Below are positions 1 to 64,000 of a DNA stretch of 64,000 nucleotides, piece by piece. Source of the DNA: an uncultured Flavobacteriaceae bacterium (GTDB lineage: Bacteria; Bacteroidota; Bacteroidia; Flavobacteriales; Flavobacteriaceae); NCBI GenBank assembly GCA_938029725.1, contig CALHGE010000009.1:62001-126000 (forward strand). The letters are read 5' to 3'. Under the pieces are notes generated by a model. The model worked only from the letters and a program-made list of their open reading frames with translations, made no database searches and was not told the origin of the DNA. The stretch's first letter is position 1; the number at the start of each line of letters is the position of its first letter. The position numbers and the translations under genes are program-made.

Positions 1-1
1 A

Positions 2-202
2 ACTGGTCATACCATCACGCCATCACCACACCACCCATTAGGGGCGAAAGGGGTTGCAGAATCTCCAACGGTAGGCGCGCCACCTGCAATTGCAAACGCA
101 ATTATTGATGCTTTGTCACCTTTAGGCATTGAACATCTTGATATTCCAATCACACCTGCAAAGGTTTGGGAGGCTATTCAAGTAGCAAAAGCGAAAGCTT
201 AG
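2..202 (+). CDS. coxL: Aerobic CO dehydrogenase / xanthine dehydrogenase family large subunit, C-terminal end (partial)
   Basis: Only the last 66 codons lie in the window; the frame is open from base 2 and stops at 200-202. The peptide contains HHPLGAKGVAESPTVGAPP and ends VWEAIQVAKAKA, which is the conserved C-terminus of molybdopterin large subunits of the CoxL/CutL and xanthine dehydrogenase family. These are cytoplasmic enzymes that oxidise CO, purines or aldehydes. The following coxG, coxD, coxE and coxF-like genes on the same strand favour a CO-dehydrogenase-type enzyme. The active-site loop that separates true form I CoxL from other members is upstream of the window, so the substrate is undetermined. 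Confidence 0.85.
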   Translation, partial: TGHTITPSPHHPLGAKGVAESPTVGAPPAIANAIIDALSPLGIEHLDIPITPAKVWEAIQVAKAKA

Positions 203-228
203 AAAGTTGAAATAGTATTAAGAATGAT

Positions 229-272
229 AAAGTGACTCCTCTTATAATATTCTGAGCGGAGTATCACTTTTT
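229..272 (+). terminator. Imperfect hairpin after coxL-like gene
   Basis: aaagtgactcc and ggagtatcacttt can pair as an interrupted stem around an 18-nt AT-rich loop, ending in a short T run at 268-272. It sits 26 bases after the large-subunit stop and directly before the first ATG of the coxG ORF. It could be a weak terminator or a processing site that tunes coxG relative to the enzyme subunits. It also argues that the ATG at 273, which touches the stem, is not the coxG start. Confidence 0.4.
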
Positions 273-299
273 ATGAATGATAATAAAAAGAGATTTTGC

Positions 300-770
300 A
301 TGAAAACACAATTAGATAAATCGTTTGAAGTTCCACAAAGTACCGATTTGGTATGGGAACATTTAATCGACCCAGAAAAAATAATGGATTGCGTACCAGG
401 GGTTTCCATAGACGAAAAAGTAGGTGACAATCATTACAAAGGAAAGGTAGGTATGAAGTTTGGCCCAATGGGGGTTAAATACGATGCTGACATTTACTAC
501 AATGAGATTGATTTAGAAAATCGTAAGATTATCATCAGAGGTGATGGCGTTGATACCAAAGGAAATGGAAATGCTGAAATGATGATGACCATTGATTTGA
601 CTGACCGCGAAGATGGTGGTGTAAAGTTAGATGCCATTATGGATGTTACCGTAAATGGTAAGATTGCCCAATTTGGTTCGCGATTAATTAGTACGGTTTC
701 GAATCAGTTATTCAAACAATTCGTTACAAATTTCTCAAAAAAATTAGCCGAAGCAGAGGCAGCGGTATAA
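300..770 (+). CDS. coxG: CoxG-like SRPBCC protein (carbon monoxide dehydrogenase subunit G)
   Basis: A 156-residue cytoplasmic or membrane-associated protein of the SRPBCC/START-like fold, about the usual length for CoxG. The N-terminus MKTQLDKSFEVPQST and the motif VWEHLIDPEKIMDCVPG are characteristic of the family. In Oligotropha, CoxG anchors CO dehydrogenase to the membrane. The ORF track begins at 273, but the ATG at 300 gives the standard family N-terminus and avoids the hairpin ending at 272, so I chose 300. The gene lies between the large subunit and the MoxR-like ATPase, consistent with an aerobic CO dehydrogenase-type operon. The family call is firm; the enzyme partner is inferred from context. 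Confidence 0.88.
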   Translation: MKTQLDKSFEVPQSTDLVWEHLIDPEKIMDCVPGVSIDEKVGDNHYKGKVGMKFGPMGVKYDADIYYNEIDLENRKIIIRGDGVDTKGNGNAEMMMTIDLTDREDGGVKLDAIMDVTVNGKIAQFGSRLISTVSNQLFKQFVTNFSKKLAEAEAAV

Positions 771-794
771 CTAGTCCCGATAATCTGTAATCAG

Positions 795-820
795 AAGCTA
801 TGCTGTCACCAGCATAGCTT
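795..820 (+). terminator. Perfect 11-bp hairpin between coxG and coxD
   Basis: aagctatgctg, a 4-base loop tcac, then cagcatagctt, followed by ttct. The stem is perfect. There is only a short U stretch, so it may be a partial terminator or an mRNA-stabilising hairpin between coxG and the TTG-started coxD 16 bases downstream. Confidence 0.6.
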
Positions 821-836
821 TTCTAAATTAAAGCTA

Positions 837-1709
837 TTGAACAAAGACATTGAAAAACTCATAAAAGATTTTTATGAGCACGACTATATTCTAAATGAAG
901 CGTTAGCGACTTCGATTTTTCTATTAAAAAATTTAGAAAAACCATTGTTGTTAGAAGGTAACCCAGGAGTAGGTAAGACCATGCTTGCAAAAACCTTAGC
1001 AGAACATTTAGGAACAAATTTAATCCGTCTACAATGTTACGAGGGTTTAGATGTAAGTACCACGATCTATGAATGGAACTACCAAAAACAACTCTTACAT
1101 ATCAAACTCTTTGAACAAGAGCAAGACAAAAAAATTTTAGGTAACCAAATTTTTGGAATGGATTATGTGCTTCAAAGGCCTTTGCTGCAATCGATTAGTG
1201 CCGATAAACCGGTAGTGCTATTGATTGATGAAATTGATAGGGCTGATGAGGAATTTGAAGCCTATTTGTTAGAGCTGCTATCTGATTTTCAAATCAGCAT
1301 TCCTGAATTAGGAACAATTAAAGCGAAATCAAAGCCGCTAGTGATTCTGACTTCAAATCGCACGCGAGAACTAAGTGATGCGCTACGAAGAAGATGTTTG
1401 TATCATTGGGTTGACTTCCCATCAAAATTGAAAGAGATTGATATCATTGCTAAAAAACTTCCGAATATAGATGCCGAATTGGCAACTCAAGTGGTGACTT
1501 TTATTCACAATCTTAGAAAGTCAAGTCTTCACAAACCTCCTGGAATTGCAGAATCTCTTGATTGGGCAAAAACCTTGTTGCTGATGAATCAGAAAAATAT
1601 AACAGACGAGATTGTAAAGACGACTATTGGTAGTGTACTCAAGCATAAAGATGATATAGATTTTGTTCGTAATAAATCGGTGCAAGAGTTTCTATATCCC
1701 ATAGAATAA
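837..1709 (+). CDS. coxD: MoxR-family AAA+ ATPase, CoxD-like
   Basis: A 290-residue cytoplasmic AAA+ ATPase of the MoxR/CoxD clade. Walker A GNPGVGKT is at residues 41-48, Walker B LLIDEID near 128-134, a sensor 1 segment LVILTSN near 169, and an arginine cluster LRRRC just after it. In O. carboxidovorans CoxD is a chaperone-like ATPase needed to sulfurate the active-site molybdenum. The best start is TTG at 837, since no upstream ATG exists and family alignment begins close to this point. It is followed 32 bases later by a VWA-domain gene, the usual MoxR partner. Function in Mo maturation is inferred from the operon. Confidence 0.85.
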   Translation: MNKDIEKLIKDFYEHDYILNEALATSIFLLKNLEKPLLLEGNPGVGKTMLAKTLAEHLGTNLIRLQCYEGLDVSTTIYEWNYQKQLLHIKLFEQEQDKKILGNQIFGMDYVLQRPLLQSISADKPVVLLIDEIDRADEEFEAYLLELLSDFQISIPELGTIKAKSKPLVILTSNRTRELSDALRRRCLYHWVDFPSKLKEIDIIAKKLPNIDAELATQVVTFIHNLRKSSLHKPPGIAESLDWAKTLLLMNQKNITDEIVKTTIGSVLKHKDDIDFVRNKSVQEFLYPIE

Positions 1710-1741
1710 TAAAACTAATTTCCAACAACATAATATCCTTT

Positions 1742-2878
1742 TTGGAAGCAGTAAGCAAAACATTTCAAGAACGCCTGATCGATTTTACGATGTATTGTCG
1801 CGAACGCCAGTTTGTTCTAGGGCCGCAAGAAACACGCGATGCTTTTGAAGTTGCTAAACGAGGTTGGGCTTTAGACCGAAAGTTATTTCAATATAGTTTA
1901 AAGGCTATCTATTGCAAACGTAAAGAGCATTTTGATCGTTTTGATGAGATGTTCGAAAGATTTTGGAGCCGGTATTACGAAGAAAAATTAGAACAGCGCA
2001 AAAAACAAATACAACACCTAAAAAAAGAAAAGGAAACCGCTACGGTGATTTTTCTGGGTACAGAGTTTAAAGTACCCAAGAAAGAAGTTAAAGAAAAAGA
2101 AGCTAAGGAGACTGTAGGAGCTAATGAAAGTATTCGTCTTCGAATGACCGATTTTTCAAAGGTTGATGTTACTGATAAAGAGAAACTAGAAGAACTTGCA
2201 GAAGAACTATTTCATCAAATGAGTATGCGTTTTAAGCGCCGACTCAAAAATGCAAACAAAGGTAGTATCGATATTCGAAATACTATTCGACATGGTATTT
2301 CAAAGGGAGGAATGCTTTTAGATTTGTCGTTCAAACGCAAACGAAAAGAAAAACGTAAGGTGGTTTTTATCTTAGATGTCAGCGGTTCTATGGATACCTA
2401 TAGCTATTACCTCTTGCGCTATGTGATGGTGTTAAAAAAGTATTTTAAGAGTTTAGAGTTCTTTACCTTTAGTACGCAATTGACTCATGTGACCCCGATG
2501 CTTCGGCAGAACAACGAGCAGGAAATTTTAAAGGAGATCGGTCAGAATGTACATTCGTGGTCAAGTGGTACCAAAATAGGAGACTCGCTATCTGAATTTC
2601 TTAGAGACTATGGAAACAAATTTTTGAGCCAAAAGCATATTGTAGTGGTCTTAAGTGACGGACTAGAAACAGGAAACGTAACGGTGTTGCAAGACGCAGT
2701 TCGTACTATTCGTAGAAAATGTAAAACTCTAGTATGGTTGAATCCGTTGAAAGGTATGGAAGGCTATCAACCTATTCAAAAAGGAATGGTGAATGTGATG
2801 CCACATTTAGATGCATTTGAATCAGCCCATAACCTAGATAGTTTATTAAAATTGGAAAAATTACTAATGGATGTTTAA
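1742..2878 (+). CDS. coxE: VWA-domain protein, CoxE-like
   Basis: A 378-residue protein of the CoxE family. An N-terminal helical region is followed by a charged Lys/Glu-rich linker (about 80-130), a basic segment RKRKEKRK, and a C-terminal von Willebrand A domain from about residue 206. The MIDAS motif DVSGS at 212-216 is intact, with SSGTKIGDS and VVLSDGLETG as further metal-site loops. MoxR ATPases and VWA proteins act as pairs; in carboxydotrophs CoxE is linked to copper insertion into CO dehydrogenase. The start is TTG at 1742; the next in-frame ATG would remove conserved N-terminal sequence. The stop overlaps the next gene by 8 bases, so translation is probably coupled. Confidence 0.85.
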   Translation: MEAVSKTFQERLIDFTMYCRERQFVLGPQETRDAFEVAKRGWALDRKLFQYSLKAIYCKRKEHFDRFDEMFERFWSRYYEEKLEQRKKQIQHLKKEKETATVIFLGTEFKVPKKEVKEKEAKETVGANESIRLRMTDFSKVDVTDKEKLEELAEELFHQMSMRFKRRLKNANKGSIDIRNTIRHGISKGGMLLDLSFKRKRKEKRKVVFILDVSGSMDTYSYYLLRYVMVLKKYFKSLEFFTFSTQLTHVTPMLRQNNEQEILKEIGQNVHSWSSGTKIGDSLSEFLRDYGNKFLSQKHIVVVLSDGLETGNVTVLQDAVRTIRRKCKTLVWLNPLKGMEGYQPIQKGMVNVMPHLDAFESAHNLDSLLKLEKLLMDV

Positions 2879-3878
2879 TGAAATTGCATTAAAAATAGAA
2901 GAACATATAGCCAAAGGTTCCAACTTTGCTATAGCTCAAGTAATTGACCGCATTGCGCCTAGTTCAGGCAAAGTAGGGGATAAGGCGCTGATATTAGAAA
3001 CTGGTGAACTCATCGGCTGGATAGGCGGCGGCTGCGTGCGCGGAATCATCATCAAAGAAGCATTAGATGTTATCAGAAGCAAACGCTACCGACGCGTACG
3101 TATTTCACCAGAAGGTGGCTCACGTGAAACGGCGACGAATAAAGAATATGTAATGGCATGCCAAAGTAAAGGAACCTTAGAAGTTATGATAGAACCCGTG
3201 ATTCCACAACCAGAGTTAATTATAGTAGGTAAATCTAATATTGCTAGAAAGCTATCCCTTATGGCTGCAGCCGCAGACTTCAAAGTTTCTGTAATGGGCA
3301 GTGATGCAGATGTTCAAATGTTTCCTACGGCTTATCAGGTAAAAGATGTCGTTGATTTTAGGCCTTTTAAAAGTGTTTCAAATACTTATGTCATTGTTAC
3401 TACGCAAGGTGAGGATGATGAGTTGTCGGTTCGTAAAGCCATGCAAACCGCAGTAAAATTTATTGGTTTTGTAGCCAGTGCTAAAAAAGCAAAAGACATT
3501 AGAGCTTATTTACTTGATCAAGGTATTTCAGAGAAACGCGTTAAACAATTAAGAAGTCCAGTAGGTTTAGATATCAATGCGAAACTGGCGAGTGAAGTAG
3601 CTATTAGCATTTTGGCAGAAATTATTGACCATTTTAGAAACGGTAAGGCAGCCGAAAATATGCCGTTGCGTGATACTGTAAATGCAAAAGAGATTGAAGC
3701 TAGCCCAGCTAGCGATAAATTCGCTGAGGATTATTATATCAACCCAGTTTGTAATGTGCCCGTTTCCAAAAAGAACCCGAAGCATATCGTGGAATACCAT
3801 GGCGAAAATGTTTATTTCTGTTGTGATGGGTGTAAGCTGAGCTTTGAGAATGAACCTAGTAAGTATATTCAAACCTAA
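2871..3878 (+). CDS. CoxF/XdhC-family maturation protein with C-terminal YHS domain
   Basis: 335 residues. The N-terminal part contains the XdhC/CoxI signature GWIGGGCVRG. A central Rossmann-like segment begins PELIIVGKSNIARKLS, and LRSPVGLDINAKLASEVAISILAEIID matches the end of XdhC proteins. XdhC-type proteins bind sulfurated molybdenum cofactor and deliver it to molybdoenzymes. After a short linker, residues 290-335 form a YHS/TRASH-like zinc- or copper-binding domain with Cys in NPVCNV and in FCCDGC. This extra domain is not part of standard XdhC. The ATG at 2871 overlaps the coxE stop, so the two are co-translated. It ends the cox run; a histidine kinase gene converges on it. Confidence 0.82.
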   Translation: MFNEIALKIEEHIAKGSNFAIAQVIDRIAPSSGKVGDKALILETGELIGWIGGGCVRGIIIKEALDVIRSKRYRRVRISPEGGSRETATNKEYVMACQSKGTLEVMIEPVIPQPELIIVGKSNIARKLSLMAAAADFKVSVMGSDADVQMFPTAYQVKDVVDFRPFKSVSNTYVIVTTQGEDDELSVRKAMQTAVKFIGFVASAKKAKDIRAYLLDQGISEKRVKQLRSPVGLDINAKLASEVAISILAEIIDHFRNGKAAENMPLRDTVNAKEIEASPASDKFAEDYYINPVCNVPVSKKNPKHIVEYHGENVYFCCDGCKLSFENEPSKYIQT

Positions 3879-3945
3879 TCAAACCGCGCTTTTATCCACT
3901 GAGTAGAGTTAAGTTCAGCCTGAGTGTCAAGCTTAATAACTTTTT

Positions 3946-5478
3946 TCAAGCTAGATCACTAGCAAAGACCTCTTTTCGGTAGGGTATCGTAAACGAAAAT
4001 AGCGATCCTTCATTTGGTGTACTCTCTACCCAAATGCTACCTCCAAGCATTTCAACATAGGCCTTACTTATTGCTAAGCCCAAACCAGTACCTTCTTTTG
4101 CAGCATGATTTGTGTTCTCGGCTTGTACAAAGCGATTGAAAATATTTTCCAGATCTTTTTTATAGATGCCAGCACCACTATCTTTAACATAAAACTTAAT
4201 GTAGTTGCCTTTTTGAATATACCCTAATTCAATAGCTCCTTTACTGGTATGTTTGATAGCGTTTTTAATGAGATTAGTGAATATGGAGTATAATTTTTCG
4301 CGATCACAAAAAAATACGGCATCTTCTGAACTAAAGGCATAATTTAACCTTAAGTCCAATCCTTTCGCAAGCAATTGTGGTTTAAAAAAAGCAGACATAT
4401 AATCAAGCTTTGTATTTATATTACAATTGTTCAAGTTCAACTTCATCTGACCTGATTCTATCTTTGAGATATCGACAACATCATTGATGGTGTTTAACAT
4501 GCGGGTGCCACTTCGCTCAATAATATCGGTATACTGTTTAATTTCATTTTTTGTAATATTCGGTTCATTCAATAACGCGGCAAAACCAAGAATGCCATTC
4601 ATTGGTGTTCGAATCTCATGGCTCATATTAGCTAAAAAAGCTGATTTTAATCGGTTGCTTTCTTTGGCTTCTTCTCGTGCTTTTATCAATTCAAATTCCG
4701 CATGTTTGCGTCTGGTAATATCTTTAAAAATAATAGCAATCTTGTTACCTTCTGTCTTCCAAACATTATTGTGATAATATTTATCGAATTCTTTATCATA
4801 ATTTTCAAACTGCTCCGGTTGCCCTGATTTATCAACACGTGCATAAGCCGCTAACCAATCGTCCTCAATAAAACTAAAAAGGTCTTTTACACGCTTACCA
4901 ATTAATTCACTACTGGTTTTTTTTAGGAGTTTTTCATAAGCAGGGTTTACTTGACAAAAATAATAGTCTATGGCCTTCCCATTGGGGTCATAAATTAATT
5001 CGACTACTAGAAACATTTCGAACATAGAATCAAAGATTTTTTTATATTCGATTGGACTCATTTTTAAGGCTGTTTCTGTACGTACTTCATCTGTGATATC
5101 ATTAAAAAGCATTACGAATTTATTCTCTAAAGGCGAAAAGGCATGCACCCGATAATGTTTCTTTGCATTATGGTTAAAGTCATCAAAACGAATGCTTGTT
5201 TTGTTTTCTACAACGTCAAAGTATCTATACATAAAGGTTTGTTCGATACCAGGGTATATTTCAATTATGGATCGACCTATGCAATTCTGTTTAGTGAGCC
5301 CTGTTTGATCTTCAAACATCGAATTAATATGTAAAAAACGATAATCGATAGGAGTGCCATTTACATCGCGAATTAATTCACAAAGAGCAAATGCTAGGGG
5401 TAGCTTTTCTAGAAGCTTGGTGGTGAAGAGATCATCTTCAGCGGTCTTAAATTCAAAAGCAGAATTATCAATTTCCAT
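3946..5478 (-). CDS. Orphan PAS-PAS sensor histidine kinase
   Basis: 510 residues with no signal peptide or membrane segment, so it is a soluble cytoplasmic kinase. Two PAS domains lie at about 25-130 and 145-255. The HisKA box [12 protein letters not shown] puts the phospho-accepting His at 287. The ATPase domain shows an N box [10 protein letters not shown] (402-411), DSGAGI (433-438) and GTGLGLA (463-469). There is no receiver domain and no response regulator beside it, so its partner is unknown. It is convergent with the cox genes and not in an operon with them. The ligand of the PAS domains cannot be read from sequence. Confidence 0.93.
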
Positions 5479-5816
5479 ACGTATCGGGGGTATATGGTTT
5501 GTAGTAAAAAAAGCTCATGGTTGACTTTGAAGGCAGGCTTAATGTCTAGCTAAACACCTTAAATTCAATCATATGTAAGATAGGTGTTCTTGGTGGAGAA
5601 ATGGGGATGAAAATGATTTTATTTTTAAAAATGGAGATAGGGTTCCTATTGATTTTGTGTTGGGATACTTCTGGTAAGAAAGGGCTTCATTTTTTTTTTG
5701 AGGGAATAGATCAAATACCAATAGCAACCAAACCAATACTTTTATGATTTTATCTAGCAAAGGCGATATGACTTAATTACGTTTATTTGAACATTACAAT
5801 GTTAAATTGTTTTTAG
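5479..5816. other. Intergenic region without convincing gene
   Basis: About 340 AT-rich bases between the kinase start and the tRNA-like gene. The only ORF (5569-5760, minus) has low-complexity composition, no recognisable motif and no plausible promoter, so it is not called. The kinase promoter should lie here, but no clear TAnnTTTG element was recognised. Confidence 0.5.
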
Positions 5817-5887
5817 AGGCATCGAATGGATTCGAACCATTATAAAGACTCTTGCGAAGCCTTGCCTAAGCATTCGGCCACAATGCC
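5817..5887 (-). tRNA. tRNA-Cys-like gene (GCA), divergent and possibly a pseudogene
   Basis: The minus strand folds as a 71-nt cloverleaf. The acceptor is GGCATTG/CGATGCC (7 pairs, one wobble), the D stem GCC/GGC, the anticodon stem AGGCT/AGTCT (one G-U) and the T arm AATGG-TTCGAAT-CCATT. The 7-base anticodon loop is TCGCAAG, which puts GCA (Cys) at 34-36. Two features are abnormal: position 33 is C rather than the near-universal U, and the D loop GAATGCTTA lacks the conserved GG pair. No CCA is encoded. It may be a decaying second tRNA-Cys or a specialised variant. Confidence 0.8.
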
Positions 5888-5982
5888 ATACATTATTCTT
5901 TCATTAAAACGCTACTAAAGTTAGGGTATGACGTTAGCGCGTATAAAGGACTTAGCTGTTCGGATGATCTATGGAGGACTTC

Positions 5983-6174
5983 CTATTTCTCTTCTTTTTC
6001 AAATATTAGTTCATAATATGTGGCCGACCCATAACCAGCTATAGCAGGAGCAAATACTTGAACAAAACGCCAGCCTTCTTTGGAATGTGTCGCTATTACC
6101 TTTTTATAATCTTGTGTTGGTTTGTTCGTAAAAAAACCTTTTAAAGGTATTTTTACATATTTATAAGTATACAT
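5983..6174 (-). CDS. Small DUF4177-like protein
   Basis: The ORF track starts at 6264, but the first 30 codons read through the palindromic repeat at 6227-6249 and are low complexity. The internal ATG at 6174 gives a compact 63-residue protein beginning MYTYKYVKIPLKG. The pattern of an aromatic-rich N-terminus, then KKVIATHSKEGWRFVQVFAP and YYELIFEKEE, is typical of DUF4177 proteins, in which a conserved xGWxxV segment is flanked by beta strands. The molecular function of that family is unknown. It stands alone between the tRNA-like gene and a decayed region, so context gives no help. It has no signal peptide and is probably cytoplasmic. Confidence 0.7.
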   Translation of the reverse strand: MYTYKYVKIPLKGFFTNKPTQDYKKVIATHSKEGWRFVQVFAPAIAGYGSATYYELIFEKEEK

Positions 6175-6226
6175 TTTTTCTTTTTTTTGTTCAAAGTAAA
6201 AGTACAAATATTTTGCAATTCTATAA

Positions 6227-6249
6227 ACCTGCCTGCCTGCAGACAGGTA
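6227..6249. repeat. Short near-palindrome acctgcctgcctgcagacaggta
   Basis: cctgcctgcagacagg is an inverted repeat with one mismatch centred on a PstI-like ctgcag. It sits about 55 bases upstream of the DUF4177-like start. GC-rich short palindromes of this kind in an AT-rich genome often belong to dispersed REP-like families; only one copy was seen in this window. Confidence 0.5.
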
Positions 6250-6310
6250 TACACAGACCTTCATATAAAACCCAAAGACTGTATTAATTTTTGCTACCCT
6301 TGGCTAAAGT

Positions 6311-6633
6311 CTATGCTCCAATTATCTGATCTAGGTGCTTTCCAAAATAGGTGTATGGAAGAGCTCTCATTTCTAGAGTAGTGTCGTTTCTAGTGACGGG
6401 TGCGCCATCATCAGTGAAAACTATTTTACCTGTGTTGTTAATTATGATATTCCGAGGATAACGATTATTCTTAAGTTCTTCTTTTAGCGATGCATTCGTA
6501 TGAATTAAATGCTAAAGGTGTTTTTATTAAGAAATACTTGAACTTTTTCCATGTCGGCAAAAGTTATATTTAAAAATTTAGCTTGACTTTTGTAGGCTTT
6601 ATTTTGAATAATCTTTAGATGGTCAATTCCGAC
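6311..6633 (-). pseudogene. Remnant of a thioredoxin-fold (TlpA/AhpC-TSA-like) protein
   Basis: Reading the minus strand from 6633 gives VGIDHLKIIQNKAYKSQAK, FLNITFADMEKVQVFLNKNTFSI and then a stop. Shifting by one base continues NASLKEELKNNRYPRNIIINNTGKIVF to MRALPYTYFGKHLDQIIGA and a stop at 6311. The RYPRNIIINNTGKIV segment resembles the cis-Pro loop and following strand of thioredoxin-like redoxins. The N-terminal CxxC region is missing, so this is a truncated, frameshifted relic. The call rests on my own translation and could be undone if the frameshift is a sequencing error, although the missing start would remain. Confidence 0.6.
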
Positions 6634-7120
6634 TATTTTTTAAGACCACTAAAAATTATGCTTCTAAGCACAGCTAAAGTAGCTCTTATAATCGCTCCAA
6701 TCCAATCGACCCGTCTGCCTAAAGTAATCATAAATTGCAAAGTCTGTTCTGAACTCAAGCCCCATTTTTAGATTTAAAAGTTTTTCATTTGATGGATGAT
6801 TTAAATTGGTACTATTGAATAGCGCAATTTAATGTTGTTGCGAGTACACCTGTACCGGCATGCTTTGGAATATAAGTACTAGTGCGCATTCTTGTATTTT
6901 AAATTCTCAGCCAAAAGCTTTCGCTACGGCATGGAGTATAAGCTCAAACCACAGGCAGATTCAGAGTAAAAAGCATGTAAACGTATTCCAAGATGGCGTA
7001 TCGCACCTATAAATTAATCACCGTTTTGTATACCTAAGACCAGAACTGTTAATTTTTTGATAAACAAGAATTATTCGTTTAATCTTTAGGTATATTCGTT
7101 AAACAAAATTAATACAAGCC
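6634..7120. other. Intergenic region with coding debris
   Basis: No intact gene. On the minus strand around 6667-6780 a short frame reads LNLKMGLEFRTDFAIYDYFRQTGRLDWSDYKSYF before a stop, which has the composition of a former protein, perhaps the upstream part of the redoxin relic. The segment 6781-7120 shows nothing recognisable and must contain the promoter of the GLPGLI gene; no perfect TAnnTTTG was found there. Confidence 0.4.
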
Positions 7121-7975
7121 ATGAAATCAGTCTTCTTTAAAGTTAGTTGTATCGTCTTTGTCTTATTACTATCCGTATCATTTACTCCGGTTGTACAAGA
7201 ATTTCAAGGACAAGCTTTTTATTTTTCAAAATCAACGATGGAGCTAGGCAGTTGGGGTGCTAGAATGAATGAAGCACAGAAAAAGGATGTCCAGGCCCGT
7301 CTCAAGAATAGGTTGGAAAAAACCTATGTATTAAATTTCAATAAAGAAGCCTCGGTATTCAACGAGGAAGATAAATTAGATGCCATTGCCGGTGCTACAG
7401 ATTCTTGGGGTACTAATTTTGCGCGGGGAGAGCAGTACAAAAATGTAAAAGAAGGCGCATTGGTTCAGGCCCAAGAGTTTTATGGGAAGAAATTTTTGGT
7501 AAAGGATAGCTTGCAGCGAATAGACTGGAAAATGGGTAAGGAATCAAAGCAAATAGGGCAGTATATGTGTTTTAAAGCCACTGCTTTAGTGCCGACAAGC
7601 GAATTGACTTGGTATGACTTTTCATGGGGAGATTTAAGATCAGCTGCTGCTGCTGAAAAGAAAGCAGATTCCGCCAACACAGCGCCCGTCGTGCCAGAAA
7701 TTAAAATGACAGCAGTAGAGGCTTGGTATACCCCTCAAATACCAGTAAGCCATGGTCCTGCTGAATATTGGGGTCTCCCTGGGCTCATTTTAGAGGTTAG
7801 TGCAGGCAATACTACGATGCTATGTGCTAAAATTGTGATGAACCCAAAGGATAAACTAACGATCGCAGCGCCATCCAAAGGAAGAGAAATCAACAAAAGC
7901 GATTACCAATCTACGGTTCAAGGAAAAATGCTTGAAATGCGAAACAATAGAGGTAGGCCCAGAAGAAGTAGATAG
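7121..7975 (+). CDS. GLPGLI family exported protein
   Basis: 284 residues with an N-terminal signal peptide (MKSVFFKVSCIVFVLLLSVSF). The family-defining motif GLPGLI occurs at residues 218-223 in WGLPGLILEV, preceded by an AWYTPQIPVSHGP segment as usual. GLPGLI proteins (Porph_ging family) are secreted or periplasmic proteins restricted to Bacteroidota; many are encoded next to TonB-dependent receptor genes, and their biochemical role is not established. Here the gene is 44 bases upstream of such a receptor-like gene on the same strand, so the two are probably one operon. The C-terminus RNNRGRPRRSR is strikingly basic. Confidence 0.9.
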   Translation: MKSVFFKVSCIVFVLLLSVSFTPVVQEFQGQAFYFSKSTMELGSWGARMNEAQKKDVQARLKNRLEKTYVLNFNKEASVFNEEDKLDAIAGATDSWGTNFARGEQYKNVKEGALVQAQEFYGKKFLVKDSLQRIDWKMGKESKQIGQYMCFKATALVPTSELTWYDFSWGDLRSAAAAEKKADSANTAPVVPEIKMTAVEAWYTPQIPVSHGPAEYWGLPGLILEVSAGNTTMLCAKIVMNPKDKLTIAAPSKGREINKSDYQSTVQGKMLEMRNNRGRPRRSR

Positions 7976-8019
7976 GCGCTTGACTAAAAATAAATTTCCT
8001 TTTCAACGATCACCATGTA

Positions 8020-10734
8020 ATGAGAAAACTAATCTGTATTGCGTTACTCTTTCTAGCTCACAATTTTTATGGTCAAATTCAATTGGAAGGTATCGTCAAA
8101 GATAGCTTGAATAGCCCTTTTGAATTAGCGAATGTAGTTGCCATAAACGAAGAAACTAGTGGTTTAGAATCTTTCGGTATTACCAACGAACAAGGTAAAT
8201 ACAAACTGGAGTTAGGCAAAAACGGCACCTATCGAATACAAGTGAGCTATGTAGGTATGAAGACCTATACACAAGTCATTTCAACAAAAGAAAGCGACTT
8301 GACCAAAGACTATATTCTCGAGCCTGAAAATGCTTTGGATGAGGTAGAACTGATTTACGAAATGCCGGTTAAGATCAATGGAGATACCCTGGTATACAAT
8401 GCGGACAATTTTAATAAAGGAACCGAGCGAAAATTAGCAGATGTATTAGCAAATTTACCTGGTGTGGAGATCAATGAAGATGGGCAGGTGGAAGTAGAAG
8501 GCAAGGTGGTGAATAAACTCATGGTCAATGGAAAAGATTTTTTTGATGGCGACACCAAGTTAGCCACAAAGAATATACCCTCGAAAGCAGTAGATAAGAT
8601 ACAGGTGCTGCGTAACTATTCTGAGGTGGGCCAAATGAGCAGCGTGCGTAATAACCAAGATAATATAGCGCTAAATATTAAATTGAAAGAAGGTAAAGAA
8701 AATTTTTGGTTTGGTGATATTACCGCTGGAGGGGGTGCCGCTCCTGATAAAGAATTGTATTTACTGCAGCCTAAATTGTTTTATTATAGCCCGAAATACA
8801 GTCTTAATTTTATTGGGGATATCAACAACACAGGCGAAGTAGCCTTGACACGACGCGATATCAGAGCCTTTGGGGGTGGTTTTAGAGCGCCAAGTGCAAG
8901 TAGCGGAACAAATATCAACCTTGGTGATAATGGGTTAAATTTTTTAACCAACCAAGGCAATGCCTTGGAAATCGAAAACAAATTGGCAACAGGTAATTTT
9001 AGTTATGCACCCAATAAAGACCTTGATCTCAGTGGATTTATAATCTATAACAGTAGTCGTATTCTTTCTAGAGAAACGAGCTTCGTTCAGTATACAAATT
9101 CCGAACTTGGTATACCTGATGAAGCTACGGAGCAATCGAGCAGAGAAAGGTCTAATCAAGCCTTATTGAAATTAAGTGCGTCGTACAAACCCAATGTCAA
9201 TAATCAAATTGATTATGATATTTTGAGTCGAATTTCTAACGATACACAAAACCAGAATGCATTTTCTTCGGTTATCGGTACTACGACCCAGTTTGATGAG
9301 GTCACTCCTTTTAGCATTAATCAAAATATCAAATATTATTACACCCTTGATGAAAAAAATATTTTTGCTTTTGAGGCGCAGCATTTATTTAAAAACGAGG
9401 ATCCGTTTTACAATGCTTTTTTAGATAACGACCCAGACGAATTAGATGCCTTTGATACTACCGCAGAAGCTTTGGGTCTAGACAGCTCTTTGACAAATTA
9501 TGATTTAGGCCAGAACAGGCATATCAAGTCTAATCAAGTAGACGCCAAATTAGATTATTATAATATTATTAATGCGACAAGCAATATCAACCTTACCTTA
9601 GGAACCATTTTAAGTCGGCAAGAATTTAATTCTAATATTTTTCAATTCCTGTTAGATGGGTCATCCTTAAATCCAATACCAACAATAAATGAGGGTCGTG
9701 CTACCAACGATACATCGTACAATTTTAGTGACTTGTATTTGGGTTTGCATTACCGATTTAAAAAAGGGAAGTTCACGGTCACCCCTGGATTTTCATTGCA
9801 TGCTTACGGAAACAAAAACACTCAATTTGGGAGAATTTTTAAAGATAATTTCTTTCGAATTTTACCCGATTTTGAAACAAGAATACAGTTAAAAAAGAGC
9901 GAATCATTGACTCTGAAATATAATATGCAGAATCAGTTCACTGATGTGACCCGTTTGGCACAGGGACTTGTTTTAAATAATTTTAACAGTATTCAATTTG
10001 GTGCCCCTGACCTGCAGAATGCCTTATCACATAATGTAAGTTTATTATACAGTAGTTTTAACCTTTTTAACTATACTAATGTTTTTGCCAGAGTAGCGTA
10101 TACTAGTAATATTGATCAAGTTAGAAGTTTAACCAATTTCGAAAATGTAATTCGAACAAGTACCTTTTTTAATTCCATTTTTGCTGATGAAAATGCGAAT
10201 ATCTTCGGACGAGTGCAACGCAGCTTTGGCAAGGTAAGAGCAAGCTTGAATGCTAGTTTTAATTACAGTAAAATCAACCAGTTCATTCAAGGACAACAAT
10301 CGCTAAACGAAGGTGTTACACAAACGTACACCCCAGGGATACGAACTAATTTTAAAGTGGCACCGAATCTTAATTTAAGATATCGCTACAGTAAAACCAA
10401 TAATAATCAAGGCAGTCGAGAAACTACTTTCGTTACCAACGCCCCCTCGGTAGAGTTTGATGCCTACATCTGGAAATCGGTAACCTTTCGAACGAATTAC
10501 ACCTATACCAATCAAGATTTAGGCAATGGTGAATCGCAGTCTTTCCAAAATTGGGATGCCACGCTTGCCTATCGAAAAGATCGCGATGCAAAGTGGGAAT
10601 ATGAGATGAAAGCGACCAATCTATTGGACATCGATTCTCAGGTGAGAAATAGTGCAAATAATATTTCGGTGTTTACCTCCGAAACTTTTATTCAGCCAAG
10701 ATTCGTGACTTTTCGCGTAGTGTATACTTTGTAG
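8020..10734 (+). CDS. Outer-membrane beta-barrel protein with carboxypeptidase-like domain (TonB-dependent receptor-like)
   Basis: 904 residues. A signal peptide (1-19, ending FYGQ) is followed by a carboxypeptidase-regulatory-like beta domain (about 20-105, IQLEGIVKDSLNSPFELANVVAIN). Then come a plug-like domain containing LADVLANLPGVEINEDGQVEVEGK and MVNGKDFF (about 130-220), and a long barrel rich in alternating Tyr/Asn/Ser strands to the C-terminus. This is the common flavobacterial outer membrane beta-barrel type without an evident TonB box, close to TonB-dependent receptors. It presumably acts with the preceding GLPGLI protein. The cargo cannot be inferred; no SusD partner, sigma or anti-sigma gene is adjacent. 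Confidence 0.88.
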   Translation: MRKLICIALLFLAHNFYGQIQLEGIVKDSLNSPFELANVVAINEETSGLESFGITNEQGKYKLELGKNGTYRIQVSYVGMKTYTQVISTKESDLTKDYILEPENALDEVELIYEMPVKINGDTLVYNADNFNKGTERKLADVLANLPGVEINEDGQVEVEGKVVNKLMVNGKDFFDGDTKLATKNIPSKAVDKIQVLRNYSEVGQMSSVRNNQDNIALNIKLKEGKENFWFGDITAGGGAAPDKELYLLQPKLFYYSPKYSLNFIGDINNTGEVALTRRDIRAFGGGFRAPSASSGTNINLGDNGLNFLTNQGNALEIENKLATGNFSYAPNKDLDLSGFIIYNSSRILSRETSFVQYTNSELGIPDEATEQSSRERSNQALLKLSASYKPNVNNQIDYDILSRISNDTQNQNAFSSVIGTTTQFDEVTPFSINQNIKYYYTLDEKNIFAFEAQHLFKNEDPFYNAFLDNDPDELDAFDTTAEALGLDSSLTNYDLGQNRHIKSNQVDAKLDYYNIINATSNINLTLGTILSRQEFNSNIFQFLLDGSSLNPIPTINEGRATNDTSYNFSDLYLGLHYRFKKGKFTVTPGFSLHAYGNKNTQFGRIFKDNFFRILPDFETRIQLKKSESLTLKYNMQNQFTDVTRLAQGLVLNNFNSIQFGAPDLQNALSHNVSLLYSSFNLFNYTNVFARVAYTSNIDQVRSLTNFENVIRTSTFFNSIFADENANIFGRVQRSFGKVRASLNASFNYSKINQFIQGQQSLNEGVTQTYTPGIRTNFKVAPNLNLRYRYSKTNNNQGSRETTFVTNAPSVEFDAYIWKSVTFRTNYTYTNQDLGNGESQSFQNWDATLAYRKDRDAKWEYEMKATNLLDIDSQVRNSANNISVFTSETFIQPRFVTFRVVYTL

Positions 10735-11283
10735 AAAAGCAACTGGCGTATGATAAGCCTTAGTACGCTTTTGTAAAAACGAAGCGAATAGTTATTGTCA
10801 AAGGTCTAAAAAAACCTACCTATGACTAGGCAAAAGCCAAAAAAATAAGAGCTTCCTTATCATGATACTTTTTATAGTATGTACAATTGCCGATGCTAAA
10901 ACCCTTCATGATCCTATGATCACTGATTCTGATCTGTTAGAAACTGAACTGATTGCAGAAGTTACGAGCGCTGTTAATAAATAGATAGAACTGAAGAAGA
11001 GACTTGGTCTTTCTTCACTACCAATCATTTTAGTACGCAGGCTATTTCTTTGTTTTCAAACTCTTGGGTCTTCCTTCAAGATCATCCTTTCAAAAATAGC
11101 GAAGGCTTCAGTGCGCCCAAGGTACTCACTGCATCGCTCCTGATCTGAGCAAAGAAAGCTTTAAGTTTGCCAATTTTTAAATGAATATTCTAAGCAATGT
11201 TGTGAAGGTTACATTTTGCCTTTAGCCTCTGTTTTTGCACTCTTCTTCTATGGGCTGTAGTTTTATAATTTACAATCAGAGAT
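10735..11283. other. Intergenic region with short frames that look like gene debris
   Basis: About 550 bases. A 40-codon ORF begins at ATG 10862 (MILFIVCTIADAKTLHDPM) and ends at 10984. A second plus-strand frame follows at about 10981-11146, reading IDRTEEETWSFFTTNHFSTQ to APKVLTASLLI before a stop. The composition looks protein-like and the two frames differ by a shift, which suggests a decayed gene; no family was recognised. No tRNA or clear promoter was seen. Confidence 0.35.
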
Positions 11284-11307
11284 AAAAAAAAACCCATTTG
11301 CATGGGC
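11284..11307 (-). terminator. Rho-independent terminator of the amidohydrolase operon
   Basis: On the minus strand gcccat, loop gcaa, atgggt, then a run of nine T. It lies about 30 bases after the stop codon of the 430-residue amidohydrolase gene and fits as its terminator. Confidence 0.75.
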
Positions 11308-11336
11308 TTTTAAATACTCAAATATTGCTTTGCGTT

Positions 11337-12629
11337 TTATTTCCCTTCTTCGTATTTCTTTGAATATCTTTTCCAAAGTTTAGTTTGATGGGTTTCAAGA
11401 GAAATAGTTCTTCCATCAATAAAAGCATGGCTCAGTATATTGGTACGCATATCTAAAGCATCACCTTCTGAAACAAATAGGGTAGCGCTTTTACCAATGG
11501 CTAGTGTTCCATATCGGTCATCAATTCCTAATATTTTAGCAGTATTACCTGTAATCATCTGTACTGCTTTTTCTTTTTCTAAGCCCTGACCAACTACTTG
11601 ACCTGCATAAAAAGGGAGGTTTCTAGTTTGAAAATTACTTGCCTCTCCGTTTTGAATGGCAACTAAGAGTCCGGCATCAGATAATAGCTTTGGAAGCTTG
11701 TATGGTAAGTCATAATCATCATCTTCAAAATTAGGTGTGTTATGGGTGAACTGCACCAATACGGGAATGTCATGATCCTTCAAGAAATCAGTTACTTTAT
11801 ACGCATGATAACCGCCTACTAGAACAACTGATTTTATGCCTGAATTTTTAGCTAGTGTAATTCCGTCTATGATTTCCTTTTCACCATCGGCATAGATATA
11901 TAATTTTTGACTTCCATCAAAAGTTCCTTGCATGGCGGCAAAAGCAGGGTTCAGTTCTTTGGCTGTGCTTCTGCCATAAGCGGATGCATTTTGTATAAAA
12001 ACATCTACTTCATCAACTTGCTTTTGATAGTCTTTATTGGGTTTAAGGCCTCTAGGCTCACCTAGCCACCAGCGCCCTCTTCTAAAACTAGAAGGCCAAT
12101 TCAAATGAATACCGTCATCCACTTTTATAGCAGCATCTTCCCAGTTCCAAGCATCAAATTGTACGATGGAAGAAGTACCCGAAATACGCCCCCCTTTAGG
12201 AGTGATTTGGCCAATAAGAACACCATTAGGTCGCATGCTTTCTACGACTTTAGATTCGGCATTATAAGCAATCAAGCTTCTAACATGGGGAATCATATCT
12301 CCAATTTCATCAGAATCATTACTTGCGCGAACAGCATTTACTTCAACTAAGCCTAATTCCTTTACAGGCGCTATGAATCCTGGATATACATGTTTTCCAG
12401 TCGCATCGATTACTGTTCCTTGGGTAGCTTCTCCAGCACCTAGCGCAATAATTTTTCCGTCTTCAAAAATGATGGTGCAGTTTTCAATTAGGGTTCCATC
12501 TCCGATATGCGCAGTGGCACCCGCAATGCTAATAGCTTCCGCTTGTTTTCCGGCGGGAGTCTGTTGTGCCCAGCTGGTCACTCCGAAAGCGAGAAGGAGG
12601 GCGATTAGTAGCTGTGTTTGTTTCTTCAT
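11337..12629 (-). CDS. Exported amidohydrolase-family protein lacking the HxH metal motif
   Basis: 430 residues with a signal peptide (MKKQTQLLIALLLAFGVTSWAQ). The N-terminal beta sandwich AGATAHIGDGTLIENCTIIFEDGKIIAL and the C-terminal QMITGNTAKILGIDDRYGTLAIGKSATLFV are classic for imidazolonepropionase-like amidohydrolases. Where an active enzyme has DxHxH after GFI, this protein reads YPGFIAPVKELGL, so the first two metal ligands are gone; one His remains in QFTHNTPN. It may be an inactive or altered homologue. It lies 156 bases downstream of a two-domain amidohydrolase on the same strand, with which it probably works. The substrate is unknown, and it is probably periplasmic. Confidence 0.87.
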   Translation of the reverse strand: MKKQTQLLIALLLAFGVTSWAQQTPAGKQAEAISIAGATAHIGDGTLIENCTIIFEDGKIIALGAGEATQGTVIDATGKHVYPGFIAPVKELGLVEVNAVRASNDSDEIGDMIPHVRSLIAYNAESKVVESMRPNGVLIGQITPKGGRISGTSSIVQFDAWNWEDAAIKVDDGIHLNWPSSFRRGRWWLGEPRGLKPNKDYQKQVDEVDVFIQNASAYGRSTAKELNPAFAAMQGTFDGSQKLYIYADGEKEIIDGITLAKNSGIKSVVLVGGYHAYKVTDFLKDHDIPVLVQFTHNTPNFEDDDYDLPYKLPKLLSDAGLLVAIQNGEASNFQTRNLPFYAGQVVGQGLEKEKAVQMITGNTAKILGIDDRYGTLAIGKSATLFVSEGDALDMRTNILSHAFIDGRTISLETHQTKLWKRYSKKYEEGK

Positions 12630-12785
12630 AAGTATACTTTTTTATTATTCTCGCTGCGGCGAAAATCTGTTTTAACTTGTTCTATGTTTTTTAGAGGGCT
12701 TCAGTTTGCTGAAATACACCCTTAAAAGTTCTCTTTATAGGAGCATCCTTTTTTATGCTTGTCAACGAAAACAACCCTCACGTGG

Positions 12786-15737
12786 TTAAAGGCTTTCGCA
12801 AGTCATGCGTTCTTTTTTACTCATCTTTGGCCCCTGCGTTTTTCCACCGCTCGCTTTTTCATTTAGCATCATATTGATGAGTTGGTTGCGTTCTTTTTTA
12901 ATGGCTTCTCGCATTTGTTTATCAGTTTCTAAATCGAAGTAGGTTGCCCCTTCAATAAGTGTTTTTTCTGCTTTGGCGTATATGGATAAAGGATGCTCAC
13001 TCCATAGTACTAGATCGGCATCTTTACCTACTTTAATACTTCCTACGCGAGAATCGATATGAAGTAATTTTGCAGGATTGATAGTCACCATCTTCCAAGC
13101 TTCAAGTTCTGTCATGCCGCCATATTTTACCGTTTTTGCAGCTTCTTGATTTAATCTACGGGCCATTTCACCGTCATCACTATTGATTGCAACTGTTACT
13201 CCTTGCTTATGCATAATGGCTGCGTTATACGGAATGGCGTCGTTGACCTCAAATTTGTAAGCCCACCAGTCACTAAAGGTACCTGCGCCAACACCATGGG
13301 CTGCCATTTTATCAGCAACCTTATAGCCTTCAAGAATATGGGTAAACGTATTGATTCTAAAGTTGAATTTGTCGGCTACTTTCATCATCATATTAATTTC
13401 ACTCTGTACATAAGAGTGACAACTGATGAAACGTTCGCCATTTAAGATTTCAGCAATAACCTCCATCTCCTCGTCATAACGAAACGGCTGTCCGCTTTTT
13501 TTCTTGGCATCATATTCGGAACCTCTTTGGAAGTAATTCATAAACACTTGCTCAACACCCATACGTGTTTGCGGGAATCTCGAAAAACTTTGCCAGTTAC
13601 TTTGTTTTACATTCTCACCCAGAGCGAATTTGATAAACTTGGGCGAATTACTATAAATCATATTTTCAGGAGATTCTCCCCATTTCAATTTTAAAATAGC
13701 AGAACGCCCACCAATAGGATTTGCAGAACCGTGTAGTAATTGTGCTGAGGTAACACCACCAGCGAGTTGACGGTAGATGTCAATATCCTCATTGTCGACA
13801 ACATCTTCCATTTTTACTTCTGCTGTAGAATTCTGCCCTGCTTCATTAATTGCCAAGGCGGCAATATGCGTATGTTCATCGATGACGCCTGCGGTTAAAT
13901 GTTTTCCGGTAGCATCAATTTCTTTAGCGCTACCACCAGAAAGATTTTGACCAATTTTTGAAATCTTCCCATCTTTTATAAGGACATCGGTATTTTCTAA
14001 AATTCCAGAATCTTCACTCGTCCAAACCGTGGCATTTTTAAAAATAATATTTTCTGACTGCGGTTTAGTTTTGACACCATACCCAATATTAGGATAGGTA
14101 ACCGGCATAACTTTAGGCGCAATTACTGGTTTTTTATCGTCCTTCTTCTCCGAAATAAAAGCAGCGGTTTTTAGGGCTTTAAAAGTAGATTCGTTTCCGT
14201 TGGGGAGGCTTAGTTTTCCTTTGATGTTATCTGAAGCGTTGACCAAACCTGTCATACGGTAATTTTTCTCTCCGTTATCCGTGGCAAAAGAAAGTGCCAA
14301 CCAATCGTCTTTATAGCTGAGTTTTGATTTCAGTTTATTTGTGTCTTGTTTGATTTCGATTTTAGGTTTACTAGCTTCTCCGGTGATAGACATTTTATAG
14401 GTCATTCCTCCAACAGATAAGTCATAGTTGCCGCGGATATCTTTTTGACCTTTATCGTTGACCACATTTCTTTGTCCCTGTACCCAATTCTCATAGAGCG
14501 TAGTGCCTTTGTCAAAAATATCTCCTGAGCTAATTAAAAAATTCGCCTGGCGCCCAGCTTGAAGCGAACCAATGCTTCCAGATTTCCCTAAGATGGCAGC
14601 AGGAACCGTTGTCAAAGCTTCTAAAGCTTTTGTCTTCGGAAGGCCGTATTTGATAGCCTTCATCAATTTCTCTTTGAATTTTGAAGGTGTTTTTAAGTCG
14701 TAAAGAGTGAAGGAAAATAGCACGCCATTATCTGCCAGTACCTTAGGGTTGGATGGCGCTTGATTCCATTTTCGCATATCTTTTAAGTTAATATAGCCTG
14801 CCGAAATCGGATCAGAAACATCATAGGCTTCCGGAAAATTTATAGGAAGAATAAATTTCGCATTAGTTGCTTTGATTTCTGCAATACGCTCATACTCATT
14901 TCCACCTCCTAAGATGGCATATTGAATACCATTAGCATCTCCGATTTTATCGGCTCTAAGTGCATGGCCTTTATCTTTTGCTTCAAAAATCTGCACTAGG
15001 CCTTTGTTTTCATTTAAGGCTTCAAGCGACCGGTCTTTGGTTTCAGAATTTCCGGCAGCATACCATTTCGCATCTGAATAGGTCTGACGAAGTAAAGCCA
15101 TCGCGCCCATGAGCGAAGTAGGGTAGGATTGCTTTTTAATGAGACTTCTAGAAAAAGAAAGGTACTGTGCTGATTTATCATCTAAAATTCGGTTAGAATC
15201 ATCGCCGTTTCCATTTAGGGCAACAAGAACACCGGTTCCACGAACAACACCATCTTGAATGTGTGAATTGACCACGCCGAAGCCTGCATTACGCAATTCT
15301 TTTGCTGTTTTTTCATCATACTTGAATTTAGCGATAGCCCTATTTTCAGGCATAATATGGTCATTCCAATAGAAGCCTTGTCGAGCTGCATCATATTGCG
15401 AAGCACGACCACCACCTTTAGGTCGTTGTGGTTGCTCCACTCCGAATTTAGAATAGACATCAATAAAGGAAGGGTAAATTGAATGTCCCGTTGCATCTAC
15501 TACTATAGAATTTTTAGGAATTGTAACCGATTTACCTACCTGCTTCACTTTGCCATTTTGAATAAGTAGCGTACCGCCATCGATTATCTGTGTTGGCGTA
15601 ACATAAATTTTGGCATTAGTAAAGGCGGTATAGTTGTTGTTTTTTGATTTTACACCGTCGTTTTCAGGAAAGTAATCCTGTGCAAACAAAGTGCTGCCGC
15701 ACCAGAGAAGGGCGAGGGCGAGTAGTCTCATTTTCAT
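12786..15737 (-). CDS. Exported two-domain amidohydrolase
   Basis: 983 residues with a signal peptide (MKMRLLALALLWCGSTLFAQ). There are two amidohydrolase units in tandem. The N-terminal unit (about 30-430) has FTNAKIYVTPTQIIDGGTLLIQNGK and YPSFIDVYSKFG, so its HxH site is lost. The C-terminal unit (about 565-960) retains DEHTHIAAL, ISCHSYVQSE, FTHILEGYK and INSDDGE, the expected metal and proton-transfer residues. A beta-rich linker of about 130 residues joins them. The usual single-domain length is 400-450, so this is a duplication or fusion in which only one half is likely catalytic. It is probably a periplasmic hydrolase acting with the gene downstream; the substrate is unknown. Confidence 0.9.
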   Translation of the reverse strand: MKMRLLALALLWCGSTLFAQDYFPENDGVKSKNNNYTAFTNAKIYVTPTQIIDGGTLLIQNGKVKQVGKSVTIPKNSIVVDATGHSIYPSFIDVYSKFGVEQPQRPKGGGRASQYDAARQGFYWNDHIMPENRAIAKFKYDEKTAKELRNAGFGVVNSHIQDGVVRGTGVLVALNGNGDDSNRILDDKSAQYLSFSRSLIKKQSYPTSLMGAMALLRQTYSDAKWYAAGNSETKDRSLEALNENKGLVQIFEAKDKGHALRADKIGDANGIQYAILGGGNEYERIAEIKATNAKFILPINFPEAYDVSDPISAGYINLKDMRKWNQAPSNPKVLADNGVLFSFTLYDLKTPSKFKEKLMKAIKYGLPKTKALEALTTVPAAILGKSGSIGSLQAGRQANFLISSGDIFDKGTTLYENWVQGQRNVVNDKGQKDIRGNYDLSVGGMTYKMSITGEASKPKIEIKQDTNKLKSKLSYKDDWLALSFATDNGEKNYRMTGLVNASDNIKGKLSLPNGNESTFKALKTAAFISEKKDDKKPVIAPKVMPVTYPNIGYGVKTKPQSENIIFKNATVWTSEDSGILENTDVLIKDGKISKIGQNLSGGSAKEIDATGKHLTAGVIDEHTHIAALAINEAGQNSTAEVKMEDVVDNEDIDIYRQLAGGVTSAQLLHGSANPIGGRSAILKLKWGESPENMIYSNSPKFIKFALGENVKQSNWQSFSRFPQTRMGVEQVFMNYFQRGSEYDAKKKSGQPFRYDEEMEVIAEILNGERFISCHSYVQSEINMMMKVADKFNFRINTFTHILEGYKVADKMAAHGVGAGTFSDWWAYKFEVNDAIPYNAAIMHKQGVTVAINSDDGEMARRLNQEAAKTVKYGGMTELEAWKMVTINPAKLLHIDSRVGSIKVGKDADLVLWSEHPLSIYAKAEKTLIEGATYFDLETDKQMREAIKKERNQLINMMLNEKASGGKTQGPKMSKKERMTCESL

Positions 15738-15898
15738 AACATAGTTTTTGATTAATTAGTCGTACTAAAAGTAAGGGAAGTAGTTGAGTTTATTAAGCTC
15801 TTAGGATATTTTTAACACAAGAGACAAATAGGCAGTATTTAGTAGCATTAGGAAAAAAAAATACCTCGGTTTACTGCTGCAACCAATTATGTATTTAA

Positions 15899-16966
15899 TT
15901 AAAGCGGATATTTCTCATGATAGCCAACCATTAAGTGTACCACCCGACTGTAACTCTTTACGCCATCGGCCTGATTGTTGGCTTTTAAAAAAGTGCTGAA
16001 TACCGATTTAAAAATAGGTTCAAAGGGATTTTCATAGGCCTTATGAAAATTTTGAAGCTCGCGGTAATTTTTTTTGACGCCCTCATTAATGCGAGCGTAT
16101 AATACTTCAAACTCTTTTTTATCTGTTCCATGTACAGCACTAAGACAATAGGCTAAGGCATATGCGGAAGCCGAATATTGAAAATAAATATCTTTATTTT
16201 TCTGCGTAACGATGTAGCCAATGAGGTTGGTTTCGTTTTCTGCGGCGTAGCCAATCTGGTGACCAATTTCGTGGGCGGCAACCACAGGAAACCGAAATAC
16301 AGGTGTTTTTTTGTTCACTTGGGCTTCATTAGTAAAAGGGTTTAAATACCCGCCAATACCCATGTAACTAGACATTTTACTGAACATTGACTTTTTTACA
16401 CTCGGGCGTCGGTAGGCTAAATAGGGCATCGAGCCATCTAAGGCATTGTAGCTTGTAATCGTTTTTTTGAAAATTTCATTGTAGGTATAAGGCACCTGAA
16501 CCATTTGGGTACTGTCTTTTGTAATTCTCAGTTGTAGCGCATTGGTTCTAGCGACCAAAGTTTCCGTTAGATTTTTGATTTCTTCATAACTTGCTTTGTC
16601 TTTTAGCGCCATAGTTTCGGATAGCGGTTGCCGGTAATAATTGAGCCCCCATACAAGATGGAATGTGAAATAGAATACGGAAAGTATCATAGCAATATCC
16701 CGTAAAAAAGAAAAGGGTTTTGTTTTAATTTTTTTCCGATTTTGAATAATATATCGAAATACTAAAACAATCAATATGGTATAAATTATTTCGCCTATAG
16801 AAAAGGGAACCCATCCGAATATATACCTAAAAAATTCACTTATCCATGGGTAAATACCAGTGCTGTAAAAGCTTTCTATCCAATCAGAATGACCTGCCAG
16901 CCATTTCACTACTATGATTTGAGGAATAAGACTTAGTGCGATTCCGTTTCTAAGTTTGTTTTTCAT
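15899..16966 (-). CDS. DUF3810 membrane protein with HExxH motif
   Basis: 355 residues from the ATG at 16966; the ORF track start at 17008 adds 14 residues that overlap a repeat-like sequence, and MKNKLRNGIAL is a better membrane-protein N-terminus. Three transmembrane segments occupy roughly the first 120 residues. The soluble part contains AAHEIGHQIGYAAENETNLIGY, an HExxH zinc-metallopeptidase motif with a downstream ExNxxG-like Glu. This is the DUF3810 family of Bacteroidota, whose substrate is not known to me. No operon partner is obvious; the amidohydrolases lie downstream on the same strand with a gap of 161 bases. A membrane-bound protease role is inferred from the motif. Confidence 0.85.
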   Translation of the reverse strand: MKNKLRNGIALSLIPQIIVVKWLAGHSDWIESFYSTGIYPWISEFFRYIFGWVPFSIGEIIYTILIVLVFRYIIQNRKKIKTKPFSFLRDIAMILSVFYFTFHLVWGLNYYRQPLSETMALKDKASYEEIKNLTETLVARTNALQLRITKDSTQMVQVPYTYNEIFKKTITSYNALDGSMPYLAYRRPSVKKSMFSKMSSYMGIGGYLNPFTNEAQVNKKTPVFRFPVVAAHEIGHQIGYAAENETNLIGYIVTQKNKDIYFQYSASAYALAYCLSAVHGTDKKEFEVLYARINEGVKKNYRELQNFHKAYENPFEPIFKSVFSTFLKANNQADGVKSYSRVVHLMVGYHEKYPL

Positions 16967-16974
16967 AAATAAGT

Positions 16975-17075
16975 AAGATGTCATCGTGAGCCTTAGGTCT
17001 ATGCTCAAGTGGCTTCATGGAAGGACAAGAGAAATGTAAGGTCTCCGACTTGGCTCAGACTGACAGTTCGTCCAA
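16975..17075. repeat. REP-like sequence related to the 41476-41542 element
   Basis: tcatcgtgagccttaggtct and, about 50 bases on, gtctccgacttggctcagactgacag resemble the two arms of the element downstream of acs (tgtcagtctgagcgcagttgaa). The arms are diverged, so this may be a degraded copy. It lies between the DUF3810 start and pepD. Confidence 0.4.
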
Positions 17076-17113
17076 AATTAACCTTTTATAAGGGATAGCA
17101 ATTTTTGAGTCCG

Positions 17114-17121
17114 TATTTTTA
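17114..17121 (+). promoter_or_regulatory. Near-consensus -7 element for pepD
   Basis: tattttta matches 7 of 8 bases of the Bacteroidota -7 consensus TAnnTTTG and lies 20 bases before the pepD ATG. No clear -33 TTG was found at the right distance. Confidence 0.35.
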
Positions 17122-17140
17122 GAAAAAATTAAACATTTAT

Positions 17141-18610
17141 ATGAGTAACGAAGTACGAGCTCTCGACCCTAAAGCTATTTGGAACAAATTTGCCGATTTA
17201 AATGCGGTGCCGCGACCTTCTAAAAAAGAAGAAAGAGTCATTCAGTTTATGATGAATTTCGGAAAAACGCTTGGCCTAGAAACTTTCACAGACGAAGTAG
17301 GAAATGTCATCATTAGAAAACCCGCTACTGCGGGTATGGAGAATCGCAAATGGCTAACCTTGCAATCGCATTTAGATATGGTGCATCAAAAGAATAACGA
17401 TACTGTTTTTGATTTTGATACGCAAGGTATTGACATGCATGTAGACGGAGATTGGGTAAAGGCTAATGGCACTACACTTGGTGCAGATAATGGAATGGGC
17501 GTCGCTGCGATTATGGCTTTGTTAGAAAGTACTGGTATTCGGCACCCAGCTTTAGAGGCTCTGTTTACTATCGATGAAGAAACAGGAATGACGGGTGCTA
17601 TGGGATTACAAGCTGGCGTTCTCAAAGGAGAAATATTATTAAATCTCGATACGGAAGAAGATGATGAAATTGACATCGGTTGTGCTGGTGGCATTGATGT
17701 GACGGCAGAAAGGAGCTACGAAGAAAAAACTACGCCAACCGGACATGTGGCATATTCGATCACTGTAAATGGACTGAATGGCGGACACAGCGGAATGGAT
17801 ATTCACAAAGGCTTGGGGAATGCAAATAAGATTATGAATCGCATTTTACATTACAATACAACGAAGTACGGAGTTCAAATTTCAAGTATCGATGGAGGAA
17901 GCTTACGCAATGCTATTCCACGAGAGAGCATTTCTATTTTAACGGTTGATGAATTTCAGAAACAAAAAATGGAAGCAAATTTTGAAATTCTCGCGACCGT
18001 TATTAAAAATGAACTGAAGATAACTGAGCCAAATCTTCACATCAGTTTAATTTCTTCAGAAGTTCCTGAAAGAGTCATGAATACGGCTGCTCAAGAAGAA
18101 GTATTAAAAGGAATTTACGCTGCTCATAATGGCGTGTACGCTATGAGTGCTGGTATTTCAGATTTGGTAGAAACCTCAAATAATGTAGCACGGGTTTTGG
18201 TGCAAGATGGCACTGTTAAAATAGGATGTCTAACACGCTCTTCTGTTGATTCAGCCAAAATGGATTTAGCGGAAGCTTTAAAAGCAACTTTTGAATTGGC
18301 GGGATGTGCCGTGTCGTTTAGCGGAACTTATCCCGGCTGGAAGCCGAATCCTGATTCGGCGATTCTTGAGGTGTTGAAACCCAAATATGAGGAATTGTTC
18401 GGTGAGAAAGCAAAAGTGGTTGCCTGTCATGCCGGACTCGAATGTGGAATTTTAGGACAGCACTACCCTGATATGGACATGATTAGTTTCGGACCAACAA
18501 TTCGCGGCGCGCATTCTCCTGACGAGCGCGTAAAGATTTCTTCAGTTCAGAAATTTTGGAAGTATTTGCTAGCGATTTTAGAAGATACCCCTGAAAAAGA
18601 AGATGCCTAG
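17141..18610 (+). CDS. pepD: Aminoacyl-histidine dipeptidase (cytosol non-specific dipeptidase)
   Basis: 489 residues, the usual PepD length, no signal peptide. Metal-site motifs of the M20 peptidase family are intact: LQSHLDMVHQ (His and catalytic Asp), GADNGMGVAA (bridging Asp), DEETGMTGAMGL (catalytic Glu-Glu), LDTEEDDE and the C-terminal HAGLECG. The lid/dimerisation domain lies between about residues 190 and 400. It hydrolyses Xaa-His and other dipeptides in the cytoplasm, supporting peptide nutrition. It is monocistronic, followed by a strong bidirectional terminator. Confidence 0.95.
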   Translation: MSNEVRALDPKAIWNKFADLNAVPRPSKKEERVIQFMMNFGKTLGLETFTDEVGNVIIRKPATAGMENRKWLTLQSHLDMVHQKNNDTVFDFDTQGIDMHVDGDWVKANGTTLGADNGMGVAAIMALLESTGIRHPALEALFTIDEETGMTGAMGLQAGVLKGEILLNLDTEEDDEIDIGCAGGIDVTAERSYEEKTTPTGHVAYSITVNGLNGGHSGMDIHKGLGNANKIMNRILHYNTTKYGVQISSIDGGSLRNAIPRESISILTVDEFQKQKMEANFEILATVIKNELKITEPNLHISLISSEVPERVMNTAAQEEVLKGIYAAHNGVYAMSAGISDLVETSNNVARVLVQDGTVKIGCLTRSSVDSAKMDLAEALKATFELAGCAVSFSGTYPGWKPNPDSAILEVLKPKYEELFGEKAKVVACHAGLECGILGQHYPDMDMISFGPTIRGAHSPDERVKISSVQKFWKYLLAILEDTPEKEDA

Positions 18611-18663
18611 CGTTTTGGAAGCATAGTATCTTTGGAAGAGAGCAAATAAGAAACTTTAAAGTA

Positions 18664-18698
18664 TAAAAAAAGACCTGTTCAAACAGGTCTTTTTTTTA
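18664..18698. terminator. Bidirectional terminator between pepD and DUF805 gene
   Basis: aaaaaaagacctgtt and aacaggtcttttttt form a perfect 9-bp stem (agacctgtt/aacaggtct at 18671-18690), flanked by A and T runs on opposite sides. It can end transcripts from both convergent genes. Confidence 0.92.
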
Positions 18699-18714
18699 TG
18701 AAGTGCATGTTCAG

Positions 18715-19071
18715 TTATACCTTTTGAAGTACAGCGTCTGCAGTTTTTTTAGGATTCTCTCCATATTGGTTCTCACGTATTTCACTATCTAAACAGCACA
18801 AGTAAAGGTTATAAAAAGGTACTAAAGCGTACCATCCGCTTTTGCCAATATCATGCATTCTGCGAACAGAAACAGCAGCTCCTGGAACTATTGTTGCAAA
18901 AATATAAAGTGTTGCTAAGAATAGTAATGCCGGTATAGCTAAAGTTGTTGAAAGAACAACAGTACCGTAGGTAAAAAGTAAACTAATCTGAAAGAACATC
19001 CAATATTCTTTTCTTCTTGCTCTTCCGTTAAAGTCAGCATATTGTTTTAGTGCTTTCAAATACCAGTTCAT
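18715..19071 (-). CDS. DUF805 membrane protein
   Basis: 118 residues. It begins MNWYLKALKQYADFNGRARRKEYWMF and includes VRRMHDIGKSGWYALVPFYN; both are DUF805 signatures (the FxGRxxRxEYW and RLHDxgxSGW motifs). Two or three hydrophobic membrane segments span about residues 25-85. The family consists of small inner-membrane proteins of unknown function, often present in several copies per genome. It is convergent with pepD and separated from the GH5 gene by about 120 bases, so probably transcribed alone. Confidence 0.92.
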   Translation of the reverse strand: MNWYLKALKQYADFNGRARRKEYWMFFQISLLFTYGTVVLSTTLAIPALLFLATLYIFATIVPGAAVSVRRMHDIGKSGWYALVPFYNLYLCCLDSEIRENQYGENPKKTADAVLQKV

Positions 19072-19194
19072 GGTTTGGGGCTTTGGTTAAACTGAACTGA
19101 GTAAACGCGGTATTAAAGTAGCTAGTATTTTTTTTAGATGAACGGTAAGATGATTTGTTCATTTATCGTTGAACGGTAAAATTTCTAATTAAAG

Positions 19195-20259
19195 TTAATT
19201 CGTATTGTTCGCTTTAATTTCATTACGAACCATGTTGCCAGATTGCGTTAACTCTTCAGTTGTCCAGCCTCCAGTGGTACTTGCACCAGGTTTTAAAGCA
19301 GCTGATAGTTCTTCTTTATCAACAATTGACCAATTGCACCAACCAATTCCGTTGCTGTCCATAAAGTCCCACCAAGTAGTTGCTTCCGCAACATCAATAG
19401 AGCCATCACCAGATGCTTCTGATACCCCATATTCGGTAACAAAAATTGGAATACCGGCATCTATGGCTTGTTGCGCTATAGCTCTTAATTCTTGTTTATG
19501 GGTGGCGGCGTAGTAGTGCAGGGTATACGCTACGTTGGGGTCATCAATTTTATTTCCGATTACTTCATCAACACGTTGTGACCATGTGCGTGTACCACAA
19601 ATAACAATGTTATCAGGGTCATTGGCACGAATACTTGCTAACACATCTTCATGATATGCTTTTAAAGTTCCAGTCCATGAAACATCTAAAGGCTCGTTAT
19701 ACGGTTCGTAAATAATATTCGGCGTATCTCCGTATTTTTTCGAAACTTCATCAAAGAATGCTTTTGCCTCAGTTAGGTAATCTTCAGCATGATGCGAATG
19801 CCAATCTACGATCACATAAATACCTGCTGCAATAGCGGCATCAATGATGGTAAACACTTTTTGTTTTTCTCTAACCGTATTTGTTAGGTAAGCGTCTGCG
19901 CCTTCATCGACCCCCATTGCAGCTCTAACTACAGTACAATTCCAGTCTTCTTTTAACCATTGTACAGTTTCGCTTGTATAGTACTCGCCAGCCCATTGGC
20001 TCCAGAAAAATGAAACACCTCTAAGTTGAACTTGAGCACCATTCTTATCAACAATCTTAGTACCTTCAATACGCAACTGTCCGTGTGTTCCAACAAAAGA
20101 AACAGAAGAGCTAGTGCTGTCGTTCGTGCTATCTTCCTCTTTTGGTGTTTCGTTAGCAACAAAGGCGTCTTGAACAACGGGCTCATCGGATGAAGAACTA
20201 CAAGAGAATGTTACGGCTAAAAAACAAACGAGTGTTAAATTGATAGCTTGTCTTCTCAT
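19195..20259 (-). CDS. Glycoside hydrolase family 5 (cellulase-like) lipoprotein
   Basis: 354 residues. A lipoprotein signal (MRRQAINLTLVCFLAVTFSCSSSSDEP) with lipobox cysteine is followed by a Ser/Thr/Glu-rich spacer to about residue 55, then one GH5 (beta/alpha)8 domain. Visible features include VQLRGVSFFWSQW, VRAAMGV, DWHSHHAED, the acid/base Glu in IIYEPYNEPLD, and the nucleophile Glu in IFVTEYGVSEAS. This resembles family 5 endoglucanases acting on beta-1,4-glucan, but related members cleave mannan or other beta-glycans. It is likely anchored in the outer membrane. No SusC/SusD or other carbohydrate genes flank it, so it is not part of a visible polysaccharide utilisation locus. Confidence 0.92.
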   Translation of the reverse strand: MRRQAINLTLVCFLAVTFSCSSSSDEPVVQDAFVANETPKEEDSTNDSTSSSVSFVGTHGQLRIEGTKIVDKNGAQVQLRGVSFFWSQWAGEYYTSETVQWLKEDWNCTVVRAAMGVDEGADAYLTNTVREKQKVFTIIDAAIAAGIYVIVDWHSHHAEDYLTEAKAFFDEVSKKYGDTPNIIYEPYNEPLDVSWTGTLKAYHEDVLASIRANDPDNIVICGTRTWSQRVDEVIGNKIDDPNVAYTLHYYAATHKQELRAIAQQAIDAGIPIFVTEYGVSEASGDGSIDVAEATTWWDFMDSNGIGWCNWSIVDKEELSAALKPGASTTGGWTTEELTQSGNMVRNEIKANNTN

Positions 20260-20321
20260 AGCACAGAGGATTTTATTGTTTATAATTTAAAAATATAAAT
20301 TGTCTTTGAAAATACAGAAAA

Positions 20322-20348
20322 TAAAAAATCCCGCGCTATGGCGGGATT
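20322..20348 (-). terminator. Terminator of the DHH-gldI-PPIase operon
   Basis: On the minus strand aatcccgc, a 6-base loop, gcgggatt and a run of six T. The 8-bp GC-rich stem is perfect and ends 8 bases from the PPIase stop codon. Confidence 0.9.
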
Positions 20349-20355
20349 GGTATTT

Positions 20356-21495
20356 TTATTGTGCAAGACCAGTAATTTCAAGGTCGAAAACTAAATCTGC
20401 TCCCGGAGGTATCGGGCCACCACCTTGTTCACCATAGCCTAAATGAGAAGGAATGAAAACCCGCACTTTGTCACCTACTTTCATTGATAGAAGCCCTTCA
20501 CGAAAACCTGATATCAAGGGTGAATCAGTACTATAACTCATTTCGGTTGGAAAATACCCGCCACCTTGTTTTCTGCGTTCGTCGAAGGTGTTGTACTTCG
20601 TAGCTATTTCTTCATAGTTACTATCGAATAAGGTACCATCTTCCAAATAACCGGCATACATCACCATAACTTTGGAGCCTAATGCTGGCTTCTTATCTTT
20701 AGAATCAACAATGCTTAAAATTTTAAGGCCAGAAGGGTAGGCTTTTGCTTTCGCTTTTCCGTCAGCAAGCCCAGTTGCAAAGGTTGCTTTTACCTTTTTT
20801 ACAGCTTCAATTTTTTCTTGTTTTTCAGCTTCTACTGCGGCTAGGCGTTCGCCTTCTTTATCAAAATAGTCAGTCATTACCGCAACAGCATCGAATTTTT
20901 TAGCTTCTTTTCCATTACGGATAATTACAATGGTATTCATTTTAACTTCCTCCATAGGCTTATTACCGGCAGCTACTGGTACATTGGCAATAGAGTCTAA
21001 AACAGACATGCCCATTACAACTTCTCCAAAAACAGAATGCCTATTATCTAACCAAGGTGTCGCTTTGTGCGTAATGAAAAATTGGCTTCCGTTCATATTA
21101 GGTCCTCCGTTTGCCATGGAAAGAATTCCCTTTTTATCATGAACCAGTGAATCGTTGAATTCATCCATGAATTTGTAGCCCGGATTTCCTGTACCGTTTG
21201 CTAATGGGTCACCTCCTTGAATCATGAAATCTTTCATCACTCTGTGAAATGTAAGTCCGTCATAGAACTTTTTGCCCTTGTGCTCTTCAGCAACAAAAGT
21301 GTTAGAGCCTTCTGCTAATGAAATGAAATTAGCAATTGTAACCGGTGTTTTATCATATTCTAGTTTTACAACGATATCACCTTTAGCTGTTTGAATGTCA
21401 GCATATAGTCCATCTTCTAAATCAGGGTATTTACTTGATTTGCAGCTTGAAAGTGCTATTGAGAAGCCTAGTAATAGAATACATATTTTTTTCAT
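20356..21495 (-). CDS. Two-domain peptidyl-prolyl isomerase lipoprotein: cyclophilin plus FKBP
   Basis: 379 residues. A lipoprotein signal (ILLLGFSIALSSCKSSK) is followed by a cyclophilin domain (about 30-190) with FHRVMKDFMIQGGDP and NGSQFFITHKATPWLD. A Lys/Glu/Ala-rich coiled linker (about 200-245) leads to an FKBP domain (about 255-379) with GSKVMVMYAGYLEDGTLFDSN and IPSHLGYGEQGGGPIPPGADLVFDLEI. Both folds catalyse prolyl isomerisation and probably assist folding of exported proteins in the periplasm. It lies 26 bases downstream of gldI, itself an FKBP-type protein, so the operon carries three isomerase domains. The fusion is seen in other Bacteroidota. Confidence 0.93.
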   Translation of the reverse strand: MKKICILLLGFSIALSSCKSSKYPDLEDGLYADIQTAKGDIVVKLEYDKTPVTIANFISLAEGSNTFVAEEHKGKKFYDGLTFHRVMKDFMIQGGDPLANGTGNPGYKFMDEFNDSLVHDKKGILSMANGGPNMNGSQFFITHKATPWLDNRHSVFGEVVMGMSVLDSIANVPVAAGNKPMEEVKMNTIVIIRNGKEAKKFDAVAVMTDYFDKEGERLAAVEAEKQEKIEAVKKVKATFATGLADGKAKAKAYPSGLKILSIVDSKDKKPALGSKVMVMYAGYLEDGTLFDSNYEEIATKYNTFDERRKQGGGYFPTEMSYSTDSPLISGFREGLLSMKVGDKVRVFIPSHLGYGEQGGGPIPPGADLVFDLEITGLAQ

Positions 21496-21521
21496 AGGTG
21501 GTATTTTAGATAATTTAATTT

Positions 21522-22067
21522 TTAAAGACTGTCTTTTGCTTTTTCAATTTTCAAAACAGCTATCGTTGATTTTAAAGGCATGTTAATTCCTATTTTATCG
21601 CTATCACCTGGATAGCCATAGCCTAATGAAGATGGAAATAAGAATGTAGCAGTTTCATTTTCTTTAAGCAGTTTTATACTATTGCGTAAACCAGGAAAAA
21701 GATCTTGCTTGTCTACTTTGTATTTTAAAATGCCAATATCTTCCATTTTATATATAGTGTCATTCGAAAGGCTTAAAATATTGTAGGTTAGTGTGACCAA
21801 ATCATCAGGTTGCGGTGTGTATACTGCGGTAGTATTCTTCTTATTATAATGATACCAAGATCCAGTATCACTCTGTATATAGCGCTTAGTCGAATCTATG
21901 GCAATGACCTGCTTCATCAGTGCTTCTTCATGAGCAAGTAGCTTTTTGCTGCGTTCTATAGAGGTTTGAATAGAATTTTCGGTCTTTCTTTTTACAGGAT
22001 GACGTGGTGTTGGACCATCGCAGCTAATTAGCCCAATCAGCAATAGAATGAATATGATATGCTTCAT
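21522..22067 (-). CDS. gldI: Gliding motility-associated FKBP-type peptidyl-prolyl isomerase GldI
   Basis: 181 residues with a lipoprotein signal (MKHIIFILLLIGLISCDGP). The sequence RHPVKRKTENSIQTSIERSKKLLAHEEALMKQVIAIDSTKRY is the N-terminal signature of GldI, and the C-terminal half is an FKBP fold ending LFPSSLGYGYPGDSDKIGINMPLKSTI. In Flavobacterium johnsoniae GldI is a lipoprotein needed for gliding and type IX secretion. It overlaps the upstream DHH gene by 4 bases (ATGA), so it is co-translated. Together with the SprB-like gene at the end of the window it shows a gliding/T9SS lifestyle. Confidence 0.92.
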   Translation of the reverse strand: MKHIIFILLLIGLISCDGPTPRHPVKRKTENSIQTSIERSKKLLAHEEALMKQVIAIDSTKRYIQSDTGSWYHYNKKNTTAVYTPQPDDLVTLTYNILSLSNDTIYKMEDIGILKYKVDKQDLFPGLRNSIKLLKENETATFLFPSSLGYGYPGDSDKIGINMPLKSTIAVLKIEKAKDSL

Positions 22068-23080
22068 GCGTTTAGTTTATCCTTATAGTTTTCTAATAAA
22101 GAAACGAAATATGTAGCGGTTTCCTCTAGAGAAACATCACTTCGTCCTCCAGAAGCATTATCGTGGCCGCCACCGTTAAAATGTTTTCGAGCAAATTGAT
22201 TCACTGAAAAATCTCCCTCAGAGCGGAAAGAAATTTTAATAATACCCTCCTCTTTGTTTTCAATGAAGATAACAGCGAATCGAATGCCTTCCAAGGTAAG
22301 GCCGTAATTTACAAAGCCTTCTGTGTCTCCCTTTTTATAGTTATAGGCATCTAGCTCCTCTTGACTCAAAGTAATGTAGGCCGTTTGATAGGTGTCTAAG
22401 ATGACCATATTTTTTAGCGCACAGCCCAAGAGATGCAATCTGCTAGGTGAATTGGTATCGTAAATTCTATTATGTATTTCAGTATTTTTTGCGCCTTTAT
22501 CAATTAAATCAGCGATTACTTGATGTGTTCTACTGGTGGTAGATTGAAATTTGAACGAGCCTGTATCCGTCATAATTCCGGTGTAAATGCAATTCGCCAT
22601 TTCAGAAGTAATCGTATCGGTATCTCCCAAATATTCTATGAAGTTATATACCATTTCACAGGTAGAACTCATCAATACATCAGAATACGTCACCACCGCA
22701 TAATCTGAGGGCGCTTGATGATGATCAATCATTATATACTGCGCTTTTGCTGCTTCCAAAATAGGTTCAAGCTGACCGGTTCTTCCGAAATGATTAAAAT
22801 CTAAAGTAAAAATTAGAGTCGCTTCTTTAATGGCAGAAAGCGCTTGTGTATTTTTAGCTTCAAAGTTTAGAATACGCTCGTTACCGGGCATCCATTTTAA
22901 GAATTTTGGATAATCATTAGGAGATACAATAGTTGCATTTTGGCCTCTGTTTTTCAGATAATGCCATAAGGCTAAGGTGGAGCCAATTGCATCCCCATCA
23001 GGATTCTTATGAGGTATGATGACAATTTTTTGTGGAACTGAAAGTAGCTTTTCTACTGCTTGAATATTGGCTGAATCCAT
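22064..23080 (-). CDS. DHH/DHHA1 phosphoesterase, NrnA-like (nanoRNase / pAp phosphatase)
   Basis: 338 residues from the ATG at 23080, chosen because a perfect TAnnTTTG element lies at 23086-23093 and the upstream extension in the track (23107) reads through it. Motifs are IIPHKNPDGDAIGS, LDFNHFGRTG, IDHHQAPSDYA (the DHH triad), YTGIMTDTGSF, and the DHHA1-domain end FARKHFNGGGHDNASGG. NrnA-type enzymes degrade 2-5 nt RNA and dephosphorylate 3'-phosphoadenosine 5'-phosphate in the cytoplasm. The stop overlaps the gldI start by 4 bases. This DHH-gldI pairing is common in Flavobacteriia, so cotranscription does not imply a motility role. Confidence 0.9.
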   Translation of the reverse strand: MDSANIQAVEKLLSVPQKIVIIPHKNPDGDAIGSTLALWHYLKNRGQNATIVSPNDYPKFLKWMPGNERILNFEAKNTQALSAIKEATLIFTLDFNHFGRTGQLEPILEAAKAQYIMIDHHQAPSDYAVVTYSDVLMSSTCEMVYNFIEYLGDTDTITSEMANCIYTGIMTDTGSFKFQSTTSRTHQVIADLIDKGAKNTEIHNRIYDTNSPSRLHLLGCALKNMVILDTYQTAYITLSQEELDAYNYKKGDTEGFVNYGLTLEGIRFAVIFIENKEEGIIKISFRSEGDFSVNQFARKHFNGGGHDNASGGRSDVSLEETATYFVSLLENYKDKLNA

Positions 23081-23085
23081 GCGGG

Positions 23086-23093
23086 CAAAGATA
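23086..23093 (-). promoter_or_regulatory. -7 element for the DHH-gldI operon
   Basis: tatctttg on the minus strand is a perfect TAnnTTTG. It ends 5 bases before the ATG at 23080, so the transcript would have almost no leader. No -33 TTG was recognised, so the call is moderate. Confidence 0.45.
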
Positions 23094-23127
23094 CAATAAT
23101 ATAACAAAGACCTAAACTCTAAATAGC

Positions 23128-23135
23128 TATTTTTG
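23128..23135 (+). promoter_or_regulatory. -7 element for the PhoD-like gene
   Basis: tatttttg is a perfect TAnnTTTG. It overlaps the TTG at 23133 proposed as a start by the ORF track, which argues that translation starts at the ATG at 23157, giving a leader of about 15 bases. Confidence 0.55.
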
Positions 23136-23156
23136 TTCTATAAACCAATCCAAAAA

Positions 23157-24185
23157 ATGATGCTAAGATTAAGTACAGTTGTGAGTATTTTGTTTCTCTT
23201 TGGATGCAAGACTGAAAAAGCATCCGTTGTAGTTCTTAGCGAAAAATCGCATTTTACGATCGCTTTTGGTTCCTGTAATAAGCATGATTCACCGAATTTA
23301 TTATGGGATGATATTCAAGCTGAAAATCCTGATGTTTGGATATGGGGCGGAGATATTGTTTATGCAGATACTGATGATATGGTAGAATTGCGCAGGGTAT
23401 ACAAAGCGCAAAGCGAAGTAGTTGGGTATAAGCGTTTAAAAAGTAAAGTGCCCGTTATTGGTTCTTGGGATGACCATGATTATGGATTGAATGATGGAGG
23501 TGTTGAATTTTCCTCAAAGCGGGAAAGCCAGCAAGAGCTGTTGAACTTTTTAGAGGTTGCAGAAGAGAGTCCTAGAAGAAAACAAGAAGGTGTTTATGCT
23601 GCTCATGATTATAATTTGCCGAAAGGAAAAGTAAAGGTTGTTGTTTTAGATACGCGCTATTTTAGAACGTCCTTGACCAAGGACACAGCAACAAAAAAAC
23701 GCAACAAGCCTAACCCATATGGAGAGGGCTCTGTTTTGGGAGAAACCCAATGGCAATGGCTAGAAACTACACTTTCAAATTCAGATGCTGATTTTAATGT
23801 GATCGTAAGTAGTGTTCAGTTTTTATCCAATGAACACGGATTTGAATGTTGGGGTAATTTTCCACACGAAGTAGATAAGTTGAAAGCGATGATAGCAGCT
23901 TCAAAAGCGAAAGGAGTTCTGATATTATCAGGCGATAGACACATTTCAGAATTTTCAAAGACCAAAGTTGAAGGATTGACCTATCCATTAATCGATTTCA
24001 CAAGTAGCGGTTTGACACATGCGTATTCTAAATTTAGCGGTGAACCGAATCCATTTAGAGTTGGGGAAGTAATACATACAGAGAGTTTTGGGGTCTTGGA
24101 TTTTGATTTCAGTAAAAAACAAGTGGTATTCAAAATGGTGGGTGACGGCGGAACAGTACTTGGAGAGTTAACAGAGTCCTATTAA
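23157..24185 (+). CDS. PhoD-like alkaline phosphatase lipoprotein
   Basis: 342 residues from ATG 23157. A lipoprotein signal (MMLRLSTVVSILFLFGCKTEK) precedes a calcineurin-like metallophosphatase domain of the PhoD type. Visible metal-site motifs are IAFGSCNKHD, WIWGGDIVYADTD, GSWDDHDYGLNDGG, VVLDTRYFR and LILSGDRHISEFS. PhoD enzymes are Ca/Fe-dependent phosphodiesterases and monoesterases that release phosphate outside the cytoplasm; the lipobox places this one on a membrane facing the periplasm or cell surface. It is divergent from the DHH operon and followed 50 bases later by ndk, which has its own promoter. Confidence 0.9.
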   Translation: MMLRLSTVVSILFLFGCKTEKASVVVLSEKSHFTIAFGSCNKHDSPNLLWDDIQAENPDVWIWGGDIVYADTDDMVELRRVYKAQSEVVGYKRLKSKVPVIGSWDDHDYGLNDGGVEFSSKRESQQELLNFLEVAEESPRRKQEGVYAAHDYNLPKGKVKVVVLDTRYFRTSLTKDTATKKRNKPNPYGEGSVLGETQWQWLETTLSNSDADFNVIVSSVQFLSNEHGFECWGNFPHEVDKLKAMIAASKAKGVLILSGDRHISEFSKTKVEGLTYPLIDFTSSGLTHAYSKFSGEPNPFRVGEVIHTESFGVLDFDFSKKQVVFKMVGDGGTVLGELTESY

Positions 24186-24188
24186 TAG

Positions 24189-24218
24189 TTGCCGATTATT
24201 AAATAATCTGTATTTTTG
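24189..24218 (+). promoter_or_regulatory. ndk promoter, complete Bacteroidota type
   Basis: ttg at 24189-24191 and tatttttg at 24211-24218 with a 19-base spacer match the TTG / TAnnTTTG promoter of Bacteroidota in both elements and spacing. The predicted transcription start is about 10-13 bases before the ndk ATG. Confidence 0.75.
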
Positions 24219-24235
24219 CAAAAAATTTTGAAAAC

Positions 24236-24655
24236 ATGACGACAAATAGAACTTTTACAATGATTAAGCCTGATGCTGTTGAGAACGGACATATTGGCGG
24301 AATTTTAGATAAAATCGCATCTGCAGGCTTTAAGGTTGTAGCTATGAAGTATACACAATTAAGTAAAAGGGATGCGCAAGAATTTTATGCGGTTCACAGC
24401 GAACGTCCATTTTATGGAGAGTTGGTTGATTTCATGACTAGAGGGCCTATTGTATCTGCCTTATTAGAAAAAGATAATGCTGTTGAAGATTTTCGTGCTT
24501 TGATTGGTGCGACTAACCCTGCAGAAGCAGCTGAAGGAACACTGCGTAAGTTGTTTGCTACAAGTATTGGTGAAAACGCTGTTCATGGTTCTGATAGTGA
24601 TGAGAATGCAGCAATTGAAGGTGCATTTCACTTTTCAGGGAGAGAGATTTACTAG
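24236..24655 (+). CDS. ndk: Nucleoside diphosphate kinase
   Basis: 139 residues, exactly the usual bacterial size. It starts [22 protein letters not shown] and has the phospho-accepting His in [13 protein letters not shown], plus the Kpn-loop region [13 protein letters not shown]. The enzyme transfers the gamma phosphate between NTPs and NDPs through a phosphohistidine and balances (d)NTP pools in the cytoplasm. The gene is monocistronic, with its own promoter just upstream and a strong terminator 20 bases after the stop. Confidence 0.98.
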
Positions 24656-24675
24656 AGTAACAAGGTATACACTAC

Positions 24676-24710
24676 AAAACCCCAGCAAGTTTAACTTGCT
24701 GGGGTTTTTA
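24676..24710 (+). terminator. Strong terminator after ndk
   Basis: aaaaccccagcaagt and acttgctggggtttt form a perfect 15-bp stem around a small loop, ending in a T run. The A run on the other side means it could also work on the minus strand. Confidence 0.93.
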
Positions 24711-24955
24711 CTTTCAAGAAGCGCCGTGTGTCGATCGCAATGAGCCTCTAAAATTGATTCGAAAGGAAGTATGCTAAAATGGGTTTAAAGGAAATGTTAA
24801 AAGGCATTCTACTGGTAACTCTTTACAAAAGACACCTTCTGTATTGCGTTTAGTTAAGATTTCTGAAAGTGTGAATAAAAGTGGCACTTTGTAAACCTAG
24901 CTCCATTACGTGTAAGTACTTTTAATTAAATTTTAGGACTGTTTTTTTTAGGATT
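24711..24955. other. Intergenic spacer without recognised feature
   Basis: About 245 bases between the ndk terminator and the end of the DUF721 gene. No ORF, tRNA or repeat was recognised. Confidence 0.5.
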
Positions 24956-25252
24956 TTAGCGCAAAACCAATTTTTTCACCAATTCCTTACCCAATTCTTC
25001 ATTCAGCATGGCGATGATTTTTGATTTCCCTAAGCTTAATTCTTCTCGTAATACAGAAGAAGATAGTGAGACAAATAGTGTGTCGTTGCGAAGTTCGACG
25101 GCATTGGTGTAGTTGTCGACGCCATTCCCCATTAGCTTTTTCCATGCTTCTTTGGCATTCACCTTATCCATGCCTTTTTCGAGCTTATTGGCCTTAATGA
25201 ATTCATTTAAAGCCTCGCCCATATTCAGATTGTCGTTTCTTCGCTTTGCCAT
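24956..25252 (-). CDS. DUF721 / DciA-like protein
   Basis: 98 residues, cytoplasmic. MAKRRNDNLNMGEALNEFIKANKL followed by AWKKLMGNGVDNYTNAVELRNDTLFVSLSSSVLREELSLGKSKIIAMLNEELG is the DUF721 pattern, with a KH-like fold. The family includes DciA, the ancestral loader of the replicative helicase DnaB. It is the third gene of the recF operon; its start overlaps the preceding lipoprotein stop by one base. A replication or repair role fits both family and neighbour, but helicase loading has not been shown for this protein. Confidence 0.88.
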   Translation of the reverse strand: MAKRRNDNLNMGEALNEFIKANKLEKGMDKVNAKEAWKKLMGNGVDNYTNAVELRNDTLFVSLSSSVLREELSLGKSKIIAMLNEELGKELVKKLVLR

Positions 25253-25671
25253 TATTCGGTTGCGTTAATGGGTTGAAAACGTTTGTAGGTATAGGTCAGC
25301 ATTTCTTGATTGGTAACAGAAAAATTATCTTTTGAAATAGTGTTGATTTGCTCCTTCCATTCGCTCATTTCATTTTTATAATGGAATTCAAATTGCCCCT
25401 TGTTTTCTTCAATGATAAAGAGCTCCGCATCATTTGAAGTTGTATAGCTGCCATCGAACTTGGGTTGCATTTTTTTACGATAACCTTTTAATCCATCTAG
25501 TTCAATGTAATCTACCGTCGGGTTTACTGTAAAGTCCTTCGTTTCCCCGTTTGGAAAGGTTACCTGTTCAATTTCCCAATAGCCATTGAGATTTGTGATT
25601 GTTTCTTTGGATATTTTTGTGCTACAACCCAAGAATACAAGTAAGGAAATTAAATATACAATTTGCTTCAT
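25252..25671 (-). CDS. Hypothetical lipoprotein in the recF operon
   Basis: 139 residues with a lipoprotein signal (MKQIVYLISLLVFLGCSTK) and a small beta-rich domain (LNGYWEIEQVTFPNGE, IIEENKGQFEFHYKNEMSEWKEQI) that resembles lipocalin-like proteins of Bacteroidota. I cannot assign a function. It sits between recF (one base away) and the DUF721 gene (one-base overlap), so it is translated from the same message. An exported lipoprotein inside a DNA replication/repair operon is odd and probably reflects lineage-specific gene order rather than a shared role. Confidence 0.85.
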   Translation of the reverse strand: MKQIVYLISLLVFLGCSTKISKETITNLNGYWEIEQVTFPNGETKDFTVNPTVDYIELDGLKGYRKKMQPKFDGSYTTSNDAELFIIEENKGQFEFHYKNEMSEWKEQINTISKDNFSVTNQEMLTYTYKRFQPINATE

Positions 25672-25672
25672 A

Positions 25673-26752
25673 TTATAGTTTAAAGATTTTATAGGACTGA
25701 TGAATGTTCTTTATCACGTTTTCTGTCCTTTCAGGATGCGTATCACTAATAAAAATTTGCCCGAAGTTCTCATTGTCGACCAAAGCAATGATATGGCTTA
25801 CGCGATTTTCATCTAGTTTATCAAAAATATCATCTAACAGTAGAATTGGAGTTGTTTTTGCCACATCTTTTATAAAATGAAATTGAGCAAATTTCAAAGC
25901 AATTAAAAAGGACTTCTGCTGTCCTTGACTGCCAAACTTCTTAATCGGGTATTCGGTAATTTTAAAATTTAGATCATCTTTATGAATACCTACGCTTGTA
26001 TATTGCAAGGCTTTATCTCGATCGATATTTTTTTCTAGTAAACTTAAAAACGGGGTGTCTATTAGCTTTGATTGGTAGCTAAGAGAGACCACTTCAGATT
26101 CTCCCGAAATAATTGCATATTGCGCTTTGAAAATTGGAATAAAGGTATCCAAGAATGCAGCTCTTTTTTCATAGATTGGCATTCCGTATTCTACCAATTG
26201 TTCATTGTAAACCGCTAGGGTGGTAGCATCAAATGTATGATTAGCCGCAAAATATTTCAAAAGTGCATTTCGCTGTAAAAGAACTTTGTTGTACTTGATA
26301 AGGTTTTGGAGGTAGCCCTTGTCTGATTGTGAAATTACACCATCCATAAACTTCCTGCGCGTGTCACTCCCCTCAACAATAAGGTCGCTGTCAGCCGGAG
26401 AGATGATTACCAAAGGAAGTAGGCCAATGTGGTCAGACAGGCGTTCGTAGGCTTTTGCGTTTCTCTTTATTATTTTTTTTGCCCCTCGTTTTAGGCTGCA
26501 AAGAATCTTTTCTTCACGTTCTCCATTTTCAAATGTTCCATCAATTACGAAGAAATCTGAGTCATGTTTAATATTCTGTGCAGCAACAGGGTTGAAGTAG
26601 CTTTTGCCTAAAGAGAGATGATAAATAGCATCTAGCGCATTGGTTTTTCCAATACCATTTGGCCCGACAAAACAGTTGATTTTAGTGTCAAAATCAAAGT
26701 CTTTTGCTTCGAAATTTTTGTAATTAATAAGAGATAAATTCTTTAAGAGCAT
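25673..26752 (-). CDS. recF: DNA replication and repair protein RecF
   Basis: 359 residues, the normal RecF length. It is an SMC-like ABC ATPase with Walker [12 protein letters not shown] (residues 29-39), the signature-like [14 protein letters not shown] near 278, and Walker [15 protein letters not shown] near 305-318. RecF binds gapped DNA and helps load RecA through RecOR during daughter-strand gap repair. It is the first gene of a tight operon with a lipoprotein and DUF721. It is divergent from the TPR gene, with 125 bases for two promoters. Confidence 0.96.
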
Positions 26753-26849
26753 TCCGGGTGCTGAAGTATTTTTGATTCGAGTTGCCTAAGAAGATGCAAA
26801 TTATCGAAAAATAACGAATAAATACGGCTCAGGATTTCAATAAAAACTT

Positions 26850-26857
26850 TATTTTTG
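26850..26857 (+). promoter_or_regulatory. -7 element for the TPR-ribH operon
   Basis: tatttttg, a perfect TAnnTTTG, 20 bases before the ATG at 26878. No convincing -33 TTG at 19-23 bases upstream. Confidence 0.5.
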
Positions 26858-26877
26858 CTCGACCAATAAAAATTCTG

Positions 26878-27645
26878 ATGGCTACATATAAAAAGCGAGG
26901 TTTCAAACCTAAAAATAAAGAGGAACAACAACAGTTAGATGAGCAAGAAAGCACAACTGCTGAGGTATTTAGTACTTTAGACGAGAGTGCATCGCGAAGT
27001 GAAGAATGGGTGGCTAAGAACCAAAATTACATACTGGGTATAATCGGTGTAATTGCAGTTAGCGTTTTAGGCTATTTGGCGTACAATCAATTTGTACAAG
27101 CGCCAAAAGAGGAAAGTGCTGCAAACGAAATGTATTACCCACAACAATATTTCGACCAGGCGGTTAATAGCTTAACAGAAAAAGATTCCTTATTCAATAA
27201 GGCGTTAAATGGAGCTGATGGTAAATATGGTTTCTTAGATATTATTGAAGAATATAACGGTACAAAAGCCGCGAATCTTGCGAATTATTCTGCAGGAATG
27301 GCATATTTAAATATGAATCAGTACGATGAAGCTATAGATTATTTAGAGGATTTTTCTTCTGAGGATGCTGTTTTAGGAGCCTTGTCAAAAGGAGGGCTTG
27401 GTGATGCGTTTATGCAATTAGGACAGGCTTCTGATGCTTTAGGATATTATGAGCAAGCATTTAATCACAATACAAATGCCTTTACTACACCAAAATTCTT
27501 GTTCAAAGCGGGTATTACTGCTCTAGAATTAAATAAAAAGGATAAGGCTTTAGGATACTTTAAAAGAATCAAAGACGAGTTCTCAAAATCTGATGAAGCT
27601 CAAAGTATTGATGCTTTTATCGGAATGGCTAAAAGTGGAGAATAA
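26878..27645 (+). CDS. TPR protein with one transmembrane helix (YfgM-like)
   Basis: 255 residues. A charged cytoplasmic N-terminus (about 1-48) is followed by one membrane helix (YILGIIGVIAVSVLGYLAYNQF, about 50-71) and a periplasmic domain of TPR-like helices, including NYSAGMAYLNMNQYDEAIDYLEDF and KGGLGDAFMQLGQASDALGYYEQAF. This layout is like YfgM/BamD-type helper proteins near the Sec translocon, but sequence alone does not fix its role. The last base of its stop is the first base of the ribH ATG, so the two are coupled, a conserved flavobacterial arrangement. Confidence 0.87.
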   Translation: MATYKKRGFKPKNKEEQQQLDEQESTTAEVFSTLDESASRSEEWVAKNQNYILGIIGVIAVSVLGYLAYNQFVQAPKEESAANEMYYPQQYFDQAVNSLTEKDSLFNKALNGADGKYGFLDIIEEYNGTKAANLANYSAGMAYLNMNQYDEAIDYLEDFSSEDAVLGALSKGGLGDAFMQLGQASDALGYYEQAFNHNTNAFTTPKFLFKAGITALELNKKDKALGYFKRIKDEFSKSDEAQSIDAFIGMAKSGE

Positions 27646-28127
27646 TGGCCACGGCAAATAAAAATTTATCGGCTTACGATAAGACAACAATCCCAAACGC
27701 GAAAAATCTTCGGTTTGGGATTGTTGTTTCTGAATGGAATTCTGAAATCACAGAGGGTCTCTTTACCGGGGCTTTAGAAGCTTTGCTAGATTGTGGAGCC
27801 AAATCAGAAAATATTATCCGTTGGGATGTTCCTGGAAGTTTTGAATTGACCTACGGCTGTAAAAAAATGATACTAGCTGACAAGGTTGATGCTGTTATCG
27901 CTATAGGAAGTGTTATTCAAGGTGAAACCAAGCATTTTGATTTTGTTTGTAGCGCAACTGCTCAAGGTATTAAAGATTTGAATGTTCAATTCGATACACC
28001 TACTATTTTCTGTGTGCTTACTGACAACACATTGCTTCAGGCTCAAGAGCGCAGTGGAGGTAAGCATGGTAACAAAGGAGCTGAAGCTGCAATCGCAGCA
28101 ATTAAAATGGCTACCCTCGGAGTTTAA
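27645..28127 (+). CDS. ribH: 6,7-dimethyl-8-ribityllumazine synthase
   Basis: 160 residues. Typical motifs are FGIVVSEWNSEITEGLFTGA, WDVPGSFELTYGCKKM, AIGSVIQGETKHFDFVC (phosphate and substrate loop with the catalytic His) and GVLTDNTLLQAQERSG-like FCVLTDNTLLQAQERSGGKHGNKGAEAA. The enzyme condenses 5-amino-6-ribitylaminouracil with 3,4-dihydroxy-2-butanone 4-phosphate, the penultimate step of riboflavin synthesis, usually as a 60-mer or pentamer in the cytoplasm. It is second in an operon with a TPR membrane protein; no FMN riboswitch was seen upstream and no other rib genes are nearby. Confidence 0.97.
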   Translation: MATANKNLSAYDKTTIPNAKNLRFGIVVSEWNSEITEGLFTGALEALLDCGAKSENIIRWDVPGSFELTYGCKKMILADKVDAVIAIGSVIQGETKHFDFVCSATAQGIKDLNVQFDTPTIFCVLTDNTLLQAQERSGGKHGNKGAEAAIAAIKMATLGV

Positions 28128-28165
28128 ATTCTTGATTCTCTTTCTTTCAGTTCAATTTTAAGCTG

Positions 28166-28173
28166 TATTTTTC
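28166..28173 (+). promoter_or_regulatory. Near-consensus -7 element for the MalY-like gene
   Basis: tatttttc matches 7 of 8 positions of TAnnTTTG and is 18 bases before the ATG at 28192, the same spacing as at other genes here. Confidence 0.4.
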
Positions 28174-28191
28174 CGTGTAGATATACGCAAT

Positions 28192-29394
28192 ATGAAATAC
28201 AATTTTGATGAAATTATAGACCGCCAAAATACCAATGCAATGAGTTTGGGTGGTTATCGAAACTATCTTTTCGGAGGCAGTGATGCATTTGATTCTGATT
28301 ATGCTGAAGCGGATTTAATACCCATGTGGATTGCCGATATGGAATTTGCCTCACCTCCAGCAGTAATTCGTGCGGTTAAGGAAAGGGCCGATCATGGTGT
28401 TTTTGGATATTCTCAAATCTTCGATCCTAGTTATAAAGAGGCCTTTCTAAACTGGTCAAAACACTATTACGACTGGAAGTTTAACCCTGATCATCTGGTT
28501 ACTTCACAAGGAGTTATACCTGCCTTATTCAGTTTAGTGAAATATATTTGTGCTTTTGATGAGAAAGTGCTTATCATGACACCTTCCTATGCCTTTTTTA
28601 AGTTGGCAACCGAAGGAAGTGGGCGTGAATTGATTACCTCTGACCTTGTTTATACGGATGGTGACTATACGATTGACTTTGAAGATTTTCAAAGAAAAGC
28701 AGAAGATGAGAAAGTGACTCTGACTATTTTTTGTAACCCCCATAACCCTACAGGTCGAATTTGGAAGGAAGATGAGCTGCGACGTTTCGGAGAAATATGT
28801 TTGGAGAATAATGTGATGATTATTTCAGATGAGATTCATTGTGATCTGCTAAGAACAGAAAATACATTCACACCTTTGTCTAGGCTTTTCCCGCTAAGTG
28901 ATAAAATAATTACTTGTATGGCGCCAAGTAAAACCTTCAATATGGCAGGTTTTATGATTGCTAATATTATAATTCCTAATCGTGAGTTACTGGCCCTTTG
29001 GCAGCGTACGGAAGTTCCAATAGTAAACCCTTTAAGTATTGTTGCGGCACAGGCGGCCTATTCTCATGGGCATGATTGGTTAGAGCAACTACGAAAATAT
29101 TTAGATGGAAACTTTGAATTTTTAAGGTGTTATTTAGCAGAGCACCTACCCAATGCAATTTTTAAAACCCCTGAGGCTACCTACCTCGCTTGGGTAAACC
29201 TAGGTGCCTATTTGCCAGAAGAAGAAGATTTAACTTTGTTTTTTGCAAATAAAGCAGGTGTACTTCTCGAGGGCGATACCATGTTCGTAGCCAATGGTGC
29301 TGGTCATATTCGCTTGAATCTAGCTTGCCCAAGAGCCCGTTTAGAGCAAGGCTTAGGTCGTATGGTAAAGGCAATTCAGGCGCTAAAGTCATAG
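28192..29394 (+). CDS. MalY/PatB family PLP-dependent aminotransferase (cystathionine beta-lyase type)
   Basis: 400 residues, fold type I PLP enzyme. The MalY/PatB N-terminus is visible as DRQNTNAMSLGGYRNYLFGG and LIPMWIADMEFASPPAV. Active-site motifs are NPHNPTGRIW, IISDEIHCDLL (Asp binding the pyridine N) and the Schiff-base Lys in APSKTFNMAG. A C-terminal Arg lies in NGAGHIRLNLACPRARLEQGL. Family members cleave C-S bonds of cystathionine or cysteine, giving homocysteine, pyruvate and ammonia. It appears monocistronic. True beta-lyase versus aminotransferase activity cannot be told from sequence. Confidence 0.92.
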   Translation: MKYNFDEIIDRQNTNAMSLGGYRNYLFGGSDAFDSDYAEADLIPMWIADMEFASPPAVIRAVKERADHGVFGYSQIFDPSYKEAFLNWSKHYYDWKFNPDHLVTSQGVIPALFSLVKYICAFDEKVLIMTPSYAFFKLATEGSGRELITSDLVYTDGDYTIDFEDFQRKAEDEKVTLTIFCNPHNPTGRIWKEDELRRFGEICLENNVMIISDEIHCDLLRTENTFTPLSRLFPLSDKIITCMAPSKTFNMAGFMIANIIIPNRELLALWQRTEVPIVNPLSIVAAQAAYSHGHDWLEQLRKYLDGNFEFLRCYLAEHLPNAIFKTPEATYLAWVNLGAYLPEEEDLTLFFANKAGVLLEGDTMFVANGAGHIRLNLACPRARLEQGLGRMVKAIQALKS

Positions 29395-29538
29395 GTGTAT
29401 TTTAGAAGTAATGAATTTGTGTTAAGATCTGGTATTGTATTTGTACTTAAAATTACAGCTTAAGTTTATTCAAATCTGTTAACAATTTTTGGCAGTAGAA
29501 CTACAGCATGTTTTTTGATTTTAAGTAACTTTGAACAT

Positions 29539-29838
29539 ATGGGATTTTTAAGCAAATTCACGAAATTAAGCAGAAGCAAGGGCTTTGATTATCAACCGCG
29601 TTACTATAAAAGTGATAAGGAGGGCAATCCCTTTAAAATTGAATACAAATTTGATCAATTTCGAACTACAGCGGGTTCCAACAGAGGTTTGAAGAATAAA
29701 GTTAATAATATTCTTGAAGATTCTAGAAAGCAAAGTGATCGGAAGACACGAATGCGATTGCTTATTATTATAGCTATATTGGTGCTCATATTTCTTTATA
29801 TTATTGATTTCGATTTTACTATATTCTATTCTAGCTAA
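29539..29838 (+). CDS. Small membrane protein upstream of mutL
   Basis: 99 residues from ATG 29539 (MGFLSKFTKLSRSKGFDYQPRYYKSDKEGNPFKIEYKFDQFR), preferred over the TTG at 29515. The first two thirds are basic and soluble; the end has one hydrophobic helix (LLIIIAILVLIFLYIIDF) and a short tail, so it is probably a tail-anchored inner-membrane protein. Flavobacterial homologues are often labelled riboflavin synthase subunit beta, but nothing here resembles a flavin enzyme, and I regard that label as an error. Its stop overlaps the mutL ATG (TAATG), so it is coupled to mutL. Confidence 0.8.
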   Translation: MGFLSKFTKLSRSKGFDYQPRYYKSDKEGNPFKIEYKFDQFRTTAGSNRGLKNKVNNILEDSRKQSDRKTRMRLLIIIAILVLIFLYIIDFDFTIFYSS

Positions 29839-31694
29839 TGGCAGATATCATCAAACTTCTGCCAGACCATGTTGCCAATCAAATTGCTGCAGGTGAGGTA
29901 GTGCAACGACCAGCGTCGGTTGTGAAGGAACTTCTTGAAAATGCAATTGATGCTGGTGCTAGCACCATTATGCTCATTGTACGTGATGGTGGTAAAGCAT
30001 TGATTCATGTGGTAGATGATGGCATCGGCATGAGCGCTACTGACGCGCGATTGAGTTTCGAACGGCATGCGACTTCAAAAATTCAAAAAGCGGAAGACCT
30101 TTTTAATTTAAATACAAAAGGGTTTCGCGGTGAAGCCTTGGCTTCTATAGCAGCGATTGCACATGTTGAAATGCAAACCAAGCCAGAGTGTGATGAGTTG
30201 GGTACGGTGCTAAAGATGGAGGGTAGTAAAATTATATCTCAAGAAGTAGGAGCAACTACCAAGGGTACCTCAATGGCAGTTAAAAACCTGTTTTTTAACA
30301 TTCCAGCACGACGGAATTTCCTAAAATCAAATCATGTAGAATTGCGTCATATTACTGATGAATTCCATAGAGTTGTATTAGCACATCCAACTATCGCTTT
30401 TCATTTCCATAACAATGGCAGCGAAATGTTTAATCTTCCAAAAAGTAATCATCGGCAACGTATCGTGAATGTTTTTGGAAGTAAAACGAATCAGAAATTA
30501 GTGCCTGTTACGGAGGCAACACAGGTAGTTAAGATTTCAGGTTTCATCAATAAACCTGAATTTGCTAAAAAAAGTAGGGGTGAACAATTTTTCTTTGTAA
30601 ATCATCGGTTTATCAAGAGTCCGTATTTACATCATGCCGTTGTTTCAGCGTTTGAGGGTGTTATAAAACCAGACACCTATCCGGGGTATTTTTTATACTT
30701 GGAAGTTGATCCTGCATCTATAGATATTAATATACACCCCACAAAAACAGAGGTCAAGTTTGATGATGAGCATACGCTTTATGCTATCTTACGTTCTACG
30801 ATAAAGCATAGTTTAGGACAATTTAATGTTGTGCCTGCTTTAGATTTCGAGCAAGATCAAAACCTTGAGACACCGTATGCCTATAAAGAAAAAGAGGCTC
30901 AAGTACCTAGGGTAGCAGTTGATTCTGGCTTTAATCCGTTTCAAGAAGGTAGCAAATCAAAAGGAGTGTCTTCGTATCGAAAAGAAAGTAATACTGGAAG
31001 CCAAGCATGGGAAGGTTTATACACAGGCTTAGAATCAGCAATAGGAAAAGAAGTCGCTTTTAGTAGCATGCAATTCGAATCAGAAACCATTACAGGCTCT
31101 GTATTTGATGAAGAAAAGGAATCTTTAGAGTCTACAGCGACTACGTTTCAGTTGCGAAGAAAATACATTGTAACTACCATTAAATCAGGCATGATAGTAA
31201 TTGACCAAAGTCGAGCACATCAGCGCGTTTTGTATGAGAAGTTCCTGAAAAACATAACAATTAAGGGGGCTGTAAGTCAGCAATTACTTTTTCCGTTGTC
31301 ACTTTCTTTTTCGTCAGCTGACTTGGTAATTTTAGAAGAAATTAAAGAAAGCCTAAATACAATTGGTTTTATTTTTGGTAAGATGGAAAATGAAACCGTA
31401 GCGGTAAAAGGCGTTCCAGTGCTAGTTTCAGAAAGCGAAGTTGGCATGGTATTGGATCAATTAATTTCCGATTGTCAAATGGAAGTTTCAGGTGATAGTT
31501 TTTCGCAATCAGATCTTCTAGCAAAGACCCTAGCCAAGACACTTTCAGTAAAGACAGGCGAAATTTTGGAAAGCGCTTCGCAAATAGCTTTGGTAAATAA
31601 TTTATTTGCTTGTAAGGAGTCTTTGGTGAGCCCATTTAATAAACCCGTATATATAACAATTACGGAAAACGATATTGATAGAAAATTTATATAG
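29838..31694 (+). CDS. mutL: DNA mismatch repair protein MutL
   Basis: 618 residues, the standard length. The GHKL ATPase domain (1-330) has ELLENAIDAGAS, VDDGIGM, HATSKI and GFRGEALASIAAIA. The transducer domain ends FDDEHTLYAILR. A variable linker (about 340-430) precedes the dimerisation domain. The endonuclease DQHA motif is represented by VIDQSRAHQRVLYEKF, which departs from DQHAAHER, and a clear C-terminal zinc-site CPHGRP motif is absent, so nicking activity is uncertain. MutL couples MutS mismatch recognition to strand removal. It overlaps the gene before it and abuts the rhomboid gene after it. Confidence 0.96.
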   Translation: MADIIKLLPDHVANQIAAGEVVQRPASVVKELLENAIDAGASTIMLIVRDGGKALIHVVDDGIGMSATDARLSFERHATSKIQKAEDLFNLNTKGFRGEALASIAAIAHVEMQTKPECDELGTVLKMEGSKIISQEVGATTKGTSMAVKNLFFNIPARRNFLKSNHVELRHITDEFHRVVLAHPTIAFHFHNNGSEMFNLPKSNHRQRIVNVFGSKTNQKLVPVTEATQVVKISGFINKPEFAKKSRGEQFFFVNHRFIKSPYLHHAVVSAFEGVIKPDTYPGYFLYLEVDPASIDINIHPTKTEVKFDDEHTLYAILRSTIKHSLGQFNVVPALDFEQDQNLETPYAYKEKEAQVPRVAVDSGFNPFQEGSKSKGVSSYRKESNTGSQAWEGLYTGLESAIGKEVAFSSMQFESETITGSVFDEEKESLESTATTFQLRRKYIVTTIKSGMIVIDQSRAHQRVLYEKFLKNITIKGAVSQQLLFPLSLSFSSADLVILEEIKESLNTIGFIFGKMENETVAVKGVPVLVSESEVGMVLDQLISDCQMEVSGDSFSQSDLLAKTLAKTLSVKTGEILESASQIALVNNLFACKESLVSPFNKPVYITITENDIDRKFI

Positions 31695-32438
31695 ATGAAT
31701 AAACTTACAGAAGCTGTTAAACACCTCTTAATCGTAAATGTCTTGTTCTTCATAGCAACATCATTGTACGGTGATATGATGTATGAATGGTTCTCTTTGT
31801 GGTTTCCGAAGAATGAAAATTTTCAGTTCTGGCAGTCGGTTTCGCACATGTTCATGCACGGTGGTATTGCGCATATAGGCTTTAATATGTTTGCTTTATG
31901 GATGTTTGGTGGCCCAGTTGAGCAGTATTTAGGGAAGAATAAGTTTTTGTTTATTTACTTTTCTGCCGGACTAGGTGCTGCACTTTTTCAGGTGGCTTTT
32001 TATTATTTTAACTACCTCCCTGTTTTTACAGAACTGGTCGACTCAGGATTAACCGGAGACGAAATTACTAGGATGTTGACCTCCAATCAAACACTGGGGC
32101 AATTGACGCAAAGCCAATTGTATAATTTACAAGAAATATTTCCTATTTATAATGCATCAATGGTAGGTGCTTCTGGTTGTATCATGGGTATTTTAGCAGC
32201 TTTCGGATTAATGAATCCCAATGCGGAATTGATGATGATATTTCTGCCTATTCCGATAAAAGCTAAATATTTTATCCCTGGAATTATTCTATTAGATGTG
32301 GTTTCTGCGATTACAGGTCAATCCTTTTTTAGTCCGAGCAATACTGCTTATATGGCACATGTAGGCGGAGCTGTTGTTGGGTTTGCAATTATGTGGTACT
32401 GGAAAAAAAATTCATTCAATAAAAATCGTTGGAATTAA
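31695..32438 (+). CDS. Rhomboid intramembrane serine protease (first of two)
   Basis: 247 residues, six predicted membrane segments. The rhomboid hallmarks are HMFMHGGIAHIGFNMFALWMFGG (loop His and Asn), the catalytic Ser in MVGASGCIMGIL, and the catalytic His in YMAHVGGAVVGF. It cuts transmembrane substrates in the inner membrane; substrates are unknown. The ATG directly follows the mutL stop with no spacer. An insertion of about 40 residues between helices (PVFTELVDSGLTGDEITRMLTSNQ) makes it longer than the minimal rhomboid core. Confidence 0.93.
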   Translation: MNKLTEAVKHLLIVNVLFFIATSLYGDMMYEWFSLWFPKNENFQFWQSVSHMFMHGGIAHIGFNMFALWMFGGPVEQYLGKNKFLFIYFSAGLGAALFQVAFYYFNYLPVFTELVDSGLTGDEITRMLTSNQTLGQLTQSQLYNLQEIFPIYNASMVGASGCIMGILAAFGLMNPNAELMMIFLPIPIKAKYFIPGIILLDVVSAITGQSFFSPSNTAYMAHVGGAVVGFAIMWYWKKNSFNKNRWN

Positions 32439-32439
32439 T

Positions 32440-33297
32440 ATGGCAAACGGAGGATTACGATATCAATACGCTCGGTTAAATATTGCTGAGAAGCTTATAG
32501 CTATTAATGTAGCTGTATTTATAGTTGTTGGCTTGCTGACGAATTTGGTTTTGCCCTCGTTTGAGGGCTGGTTCGTTTTACCGGCCTCTTTGAATCAATT
32601 CTTGGTGCAACCTTGGTCATTGGTTACCTATGGTTTTTTACACAGTGGTATATTTCACCTGCTTTGGAATATGTATGTGCTATATTTTTCAGGACGTATA
32701 CTATTAAATCTATTTGATAGCAAGCGTTTTATTAATATTTACTTTTTAGGAATTATGCTTGGCGGCATGTTCTTCTTGCTAACTGATGTTTTGTTTTTGC
32801 AAAGTAATTCAGTGCTTTTGGGAGCATCGGCAGGCGTGATGGCAGTGCTTATATTTGTTTGTACCTACAATCCAAATCAAGAGATGCGTGTTGTGTTTTT
32901 CAATGTAAAATTATGGCAGGTTGGATTATTTGTTGTGCTAGTTGATTTAATTCAAATTAGTAATGGAGGGTCTAATTTTGGCGGGCGAATAGCGCACCTT
33001 GGCGGAGCGTTTTTAGGATATATGTACGCACGGCAGCTAATGCAAGGGCGTGATATTGGTGCTGGTTTTTCTAAATTTTTAGATGGCCTAGCCGGGCTCT
33101 TTAAACCTAGTGATAAGAAAGCTCCTATGAAAACAGTGTATAAGAATAGAGAAACGACCAAATCAAAGGCAAAACATGACAAGGATAGTCGCCAAAGGCA
33201 AATTGATATGATCCTTGATAAAATCAGTAAATCGGGTTACGAAAGTCTTTCGAAAACTGAAAAAGATTTTTTATTTAAAGCAGGTAAAGAAGACTAG
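32440..33297 (+). CDS. Rhomboid intramembrane serine protease with cytoplasmic tail (second of two)
   Basis: 285 residues from ATG 32440, which overlaps the end of the first rhomboid closely; the track start at 32374 is a shadow inside that gene. Rhomboid motifs are YGFLHSGIFHLLWNMYVLYFSG, the nucleophile in LLGASAGVMAVL and the His in RIAHLGGAFLGY. A C-terminal basic soluble tail of about 70 residues (SDKKAPMKTVYKNRETTKSKAKHDKDSRQRQIDMILDKISKSGYESLSKTEKDFLF) follows, ending in a conserved helix seen in Bacteroidota rhomboids. The pair probably arose by an old duplication, as the two differ considerably in sequence. Confidence 0.93.
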   Translation: MANGGLRYQYARLNIAEKLIAINVAVFIVVGLLTNLVLPSFEGWFVLPASLNQFLVQPWSLVTYGFLHSGIFHLLWNMYVLYFSGRILLNLFDSKRFINIYFLGIMLGGMFFLLTDVLFLQSNSVLLGASAGVMAVLIFVCTYNPNQEMRVVFFNVKLWQVGLFVVLVDLIQISNGGSNFGGRIAHLGGAFLGYMYARQLMQGRDIGAGFSKFLDGLAGLFKPSDKKAPMKTVYKNRETTKSKAKHDKDSRQRQIDMILDKISKSGYESLSKTEKDFLFKAGKED

Positions 33298-33302
33298 AAC
33301 AA

Positions 33303-34334
33303 GTGAACGGTTTAAACTTCTTTAGCAAAATTGTCTTTTTTTTAAATGCTATAGCTGCATTGCTTCTGTTGTTGGCTTGCGCAGTGCCTCATATCTCAAA
33401 CCAAAAATTTGCTTTCCTATCGTTTTTGAGTTTAGCCGTACCGGTATTGGTAGGGGTTAATTTTTTATTTCTACTCTTTTGGGGCTTAAAGAGAAGAAGT
33501 CAATTAGGGCTTTCTCTTTTTGTATTAGTATTCGGTTATTTTTCTCTTGGCACTTTTATTAAATTCAATTCTTCTGAAGCAGAAGCTCTAGACGAGGATT
33601 TAAGTATTATGAGTTTTAACGTTCGCGTCTTTAATAAATACGGGGAGCTTGACAACCCTAATGTTTTTGAAGATATTAAGGCATTTATTGAAAAAGAGAA
33701 GCCTGATGTTGTCTGTTTTCAAGAACCTAATTACACAAGAAAACAGGAATATTTAAAGGAGTATCCATATCAATATCTTGAGTATATGCATATAAATGGG
33801 AAGGTGTTATTAGGTATTTTTTCAAAATACCCTATTATTAAATCTGATTTCATCTCTTTTCCCGGAAGTGTGAATAATGGTGCTTATGCTGATATACTTT
33901 ATAAAAAAGATACTATTCGCATCTATAATGTTCATATGCAGTCATTAGGAGTTACCCCAGGAAATGGCATCATATTGAATTCTCAAAAGGATAAGCTTTT
34001 TAAGAAAGTGACGAAACAATTTAAATTGCAACAGCAGCAAGCTAAGATTTTAGAGGAACACATGAATTTAAATGACTACAAGCAAATTTTATGTGGTGAC
34101 TTTAATAATACACAGTTTTCGAATACCTACAAAACCATGAAAGGCGATAAGCAAGATACGTTTATAGAAAAAGGAATCGGATATGGGCGAACCCTTAAGT
34201 TTCATGGCTTACCAGTCCGTATTGACTTTATTTTGGCTGACCCTGAATTTACAGTTAAAAGCCACAAGAATTATGATGTTGAATACTCTGATCACTACCC
34301 ACTTATGGCCTCATTTAGGCTAAAGTCCGATTAG
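33303..34334 (+). CDS. Membrane-anchored endonuclease/exonuclease/phosphatase (EEP) family protein
   Basis: 343 residues starting with GTG at 33303, 5 bases after the second rhomboid. Three N-terminal membrane helices (about 8-85) are followed by an EEP domain outside or at the membrane. Motifs are IMSFNVRVFN, PDVVCFQEPN (metal-binding Glu), YNVHMQS, LCGDFNNTQFSNTY (Asp and Asn) and the terminal SDHYPLMASF (Asp-His). The fold hydrolyses phosphodiesters in nucleic acids or lipids; the substrate is undefined. It probably closes the mutL operon. Its 3' end overlaps the convergent DUF6122 gene by 15 bases. Confidence 0.9.
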   Translation: MNGLNFFSKIVFFLNAIAALLLLLACAVPHISNQKFAFLSFLSLAVPVLVGVNFLFLLFWGLKRRSQLGLSLFVLVFGYFSLGTFIKFNSSEAEALDEDLSIMSFNVRVFNKYGELDNPNVFEDIKAFIEKEKPDVVCFQEPNYTRKQEYLKEYPYQYLEYMHINGKVLLGIFSKYPIIKSDFISFPGSVNNGAYADILYKKDTIRIYNVHMQSLGVTPGNGIILNSQKDKLFKKVTKQFKLQQQQAKILEEHMNLNDYKQILCGDFNNTQFSNTYKTMKGDKQDTFIEKGIGYGRTLKFHGLPVRIDFILADPEFTVKSHKNYDVEYSDHYPLMASFRLKSD

Positions 34335-34634
34335 ATAACAATCTGTAAGATCTGCAAGAATATGCAGGAGTAGGGCAATACCAAAAATTCGAGTCTTTTT
34401 AAAGAGCAATAGACTAAAATATAGTCCTATAGCCCAATAACTGTGCAAAGGGTGAAAATCAATACTGCAGCGGTTCGGGTCAAAAATAGGAGTTGCCAAA
34501 ACATGATCTATATCAATCAGAATAGCGGAGAGTAAAATAAGGATTACATTTCCTCTGTTTTTTTTAAAAAAAAGCATCCCAATTATAAGGGGTGCGATAA
34601 AGTGAATTCCGTAGTGAAGGCAGAACCTAAGCAT
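34320..34634 (-). CDS. DUF6122 membrane protein
   Basis: 104 residues, strongly hydrophobic with three or four helices. HYGIHFIAPLIIGMLFF, LIDIDHVLATPIFDPNRCSIDFHPLHSYWAI and LLLHILADLTDC are conserved; the clustered His and Asp (IDIDH, FHPLH, LLHILAD) resemble metal-dependent membrane hydrolases such as the YdjM/LexA-binding family, but no activity is established. It overlaps the WbqC-like gene by 8 bases and is the last gene of the parA-to-DUF6122 run. Its end overlaps the convergent EEP gene. Confidence 0.85.
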   Translation of the reverse strand: MLRFCLHYGIHFIAPLIIGMLFFKKNRGNVILILLSAILIDIDHVLATPIFDPNRCSIDFHPLHSYWAIGLYFSLLLFKKTRIFGIALLLHILADLTDCYLIGL

Positions 34635-35259
34635 CTTGTAATGCTAGCTTTAGGTTTTTAAGGTATGATAATGCATTCGTACCCTCAGTAAATAAAAGGT
34701 CTAGAACACTTAGGTTTTCAATGAAGCCATGACGGTCTCCAAAGACTTGAACATATTCAGGCTGTGTAAATTCTAGTTTCTTTTTTGCTTGTACCAGGTA
34801 GCGTGCGTCAAAAAGGGTTTTTGATTGCATTTCAAAGCTTTCTGTTTTCAGATTAGGCATATCAATTTGGAGGCAATCAGAAATGATTTCTATCGATTTT
34901 AAATTATAATCTAGCAAGTAATCATATGTTTTAGTATACAAAGGAGCAATCTCATCTTCGTAAAACTCAAAATAGGGAGAAGTGCGATAAGCGGTCTGTA
35001 GTGCACGCCAATGCTGACGCTGCCACTTATAGTCGTTCTCTACTTTTACATCTTTGTACAGTTGTCTGCCTTGGTTTTTGCCCACATGTTTAATGGGTAT
35101 ATTGAGCATCAGTTTACCGCGGTCAGTACAAATGTAAGCTCGATTTCGATAGGTCTGTTTTTGAAAATTATCACATACTTCCCAGCAGATATCATTTTGA
35201 GCGATTACCGCAAAGGTAGCGATGTTAGGTATGTACGCTGGGTGTAGTAGTGTGTTCAA
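34627..35259 (-). CDS. WbqC-like family protein
   Basis: 210 residues, cytoplasmic. LLHPAYIPNIATFAVIAQNDICWEVCDNFQKQTYRNRAYICTDRGKLMLNIPIKH matches the WbqC family pattern (HPxYxPxxxxxxxxxxxD near the N-terminus, followed by YRNRxxI and LxxPI). Some WbqC members sit in O-antigen loci, but in Flavobacteriia the gene sits beside lepB and its role is unknown. It overlaps the DUF6122 gene and follows lepB at 81 bases. Confidence 0.87.
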   Translation of the reverse strand: MNTLLHPAYIPNIATFAVIAQNDICWEVCDNFQKQTYRNRAYICTDRGKLMLNIPIKHVGKNQGRQLYKDVKVENDYKWQRQHWRALQTAYRTSPYFEFYEDEIAPLYTKTYDYLLDYNLKSIEIISDCLQIDMPNLKTESFEMQSKTLFDARYLVQAKKKLEFTQPEYVQVFGDRHGFIENLSVLDLLFTEGTNALSYLKNLKLALQDA

Positions 35260-35339
35260 TGTATCAATTTGTTAGGCTAGCAATTGTTCGATGCAACAGT
35301 GAGCTATTGCTACAAGTATGCATTACTTTTATTTACATA

Positions 35340-37058
35340 TTAAGATTTTTTTTTCTTCTTTCTAAAAAAGTCAAATGCAAACCATGCTGCAAGGGCAACC
35401 AAGAAGTATTTGAAATAGGAAACAGGTTCACCTGTACCGTTTACAGTGGTAAAAATACGATCCCATCGGGGTTTCCATTTCCATGGTGGATTCGTTCCTG
35501 TACCTTTAGCATTCATGAAATTATCTACGCTCATCCATATGAAAATCGGTGTGCCAACAATATGATTTTCTGGCACATAACCCCATGCGCGACTGTCTTC
35601 TGAATGATCTCGGTTATCACCCATCATCCAATAATAATCTTGTTTAAAGGTATAACTGTCAACTACCTGACCGTTTAAGCTGATTTGGTTTCCGCTCACC
35701 TTGATCGTGTTGCCTTCATATTTCTCAAGGATTTTTTTGTAAAACGGCAGAACACTAAGGTTTAAGGGCACTGTTTTTCCTTCTTCAGGAATATAAATTG
35801 GCCCAAATTGGTCATTACTCCAAGAATAATCTGCGCTTTGCGGAAATATGTTAGCCCCTCGAGCTCCCTTAGGGCTAATAATTCGTACAACAGAATCAAT
35901 AGTAGCATTCCCTTTCAGTTTTGCGGCCATCTCAAGGGTTAGTGGAGCCATTCTTTCGCGCCCAGTTTCTTCTTTTAGTGATATGCTGAATCGCTTTCTA
36001 ATAGCTGATGGTATGCCAGTTGCGGGCGTGTAGATCTCTATTTTACCATCCGATCTTCGATTATATCCTTTTACATAATTTTCTAAAGCATCAGCTTGTT
36101 GTTGATTCAATACCGATGCAATATATTTTCTTGTCAAATCGCTAACACCAATCTCTGCTAATAGTTTAGAAGATACGCCCTTGTTAGCATAAATATTAAA
36201 ATCGAATTGTGGTTTAGCCCTATCGGGTAATTCTAGTTGCTTTCCATTGATATAAACAAAACCATCAATCACCTGAAGAGAATCACCTGGTATTCCAACG
36301 CATCGTTTTACGTAATTTGATTTTTTATCTATTGGCTTTTCTACACCTTGTTCTTTTCTAAAAAACTGACGCACGGTATCTGCTGGCCAACTAAAAACAA
36401 CGATTTCTTTTCTTTTAATATCCTTAAATCCGGGCAGTCTAAAGTAGGGTAGCTGCGGCTTATTGACATAAGAAGGTATGTTCACAAAAGGAAGAGTATC
36501 ATGAACCATAGGTGCAGCGATTGTTGTCATGGGTGTACGGGCACCATAATGAAACTTGCTCACAAACAGCAAATCACCAATACGCAAGGTGCGTTCTAAT
36601 GATCCAGTAGGAATAACATAGGGTTGAATAAAATAGGTATGCACCAAGGTTGCGGCTACAATGGCAAACACAATAGAGCTAACCCATTCGCCAGCAACAC
36701 TTCTTGGGTTGAGACTTCTTTCTTTCACATGCTCAAGGTCTAGCGCATAGTTTACATAGTAGATATAAAAACCTAGCGTGAGTATAACGAGCCATGTTTC
36801 AAGCAAATTTGTTCGCCCAAAACTACGTATCGTTTCCACCCAAAGAACAGGAAACATCAATAAATTAATGATAGGAATAAACAATAAAATCACCCACCAT
36901 TTCGGGCGATTGATAATCTGCATTAAAACGATAGCGTTATAAACAGGAATTGCTGCTTCCCAAGCTTTTCTTCCAGCTTTTACGTATAGCTTCCAAGTTC
37001 CTAAAAAGTGGATTACTTGAATAATAAGAATAAATAAGAGCCATTGTGTTGCGTTCAT
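35340..37058 (-). CDS. lepB: Signal peptidase I (extended Bacteroidota form)
   Basis: 572 residues, about twice the length of the E. coli type core, as usual in Bacteroidota. There are several N-terminal membrane helices (about 1-150, with a DUF5684-like segment [22 protein letters not shown]). The catalytic Ser is in [14 protein letters not shown] and the catalytic Lys in [17 protein letters not shown]; the C-terminal box [17 protein letters not shown] is intact. A long insertion (about 290-430) separates the two catalytic halves. The enzyme removes signal peptides of exported proteins at the outer face of the inner membrane. An 11-copy heptamer repeat lies just upstream of the gene. Confidence 0.96.
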
Positions 37059-37120
37059 GGTAAAATGTATGAGTTAAAAATTCACCTTTATTGGTTGCGA
37101 ACTTTTAGTTTTTTTTATTT

Positions 37121-37205
37121 TGCTTACTGCTTACTGCTTACTGCTTACTGCTTACTGCTTACTGCTTACTGCTTACTGCTTACTGCTTACTGCTTACTGC
37201 TTACT
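37121..37205. repeat. Heptanucleotide tandem repeat ttactgc x 11
   Basis: Eleven perfect copies of ttactgc (37124-37200), preceded by tgc and followed by ttact, making 85 bases with no interruption. It occupies most of the 150-base gap between dapB (stop at 37209) and lepB (start at 37058). On the transcribed minus strand the unit is gcagtaa. Perfect purity suggests recent slippage. Confidence 0.97.
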
Positions 37206-37208
37206 AGT

Positions 37209-37907
37209 TCATAATCCTAATACATCTTTCATTGAGAAGACGCCTTCTTTTCCAATAATCCATTCGGCAGCTATAATCGCTCCTAAGGCAAAGCCTTCTC
37301 TGTTATGTGCCGTATGCTTTATTTCGACAGCATCTACACTAGCATCATAAACAACGGTATGTGTGCCTGGTGTTGTTCCTATTCGCTTAGAGCTAATCGA
37401 AATAGCTTTTTCTGAACCTTCGTCCATTTTCCAAGACTCATAACTTGTATTTTCAATAATACCCTCCGCTAAGGTGATGGCAGTACCACTTGGAGCATCC
37501 AATTTTTGTGTGTGGTGTATTTCTTCCATCGAAACCTGATATTGATTCAGGTTTTTCATCATTTTAGCCAAATATGCATTGAGTTCAAAAAATACATTTA
37601 CGCCTAAACTAAAGTTTGACGCATATATAAAAGCACCTTTTTTAGCTTTACATAAAGCGATAGCCTCATCATAATCTTGAAGCCATCCCGTTGTTCCAGA
37701 TATAACGGGAACATTATTTTCAATACAACTTGAAATGTTTTTAAAAGCGGCATCTGGCATGCTAAAATCGATAGCAACATCCATAGCTTTAAAATCGATA
37801 TCAATGGTGTTAACATCAACTTTTGCAACAATAGTATGGCCTCTTTGCTCTGCAAGGTCTGCAATCATCTTGCCCATTTTTCCATAACCAAACAATGCAA
37901 TATTCAT
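37209..37907 (-). CDS. dapB: 4-hydroxy-tetrahydrodipicolinate reductase
   Basis: 232 residues, a short DapB typical of Bacteroidota. The NAD(P)-binding loop is [29 protein letters not shown] is the family tag, and the catalytic region reads [18 protein letters not shown]. It reduces hydroxy-tetrahydrodipicolinate to tetrahydrodipicolinate on the lysine/diaminopimelate route, so it feeds peptidoglycan synthesis. It is 2 bases from the DUF5683 gene upstream and precedes lepB with the heptamer repeat between them. Confidence 0.96.
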
Positions 37908-37909
37908 TT

Positions 37910-38575
37910 CTAAAATTTTACGATTAGCGCCATACCATAATGCGGATTAGTGGTGATCGGATTCACTTCTAAATAGGGTTGAAATTCCATATCGAAGCTT
38001 AAATCATCGTCTATATTAAATTGCTTTAAATGCGCGTCTACATTGGCATCAACGATATTAAGGGCGTATAGCAATATCGTGACCAATAAGGTAAGATCAC
38101 GATCACTCTGGCGATCGTTTTGGAGTCTTTCTAGACGTTGGTCGTCAATCTCTGGGGTAGTTCTAGTCGTTACTTCACCAGGTTCTAATCTTAAGTCATA
38201 AAACTCATCATCAGTAAAACCAGCTTTCCGTCTTTTAAAAGCAGTTCTAAGATCTTTGTAATTTGTGTCATAAAAAGTGTACCCATATATTCCTGCCCCA
38301 ATAGCACCTAATACAATGGGAACTTTCCAATACCGTTTATTGTAAACTTGACCTAAACCTGGTATTACCGCAGAGTAAAAGCCAGCTTTAGCCGGAGCTA
38401 ATGCATTTAAACTTCGCTTTTTCGTTACTAGCGAATCAATTATGAGTATGCCCTCTTCTTTCAAGTCGACTTGAAGCGAATCTGTTTCTGAAGCATTCGG
38501 TTCGTCTTCTTGCCCCCAAGTGAGGAATGCAGAAAGTAAAAACACTAAAGAAAGAATGAAATGCTTACTTGCCAA
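37910..38575 (-). CDS. DUF5683 exported/membrane protein
   Basis: 221 residues. A signal peptide (MASKHFILSLVFLLSAFLTWGQ) precedes a region containing KAGFYSAVIPGLGQVYNKRYWKVPIVLGAIGAGIYGYTFYD, the core of DUF5683 proteins, which have hydrophobic segments and appear to be envelope proteins. The C-terminus MEFQPYLEVNPITTNPHYGMALIVKF looks like an outer-membrane strand. Function is unknown. The gene is always between parB and dapB in the flavobacteria I know; here it overlaps the end of parB by 11 bases. Confidence 0.88.
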   Translation of the reverse strand: MASKHFILSLVFLLSAFLTWGQEDEPNASETDSLQVDLKEEGILIIDSLVTKKRSLNALAPAKAGFYSAVIPGLGQVYNKRYWKVPIVLGAIGAGIYGYTFYDTNYKDLRTAFKRRKAGFTDDEFYDLRLEPGEVTTRTTPEIDDQRLERLQNDRQSDRDLTLLVTILLYALNIVDANVDAHLKQFNIDDDLSFDMEFQPYLEVNPITTNPHYGMALIVKF

Positions 38576-39467
38576 GGAGTATTTTTTTTATTCGTAGAAA
38601 CTCTTCTTGAGAATGAAATGGAATGGTTATTTTCCCTTTTCCCTTTTCTGATGCCTGTATCGCCACTTTTAAAGACAGGTGATTGGTGAACTCATCGCTA
38701 GCGTGCTTTGCAAAGTCTGGAGTAGCTGTATTTTTTTTCGGAACAGCTGTAGTGACTTTACCATTGTGATACTCTTTAACCAAACGCTCTGTATCTCGAA
38801 CCGAAAGGTTCTCGCCTACAATCTTCTCGTAAATTGCAATTTGCTCTTCTTTGGTTTCAATGTTTACTAAAGCCCGGCCATGACCCATACTTACAAAGCC
38901 ATCTCTGATGCCTGTTTGAATAATAGGGTCTAACTTAAGCAGTCGCATGTAGTTGGCGATAGTCGAACGTTTTTTGCCGACGCGATCGCTTAATTTTTCT
39001 TGTGTCAATTGTATTTCATCAATCAAGCGCTGATAGGAGAGTGCAATTTCGATGGGGTCTAAATCTTGCCGCTGAATATTTTCAACCAAAGCCATTTCTA
39101 GAGACTCTTGGTCGTTCGCTATTCTAATGTAAGCAGGAATGGTCTCTAAACCGTTAAGTTTTGAGGCTCTGTATCTTCGTTCTCCAGATACTAACTGGAA
39201 TTTATTAAAATCAAGTTTTCGAACGGTAATGGGTTGTATCACCCCTAGTTCACGAATAGATGATGCCAACTCTTGCAGTGCCTCGTCATTGAAGTGCGAC
39301 CTTGGTTGAAACGGATTCATCTCTATAGAGTCAATGTCCAGCTCAACTATATTGCCTACAACTTTGTCCGCATTCTTATCTGATGCTGATTGAATATCGT
39401 TTTCAGGGTCTTTCAATAATGCTGAAAGTCCTCGTCCTAGAGCTTGTTTTCTTGTTGCTTTCGCCAT
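38565..39467 (-). CDS. parB: Chromosome-partitioning protein ParB
   Basis: 300 residues. The N-terminal ParB box reads RGLSALLKDPE, then IEMNPFQPRSHFNDEALQELASSIRELGVIQPITVRK and LVSGERRYRASKLNGLETIPAYI (CTP-binding domain with GERRYRA), ALVENIQRQDLDPIEIA, and a helix-turn-helix SYQRLIDEIQLTQEKLSDRVGKKRSTIANYMRLL. It binds parS and forms a sliding clamp for chromosome segregation. It directly follows parA with no spacer. I saw no clear parS palindrome in the window. Confidence 0.96.
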   Translation of the reverse strand: MAKATRKQALGRGLSALLKDPENDIQSASDKNADKVVGNIVELDIDSIEMNPFQPRSHFNDEALQELASSIRELGVIQPITVRKLDFNKFQLVSGERRYRASKLNGLETIPAYIRIANDQESLEMALVENIQRQDLDPIEIALSYQRLIDEIQLTQEKLSDRVGKKRSTIANYMRLLKLDPIIQTGIRDGFVSMGHGRALVNIETKEEQIAIYEKIVGENLSVRDTERLVKEYHNGKVTTAVPKKNTATPDFAKHASDEFTNHLSLKVAIQASEKGKGKITIPFHSQEEFLRIKKILLGK

Positions 39468-40241
39468 TTATACCAATTCCTTATTTTTCTTAACTACTTC
39501 ATTTGCCAAATTCAAATAGTTGGCTGCACCCTTGCTACTTGCATCATATTTAATAATACTTTCACCGTAACTAGGTGCTTCGCTTAGGCGCACGTTTCTC
39601 TGAATAACTGTATCGAAAACCATATCTTCAAAGTGCTTTCGAACTTCTTCAACCACTTGGTTTGATAAGCGTAATCTCGAATCGTACATCGTTAACAACA
39701 TGCCTTCAATATCTAAATCGGCATTGTGAATCTTTTGAATGCTTTTTACCGTGTTTAAAAGCTTTCCGAGACCTTCAAGCGCAAAGTACTCGCATTGAAT
39801 GGGGATAATCACAGAATCTGCAGCGGTTAAGGCATTTAAGGTGATCAGACCTAGCGATGGAGCACAATCAATGAGTATAAAATCGTATTCCTTTTTTAGG
39901 TGCGTAATTGCCTTTTTTAGCATGTATTCGCGCTCATCTTTGTCGACCAATTCGATTTCAATAGCTACGAGGTCAATATGTGCTGGAATCAAATCAACAT
40001 TTGGCGAGGAGGTCGCTATGATAGTTTCGGCAGCGGTTTTCGTATGTTCTAGAAGCTGATAGCTTCCAAATTCGACACCGTCTACATCTATACCCAAGCC
40101 CGAAGTGGCATTTGCTTGCGGATCTGCATCAATCAGCAACACCTTTTGTTCGAGTACACCCAAAGCAGCGGCTAAATTCACCGATGTTGTGGTTTTGCCT
40201 ACTCCTCCCTTTTGATTCGCAATTGCAATAATTTTGCCCAT
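39468..40241 (-). CDS. parA: Chromosome-partitioning ATPase ParA (Soj)
   Basis: 257 residues. It starts MGKIIAIANQKGGVGKTTTSVNLAAALG with the deviant Walker A (KGGVGKT), followed by LLIDADPQANATSGLG and FILIDCAPSLGLITLNALTAADSVIIPIQCEYFALEGL. It is the cytoplasmic, DNA-binding ATPase that with ParB moves chromosomal origins. The stop abuts the parB ATG. Upstream are 180 bases before the divIC-like gene, which should hold the promoter; no perfect -7 element was found. Confidence 0.97.
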   Translation of the reverse strand: MGKIIAIANQKGGVGKTTTSVNLAAALGVLEQKVLLIDADPQANATSGLGIDVDGVEFGSYQLLEHTKTAAETIIATSSPNVDLIPAHIDLVAIEIELVDKDEREYMLKKAITHLKKEYDFILIDCAPSLGLITLNALTAADSVIIPIQCEYFALEGLGKLLNTVKSIQKIHNADLDIEGMLLTMYDSRLRLSNQVVEEVRKHFEDMVFDTVIQRNVRLSEAPSYGESIIKYDASSKGAANYLNLANEVVKKNKELV

Positions 40242-40420
40242 AGGTATGTTCAGTTAGCTCGTAAAAATACAATTATTTACGATGCTATCGGGTGAAATTT
40301 GTTAACAGAAAGTGAATTGCTATGGTGTCTAGCGTTAAATTGAGTTAAATTTTTGAGCTTCAGTAAGACAATACCCTGTATCAACTTAAAATGAGTAGCG
40401 CAAAGGCCTTGTCTAAAATG

Positions 40421-40768
40421 CTAGTCTTTCTTTTTTTCTTTCAACTTCAAACTATCTTCATATTCAATAAGATAGATTTCTTCGTTCTTTTTTTTTAAGT
40501 AGTATTGTTCTCTAGCAAATTTTTCAAGCTCTTCGGGGTCAGATAGTTTTTCGATAATCTTCTTGTCGTTTTTAATCTGTTCTCTTAGGTATTCTTTTTG
40601 CTTTTCTAGATTCTCAATTTCCCCTTTCAGTTCCATATGAATTCGCAGTGAATTGGTGTCGAAGAAAACCATCCAAACCACAAAGGCAGTGAGTATGAGT
40701 ACATAGATGCTACTAAAAATTGCAGCTAAACGGAACCATTTGTTGTTTTTGAAATCTTTCCACCCCAT
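40421..40768 (-). CDS. Septum formation initiator (FtsB/DivIC-like) protein
   Basis: 115 residues. A basic cytoplasmic N-terminus (MGWKDFKNNKWFRLA), one membrane helix (about 17-37) and a coiled coil (MELKGEIENLEKQKEYLREQIKNDKKIIEKL) are followed by PEELEKFAREQYYLKKKNEEIYLIEY, the conserved end of FtsB/DivIC. It likely joins the FtsL-FtsQ division complex in the periplasm. It is 3 bases downstream of udk and so in the same operon, the usual flavobacterial order. Confidence 0.88.
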   Translation of the reverse strand: MGWKDFKNNKWFRLAAIFSSIYVLILTAFVVWMVFFDTNSLRIHMELKGEIENLEKQKEYLREQIKNDKKIIEKLSDPEELEKFAREQYYLKKKNEEIYLIEYEDSLKLKEKKKD

Positions 40769-40771
40769 CGT

Positions 40772-41380
40772 TTAAACTAGTTTTTCGTTCACAATACTGC
40801 GAACTATATCAACAGCAACAGTGTTGTATTTATTATTTGGAATAATGATGTCAGCATATTCTTTTGTAGGTTCAATGAACTGATCGTGCATCGGTTTTAG
40901 AATGGTTTGGTACTTTAAAATGGTTTCGTCTAAATCCCAGCCGCGTTCGTTTACATCTCTTTTTAGTCTTCGAATAAGCCGCTCATCAGAATCTGCATGC
41001 ACAAATATCTTGATATCACACATCTCACGAATCTCTGGATTAGTTAAGATCAAAATACCTTCAACAATTACTACTTTGGTCGGATGGGTAGGAACGGTTT
41101 CTTGCTTGCGGTTGCATTCCAAAAAAGAATATACAGGTTGTTGAACCGAATGACCAGCTTTCAATTCTTTTAAATGCTGTGCCAGCAGAGCAAAATCAAT
41201 AGAATTCGGGTGATCAAAATTAGTCTCGCGCCTTTTAGCTAGGGTTAAATGCGTAAGATCATTATAATAAGAATCTTGCGAAATTACGCCAACTTCTTCA
41301 TCTGGTAATTCATTGATAATCTGATTGACTACCGTTGTTTTTCCACATCCTGTTCCTCCAGCGATTCCTATAATTAACAT
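40772..41380 (-). CDS. udk: Uridine kinase
   Basis: 202 residues from the ATG at 41380. The track start at 41464 would add 28 residues that span a perfect TAnnTTTG element at 41399-41406, so 41380 is preferred. Motifs are IIGIAGGTGCGKTTVVNQI (P-loop), DSYYNDLTHLTLAKRRETNFDHPNSIDF (nucleoside site), PVYSFLECNRKQETV and RLIRRLKRDVNERGWDLDET (lid). It phosphorylates uridine and cytidine to UMP and CMP for pyrimidine salvage in the cytoplasm. Confidence 0.95.
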   Translation of the reverse strand: MLIIGIAGGTGCGKTTVVNQIINELPDEEVGVISQDSYYNDLTHLTLAKRRETNFDHPNSIDFALLAQHLKELKAGHSVQQPVYSFLECNRKQETVPTHPTKVVIVEGILILTNPEIREMCDIKIFVHADSDERLIRRLKRDVNERGWDLDETILKYQTILKPMHDQFIEPTKEYADIIIPNNKYNTVAVDIVRSIVNEKLV

Positions 41381-41398
41381 GTAATTTTTCTTTGAATA

Positions 41399-41406
41399 CA
41401 AAAATA
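41399..41406 (-). promoter_or_regulatory. -7 element for the udk-divIC operon
   Basis: tatttttg on the minus strand, a perfect TAnnTTTG, 18 bases before the udk ATG at 41380. A -33 TTG was not recognised at the expected distance. It decides the choice of udk start. Confidence 0.55.
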
Positions 41407-41475
41407 GGAAAGTTTTGTTAGGGTATGCCTTGCAGATTTTTAAAACATGAGAAAGACTTTGCAAGCTTTTATAAA

Positions 41476-41542
41476 TGTCAGTCTGAGCGCAGTTGAATAC
41501 CTTTTATAGTTAGCAGTGTTTTCGACTGTGCTCTAAATGACA
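41476..41542. repeat. REP-like inverted repeat downstream of acs
   Basis: tgtcagtctgagcgcagttgaa and ttcgactgtgctctaaatgaca are imperfect inverted arms separated by about 20 bases. The core cagtctgagcgcagt-gaa is the kind of dispersed element that recurs between genes of marine flavobacteria. It lies 5 bases beyond the acs stop, where it may stabilise or end the acs transcript. Confidence 0.65.
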
Positions 41543-41546
41543 AAAA

Positions 41547-43454
41547 TTAGAAGGAATTATCCATGATTTCCTTAACGACTTCAGGGTTTAAAAGGGTACT
41601 GGTATCTCCTAAGTTGGAAGTGTCTTTGCTCGCAATCTTCCTTAAAATACGCCGCATAATTTTACCACTTCTTGTTTTAGGAAGTCCAGAAACAAATTGA
41701 ATTTTATCTAATTTTGCGATAGGCCCAATTTGCTCTGTAATTTGCTGGTTGATTTCTTTACGGAGGTTGTTTCGGTCTCGAGTTTTTCCAACTTCTTTTA
41801 GAATCACATAGCCATATAAAGCATTTCCTTTTACCTCATGGGGGAAGCCTACAATCGCAGATTCGGCTACTGCTGGGTGCTCATTAATAGAATCTTCAAT
41901 AGGTGCTGTTCCTAAATTATGTCCTGAGACGATAATTACATCATCAACTCTTCCAGTAATTCTGTAATAGCCTACGGCATCTCGTAAAGCGCCATCACCT
42001 GTAAAATACATGTTTTTATAGGCAGAGAAATACGTGTCTCGATACCTATCATGATTACCCCAAATGGTTCGCGCAATTGAGGGCCATGGAAATTTGATAC
42101 ACAAACGCCCATCCACTTGATTGCCTTTGATTTCTTTGCCAGCCTCATCCATCAAGGCGGGTTGAATACCTATAAACGGCAAGGTCGCATAGGTGGGGGT
42201 GGTTGGAGTAACGTAGGGAATGGGCGTAATCATCATTCCACCCGTTTCTGTCTGCCACCAGGTATCTATAATTGGGCTTTTCTTCTTACCAATATTGTTG
42301 TTATACCAGTGCCATGCTTCCTCATTAATAGGCTCTCCGACAGAACCCAAAACCTTTAAGGAGGTCAAATCATGCTGCTCTACAAAATCTAGCTTCTCTT
42401 TGGCCAGCGCACGAATTGCAGTTGGTGCGGTATAGAATTGGTTTATTTTATGTTTTTCAATGATCTGCCAAAAACGGCCATAATCAGGGTAGGAGGGAAC
42501 GCCTTCAAACATAACTGTTGTTGCTCCATTTGCTAATGGTCCGTATACAATATAGGAATGTCCGGTAATCCAACCAATATCCGCAGTACACCAGTAGACA
42601 TCGTTTTCAGTATATTGAAATGCATTTTTAAAGGTATAGGCGGTGTAAACCATATAGCCTGCTGTGGTATGAACCATGCCTTTTGGTTTTCCTGTAGAAC
42701 CAGAAGTGTATAAAATAAAAAGAGGATCTTCTGCATCCATTAGTTCAGCATCGCGATCAGCATATGCTTTATCTAAAAGAGGTTGTAGCCAGTGATCTCT
42801 TCCATCTTTCATTCCGATATCAGAATTGATACGTTTTACTACCAAAACATTTTCTACTCCGCTGCAATCTTCCAAAGCCTTATCGACAATACCTTTGAGG
42901 TCAATTGTTTTAGCGCCGCGATACGAACCATCAGAGCAAATCACCATTTTGCAATCTGAATCATTAATTCTAGTGGAAAGAGCGTTGGCCGAAAAACCTG
43001 CAAAAACCACAGAATGTATGGCGCCGATTCTAGCACAAGCCAAAAGGGAAACTGCTAATTCAGGAATCATCGGCAGATAGATACAAACTCTATCTCCTTT
43101 TTTTACGCCGTGATCTAATAGTACATTTGCCATGCGACAAACACGCTCATGTAATTCGTGATATGTAATATGCTGCGCTTCTTCTTTTGGGTCATTGGGT
43201 TCGAAAAGGATAGCAGTTTTGTCACCTCTAGTAGGTAAATGCCTATCAAGACAGTTTTCAGTAATATTAAGTTTGGCACCTTCAAACCATTTGATTTCGG
43301 GCTTTGTGAAATCCCATTCCAACACCTTGTTCCATTTCTTTCGCCAAACAAAATGCTCCTCGGCGATTTCTTCCCAAAATGCTTCCGGATTGCTCACAGA
43401 TTTGCGATAAACTTGAAAATATTCTTCTAAATGTTTGATATGGTAATTACTCAT
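41547..43454 (-). CDS. acs: Acetyl-CoA synthetase
   Basis: 635 residues, typical length. It begins SNYHIKHLEEYFQVYRKSVSNPEAFW and contains the AMP-binding signature LFILYTSGSTGKPKGMVHT, DTWWQTETGG, TGDGALRDAVGYYRITGRVDDVIIVSGHNLGTAPIE and the acetylation-target Lys in TRSGKIMRRILRKIA. It activates acetate with ATP and CoA in the cytoplasm. It is downstream of the symporter and DUF4212 genes on the same strand, forming an acetate uptake and activation unit. The 114-base gap between the symporter and acs leaves room for a separate promoter. Confidence 0.97.
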   Translation of the reverse strand: MSNYHIKHLEEYFQVYRKSVSNPEAFWEEIAEEHFVWRKKWNKVLEWDFTKPEIKWFEGAKLNITENCLDRHLPTRGDKTAILFEPNDPKEEAQHITYHELHERVCRMANVLLDHGVKKGDRVCIYLPMIPELAVSLLACARIGAIHSVVFAGFSANALSTRINDSDCKMVICSDGSYRGAKTIDLKGIVDKALEDCSGVENVLVVKRINSDIGMKDGRDHWLQPLLDKAYADRDAELMDAEDPLFILYTSGSTGKPKGMVHTTAGYMVYTAYTFKNAFQYTENDVYWCTADIGWITGHSYIVYGPLANGATTVMFEGVPSYPDYGRFWQIIEKHKINQFYTAPTAIRALAKEKLDFVEQHDLTSLKVLGSVGEPINEEAWHWYNNNIGKKKSPIIDTWWQTETGGMMITPIPYVTPTTPTYATLPFIGIQPALMDEAGKEIKGNQVDGRLCIKFPWPSIARTIWGNHDRYRDTYFSAYKNMYFTGDGALRDAVGYYRITGRVDDVIIVSGHNLGTAPIEDSINEHPAVAESAIVGFPHEVKGNALYGYVILKEVGKTRDRNNLRKEINQQITEQIGPIAKLDKIQFVSGLPKTRSGKIMRRILRKIASKDTSNLGDTSTLLNPEVVKEIMDNSF

Positions 43455-43568
43455 CTGAACTTTATTTATTTGTTTTGAACAGGTTGTCGCAAAGACAGGC
43501 TGTCTTACTTCTTCTCATCTACAATTTCGCTTGCTTATCTCTCTCAAAGAGCCATGCTAATAATAAAA

Positions 43569-45281
43569 TCAATGTTCCGCAGCTTTTGCTGCGCCACTCG
43601 GAATTCGAATGTCTTCTACAATATCTTGAACGTTTTTCGGGGGTGGAGGCGTAAACTGCATAACGACAATAGAAACTATAAAATTCACAAGCATTGCTAC
43701 AGTTCCAAATCCTTCTGGAGAAATACCAAACCACCAAGCTTCTTTTAGTCCGGCTACCGCTTCTTTACCGCCATCAAAAATTCCAAATTTAAATTTGAGC
43801 ATGTAGAAAAGCATAAGTAAAATACCCACTACCATACCTGTAATGGCACCTTCTTTGTTCATTTTTTTGTAAAAAATTCCGAGTACAATTGCTGGAAAAA
43901 ATGAAGCAGCGGCTAAACCAAAAGCCAGCGCAACGACTGCTGCTACAAACCCAGGAGGGTCAATGCCGAAATAGCCAGCGATAATAACGGCAACCGTTGC
44001 AGCAGCTCTAGCAGCCCAAAGCTCTCCTTTTTCAGAGATATCTGGCTTAACTATTTTTTTGATTAAATCATGCGAAACAGATGCAGATATCACCAACAGC
44101 AGACCTGCGGCAGTTGAAAGGGCTGCAGCCAAACTACCAGCGGCTACTAATGCAATTACCCAAGCAGGAAGATTGGCAATTTCAGGGTTTGCCAAGACCA
44201 TAATATCTCTATCAACCGTAAGCTCATTTAAATTTGCATCGGCCACATATTGGATGATCCCATCTCCATTTTTATCATTAAATTTTATAAGTGCTGTCTT
44301 TTCCCAAGTTGAAAACCACTCCGGCATATCTGCATAAGGTTGATTGCTAACCGTGTTAATCATATTGGTTCGAGCAAATACTGCTACGGCAGGCGCTGTG
44401 GTGTATAATATGGCTATAAGTAGTAATGCCCACCCCGCTGATTTACGCGCATCTTTAACTCTTTTTACAGTAAAGAAACGCACGATTACATGGGGTAGAC
44501 CCGCCGTGCCTACCATTAATGCTAATGTAATCGCAAATACATCTACTATCGATTTTGAACCGTCGGTATATTCATTAAAGCCCAGTTCGGTAGAGAGACC
44601 GTCTAATTTGTCTAATAAAAATGTTCCAGAACCATCATTTAATGTGCCGCCCATACCCAATTGCGGAATAGGGTTTCCGGTCATTTGAATAGAGATGAAA
44701 ATAGCGGGTACCATAAAGGCGAAAATTAAAACACAATACTGTGCTACCTGGGTATAGGTTATGCCTTTCATTCCTCCAAGTACGGCATAAAATAAGACGA
44801 TAATCATGCCTATGATTACTCCAGTATTAATATCAACTTCTAGAAAACGGGAGAAGACTAAGCCTACACCGCGCATTTGCCCAGCGACATAGGTGAAAGA
44901 AACTAGTAAAGCACAGATAACCGCAACGATTCGAGCGGTATTTGAATAATATCTGTCGCCAATAAAATCAGGAACGGTAAACTTTCCGAATTTACGCAGA
45001 TAAGGTGCGAGCAGTAGTGCTAAAAGTACGTAGCCGCCGGTCCATCCCATTAAATATACAGAGCCATCATAGCCTGCAAATGAAATAATACCAGCCATAG
45101 AAATAAAAGATGCTGCCGACATCCAGTCTGCGGCTGTAGCCATTCCATTTGCGAGCGGAGAAACACCGCCGCCAGCTACGTAAAATTCTTTGGTTGAACC
45201 TGCTCTTGACCATATGGCGATGCCAATATAAAGGGTAAAACTGATTCCGACTAAAATATAGGTCCACGTTTGAACGCTCAT
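43569..45281 (-). CDS. Sodium:solute symporter (ActP-like, acetate/short-chain acid)
   Basis: 570 residues with about 13 membrane segments, SSS family. The segment FYVAGGGVSPLANGMATAADWMSAASFISMAGIISFAGYDG is characteristic of the ActP/DUF4212-linked clade, as is GTAGLPHVIVRFFTVKRVKDARKSAGWAL. A periplasmic or cytoplasmic loop contains FNDKNGDGIIQYVADANLNEL, an EF-hand-like DKNGDG calcium-binding stretch. It likely imports acetate or related monocarboxylates with Na+. It lies directly downstream of its small partner DUF4212 and upstream of acs, which supports acetate as substrate. Confidence 0.92.
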   Translation of the reverse strand: MSVQTWTYILVGISFTLYIGIAIWSRAGSTKEFYVAGGGVSPLANGMATAADWMSAASFISMAGIISFAGYDGSVYLMGWTGGYVLLALLLAPYLRKFGKFTVPDFIGDRYYSNTARIVAVICALLVSFTYVAGQMRGVGLVFSRFLEVDINTGVIIGMIIVLFYAVLGGMKGITYTQVAQYCVLIFAFMVPAIFISIQMTGNPIPQLGMGGTLNDGSGTFLLDKLDGLSTELGFNEYTDGSKSIVDVFAITLALMVGTAGLPHVIVRFFTVKRVKDARKSAGWALLLIAILYTTAPAVAVFARTNMINTVSNQPYADMPEWFSTWEKTALIKFNDKNGDGIIQYVADANLNELTVDRDIMVLANPEIANLPAWVIALVAAGSLAAALSTAAGLLLVISASVSHDLIKKIVKPDISEKGELWAARAAATVAVIIAGYFGIDPPGFVAAVVALAFGLAAASFFPAIVLGIFYKKMNKEGAITGMVVGILLMLFYMLKFKFGIFDGGKEAVAGLKEAWWFGISPEGFGTVAMLVNFIVSIVVMQFTPPPPKNVQDIVEDIRIPSGAAKAAEH

Positions 45282-45296
45282 AAATATGGTTTTAAT

Positions 45297-45345
45297 TGTA
45301 ATTCCCGCCCTTCGTCTTCGCTCAGGGTAAATTGTAATGGGAATC
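45297..45345. repeat. Short interspersed hairpin-forming sequence
   Basis: attccc at 45301 and gggaat near 45337 bracket cttcgtcttcgctcaggg, a sequence with the ttcgctcag core seen in the other REP-like elements here. It sits between DUF4212 and the symporter and could set their relative expression. Confidence 0.35.
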
Positions 45346-45375
45346 TAGTGGTTATTGGTTGTCAGTTGGTTCGTG

Positions 45376-45636
45376 TTATTCGTCGTAGCCGTACTTCTTA
45401 TCCAGCTTGTTCATTAATTTTATATAGACAAATATTAAAATAACAAATACATAAATCGAGCCTTGCTGTGCAAACCAAAAGCCGAGTTTGAAGCCTCCAA
45501 TTTGAATGGTATCTAAGGCTTCCTTAAAAAGGATTCCAGCTCCAAAGGAAACCGCAAACCAAATGGTCAGTAGAATGAAAAGATAGCTTACATTTTCCTT
45601 CCAGTAAGCGCTTGCTTTTTGTTGTTTGTCATTCAT
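45376..45636 (-). CDS. DUF4212 symporter small subunit
   Basis: 86 residues with two membrane helices (about 17-38 and 54-76). NDKQQKASAYWKENVSYLFILLTIWFAVSFGAGILF and GFKLGFWFAQQGSIYVFVILIFVYIKLMNKLDKKYG match DUF4212, a family nearly always encoded beside an SSS symporter and thought to be its small subunit. The gene is first of the three-gene set DUF4212, symporter, acs. Confidence 0.93.
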   Translation of the reverse strand: MNDKQQKASAYWKENVSYLFILLTIWFAVSFGAGILFKEALDTIQIGGFKLGFWFAQQGSIYVFVILIFVYIKLMNKLDKKYGYDE

Positions 45637-45732
45637 AGTTGCGTAATTTTTGCAATAGTGTTCTAAGATACTTAATTGTAGCGAAAGCCTGTAAGCTCTT
45701 TTTTAGCTTGCAAGTATAGCTGTTCGGCTTTC

Positions 45733-46170
45733 TTAAGTCGGCCAATCATAGTTTTCTTCGTCTAGATAAGTAACGCCCAGTTCAATTGCTGTTACTTCAC
45801 CAAACTCTTCATTTAGTGTGATCCAAAATTCATCATTAGAATGACTGATGAAAAAATCATACTCCTCTATTTCCCAATCCGTAATCAAGGAACCGAAAAT
45901 CAACTTTTTAGCAATATCGATTTTCGTTCCAATTATTTTATGTCCGTTAAAAGTTAAATCAAGGTTATTCGTTCGTAAATAGCCTAGTCGATTTCCTTCA
46001 TTTAGGTAAAAAGTGAGCCGTAGTTTTAGTTGATTGAATTCGAGTAAAACTTCATCCTCATCATCTTCGTCAATTCTTTTTCGGTTTGGTATACCCAAAA
46101 TTTCTAGAATGTCTTTTTGAGTCATCCCAAATTTTAGATTCGCTATTCCGATTTTTGGTTTTAGTTGCAT
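45733..46170 (-). CDS. Uncharacterised protein at the end of the peptidoglycan-recycling cluster
   Basis: 145 residues, no signal peptide, acidic. The N-terminus KIGIANLKFGMTQKDILEILGIPNRKRIDEDDEDEVLLEFNQLKLRLTFY resembles the start of SmpA/OmlA-like folds (a KxGMTxxxVxxxLGxP pattern) but without an export signal; the rest is beta-rich. I do not recognise a named family. It is 17 bases downstream of anmK on the same strand, so it may be co-transcribed with amino-sugar recycling genes. An immunity-like or SUKH-like protein is another possibility given size and acidity. Confidence 0.75.
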   Translation of the reverse strand: MQLKPKIGIANLKFGMTQKDILEILGIPNRKRIDEDDEDEVLLEFNQLKLRLTFYLNEGNRLGYLRTNNLDLTFNGHKIIGTKIDIAKKLIFGSLITDWEIEEYDFFISHSNDEFWITLNEEFGEVTAIELGVTYLDEENYDWPT

Positions 46171-46187
46171 TGATTGGCTTTATTATA

Positions 46188-47264
46188 TCAATTAGGTAAA
46201 TACACTACACCACTAGAAGAATCTCTTTTCGCGCCTGTTACTGATTTCAGTACATTGGTTTCTTGTGCTACACGAAGTGCTCCCATTAAAGCAAAGACCA
46301 AAGCCTCTTTAAATTCGATCAGCTCTTTTTTCGTTGCTACAATTTCGGTATCATTATCTAATTTTTCTTGAAGTACTTCAATTAAAAAATGGTTTAAAGC
46401 GCCACCTCCAGTAACAAACAAAGAGTTCGATTTTTTAACACTATTTAAGTTCACTTGTTGCCCCACTTTTTCGCAAATATGGTGAATAGCGGTATGTAAT
46501 AGATTCTCGGTAGTATCATCTGTACTATCAACAATGGGTGCTACTTCTTCCACAAACCACTCATATCCGATTGATTTTGGATGTGGTAGTATATAGTATG
46601 TTAACCCGTTTAATCTATCGAGCATAGGTTGATTTATATTTCCGGAACGCGCTAATTCACCTCCCTTATCATAGTCCAAATCAATTTTTCTGGTGATGTA
46701 ATTTAAAATCATATTAGCCAAACCAATATCATAAGCAATTCGCCTTCCTTTTTGTTCTAATGATATATTACTAATTCCTCCTAGATTCAAACAAAAGTCA
46801 TACTGTCCGAAAAATAACTGGTCACCAATCGGCACCAGAGGAGCTCCTTGACCGCCTAAGGCGACATCATTGGTTCTAAAATCACAGATGACTTTACAGC
46901 CACTTTCATTTGCTAAATGCTGCCCAGAACCGATCTGAAATGTGAGTCCGTGTTTGGGTTGATGATGCGTTGTATGTCCATGACTAGCAATGTAGTCAAG
47001 GTCAAGTTTTTTGTCCTTAATAAATTGTTTCGCTTCTTTTCCTAACCATGTGCCGTAGGTATTATGGAATTGTAACAATTCGTTTGCCTTTAGGTAGATG
47101 GCGTCTTTTAGCTCCAATTGCATCTCATCAGAATAGGAAAGGCTCTTGGTTTCCACAATCTCAAAAGACCATTCACCTGCATCTTTAGTGATATGACAAT
47201 AACAGAGGTCTAGGCCATCTAATGATGTTCCTGACATGAGGCCCAGTATTTTGTAAATTTTCAT
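46188..47264 (-). CDS. anmK: Anhydro-N-acetylmuramic acid kinase
   Basis: 358 residues. The family tag GLMSGTSLDGLDL is at residues 8-20; further motifs are SHGHTTHHQPKHGLTFQIGSG, DFRTNDVALGGQGAPLVP, FCLNLGGISNIS, AYDIGLANMILN and the C-terminal VTGGGALNHFLIEVL. It opens and phosphorylates 1,6-anhydro-MurNAc to MurNAc-6-P in the cytoplasm. It follows nagZ by 6 bases. With murQ downstream of the DeoR gene, it gives the central two steps of cell-wall sugar recycling. Confidence 0.95.
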   Translation of the reverse strand: MKIYKILGLMSGTSLDGLDLCYCHITKDAGEWSFEIVETKSLSYSDEMQLELKDAIYLKANELLQFHNTYGTWLGKEAKQFIKDKKLDLDYIASHGHTTHHQPKHGLTFQIGSGQHLANESGCKVICDFRTNDVALGGQGAPLVPIGDQLFFGQYDFCLNLGGISNISLEQKGRRIAYDIGLANMILNYITRKIDLDYDKGGELARSGNINQPMLDRLNGLTYYILPHPKSIGYEWFVEEVAPIVDSTDDTTENLLHTAIHHICEKVGQQVNLNSVKKSNSLFVTGGGALNHFLIEVLQEKLDNDTEIVATKKELIEFKEALVFALMGALRVAQETNVLKSVTGAKRDSSSGVVYLPN

Positions 47265-47270
47265 AGGCTC

Positions 47271-48833
47271 TTAGTTTATGGTAACTGGTAGCATTCCTTT
47301 GGCTTCGATTTTTCCTAAAAAATGATCGGTTGCCACATCTTGAAATTCAGCAAAAGTCTGATAGGCAATAACAATAGCTAAAGCTTCATCACTTTTGAAA
47401 AGATTCAAAACATAAGGGTTTCCAAAAAGATATAAAACCACATTTTTGGTTTGTATCAATTCGTTTATAAAATCAATTTCCTCTTGAAGCAGGCCAAAGT
47501 TATTAGCTGGTTTTACTTGCGGAGGTGTCAACAAAACTAGAATATTTTTCTCTTTTTTAAGCACTATTTTTGTTTCCTGTAAAGCATCTAAAATTTCTTT
47601 TGAAGCTTGTTCTAAAGCGGATCGTTTTATGGTTAAGGTAGAGAAATCAGTAGCTCTAAAAGTTGTGATATCTGCTTTGGTGCCTCTTAGTAAAGTCAAA
47701 CTATTTATGGCAAGTTTACGATTGAGTTGACTGTCCGCTTCAGGTCTTAAATTTGAATTTGATATTTGAGCTTGCAAAGCTTTTTCTTTTAACTTCCATA
47801 AGCGTTGAAAACTTTCTTCTATTTGTTCTTCGGATGCCTTATTAAGGATATTCGCAATTCCTTCAGGCACATTTTCAGCGAAGCATAAAACATCATTGCC
47901 TGCGTTGAAAGCAAGCCATTCTAATTCTCCTTTAATCGGATAGTTTTTAGATACGGCATGCATGTTTAAAGCATCGGAGATCACAAGGCCGTCGAAGCCC
48001 ATCTCTTCTCTTAAAACTCCTTTGATAATTTCTTTTGATATACTTGAAGAAATGGTCTTCCCGTTCGCTAAAGAAGGTACAGATAAATGTCCAGCCATTA
48101 CGGCGTCAACCCCAGATTCAATCAATTTCTGGAACGGATAGAGCTCATTAGCAATTAATTCTTCTTTGGTTTTGTCAATCAATGGAAGTCCCAAATGTGA
48201 ATCGGTAGCGGTATCACCATGGCCGGGAAAATGTTTGATACTTGTCAGAACACCTTCGCTTTGTGTTCCTTTTATATAGGCTAAGGCTTTCTGTGTTACT
48301 TTAATCTTGTCTTCTCCAAACGAGCGATACCCAATAACCGGATTATTGGGGTTGTTATTGATATCAATACAGGGAGCCAAATTCCAATGAATTCCCGCTG
48401 CTTTACAATCTCGTGCAATATTTCTTCCTACTTCGAAAATTAAATTATCATGGCCTTGAATCGCTCCTAAGGTAATTGCATACGGGTATTGCGGTGTGTT
48501 TTCAATTCGCATGGCCAAGCCCCATTCTGCGTCAATAGCAATCAGTAAAGGATATTTGGAAACACTTTGATAGCGTAGAATTAGGTTTTGAAGCGTTTCA
48601 AAACTATCTGCGTTATATATAACTGTTTTTTCACCTTCATAGTTGGTAGCAGCACTTGCGCGACTGTGAAAAAAACAGATGGCACCTATACCGTGGTTTT
48701 GTATTAAATTTTCTAAGTTTTGAATTTCTTGCTCGGTATCATTAACAAAGGCTGCGGGCATAAATAGTTGCCCGACTTTCTCAGAAAAGGATAGTACGTT
48801 CTTAACACTTTTATAAGCTACTGTTTTATTCAT
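47271..48833 (-). CDS. nagZ: Glycoside hydrolase family 3 beta-N-acetylglucosaminidase, NagZ-like
   Basis: 520 residues, no signal peptide, so cytoplasmic. The GH3 barrel has LLIAIDAEWGLAMRIE, WNLAPCIDINNNPNNPVIGYRSFGED and the NagZ catalytic loop SIKHFPGHGDTATDSHLGLP with the Asp-His dyad; the nucleophile Asp is in FDGLVISDALNMHAVS. A second alpha/beta domain fills about residues 360-520, as in Bacillus-type NagZ rather than the single-domain E. coli form. It releases GlcNAc from GlcNAc-anhydroMurNAc (peptides). It is 2 bases from the transporter gene and 6 bases from anmK. Confidence 0.93.
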   Translation of the reverse strand: MNKTVAYKSVKNVLSFSEKVGQLFMPAAFVNDTEQEIQNLENLIQNHGIGAICFFHSRASAATNYEGEKTVIYNADSFETLQNLILRYQSVSKYPLLIAIDAEWGLAMRIENTPQYPYAITLGAIQGHDNLIFEVGRNIARDCKAAGIHWNLAPCIDINNNPNNPVIGYRSFGEDKIKVTQKALAYIKGTQSEGVLTSIKHFPGHGDTATDSHLGLPLIDKTKEELIANELYPFQKLIESGVDAVMAGHLSVPSLANGKTISSSISKEIIKGVLREEMGFDGLVISDALNMHAVSKNYPIKGELEWLAFNAGNDVLCFAENVPEGIANILNKASEEQIEESFQRLWKLKEKALQAQISNSNLRPEADSQLNRKLAINSLTLLRGTKADITTFRATDFSTLTIKRSALEQASKEILDALQETKIVLKKEKNILVLLTPPQVKPANNFGLLQEEIDFINELIQTKNVVLYLFGNPYVLNLFKSDEALAIVIAYQTFAEFQDVATDHFLGKIEAKGMLPVTIN

Positions 48834-48835
48834 TT

Positions 48836-50098
48836 TTAAATTTTTGCTTTACCGAAATCAGCTGGGTATTTGAGATATCTCAAAATCACAAATGCAGGAA
48901 GGGCAGCCAGTACTACCCATATAAAGAAACCATCGTAGCCTAGCCATTCTTGCATATAACCACTGATTAGACCAGGTAACATCATGCCTAGGGCCATAAA
49001 ACCAGTAGCTAATGCATAGTGCGATGTTTTAGAATTCCCTTCGGCTACATAAATTAAGTAAACCATAAAGCCTGCAATGCCGAAACCATAGCCGAATTGT
49101 TCTACGATAACAGTACCAATTACGGCCCAAGCTTCTGTAGTTTCAGTAACGGCTAACAATGCGTAAAGCGCATTCGGTGCATTGAGTGAGATTAGCATTG
49201 GTAGCATCCATTTTTTTAATCCTTGACGTGAGATTAATACGCCACCGAGAATACCTCCGATAGTTAAAAAAATAACACCAATTGTTCCGTAAATGGTGCC
49301 AACTTCGGTGGTGCTATACCCTAATCCGCCTACCGATGTTGGATCTAATAGAAATGGAGAAGCCATTTTTACTAATTGCGATTCACCTAATCTGAAGAAT
49401 AAAATAAACGTTATGGCCAAGCCCATACCTGGTTTGCTAAAAAAGGAGGTAAAAACTTCAAAAAAACCTTTTGGTTTTTCGAGTGCTATAGCTCCTGAAC
49501 TTTCGAATTTTGGGGTTACAAAGAAATTCGATAGGGTCATCAGCAACATGAGCGATCCTGCGCATATCATGGTGTACGACCAGGCTTTTGTATTATCTCC
49601 ATATTTATTTTCGAGAAATCCTGCTAGCACAACTAATAGCCCTTGGCCAGTTACACTTGCTAGTTTGTAAAATACCGAGCGCATGCCAACAAAAAACGAT
49701 TGTTTTTCTTCAGTTAGGCCAATCATGTAATAGCCGTCAGTTGCAATATCATTTGTGGCAGAGGCAAAAGCAACCATCCAAAAACAGGCTAGACTCGCTA
49801 CGAAAAAGATATTTGTTGGCAATGATAAACCTATCGCTAAAAGTGCTACGGAGGCAAGTAATTGCATTCCTAAAAACCAATTTCGTTTTGTGCTTTTAAG
49901 ATCTACAAAAGGGCTCCATAGTGGTTTTATAACCCAAGGAATGTATAATAAACTTGTATATAAACCTAAATCAGAATTACTAAAACCTAATCTTTTGTAC
50001 ATTATAACCGAAACGGTAACTACTAATGCATAGGGTAATCCTTGAGCAAAATAGAGACTCGGTACCCAAGCCCAAGCCCATTTGTTTTTTTGAATCAT
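48836..50098 (-). CDS. ampG: MFS transporter, AmpG-like muropeptide permease
   Basis: 420 residues with about 12 membrane helices. WVPSLYFAQGLPYALVVTVSVIMYKRLGFSNSDLGLYTSLLYIPWVIKPLWSPFVD is the AmpG-type N-terminus, and CFWMVAFASATNDIATDGYYMIGLTEEKQSFFVGMRS is another conserved segment. AmpG imports GlcNAc-anhydroMurNAc peptides with protons. It abuts nagZ, which strongly supports this substrate over other sugars. Other MFS family members share parts of the fold, so substrate is inferred mainly from context. Confidence 0.85.
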   Translation of the reverse strand: MIQKNKWAWAWVPSLYFAQGLPYALVVTVSVIMYKRLGFSNSDLGLYTSLLYIPWVIKPLWSPFVDLKSTKRNWFLGMQLLASVALLAIGLSLPTNIFFVASLACFWMVAFASATNDIATDGYYMIGLTEEKQSFFVGMRSVFYKLASVTGQGLLVVLAGFLENKYGDNTKAWSYTMICAGSLMLLMTLSNFFVTPKFESSGAIALEKPKGFFEVFTSFFSKPGMGLAITFILFFRLGESQLVKMASPFLLDPTSVGGLGYSTTEVGTIYGTIGVIFLTIGGILGGVLISRQGLKKWMLPMLISLNAPNALYALLAVTETTEAWAVIGTVIVEQFGYGFGIAGFMVYLIYVAEGNSKTSHYALATGFMALGMMLPGLISGYMQEWLGYDGFFIWVVLAALPAFVILRYLKYPADFGKAKI

Positions 50099-50236
50099 AT
50101 GATAAGTTCAAGTTTTAAAAAAAAATGATAGGCTAGGATTTTTAGAAAAAATTCAGCCTTTTAGCAGAACATCTTCTGCGCTTCAGATTGCCCACAGCTA
50201 TCTTTGTTTCACCATTCAAGGAGGCAATCCATTAAA

Positions 50237-51775
50237 TCAATTTTCGTTCTTCGTATTTTGTACTTTATGTTTTGATTTTAAATGTACAATTATCGGTTTA
50301 GATTCTCTTCCAAAGAAATCAATAAAAGTCATAGCGATGTATTTTCTTTTCTTGCTTATTTCTGAGGGAAGAATTAGTTCTGTTTTATTTTGAATAGCTA
50401 GTTTAGCGATTAGTTTATTAATCGGGTAGCTGTCTTTTTTGTTTTTACCAGAGGGATAAATCATAACATATCGAAATGAATTTAAATTTTTGTGTGTCAG
50501 TTTAATAGATTCATTTTCTACACTGCTGATTTTTAGGTCAATTGGATTTCTATTCGTGCGAGAGGCCAACGCCGAAACTGGCGGGAGTGCCGTTTTTTTA
50601 TAATATTTCCTCTTCAGGTATTTTAATACATCTTCATTATCATTCATTAGACTTTTTGCACTAAAAAAAGCGTTCCCTTGAACCACATTTTTTTCGCGGG
50701 CATAATTAATTTGATTTGGAAGTTCTTTTTTGTGATCCCAAGCCTTATCGTTGTTATTTCTAATTTTATATGGGCCGTTACCGATATAGAGATTTGTATT
50801 TTCACTTTTGTTAGACCACCAGTCAACAATTTTACGGTGCGAAGCTACAGGAAGCTTCATGCTCCAATATACTTGAGGAATTAAATAGTCTAGCCATCCA
50901 TTTTTCATCCACAATAAAGGATCTGCATATAAATCATCATAGGTAGTTTGCCCCGCTTTCGTATCGGAACCGTTCGAGTCTGTAGAATTATTTTTCCAAA
51001 CCCCAAAAGGACTCACACCAAACTGCACCCAAGGTTTTCGAGTTTTGATAATTGCATGACTGTTTTTGATTAGAGAATCAATATTGCTGCGTCGCCAGTC
51101 TTCTAGTTTTTGGTTGGGAAGCGCACAGTTATAATAAGAAGTAGTATCATTAAAAACTTCACCTTTTATGGTGTAAGGATAGAAGTAATCATCAAAATGA
51201 ATCGCATCTACATCGTAATTCGAAACAACCTCGTCGATAACAGAAATCATTTTTTGTTGTACTTCAGGAAGTCCGGGGTCGTAGTAGTATTTCTTTCCGT
51301 ATTTCAACATCCATTCGGGATGTAAATTGTAATCGTGTGTTGGACTTAGAAGCTCAGTTTTTAAATCAAAGGTTGCTCTATATGGGTTGAGCCAAGCATG
51401 AAATTCCATTCCTCGTAGATGCGTCTCGGTAATCATCCAACTCAAAAGTGCTGATTTTGAAGCCGAGATTTCACCTTCTGTTCCGCTGAGAAATCGAGAC
51501 CACGGTGCATGGCTAGATTCGTAGAAAGCATCACCAGCGGTTCTGATTTGCACTATTGCTGCATTAAAGTTGAGGTCTTGGTAAAAATCGAGTATTTCGA
51601 GAAAATCCTTCTTTTGTTTTTCAGTGGAATCGTTTCCATTTTTTGGCCAGTCGATATTTACAACGGTAGCAACCCAGAACCCTCTAAATTCTGTTCTAGG
51701 TTGCACGCTAGGTTTGAAAACCGAGCACGAGCTCAAAGTTATAAAGAGCACTAATAATAAAAGTATTCGCAGCAT
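50237..51775 (-). CDS. GHL10 (DUF187) glycoside hydrolase-like lipoprotein
   Basis: 512 residues. A lipoprotein signal (LLVLFITLSSCSVFKPS) precedes a GHL10 (beta/alpha)8 domain: EFRGFWVATVVNIDWPKNGN, FNAAIVQIRTAGDAFYESSHAPWS, GMEFHAWLNPYRATFD, DAIHFDDYFYPYTI with acidic residues at the barrel mouth, and WLDYLIPQVYWSMK. A C-terminal beta domain covers roughly 390-500. Some relatives cleave peptidoglycan-associated glycans (for example denuded glycan strands in the E. coli DigH protein). Its place among peptidoglycan recycling genes fits a periplasmic or surface cell-wall glycosidase feeding AmpG. Confidence 0.88.
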   Translation of the reverse strand: MLRILLLLVLFITLSSCSVFKPSVQPRTEFRGFWVATVVNIDWPKNGNDSTEKQKKDFLEILDFYQDLNFNAAIVQIRTAGDAFYESSHAPWSRFLSGTEGEISASKSALLSWMITETHLRGMEFHAWLNPYRATFDLKTELLSPTHDYNLHPEWMLKYGKKYYYDPGLPEVQQKMISVIDEVVSNYDVDAIHFDDYFYPYTIKGEVFNDTTSYYNCALPNQKLEDWRRSNIDSLIKNSHAIIKTRKPWVQFGVSPFGVWKNNSTDSNGSDTKAGQTTYDDLYADPLLWMKNGWLDYLIPQVYWSMKLPVASHRKIVDWWSNKSENTNLYIGNGPYKIRNNNDKAWDHKKELPNQINYAREKNVVQGNAFFSAKSLMNDNEDVLKYLKRKYYKKTALPPVSALASRTNRNPIDLKISSVENESIKLTHKNLNSFRYVMIYPSGKNKKDSYPINKLIAKLAIQNKTELILPSEISKKRKYIAMTFIDFFGRESKPIIVHLKSKHKVQNTKNEN

Positions 51776-51807
51776 TTATATTTTGACTCAAGCGTTACGA
51801 TACAAAC

Positions 51808-53727
51808 CTAATCAAACTTATGCCTCACAAAAGCTTCCATTGCAGCATAAGCAGAAAGACCAAGTTTAGTATATCTTTTTGCGGTATCACGATTTCGTTC
51901 TTCAGCGCGCATCCAGAATTCTCTAGAATCATCACCCTGAAACATGACACCATCTTTTTGTGATTGATGTGCAAAAATAGCATTGCGCTTTTTTAATACT
52001 TGCCCCGGACTCATAGGTACGGCCATCTCGATCTCATTGATATCCCATTCATGCCACGCGCCACGGTATAGCCAAAGCCAACAATCTTTCATATATGGTT
52101 CAGATTTTAAGCTTTTCATTGCTTCAAAAACGGCATCAAGACAAACACGGTGTGTACCATGCGGGTCAGCCAAGTCACCAGCAGCAAATATTTGATGCGG
52201 TTTTATTTCTTGAATGATATTTACCATTATAGCTGTATCTTCTTCTGAAAGATTATTCTTTTTTATAGTTCCTGTTTCATAGAAGGGTAAATCAAGAAAA
52301 TGAACCTTAGAGTCTTCTAGGCCCAAATAACGCGTAGCCGCGTAAGACTCCCCGCGTCTAATATTGCCTTTAAGCTGCCTTACTTCAGGGGAATCAAAAT
52401 TACTTTCCTTCCTAGCTTTTATAGAATCTATTATGATCTGCGCTTCCGCAGAGCTAGAAATCTGTTTTGAAATCTCAGCGTATTTTCTAGCGTCCATATC
52501 AGACACAGCAATGTTTCCAGAAGTTTGATAGACTACATGTACTTCATGACCTTGCTCAATTAATCTGTCAAATGTACCTCCCATTGAAATTACATCGTCA
52601 TCAGGGTGAGGGCTGAAAATAATAACTCGTTTTTTTATTGGTGTTGCTCTTTCAGGTCTATTCGTATCGTCAGCTTTCGGTTTTCCACCTGGCCAGCCTG
52701 TAATAGTATGCTGAAGACGATTGAACATCTTAATGTTAAGGTCATAAGAATCTTGGGTCATGAGTAAATCGGCCATCCCATTGTCGTTGTAATCCTTATC
52801 CGTCAGGCTCAAAATAGTTTTATCCATTTTGGTGCAAAGCCATACAATTGCCTTTGCTGTGCGCTCCTCAGTCCATTCACAAGGCCCTACTAGCCAAGGG
52901 GTTTTGTTTCTTGTTAATTCGCTGCCAGCTCCTGTATCTAATACAAAGGTACAGTTCTTATGGTTTTGAAGATAGGTGGCTGGAACATGTGATGACACCG
53001 CTTCTTCAATTGTTTTTTTAATGATATTAGCTTTATTCTGACCCCAGCCGAGAAGCACAATTCGTTTTGCATTTCGAAGGGTAGAAATACCCATTGTAAT
53101 TGCCCTTCTAGGAACATTATCAATACCTAAAAATGAAGGTGCAGCATCAACTCTTGTAATGTGATCTAAGGTGATAACTCTAGTTCCAGAATTGTAATGT
53201 GAACCAGGTTCGTTAAAACCAACATGGCCCGTTCGTCCGATTCCTAGAAGTTGAAAATCAAGCCCTCCGAAATCTTTTATTTTTTTCTCATAGGATAAAC
53301 AGTAGTCAACTACCGCGTCATTAGGGACTTTACCGTCTGGAATATGAATATTTTCAGGAAGTATATCAATATGATTAAACAAATGCTCATGCATGAAATA
53401 GTGGTAACTCTGAGTATTTTCTTTATCCATAGGTAGATACTCATCTAGATTAAAAGTGACTACGTTTTCAAAACTAAGCCCTTCCTCTTGATGCATGCGT
53501 ACCAATTCTTCGTAAACTCGAATAGGAGATGAACCTGTCGCCAAACCAAGAACACACATTTTGTTTGACAATTGTTTTTTCTTAATAAGATTGGCAATCT
53601 CCTCAGCCACTTCAATAGATGCGTCATTTGAGTTTTCAAAAATAACATTGTGAATCTTCTCAAAACGAGTTTCTTCAAATTGTCCTACGGGTTTGTAACG
53701 GATGTGAGTTTCACTTCTTGTTGCCAT
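51808..53727 (-). CDS. nagB: Glucosamine-6-phosphate deaminase fused to a PIG-L deacetylase domain
   Basis: 639 residues, against about 260 for NagB alone. Residues about 20-300 are a NagB domain: GLATGSSP (62-69), FNLDEYLPMDKENTQSY (92-108) and GIGRTGHVGFNEPGS (163-177), keeping the His and Glu of the active site but with Thr where E. coli has Asp141. Residues about 365-639 are a PIG-L/LmbE-type zinc deacetylase domain with SPHPDDD (372-378) and DPHGTH (521-526), so metal ligands are intact. NagB converts GlcN-6-P to fructose-6-P and ammonia. The second domain could remove acetyl from GlcNAc-6-P; this is inference. It is head-to-head with the DeoR gene. Confidence 0.95.
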   Translation of the reverse strand: MATRSETHIRYKPVGQFEETRFEKIHNVIFENSNDASIEVAEEIANLIKKKQLSNKMCVLGLATGSSPIRVYEELVRMHQEEGLSFENVVTFNLDEYLPMDKENTQSYHYFMHEHLFNHIDILPENIHIPDGKVPNDAVVDYCLSYEKKIKDFGGLDFQLLGIGRTGHVGFNEPGSHYNSGTRVITLDHITRVDAAPSFLGIDNVPRRAITMGISTLRNAKRIVLLGWGQNKANIIKKTIEEAVSSHVPATYLQNHKNCTFVLDTGAGSELTRNKTPWLVGPCEWTEERTAKAIVWLCTKMDKTILSLTDKDYNDNGMADLLMTQDSYDLNIKMFNRLQHTITGWPGGKPKADDTNRPERATPIKKRVIIFSPHPDDDVISMGGTFDRLIEQGHEVHVVYQTSGNIAVSDMDARKYAEISKQISSSAEAQIIIDSIKARKESNFDSPEVRQLKGNIRRGESYAATRYLGLEDSKVHFLDLPFYETGTIKKNNLSEEDTAIMVNIIQEIKPHQIFAAGDLADPHGTHRVCLDAVFEAMKSLKSEPYMKDCWLWLYRGAWHEWDINEIEMAVPMSPGQVLKKRNAIFAHQSQKDGVMFQGDDSREFWMRAEERNRDTAKRYTKLGLSAYAAMEAFVRHKFD

Positions 53728-54040
53728 TATGCTGCTGTAATTCGTTAAATTATGAATTGTTTGTAAATGCTTATTATGGCAAAAGTAGGCATTATAATTA
53801 CAATTTGCTGTTTTTTGCTATATATTTTGCTGTTTTCTGCGTTTATAAAAATATTAATTAATTAAAACAGTAAAAAACGGCATTCTAATAAATTTCCTAT
53901 CTTTACAGAGTAATTTATTTTGGACGATAAAAAAATCACCCAATTTCGCCCATTCCGCAAAGAGATAATTGGAGACAACCTTTGTTGTATTCTTTAGAAT
54001 TCAGGAAAAAGAACAAAGATTAGGGCAGTACCTTTATGAT
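53728..54040. promoter_or_regulatory. Divergent control region of nagB-PIG-L and deoR-murQ
   Basis: About 310 AT-rich bases between divergent genes. On the minus strand tacttttg (53780-53787) is a perfect TAnnTTTG -7 element for nagB. On the plus strand tatcttta (53898-53905) matches 7 of 8 for the DeoR gene. The repeat operator described separately lies between them. Confidence 0.5.
53804..53840. promoter_or_regulatory. Candidate DeoR operator: two direct repeats TTTGCTGTTTTYTGC 22 bp apart
   Basis: tttgctgttttttgc at 53804-53818 and tttgctgttttctgc at 53826-53840 agree in 14 of 15 positions and start exactly 22 bases apart, about two helical turns. They are just upstream of the nagB -7 element. 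DeoR-family regulators often bind spaced direct repeats, so this is a good candidate for the site of the adjacent regulator. Confidence 0.6.
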
Positions 54041-54790
54041 ATGTTAAAAGAAGAACGACAACAGACGATATTGAACGAGGTAGAACTGCATAATCGCATA
54101 CTATTAACTGATATTGCAGAAACACTAGATGTATCTATAGATACCGTTCGTAGAGATGTAAAAGAACTAGATGCAGAGCAGAAACTTCGAAAAGTACATG
54201 GTGGCGCAATTTCTTTGGGTTTTACAACTAGTAGCACTCGAAATACGAATATTTATGCGCTTGCCGAAAAAACAAAAATTGCTAAAAAAGCATTGTCACT
54301 TTTAAAAGAAGGTGCTGTTATTTTTGTAGATGGAGGTACCACTTGCTTGGAATTAGCACGATTGATACCCGTAGATCTTGAATTAACTTGTTTTACGCTT
54401 AGTTTACCGGTGGCCATGGAACTAGCTTCAAAACCAAATGTGACTGTTATTTTTATTGGTGGCCAGATTTCTAAGGATGCTCAAATATCTATTGGTGCAA
54501 ATGCGATTCTTAATCTTTCAGAAATAAAGGTTGACTTCAGCTTTATAGGAACAGGATATGTAGACCCTCAGTATGGCTTAACGGAATTTGATTGGGACAT
54601 TGTACAGCTAAAAAAAGCCGTAATTAAGGCCGCTAAGAAAACGGTACTTTTGTGTATCTCTGAGAAATTGAATTCGCAACATCGTTATAAAACCTGTGAT
54701 ATTAATGCGATTAATACGATGATTACCGAATTAGTACCAGAAAATGACCTATTAAGAAGCTTTAGAACTCACGACATTCATCTTTTATAA
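54041..54790 (+). CDS. DeoR-family transcriptional regulator of the amino-sugar cluster
   Basis: 249 residues from ATG 54041; the track start is a TTG at 53969 that adds 24 residues foreign to the family, and MLKEERQQTILNEVELHNRI is the normal DeoR beginning. The HTH is at about 19-45 (LLTDIAETLDVSIDTVRRDVKELD), followed by KVHGGAI. The effector domain resembles a ribose-5-phosphate-isomerase-like fold: KEGAVIFVDGGTTCLELA, FIGTGYVDPQYGLTEFDWDI. These repressors respond to phosphorylated sugars. It is divergent from nagB and 5 bases before murQ, so GlcNAc-6-P, GlcN-6-P or MurNAc-6-P is the likely inducer. Confidence 0.92.
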   Translation: MLKEERQQTILNEVELHNRILLTDIAETLDVSIDTVRRDVKELDAEQKLRKVHGGAISLGFTTSSTRNTNIYALAEKTKIAKKALSLLKEGAVIFVDGGTTCLELARLIPVDLELTCFTLSLPVAMELASKPNVTVIFIGGQISKDAQISIGANAILNLSEIKVDFSFIGTGYVDPQYGLTEFDWDIVQLKKAVIKAAKKTVLLCISEKLNSQHRYKTCDINAINTMITELVPENDLLRSFRTHDIHLL

Positions 54791-54795
54791 CTTTT

Positions 54796-55605
54796 ATGAA
54801 GTACCTCAAAATCACTGAAACTCCGTCTAATCATGATAATTTAGAACAATTAGATACCGTTTCTATATTGAATAAGATGAACCAAGAAGATCAAAAGGTG
54901 GCGGATGCTTGTGCCTTAGTCATTCCTCAAATTACCAAGCTAGTGGATGCCCTTACTGAGCGTTTTATTGATGGAGGACGTCTTTTTTATATTGGTGCAG
55001 GAACTAGCGGAAGACTGGGTGTTTTAGATGCATCTGAAATTCCTCCAACGTTTGGCATGCCGCATGAAAGGGTGGTGGGGATAATTGCAGGAGGAGATAC
55101 TGCTATTCGAAAAGCTGTTGAAAATGCCGAGGATGATCGTTTGCAGGCATGGAAAGATTTAAAAGTTCATGAAATTAATGCAAATGATGTTGTTGTTGGA
55201 ATTGCGGCTTCAGGAACCACGCCCTATGTTTTAGGAGGCATTGCAGCAGCTAAAAAGAACGGAATTCTTACCGCTGGAATCACAAATAACCCAGGTTCAC
55301 CTCTGGCTGAAGCTAGCGATATTCCAATTGCTGTTAATGTGGGTCCAGAATTTGTTACCGGAAGTACGCGTATGAAAAGCGGTACATCTCAAAAACTTGT
55401 TTTGAACATGATTTCTACCGCTCTAATGATAAAGATCGGCAGAGTAAAGGGAAACAAAATGGTAAACATGCAGCTAACCAATGACAAGTTAGTAGATCGC
55501 GGAACGCGATATGTAATGGAGGGCTTAGGTATAGGCTATGCGAAAGCAGCTGAATTACTTCATGAACATAGATCTGTGAAAAAGGCCATAGAGGCTGGTC
55601 GCTAA
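54796..55605 (+). CDS. murQ: N-acetylmuramic acid 6-phosphate etherase
   Basis: 269 residues, near the shorter Bacteroidota length (E. coli about 298). ITETPSNHDNLEQLDTVSILNKMNQED, YIGAGTSGRLGVLDASEIPPTFG (phosphosugar loop), GIIAGGDTAIRKAVENAEDD, GIAASGTTPYVLGGI and NVGPEFVTGSTRMKSGTSQKLVLNM are all MurQ motifs. It removes D-lactate from MurNAc-6-P to give GlcNAc-6-P. It follows the DeoR gene at 5 bases. The C-terminus ELLHEHRSVKKAIEAGR is a small helical UBA-like tail that closes earlier than in enterobacteria. Confidence 0.96.
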   Translation: MKYLKITETPSNHDNLEQLDTVSILNKMNQEDQKVADACALVIPQITKLVDALTERFIDGGRLFYIGAGTSGRLGVLDASEIPPTFGMPHERVVGIIAGGDTAIRKAVENAEDDRLQAWKDLKVHEINANDVVVGIAASGTTPYVLGGIAAAKKNGILTAGITNNPGSPLAEASDIPIAVNVGPEFVTGSTRMKSGTSQKLVLNMISTALMIKIGRVKGNKMVNMQLTNDKLVDRGTRYVMEGLGIGYAKAAELLHEHRSVKKAIEAGR

Positions 55606-55618
55606 AGCTGCGGTCAGT

Positions 55619-55645
55619 TCTAGCACTTCCCTGGCGCTTGCTAGA
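55619..55645 (+). terminator. Weak stem-loop after murQ
   Basis: tctagca and tgctaga form a 7-bp stem around a 13-base loop, 14 bases after the murQ stop. There is no T run, so termination strength is doubtful. Confidence 0.3.
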
Positions 55646-55703
55646 GGTTGGGTTAAGCACAGGTTTAGAACTAAAATGTACTCCAATTGACATTCAAAGA
55701 GGA

Positions 55704-56828
55704 TTAGTTTTTTGGAATCAACTTATAAATCCCCTTTCCTTCTACAGCTACATAAATAAACCCATCAGGGCCTTCTTTTACATCGCGAATACGGCCCATG
55801 CCAGCCATGAATTTTTCACGTTTAACAACCTTATTTCCTTTCATTTCAAGACGTTCTAAGTATTGAAATGAGAGCGAACCAACTAATAAGCTTCCGTTCC
55901 AATCTAGACCGTATTTGTCTGTTGTTATAAAAGTCATTCCACTAGGTGCAATTGATGGCGTCCAATAATGAATGGGTGGTGTCATGCCTTCCATTTCAGT
56001 TTTGTCTGTAATTTTGGTGCCACCATAGTTTATGCCGTAGGTAACTAATGGCCAGCCATAATTTGCACCTTTTTTGATGATATTAATTTCGTCTCCACCT
56101 CTAGGGCCGTGCTCATGGTTCCATATTCGGCCTGTTTCTGGATGTTTTGCCAAGCCCTGTGGGTTTCGATGCCCGTAGCTATAAATGGCAGTTTTAGCCC
56201 CTTTTTTCCCTATAAACGGATTGTCTATAGGAATGCTTCCGTCGTCGTTAAAACGATAAATTTTTCCTCCATCGCGGCTAATGTTTTGAGGATTCTCATT
56301 TCGAGCACCTCTTTCTCCAATAGAAAGAAAAAGATATCCCTGAGTATCAAATACTATGCGTGAGCCGAAATGTTGTCCCTTTGTGGTGTTAGGGCCAGCT
56401 TTATATAGTAATTCCTTAGCTACTAGCGAATTACCCTTTAACTTAGCACGCATCAGAGCAGTATGTCCGCCTTTTTCATCCCCTTCAGAGGAAGCATAAG
56501 AAATATAAATCCAACCGTTAGTTTTATAATCAGGATGAAGTTCAATGTCTAAAAGCCCACCTTGACCTCTATTATAAACTTCGGGTACATTATCAATTGT
56601 GGTTTTTATCTTATTCGAGAAGTGAATTAATTCGCCTGATTTTTCCGTTACTAAAAGCCCTCCATTTGGTAAGAATGCCATTCCCCATGGAATGTGCATT
56701 TCATCGATTAATGCTTCAGCTAAAAACGGAATATTTTCGGGTGTAGATACTTGATTTTCAATATTTTGAGCGCAAGAAAAATTAAACAAAATAATGAACA
56801 GACAAGAAATAAAGGCACTATTTTTCAT
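55704..56828 (-). CDS. PQQ-dependent aldose sugar dehydrogenase-like lipoprotein
   Basis: 374 residues. The signal sequence MKNSAFISCLFIILFNFSCAQN ends in a possible lipobox. The six-bladed propeller of soluble PQQ sugar dehydrogenases (YliI type) is shown by IPWGMAFLPNGGLLVTEKSGELIHF, GQGGLLDIELHPDY, GSRIVFDTQGYLFLSIGERG, YGHRNPQGLAKHPETGRIWNHEHGPRGGDEINIIKKGANYGWPLVTYG and DVKEGPDGFIYVAVEGKGIYKL. It oxidises aldose sugars in the periplasm when PQQ is supplied. It is convergent with murQ and not part of the recycling island. Cofactor synthesis genes are not in this window. Confidence 0.92.
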   Translation of the reverse strand: MKNSAFISCLFIILFNFSCAQNIENQVSTPENIPFLAEALIDEMHIPWGMAFLPNGGLLVTEKSGELIHFSNKIKTTIDNVPEVYNRGQGGLLDIELHPDYKTNGWIYISYASSEGDEKGGHTALMRAKLKGNSLVAKELLYKAGPNTTKGQHFGSRIVFDTQGYLFLSIGERGARNENPQNISRDGGKIYRFNDDGSIPIDNPFIGKKGAKTAIYSYGHRNPQGLAKHPETGRIWNHEHGPRGGDEINIIKKGANYGWPLVTYGINYGGTKITDKTEMEGMTPPIHYWTPSIAPSGMTFITTDKYGLDWNGSLLVGSLSFQYLERLEMKGNKVVKREKFMAGMGRIRDVKEGPDGFIYVAVEGKGIYKLIPKN

Positions 56829-56963
56829 AATGGAGCGTTAGAAGTATAATATAAAGTAAACCCTAAGGGGTGAAATTAAACAGAATTTATAAGTTTAAAT
56901 AATTACAACAAAAGAATATTAGATTCCCAAGTTCTCATATTCTTGCTCAAATTGACTTAACCT

Positions 56964-59900
56964 ATGCTCCCAAAAAACTCACGGCAAATTTTGTACGCTG
57001 TACTATTGATAGCTTTATCAGTAGTATGTACATCTGCTGTAGCAAACACCCGAGTATTTAGTTTTATCGCTGAAGTAGCTTCTGTTATAGAAATTTCTGG
57101 TGTCAGTTCTAAAGCGAAAGATACTACTCCGCTTGCTAGTGATAATTCAACTTCAAAAAAAGGAAATACGAGAAGTAGTTCAACTGCGACTGCAATGTTT
57201 ATGACGATTATCCAAGGGGCGGATGAAGAACTTGTTTGCGCTGACGATGGAAGTACTGTTGCTAAATTTAGTCTTTGTGGTGATTCTGATGATCGAATAA
57301 TTTCCTTGACAGGCGCTCCGTTCGGAAGCGTTCAATGGCAACAAGTTACAAGCGGTTGTACACCTGATATGACTACCTCGTGCCCAAGTGGTTCTTGTAA
57401 TTATAGTTCAGTTGGTACCGGTCAAACCTTTACGATTGATGCGAGTACTATTCCTGCTGCCACTGGAGCTGAATTTCGTGTTCGAGTTAATGGTTCTGGA
57501 CCATGGTATTATTTTGAAGTTGCTAAAAGTACGATTACTCAAACCTTTGTGAAAACCGATTTTATCTGCGGAGCAGATGGTAGAATACAAATTACAGGTC
57601 TTTCAAGTGCTTATGAGTTTAGCATTGATAACGGCAGTGGTTTTGGACCATGGCAAGGGCCTATTTTCACGAACTTAACACCTGGCTTCTATAATGTTAA
57701 GGCAAGGCAGCAAGGCACACCTGGGGCTTGCGAATACCCTTATCCAGCTATTGAAATCGAACAAAAAGACATTATAATAGCGGCAACTTTTGTTGATGCA
57801 CAATGTTCGGGAGATACTGGAAGTGTTTCTGTAAATGTTAATAATACAGTGCCTGGTCCTTATAAATACACACTATTAGATGCAAGCGGTGTTCCTCAAG
57901 AGTTTACGGCTTTCTTACCGGCAGATAATTATACTTTTGCAGCAGTTGGTTTCGGAACGTATATTGTTCAAGTAGAAACACAACAATGCACTGGTGATCC
58001 ACTCAACGGAATTGACCCCCCAAGACAAGCGCTAGATACAAGTGGAAACGCTATAGTAATTGGTAATGGCTTAGTAGCCCTAGATGCCTCAACAGAGGTA
58101 AATAGTAGTTTTGGTTGTTCGACAATAACGAGTGTTGATGTCACCTTAAATACAACAGGAGGATCTGCTCCTTACACCTTTACGGTAAACGGAGGACCTG
58201 TACAACCTTCTTTTACAGGAAGCACAACCTATACCGTAACTACAGCTGGAAGTTATGATTTCATTGTCACAGATAGTAATGGTTGCACGATTGCGGCTTC
58301 TTCAAATGTTGAAGATTTGGCCCCCCCTTCGGTTAGCGCCAGTGGTTTAGATGGTACTTGTTCAAATGGCGGCGCTCGTATCAATTTTAATGTTGCGAAT
58401 GCGAATGGATATAACTTGTCTTATCGTGTAAGTATTGCTGACCCTTGGGATACGAATCCATCGATTTCTGTTCCGGCAACTCCGGGAGGAACTACATATA
58501 CTGGAGTTTCGGTAAGGTACCAACAAGGAGGTTTTGAGTGTACGTTAGACCTTCCAGACATTACAGTTACTAGTGTTGGCGTAATTATTGGCTCCGCAAC
58601 TAAAATTTCAGATAGAACTTGCGATGGGCTAGGTGGAACTATTGGCGGTCAAATTGATTTTGGAGCGACAAGTGGTGGCTTTGGAAGTGGTTATTTATTT
58701 AGTATTGATGGACTCAATTTTAGTGGCACAACTTCATTTGCAAGCCTAGTACCAGGTAGTTATACCCCAATGATAGAAGATGGTGGTGGATGTCGTTTAG
58801 AACTGACTCCTATTACGATATTAGATATTGATCCGCCAACAGATATCGATTTCGTTCCAACGAATAGTAACTGTACTGCGAATACAGTGGATTTGCAATT
58901 AGTACCAACAAGTAATGCGGCTATAGTCAATTATTCAATTATTAGTCCGGCACCTCAAGACAACGCTGCAAGCGATACATTCATAAGTTTAGATGCTTCA
59001 CAATCTTATATTTTTCAAATTACAGATGCAAATAATTGTACCTATACGGAAGGATATTCGCCAGCTATAACCAGCTCAATTCGAGCAAGAGTAGAAGCAG
59101 GTGGAGATACTCAAGTATGTTCAGGTGCAAGTGATGGTTCAGGAACTTTCCTTATTGATGGGTTTGCAAACTCGTATCAATATCAGATAAATGTAGATCC
59201 AGTAGTTACAGGTCAGACCGCTAGTGAAGTAGCAATTACGGGTTTAGCGACAGGAACCTACACAATAACCATTACCGATGAAGATACGGGTTGTACTGAT
59301 GCTACGAATTTTACGGTTTCAGAACCCACCACACCTTTGGCACTAACTGGTACCGTAACACCAATGTCATGCAACAATGGTAACTTAGGTAGGGTTGTCG
59401 CAAATGCAACCGGTGGATGGGGCAACAATAGATATACTTTGGTTTTTCCTGGCGGCGGAACTACCGTGGGCCCTAAGTCGGGTGCTATTTTTGGTAGTCT
59501 TTCGGTTACGGGAACGTATACCTTAACTGCAACGGATGCGGAAGGGTGTACCGATACTTTTACATTTGATCTTACGCCTATAGACTCACCAACTATTACC
59601 TTAGACACAGTCGCATCTGATTTTTGTTATATTCCAGGAACGGGAGCTACAATGGTGGTAAACTCGACGGCAGGAACTGCAGCTCTTGGAACACACCAGT
59701 ACAGAATTAATGGTGGTTCCTTACAGGCAAGTGCAACGTTTACGAATTTGAGTCCAGGAAATTATTCTATTGAAGTTGTTGATGCTAATGATTGTAATCA
59801 TAGCGTCAGTGTAACCGTAAGGCCTCAGTTACGAGTGAATACTAGTATTGAAATGGCCATACCATGTGGTGGTGCTAATGGACAACTACGCGTACAGGTT

Positions 59901-62900
59901 ACCGGAGGTTATTTGACCAATTCTACTCCTAAGTTTTACGAAGTAAGTTCAGATAATGGAGGAAGCTTTACTGCCCCTGTGGCATTTACCTCAAATAATT
60001 TTTTATATGACACTTCAGTTGACGGAACATATATTTTTAGAGTTTCAGATAATGAAGGTTGTATTGCAGAGTCAACACCGATTGTTTTAGACCCGGCGGT
60101 ATCATTACTTCCGGCAGCCACTATTGTTACCCCAGCAAGTTGTGGAGCAACGAATAATGGTATTTTAACTATCGTTCCAAATGCCATGAACGGTGTACCT
60201 CCTTATGAGATTAGTTTTGAAGGAAGTGCTTTTGGTACACAAAGTACTTTTTCTAACCTAAACGCAGGTCAAACGTATACTTATATTGTTCGTGATGCTA
60301 GAGCTTGTCAGGTTGTCGGTTCTGAACTGATTCCATTAGATGGAACAGCACCGCCTGATGCTACAGTAGTGGCTAATTTAGCTGTTTGTACAGCCACGGT
60401 AGTAGAGGGTTCCATAGATGTTACTGGAGTAACTGGAGGAAATGCAGATTTCACCTATATCTTAGAAGATGAGTTTGGAATTGAAATTACAAGAACCGGA
60501 CCTACTGCTGGTACTACAGCTACTTTTGGTAATTTAGAACCAGGTATTTATACCGTGGTAACTATAGATGCTTTTGGATGTAGAGATATTGATACCGTAA
60601 CTGTTGTTCAAACTGCGGTGGATGTTGTGCCTGATCCAGTGCCTTTTCCTGTATGTAATATAGCTGGTTTCAGCAATATAGTTACCATAAATGGAGGTAT
60701 TGGTCCCTTTTTGATTCGTTTAGAAAATGACCCAATAGCTCCTGTTCCACCAAATTTAACAGCAACGCGGCATCAGTTTGATAACTTACAGTTTGGAGTA
60801 ACATATACTGTTGAGGTTACAGATACAGCAACTGGTTGTGTATACCTAGATGAAATTCCACCAGTTAATGGTCCAACAACTTTAGATGTTACCGCCAGCA
60901 CAACGCCTGGTTATTGTGATGCGAATCGCTTCGGGCAAATAAGCTATGATGTAATTGGTTTTGCTGCTAGTAGTGATTTGATCATTGAATTATTAAACAC
61001 AGATACAGGGGTAACTATTATCTTGGAGTCTCCAACTAACGTTTCGCCTACACATTCTGGAACGCATGAAAGCCTACCTGGAAACTATCAAATTATTGTA
61101 ACTGATCTTACGGATAATTGCACAGATGCAGCAGCGGTAACTATTATTCAAAACTTACCATCAATTGACATATTAGCCTTAACACCGGCTAATTGTACGG
61201 CTGACGGTTCTATTACCGTGCAAGGAAATGGCGGCGGAGGCGGCCCATATACCTTTGCATTTATACCAACAACAGTACCACAAACACCAGTAACGCCTGG
61301 TGATTTTAGTGCAGTAACAACACATTTTGGTGCGGCGGGTAATTATGATGTTTACGTACAAGATGCCTTAGGTTGTACTTCTTTTGCAATTGCAGAAATT
61401 ATTCCTTTAGATCCAGCATTACCAGTACCTACGGTTTTTGTTTATAATCAATGTGCTGTAGCCTCACCAACTTTTGATATTGTAGTTAGCGTTCCATCAA
61501 GCGTTAACACGCCAAGATTTACCTTGGCTGGTGATTCACAATTTGGCGTATTGAATGGCGGAGGAACGGCTTGGGAATATACCTATACCGTAACTACCCC
61601 TGGTAATTATGTAGTAGATGTGATAGATGCAAATGGTTGCATTAGTCAAAATACCGCAGAAGTATTCGAATTTTTATCAGCTTCTGGAGGTTTTTCTACA
61701 GAACCTTCGTGTAATGCTGCAGACGGAGTGATTACTATTTTACCAAATGGAGGTAGTAATAATTTTGATTTTGCTTTAACAGGAACCAATTATTTAGGAG
61801 CTGCAGTAGCTCTTAATCTTACTAATATTACTGGGAATGGCGTGTTTACCGGAATAACTCCAGGAAGCTATAGTGTTGTTGTAACTGATAGGTTAGTAAC
61901 AGACGGCGTTGCCAACTGTACTTTCTTAGTTGATAACATTAATTTAGATGCCGCAACGCCCCCAATTATTTTACCAACCATTCCGCAAAATATAAGCTGT
62001 AATGGCGCTGATGATGGAAGTATTGATATTGTGCTTCAAGCTGGAACCGATGTTGATTCGCCAATCGACTATCGCCTATTGAATTTTGATACAAGAGCTT
62101 TGATTACAAATAATGGTTCAGGTTCTTTCCCAGGTTTGCCCCCGGGGCGATATGAGGTTGAAGTAATTTCTGCTAGAAATTGTATTGATTTATCAGGCTT
62201 GTTGGAGATAACCGAACCTGTAGTTTACACAATTACAGCAGCGGCGGCAGATTTTGCCTGTGAAATTGGTGCGAATAGATTTAGCTCTTCCATACTTACA
62301 GTGACTATTACAAGTCCGGGTACGGCAGGAAATTACCGCTATAGTATTACCGGTTTTGAGAACTATCAAACTAGCCCTACTTTCGAGATCGTAGATGATG
62401 GTAGCGTACAAAATATTACTGTATATGCTATAGATGATAATGGCTGTCAGGCTACGACAAGTGTAGTGCTGAACCCACCTATGGATGTAGTGCCTTCTAT
62501 TATTCAAATAGACCCTTTGAATTGTAGTGTTCCCGAACGTGTTCGTATCGAAGTTATTGGAACCACAGATTTTACAGTTTCAACGATATCGGCTATTGCT
62601 GTCGCTCCAGTGACCAATACTGCCGGTGATAATTTTGTAGATGTATTCTTGCCAGCTTCTGGAGATTATCTTTTTGAAGTTCAAGATAACCTACCTTTCG
62701 GATGTGCCTATCCTATGCCTGTGCATACGGTTATTGAGCCTATTCAGCCCACAGTAGTGATTGCAGAAGCAGAATCTATAGGGTGTTTTGGAATTAGTGA
62801 TGGTGAATTGACAATTGAGGTTACAGATTATACAGGCTTATATTCATATAATGTCTATAGCGGTAGTGACCCACTCAAAACCACAGTTTTAGCAACTGGT

Positions 62901-64000
62901 AATTTGGATACCGCAAACAATCCAGAAACGATTACAGGTTTGCCTGGGGGTAATTTCTTTGTGGAAATCACTTCAACAGCAACTCCTTTTTGTGCTGCTG
63001 AAAGTAATATCACTACTATTCGTACACCAAACGGTGCCTTAGCGGTAACGGCGTCGCCACTTGGTAATGTAAGTTGTAATAATAATACCGGAATAATAGA
63101 TGCTGTCGGTGTTGGTGGATGGAATACTTCACCATATGAATATCGTTTGCTACAAAGTGCGGATGGTGTTGCCCCTTACAATGAAATAGTGGCTTTTTCA
63201 AATAATGAACAATTTACAGGTCTTTCCTTCGGGTTTTATCGTGTTGAAATTCGTGATGTAGAACTATGTACAAATACTTTTGATATTGAATTGGAAGAAG
63301 TTCTTCAGATTGATGCAGGTATTCGCGAACCACTTGCTTTACAATGCCCTAATGGCAATAATGCTATACTAGAAGCGTATGACCCAACAACTGGAGATGC
63401 AATAACTGCAACAGCTGGTGCAACTGGTGGTTTTGTAGGAGCAGGCTATACGTATCGTTTACTGTACCTAAATAGTAATGATAATACCGATTATACAACG
63501 ACTAGTGGATTGCAAAATAGCCCAACCTTTATTGGTGCTAGCGGAGGATTCATTAGCGAGGGATGGTATGCTATAGAAGTTACTTCTAGTTTTGATTGTA
63601 ATTTTGTGAGCGTACCCTACTTTGTAGACCCACCACCGGCAATTGAACCACGACTTGCTCAGACACGCGTGCCTGGTTGTGGAGGAAATGGTCAAATTCG
63701 TTTATTTATTGATAATCACGATCCGCTATCAAATTTCGAATACGAATACCGTCAAATACCAACTCCAAACCCCCTTACCGATCCTTGGATTGATATGGGC
63801 CTAGGAGTAATAGAGCTATTCTTTGATGTTCCAGGAAGTCCTGCAGGAATAAGTTATCAATATGAAGTGCGTAAAAAAAATACGGCCAATACCTGTTTGC
63901 CCGTAAATTCGAACGGAATTACTTTAACAGATGCTTCGGGCATTAATTTGACGCCTAATAATATTACGCCTATTTCATGCTCCTCTGAAATTGATGGCCG
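56964..64000 (+). CDS. Giant SprB-repeat surface protein (5' part, runs off the window)
   Basis: The frame is open from ATG 56964 to the window end, about 2345 codons, and is missing from the ORF track because no stop falls inside. A signal peptide (MLPKNSRQILYAVLLIALSVVCTSAVA) and a unique N-terminal region (to about 380) precede many beta modules of about 85-110 residues. Typical module ends are YDFIVTDSNGCTI, YTITITDEDTGCTD, YTLTATDAEGCTD and YSIEVVDANDCN, with paired Cys: the SprB repeat pattern. In F. johnsoniae SprB is a very large mobile adhesin carried by the gliding machinery and exported by the type IX system. The C-terminal sorting domain would lie outside the window. Confidence 0.92.
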   Translation, partial: MLPKNSRQILYAVLLIALSVVCTSAVANTRVFSFIAEVASVIEISGVSSKAKDTTPLASDNSTSKKGNTRSSSTATAMFMTIIQGADEELVCADDGSTVAKFSLCGDSDDRIISLTGAPFGSVQWQQVTSGCTPDMTTSCPSGSCNYSSVGTGQTFTIDASTIPAATGAEFRVRVNGSGPWYYFEVAKSTITQTFVKTDFICGADGRIQITGLSSAYEFSIDNGSGFGPWQGPIFTNLTPGFYNVKARQQGTPGACEYPYPAIEIEQKDIIIAATFVDAQCSGDTGSVSVNVNNTVPGPYKYTLLDASGVPQEFTAFLPADNYTFAAVGFGTYIVQVETQQCTGDPLNGIDPPRQALDTSGNAIVIGNGLVALDASTEVNSSFGCSTITSVDVTLNTTGGSAPYTFTVNGGPVQPSFTGSTTYTVTTAGSYDFIVTDSNGCTIAASSNVEDLAPPSVSASGLDGTCSNGGARINFNVANANGYNLSYRVSIADPWDTNPSISVPATPGGTTYTGVSVRYQQGGFECTLDLPDITVTSVGVIIGSATKISDRTCDGLGGTIGGQIDFGATSGGFGSGYLFSIDGLNFSGTTSFASLVPGSYTPMIEDGGGCRLELTPITILDIDPPTDIDFVPTNSNCTANTVDLQLVPTSNAAIVNYSIISPAPQDNAASDTFISLDASQSYIFQITDANNCTYTEGYSPAITSSIRARVEAGGDTQVCSGASDGSGTFLIDGFANSYQYQINVDPVVTGQTASEVAITGLATGTYTITITDEDTGCTDATNFTVSEPTTPLALTGTVTPMSCNNGNLGRVVANATGGWGNNRYTLVFPGGGTTVGPKSGAIFGSLSVTGTYTLTATDAEGCTDTFTFDLTPIDSPTITLDTVASDFCYIPGTGATMVVNSTAGTAALGTHQYRINGGSLQASATFTNLSPGNYSIEVVDANDCNHSVSVTVRPQLRVNTSIEMAIPCGGANGQLRVQVTGGYLTNSTPKFYEVSSDNGGSFTAPVAFTSNNFLYDTSVDGTYIFRVSDNEGCIAESTPIVLDPAVSLLPAATIVTPASCGATNNGILTIVPNAMNGVPPYEISFEGSAFGTQSTFSNLNAGQTYTYIVRDARACQVVGSELIPLDGTAPPDATVVANLAVCTATVVEGSIDVTGVTGGNADFTYILEDEFGIEITRTGPTAGTTATFGNLEPGIYTVVTIDAFGCRDIDTVTVVQTAVDVVPDPVPFPVCNIAGFSNIVTINGGIGPFLIRLENDPIAPVPPNLTATRHQFDNLQFGVTYTVEVTDTATGCVYLDEIPPVNGPTTLDVTASTTPGYCDANRFGQISYDVIGFAASSDLIIELLNTDTGVTIILESPTNVSPTHSGTHESLPGNYQIIVTDLTDNCTDAAAVTIIQNLPSIDILALTPANCTADGSITVQGNGGGGGPYTFAFIPTTVPQTPVTPGDFSAVTTHFGAAGNYDVYVQDALGCTSFAIAEIIPLDPALPVPTVFVYNQCAVASPTFDIVVSVPSSVNTPRFTLAGDSQFGVLNGGGTAWEYTYTVTTPGNYVVDVIDANGCISQNTAEVFEFLSASGGFSTEPSCNAADGVITILPNGGSNNFDFALTGTNYLGAAVALNLTNITGNGVFTGITPGSYSVVVTDRLVTDGVANCTFLVDNINLDAATPPIILPTIPQNISCNGADDGSIDIVLQAGTDVDSPIDYRLLNFDTRALITNNGSGSFPGLPPGRYEVEVISARNCIDLSGLLEITEPVVYTITAAAADFACEIGANRFSSSILTVTITSPGTAGNYRYSITGFENYQTSPTFEIVDDGSVQNITVYAIDDNGCQATTSVVLNPPMDVVPSIIQIDPLNCSVPERVRIEVIGTTDFTVSTISAIAVAPVTNTAGDNFVDVFLPASGDYLFEVQDNLPFGCAYPMPVHTVIEPIQPTVVIAEAESIGCFGISDGELTIEVTDYTGLYSYNVYSGSDPLKTTVLATGNLDTANNPETITGLPGGNFFVEITSTATPFCAAESNITTIRTPNGALAVTASPLGNVSCNNNTGIIDAVGVGGWNTSPYEYRLLQSADGVAPYNEIVAFSNNEQFTGLSFGFYRVEIRDVELCTNTFDIELEEVLQIDAGIREPLALQCPNGNNAILEAYDPTTGDAITATAGATGGFVGAGYTYRLLYLNSNDNTDYTTTSGLQNSPTFIGASGGFISEGWYAIEVTSSFDCNFVSVPYFVDPPPAIEPRLAQTRVPGCGGNGQIRLFIDNHDPLSNFEYEYRQIPTPNPLTDPWIDMGLGVIELFFDVPGSPAGISYQYEVRKKNTANTCLPVNSNGITLTDASGINLTPNNITPISCSSEIDG

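Follow-up and report, generated by a model that had tools for sequence, protein, structure and literature searches.

A NagB–PIG-L fusion protein is a candidate bifunctional GlcNAc-6-P deacetylase and GlcN-6-P deaminase in Bacteroidota

A NagB–PIG-L fusion and its predicted active sites

In an uncultured marine Flavobacteriaceae bacterium, we found that the 639-amino-acid (aa) open reading frame (ORF) at positions 51808 to 53727 (complementary strand) of the window, that is, of the whole 64,000-nucleotide stretch analyzed, encodes a full-length NagB–PIG-L fusion of the NF002557/PRK02122 family. This protein probably acts as both GlcNAc-6-P deacetylase and GlcN-6-P deaminase and thereby takes the place of both NagA and NagB in the salvage of amino sugars, as judged from its sequence and from the distribution of its relatives. 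In the proposed mechanism, the PIG-L/LmbE domain would coordinate a single metal through H374, D377, and H526, use D376 as the general base, and take acetate off GlcNAc-6-P, which would be supplied by MurQ or, in chitin loci, by a kinase. The NagB domain would then turn GlcN-6-P into fructose-6-P and ammonia. We infer that GlcNAc-6-P is the substrate on which the PIG-L domain is active and that the intermediate may be channeled between the PIG-L and NagB sites.

The fusion matches NF002557/PRK02122 (“glucosamine-6-phosphate deaminase-like protein”) over aa 6 to 638 with 1049.9 bits (cutoff, 384) and the nagB profile TIGR00502 with 260.6 bits (equivalog cutoff, 236.9). Two Pfam domains score above their cutoffs, Glucosamine_iso (PF01182, the NagB domain) at aa 34 to 258 (positions 52954 to 53628, complementary strand) and PIG-L (PF02585, the core of the PIG-L/LmbE-type deacetylase domain) at aa 370 to 536 (52120 to 52620, complementary strand); the conserved C-terminal portion of the PIG-L part extends beyond the PF02585 core to aa 639. 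These matches confirm the assignment of a PIG-L domain to the NagB protein in a preliminary description of this DNA. Family-profile and Pfam searches found no NagA domain (TIGR00221, amidohydrolase fold) in the fusion protein.

Metal ligands and general base make up the HXD1D2 + H signature of the LmbE superfamily (PMC4101496). The fusion has this signature as H374-P-D376-D377 plus H526, within an HPDDD motif at aa 374 to 378 (52594 to 52608, complementary strand) and an HGTH (HxxH) motif at aa 523 to 526, which contains H523 and H526 (52150 to 52161, complementary strand); both motifs were placed by the alignment of the fusions and by the definition in the same review. H374, D377, D378, and H526 are identical in all 126 fusion copies, while D376 and H523 are each kept in 125, the exceptions being L122 (a MAG) and L065. 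The two motifs, already reported as intact in the preliminary description, are thus not a product of chance. We predict that H374 and D377 are metal ligands, with H526 as the third, and that D376 is the general base. The spacing between D377 and H526 is 149 residues, compared with 97 to 148 residues in the review (PMC4101496).

The NagB half can be compared with well-studied deaminases. The catalytic residues of Escherichia coli NagB are D72, D141, H143, and E148, of which D72, H143, and E148 align with D95, H168, and E173 of the fusion. The position of D141 is occupied by T166 (window positions 53230 to 53232) and, across the fusion copies, by T in 100/126 and by N in 25/126. Bacillus subtilis NagB (2bkv), a monomeric NagB of type I, likewise has N at this position; it shares its fold and the equivalents of D72, H143, and E148 with the fusion, which differs from NagB type I by the T or N at the D141 equivalent and by its second enzyme domain.

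An AlphaFold2 model of the fusion, built from an alignment of 43 sequences, is confident, with a mean pLDDT of 88.7. Its NagB part matches 2bkv with a TM score of 0.97 over the target. Beyond the NagB fold, the best PDB match is the diacetylchitobiose deacetylase 8bgo from Pyrococcus chitonophagus, whose chains A, B, and C were found by Foldseek with the C-terminal part at E values of 2e-9 to 3e-9 and TM scores of 0.64 to 0.65 over the target. According to these matches, the modeled PIG-L half has the Rossmann-like fold expected of the LmbE/PIG-L superfamily. Diacetylchitobiose deacetylase is also active on GlcNAc (PMC9779004).

Genomic context of the fusion

The fusion gene belongs to an island (Flavobacteriaceae window, 45733 to 55605) in which four further recognizable genes share its strand. 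These encode AnmK, an anhydro-N-acetylmuramic acid kinase (46188 to 47264; 504 bits, cutoff 436), a NagZ-like GH3 beta-N-acetylhexosaminidase with a KHFPGHG motif (47271 to 48833; 149 bits, cutoff 207), an AmpG-like transporter of the MFS type (48836 to 50098; 175 bits, below the cutoff of 350), and a GHL10 (PF02638) glycosidase-like protein identified by Pfam (50237 to 51775). The GH3 protein has the NagZ motif KHFPGHGDTATDSH, although it scores below the NagZ cutoff. A 145-aa ORF without a family match (45733 to 46170, complementary strand) lies at the end of the island. Divergently oriented on the forward strand are a gene for a DeoR/GlpR-family regulator, recognized by family profiles (54041 to 54790), and murQ (54796 to 55605; 371 bits, cutoff 168), whose product, N-acetylmuramic acid 6-phosphate etherase, makes GlcNAc-6-P. 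The island had been described as encoding AmpG-like uptake, NagZ, AnmK, MurQ, and NagB without nagA, and this gene content holds, with AnmK and MurQ above and the NagZ-like and AmpG-like proteins below their family cutoffs. The DeoR-family regulator and the GHL10 glycosidase are two members not named in that description. Maribacter algarum, Maribacter arcticus, Allomuricauda, and related genomes (L069 and L071 to L074) share this gene order.

nagA was found neither in the island nor anywhere in the assembly of this bacterium (3.8 Mb, 92% complete, 81 contigs), in which the best match to TIGR00221 reaches 28.9 bits (cutoff, 226). The nearest two relatives with names, M. algarum and M. arcticus, gave no nagA either; the genome search proposed at the outset came out as predicted. 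Apart from the fusion, PIG-L is represented in the assembly by BshB1 (297 bits) and by a long Mca-like protein (L011:1-2022, complementary strand), and the sole other protein with a NagB fold is 6-phosphogluconolactonase. Thus, there is no other obvious GlcNAc-6-P deacetylase in the searched sequence.

Fusion genes occur in loci of other kinds as well. In Flavobacterium hydrophilum (L099), which lacks nagA, the fusion is part of a chitin locus that also encodes GH18, GH20, and a large chitinase with two GH18 domains, and in Tamlana agarivorans (L092), also without nagA, it lies beside GH20 and neighbors of SusC/D size. Bacteroides ihuae, a control genome, has the short form and no nagA match at an E value of 1e-10. 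By synteny, the chitin-locus NagB of Flavobacterium johnsoniae (Fjoh_4557) appears to be a NagB–PIG-L fusion (L098:9911-11911, strain CI04). Deletion of this nagB had no effect on growth on chitin, for which the authors invoke redundancy, and attempts to express the protein in E. coli failed (PMC5127042). The F. johnsoniae genome also has nagA and other nagB-like genes.

Co-occurrence of the fusion and nagA in Bacteroidota

Across a comparison set of 248 Bacteroidota genomes, 101 have the short-form fusion, 34 have nagA, and 179 have murQ above the respective cutoffs. murQ is present in 100 of the 101 fusion genomes, and nagA is absent from 76 of them (at ≥90% completeness) even when NagA-like proteins below the cutoff are counted. 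Where NagB has no PIG-L partner, nagA is present in 8/9 genomes, whereas it is present in only 34/126 (lenient nagA definition) or 25/126 (strict) of those in which NagB has such a partner, short and long forms being counted together; genomes without NagB have it in 1/113 cases. The lenient definition adds nine genomes in which the top nagA-like amidohydrolase reaches about 150 to 226 bits, and the effect is then weaker and persists. Fisher's test gives a P value of 3.7e-4 (lenient) or 4.7e-5 (strict), and of 0.004 when restricted to the four families in which both kinds of NagB occur, values that serve as a guide only because the genomes are related. nagA had been expected to differ between genomes with and without the fusion, and the comparison came out in the predicted direction. 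If either nagA or a PIG-L partner is counted, G148 is the only one of 135 NagB-encoding genomes that lacks a candidate deacetylase. Named loci gave access to 43 genomes that carry the fusion, of which 24 lack nagA.

A tree of 88 fusion proteins requires at least 17 changes in the presence or absence of nagA, and the PIG-L site stays intact. The pattern therefore does not reflect one old event. Judging from these genomes, most of the Bacteroidota that have the pathway may use the same two-domain solution.

A split version and a long form

An earlier contingency table based on a looser NagB set gave a P value of 0.0096, and the exceptions to it led to a second form of the fusion. When genomes with a NagB-like protein and with neither the fusion nor nagA were searched with the PIG-L half alone, a split pair and a long form were revealed. 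In G219, which has no nagA, nagB and a gene for a PIG-L relative are adjacent on the same strand, in this order (L164:8175-9826, complementary strand), and the separate PIG-L protein is 42% identical to the C-terminal half of the fusion. Most of the other apparent exceptions carry a protein of about 790 aa that is a diverged NagB–PIG-L fusion. Unlike the short form, which is a full member of PRK02122/NF002557, the long form stays below the family cutoff (218 to 230 bits; cutoff, 384) and below the Pfam thresholds. Alignment of the two forms with hhalign gives a probability of 100 over 553 columns (E = 1e-46) with the same domain order. The long form retains the NagB DGH motif as well as an HHDD motif that is followed further on by an invariant H635.

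The long form is present in 24 genomes, none of which has the short form, and eight of them lack both nagA and a NagB above the family cutoff. Of 12 long-form loci read over their whole length, 7 have murQ no more than about 8 kb from the long form. Both the split pair and the position of the long form near murQ point the same way as the predicted deacetylase role. Extending the argument to both forms, we lean toward the view that two anciently diverged NagB–PIG-L fusions, of 640 and 790 aa, are the principal enzyme for the conversion of GlcNAc-6-P to fructose-6-P in Bacteroidota and that NagA is an accessory that has been gained and lost repeatedly.

The long form is highly conserved, with examples at L161:6289-8622 (forward strand) and L165:5806-8181 (complementary strand). 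A cell-wall amidase gene adjoins the long form in some genomes.

Genomes with both enzymes and alternative functions

Three observations argue against a simple exchange of NagA for the fusion. First, G068, Flavobacterium limicola, and Flavobacterium segetis have an intact fusion gene with nagA immediately upstream and a gene for GlcNAc 2-epimerase adjacent or nearby. Second, the PIG-L domain is no less constrained where nagA is present (the PIG-L/NagB ratio of log identities is 0.88 in nagA-positive hosts and 0.90 in the others), with no relaxed selection seen on the domain in such hosts; the domain is thus not simply redundant with NagA. Third, murQ is present without a NagB-type gene, the fusion, or nagA in 47 of the 248 genomes, so that other fates of GlcNAc-6-P must exist. 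The premise that MurQ activity calls for a deacetylase, implied in the preliminary description, is consequently too strong as a general statement. One possibility is that NagA was added to a fusion that serves as the core enzyme; the other is that the PIG-L domain acts on an additional substrate. The unaltered growth on chitin of the F. johnsoniae nagB deletion and the T or N in place of E. coli D141 also count against the proposed bifunctional role.

Pairs of nagA and the fusion are located at L103:8796-11908, L095:8779-11917, and L050:8003-11112 in Flavobacterium-type genomes. L103 also has genes for a GlcNAc 2-epimerase and for a protein with a sialic-acid acetylesterase domain and is likely a sialic-acid locus. 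An apparent loss of the PIG-L domain in the nagA-positive genome G099 was dismissed, since its two NagB-only partial sequences (L174 and L175) stop exactly at contig ends and are assembly fragments.

The most serious alternative is that the PIG-L domain deacetylates another amino sugar, such as GlcNAc, chitobiose, GlcNAc-anhMurNAc, MurNAc-6-P, or GalNAc-6-P, and that a further step then yields the GlcN-6-P used by NagB. We regard it as unlikely, though worth weighing: the diacetylchitobiose deacetylase that represents the nearest solved fold works on unphosphorylated sugars, nagA adjoins fusions with an intact PIG-L site in the three loci above, and the constraint on the domain is independent of nagA, but MurQ supplies GlcNAc in phosphorylated form, the fusion to NagB suggests that GlcN-6-P is the direct product, and nagA is far more often missing where PIG-L is fused. 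It is considerably less plausible that the PIG-L domain is a noncatalytic sensor or scaffold and that another, unrecognized enzyme deacetylates GlcNAc-6-P. The 47 murQ-positive genomes without NagB and nagA, which imply unknown routes for GlcNAc-6-P, would fit such an enzyme; against it, metal ligands and general base show little or no variation across the 126 copies, and conservation is slightly higher in the PIG-L domain than in the NagB domain. That nagA is present and was missed, through gaps in an assembly that is 92% complete in 81 contigs or through divergence of NagA, is very improbable, given that the two Maribacter genomes and 76 of the 101 fusion genomes (≥90% complete) also lack it and that nagA scores are bimodal, lying either above about 150 bits or below 40 bits with a gap between.

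Relation to known enzymes

A bifunctional fusion would catalyze the same reaction as NagA (TIGR00221) with an unrelated fold and sequence family and would thus represent a non-orthologous replacement. With the LmbE/PIG-L deacetylases (archaeal diacetylchitobiose deacetylase, MshB, and BshB), it shares the HXDD + H motif; the substrates of these enzymes are diacetylchitobiose, GlcNAc-inositol, and GlcNAc-malate, whereas GlcNAc-6-P is proposed for the fusion. The family name of PRK02122/NF002557 is silent on the role of the PIG-L half, for which a deacetylase role is a new proposal. Our searches of the open-access literature found neither an enzyme of the LmbE/PIG-L superfamily acting on GlcNAc-6-P nor a prior role for the combination of NagB with PIG-L/LmbE, for PRK02122, or for such a bifunctional enzyme, and the literature search found no GlcNAc growth phenotypes for the named species without nagA.

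Should the proposed function be true, it would supply the step that is missing from peptidoglycan salvage and from the use of chitin across a large phylum. The absence of nagA in Bacteroidota would then not imply an inability to use GlcNAc, and pathway reconstructions would change accordingly. A phosphorylated amino sugar would join the substrates of the PIG-L/LmbE superfamily, and both the well-populated, functionally vague PRK02122 and the almost unrecognized long-form family would gain a concrete, testable role.

Putative regulation of the island

The DeoR gene most likely starts at ATG 54041 rather than at TTG 53969, because the relatives align from that ATG, and its start was corrected accordingly. 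In the divergent promoter region, two exact direct copies of GCAnAAAACAGCAAA occur 22 bp apart at 53804 to 53818 and 53826 to 53840 (complementary strand). The repeats are natural candidates for DeoR operators, and the divergent regulator probably acts through these two conserved sites to control both the fusion operon and deoR-murQ. The divergent promoter stretch can be aligned across six related genomes, and an inverted partial copy of GCAnAAAACAGCAAA is found at 53864 to 53882.
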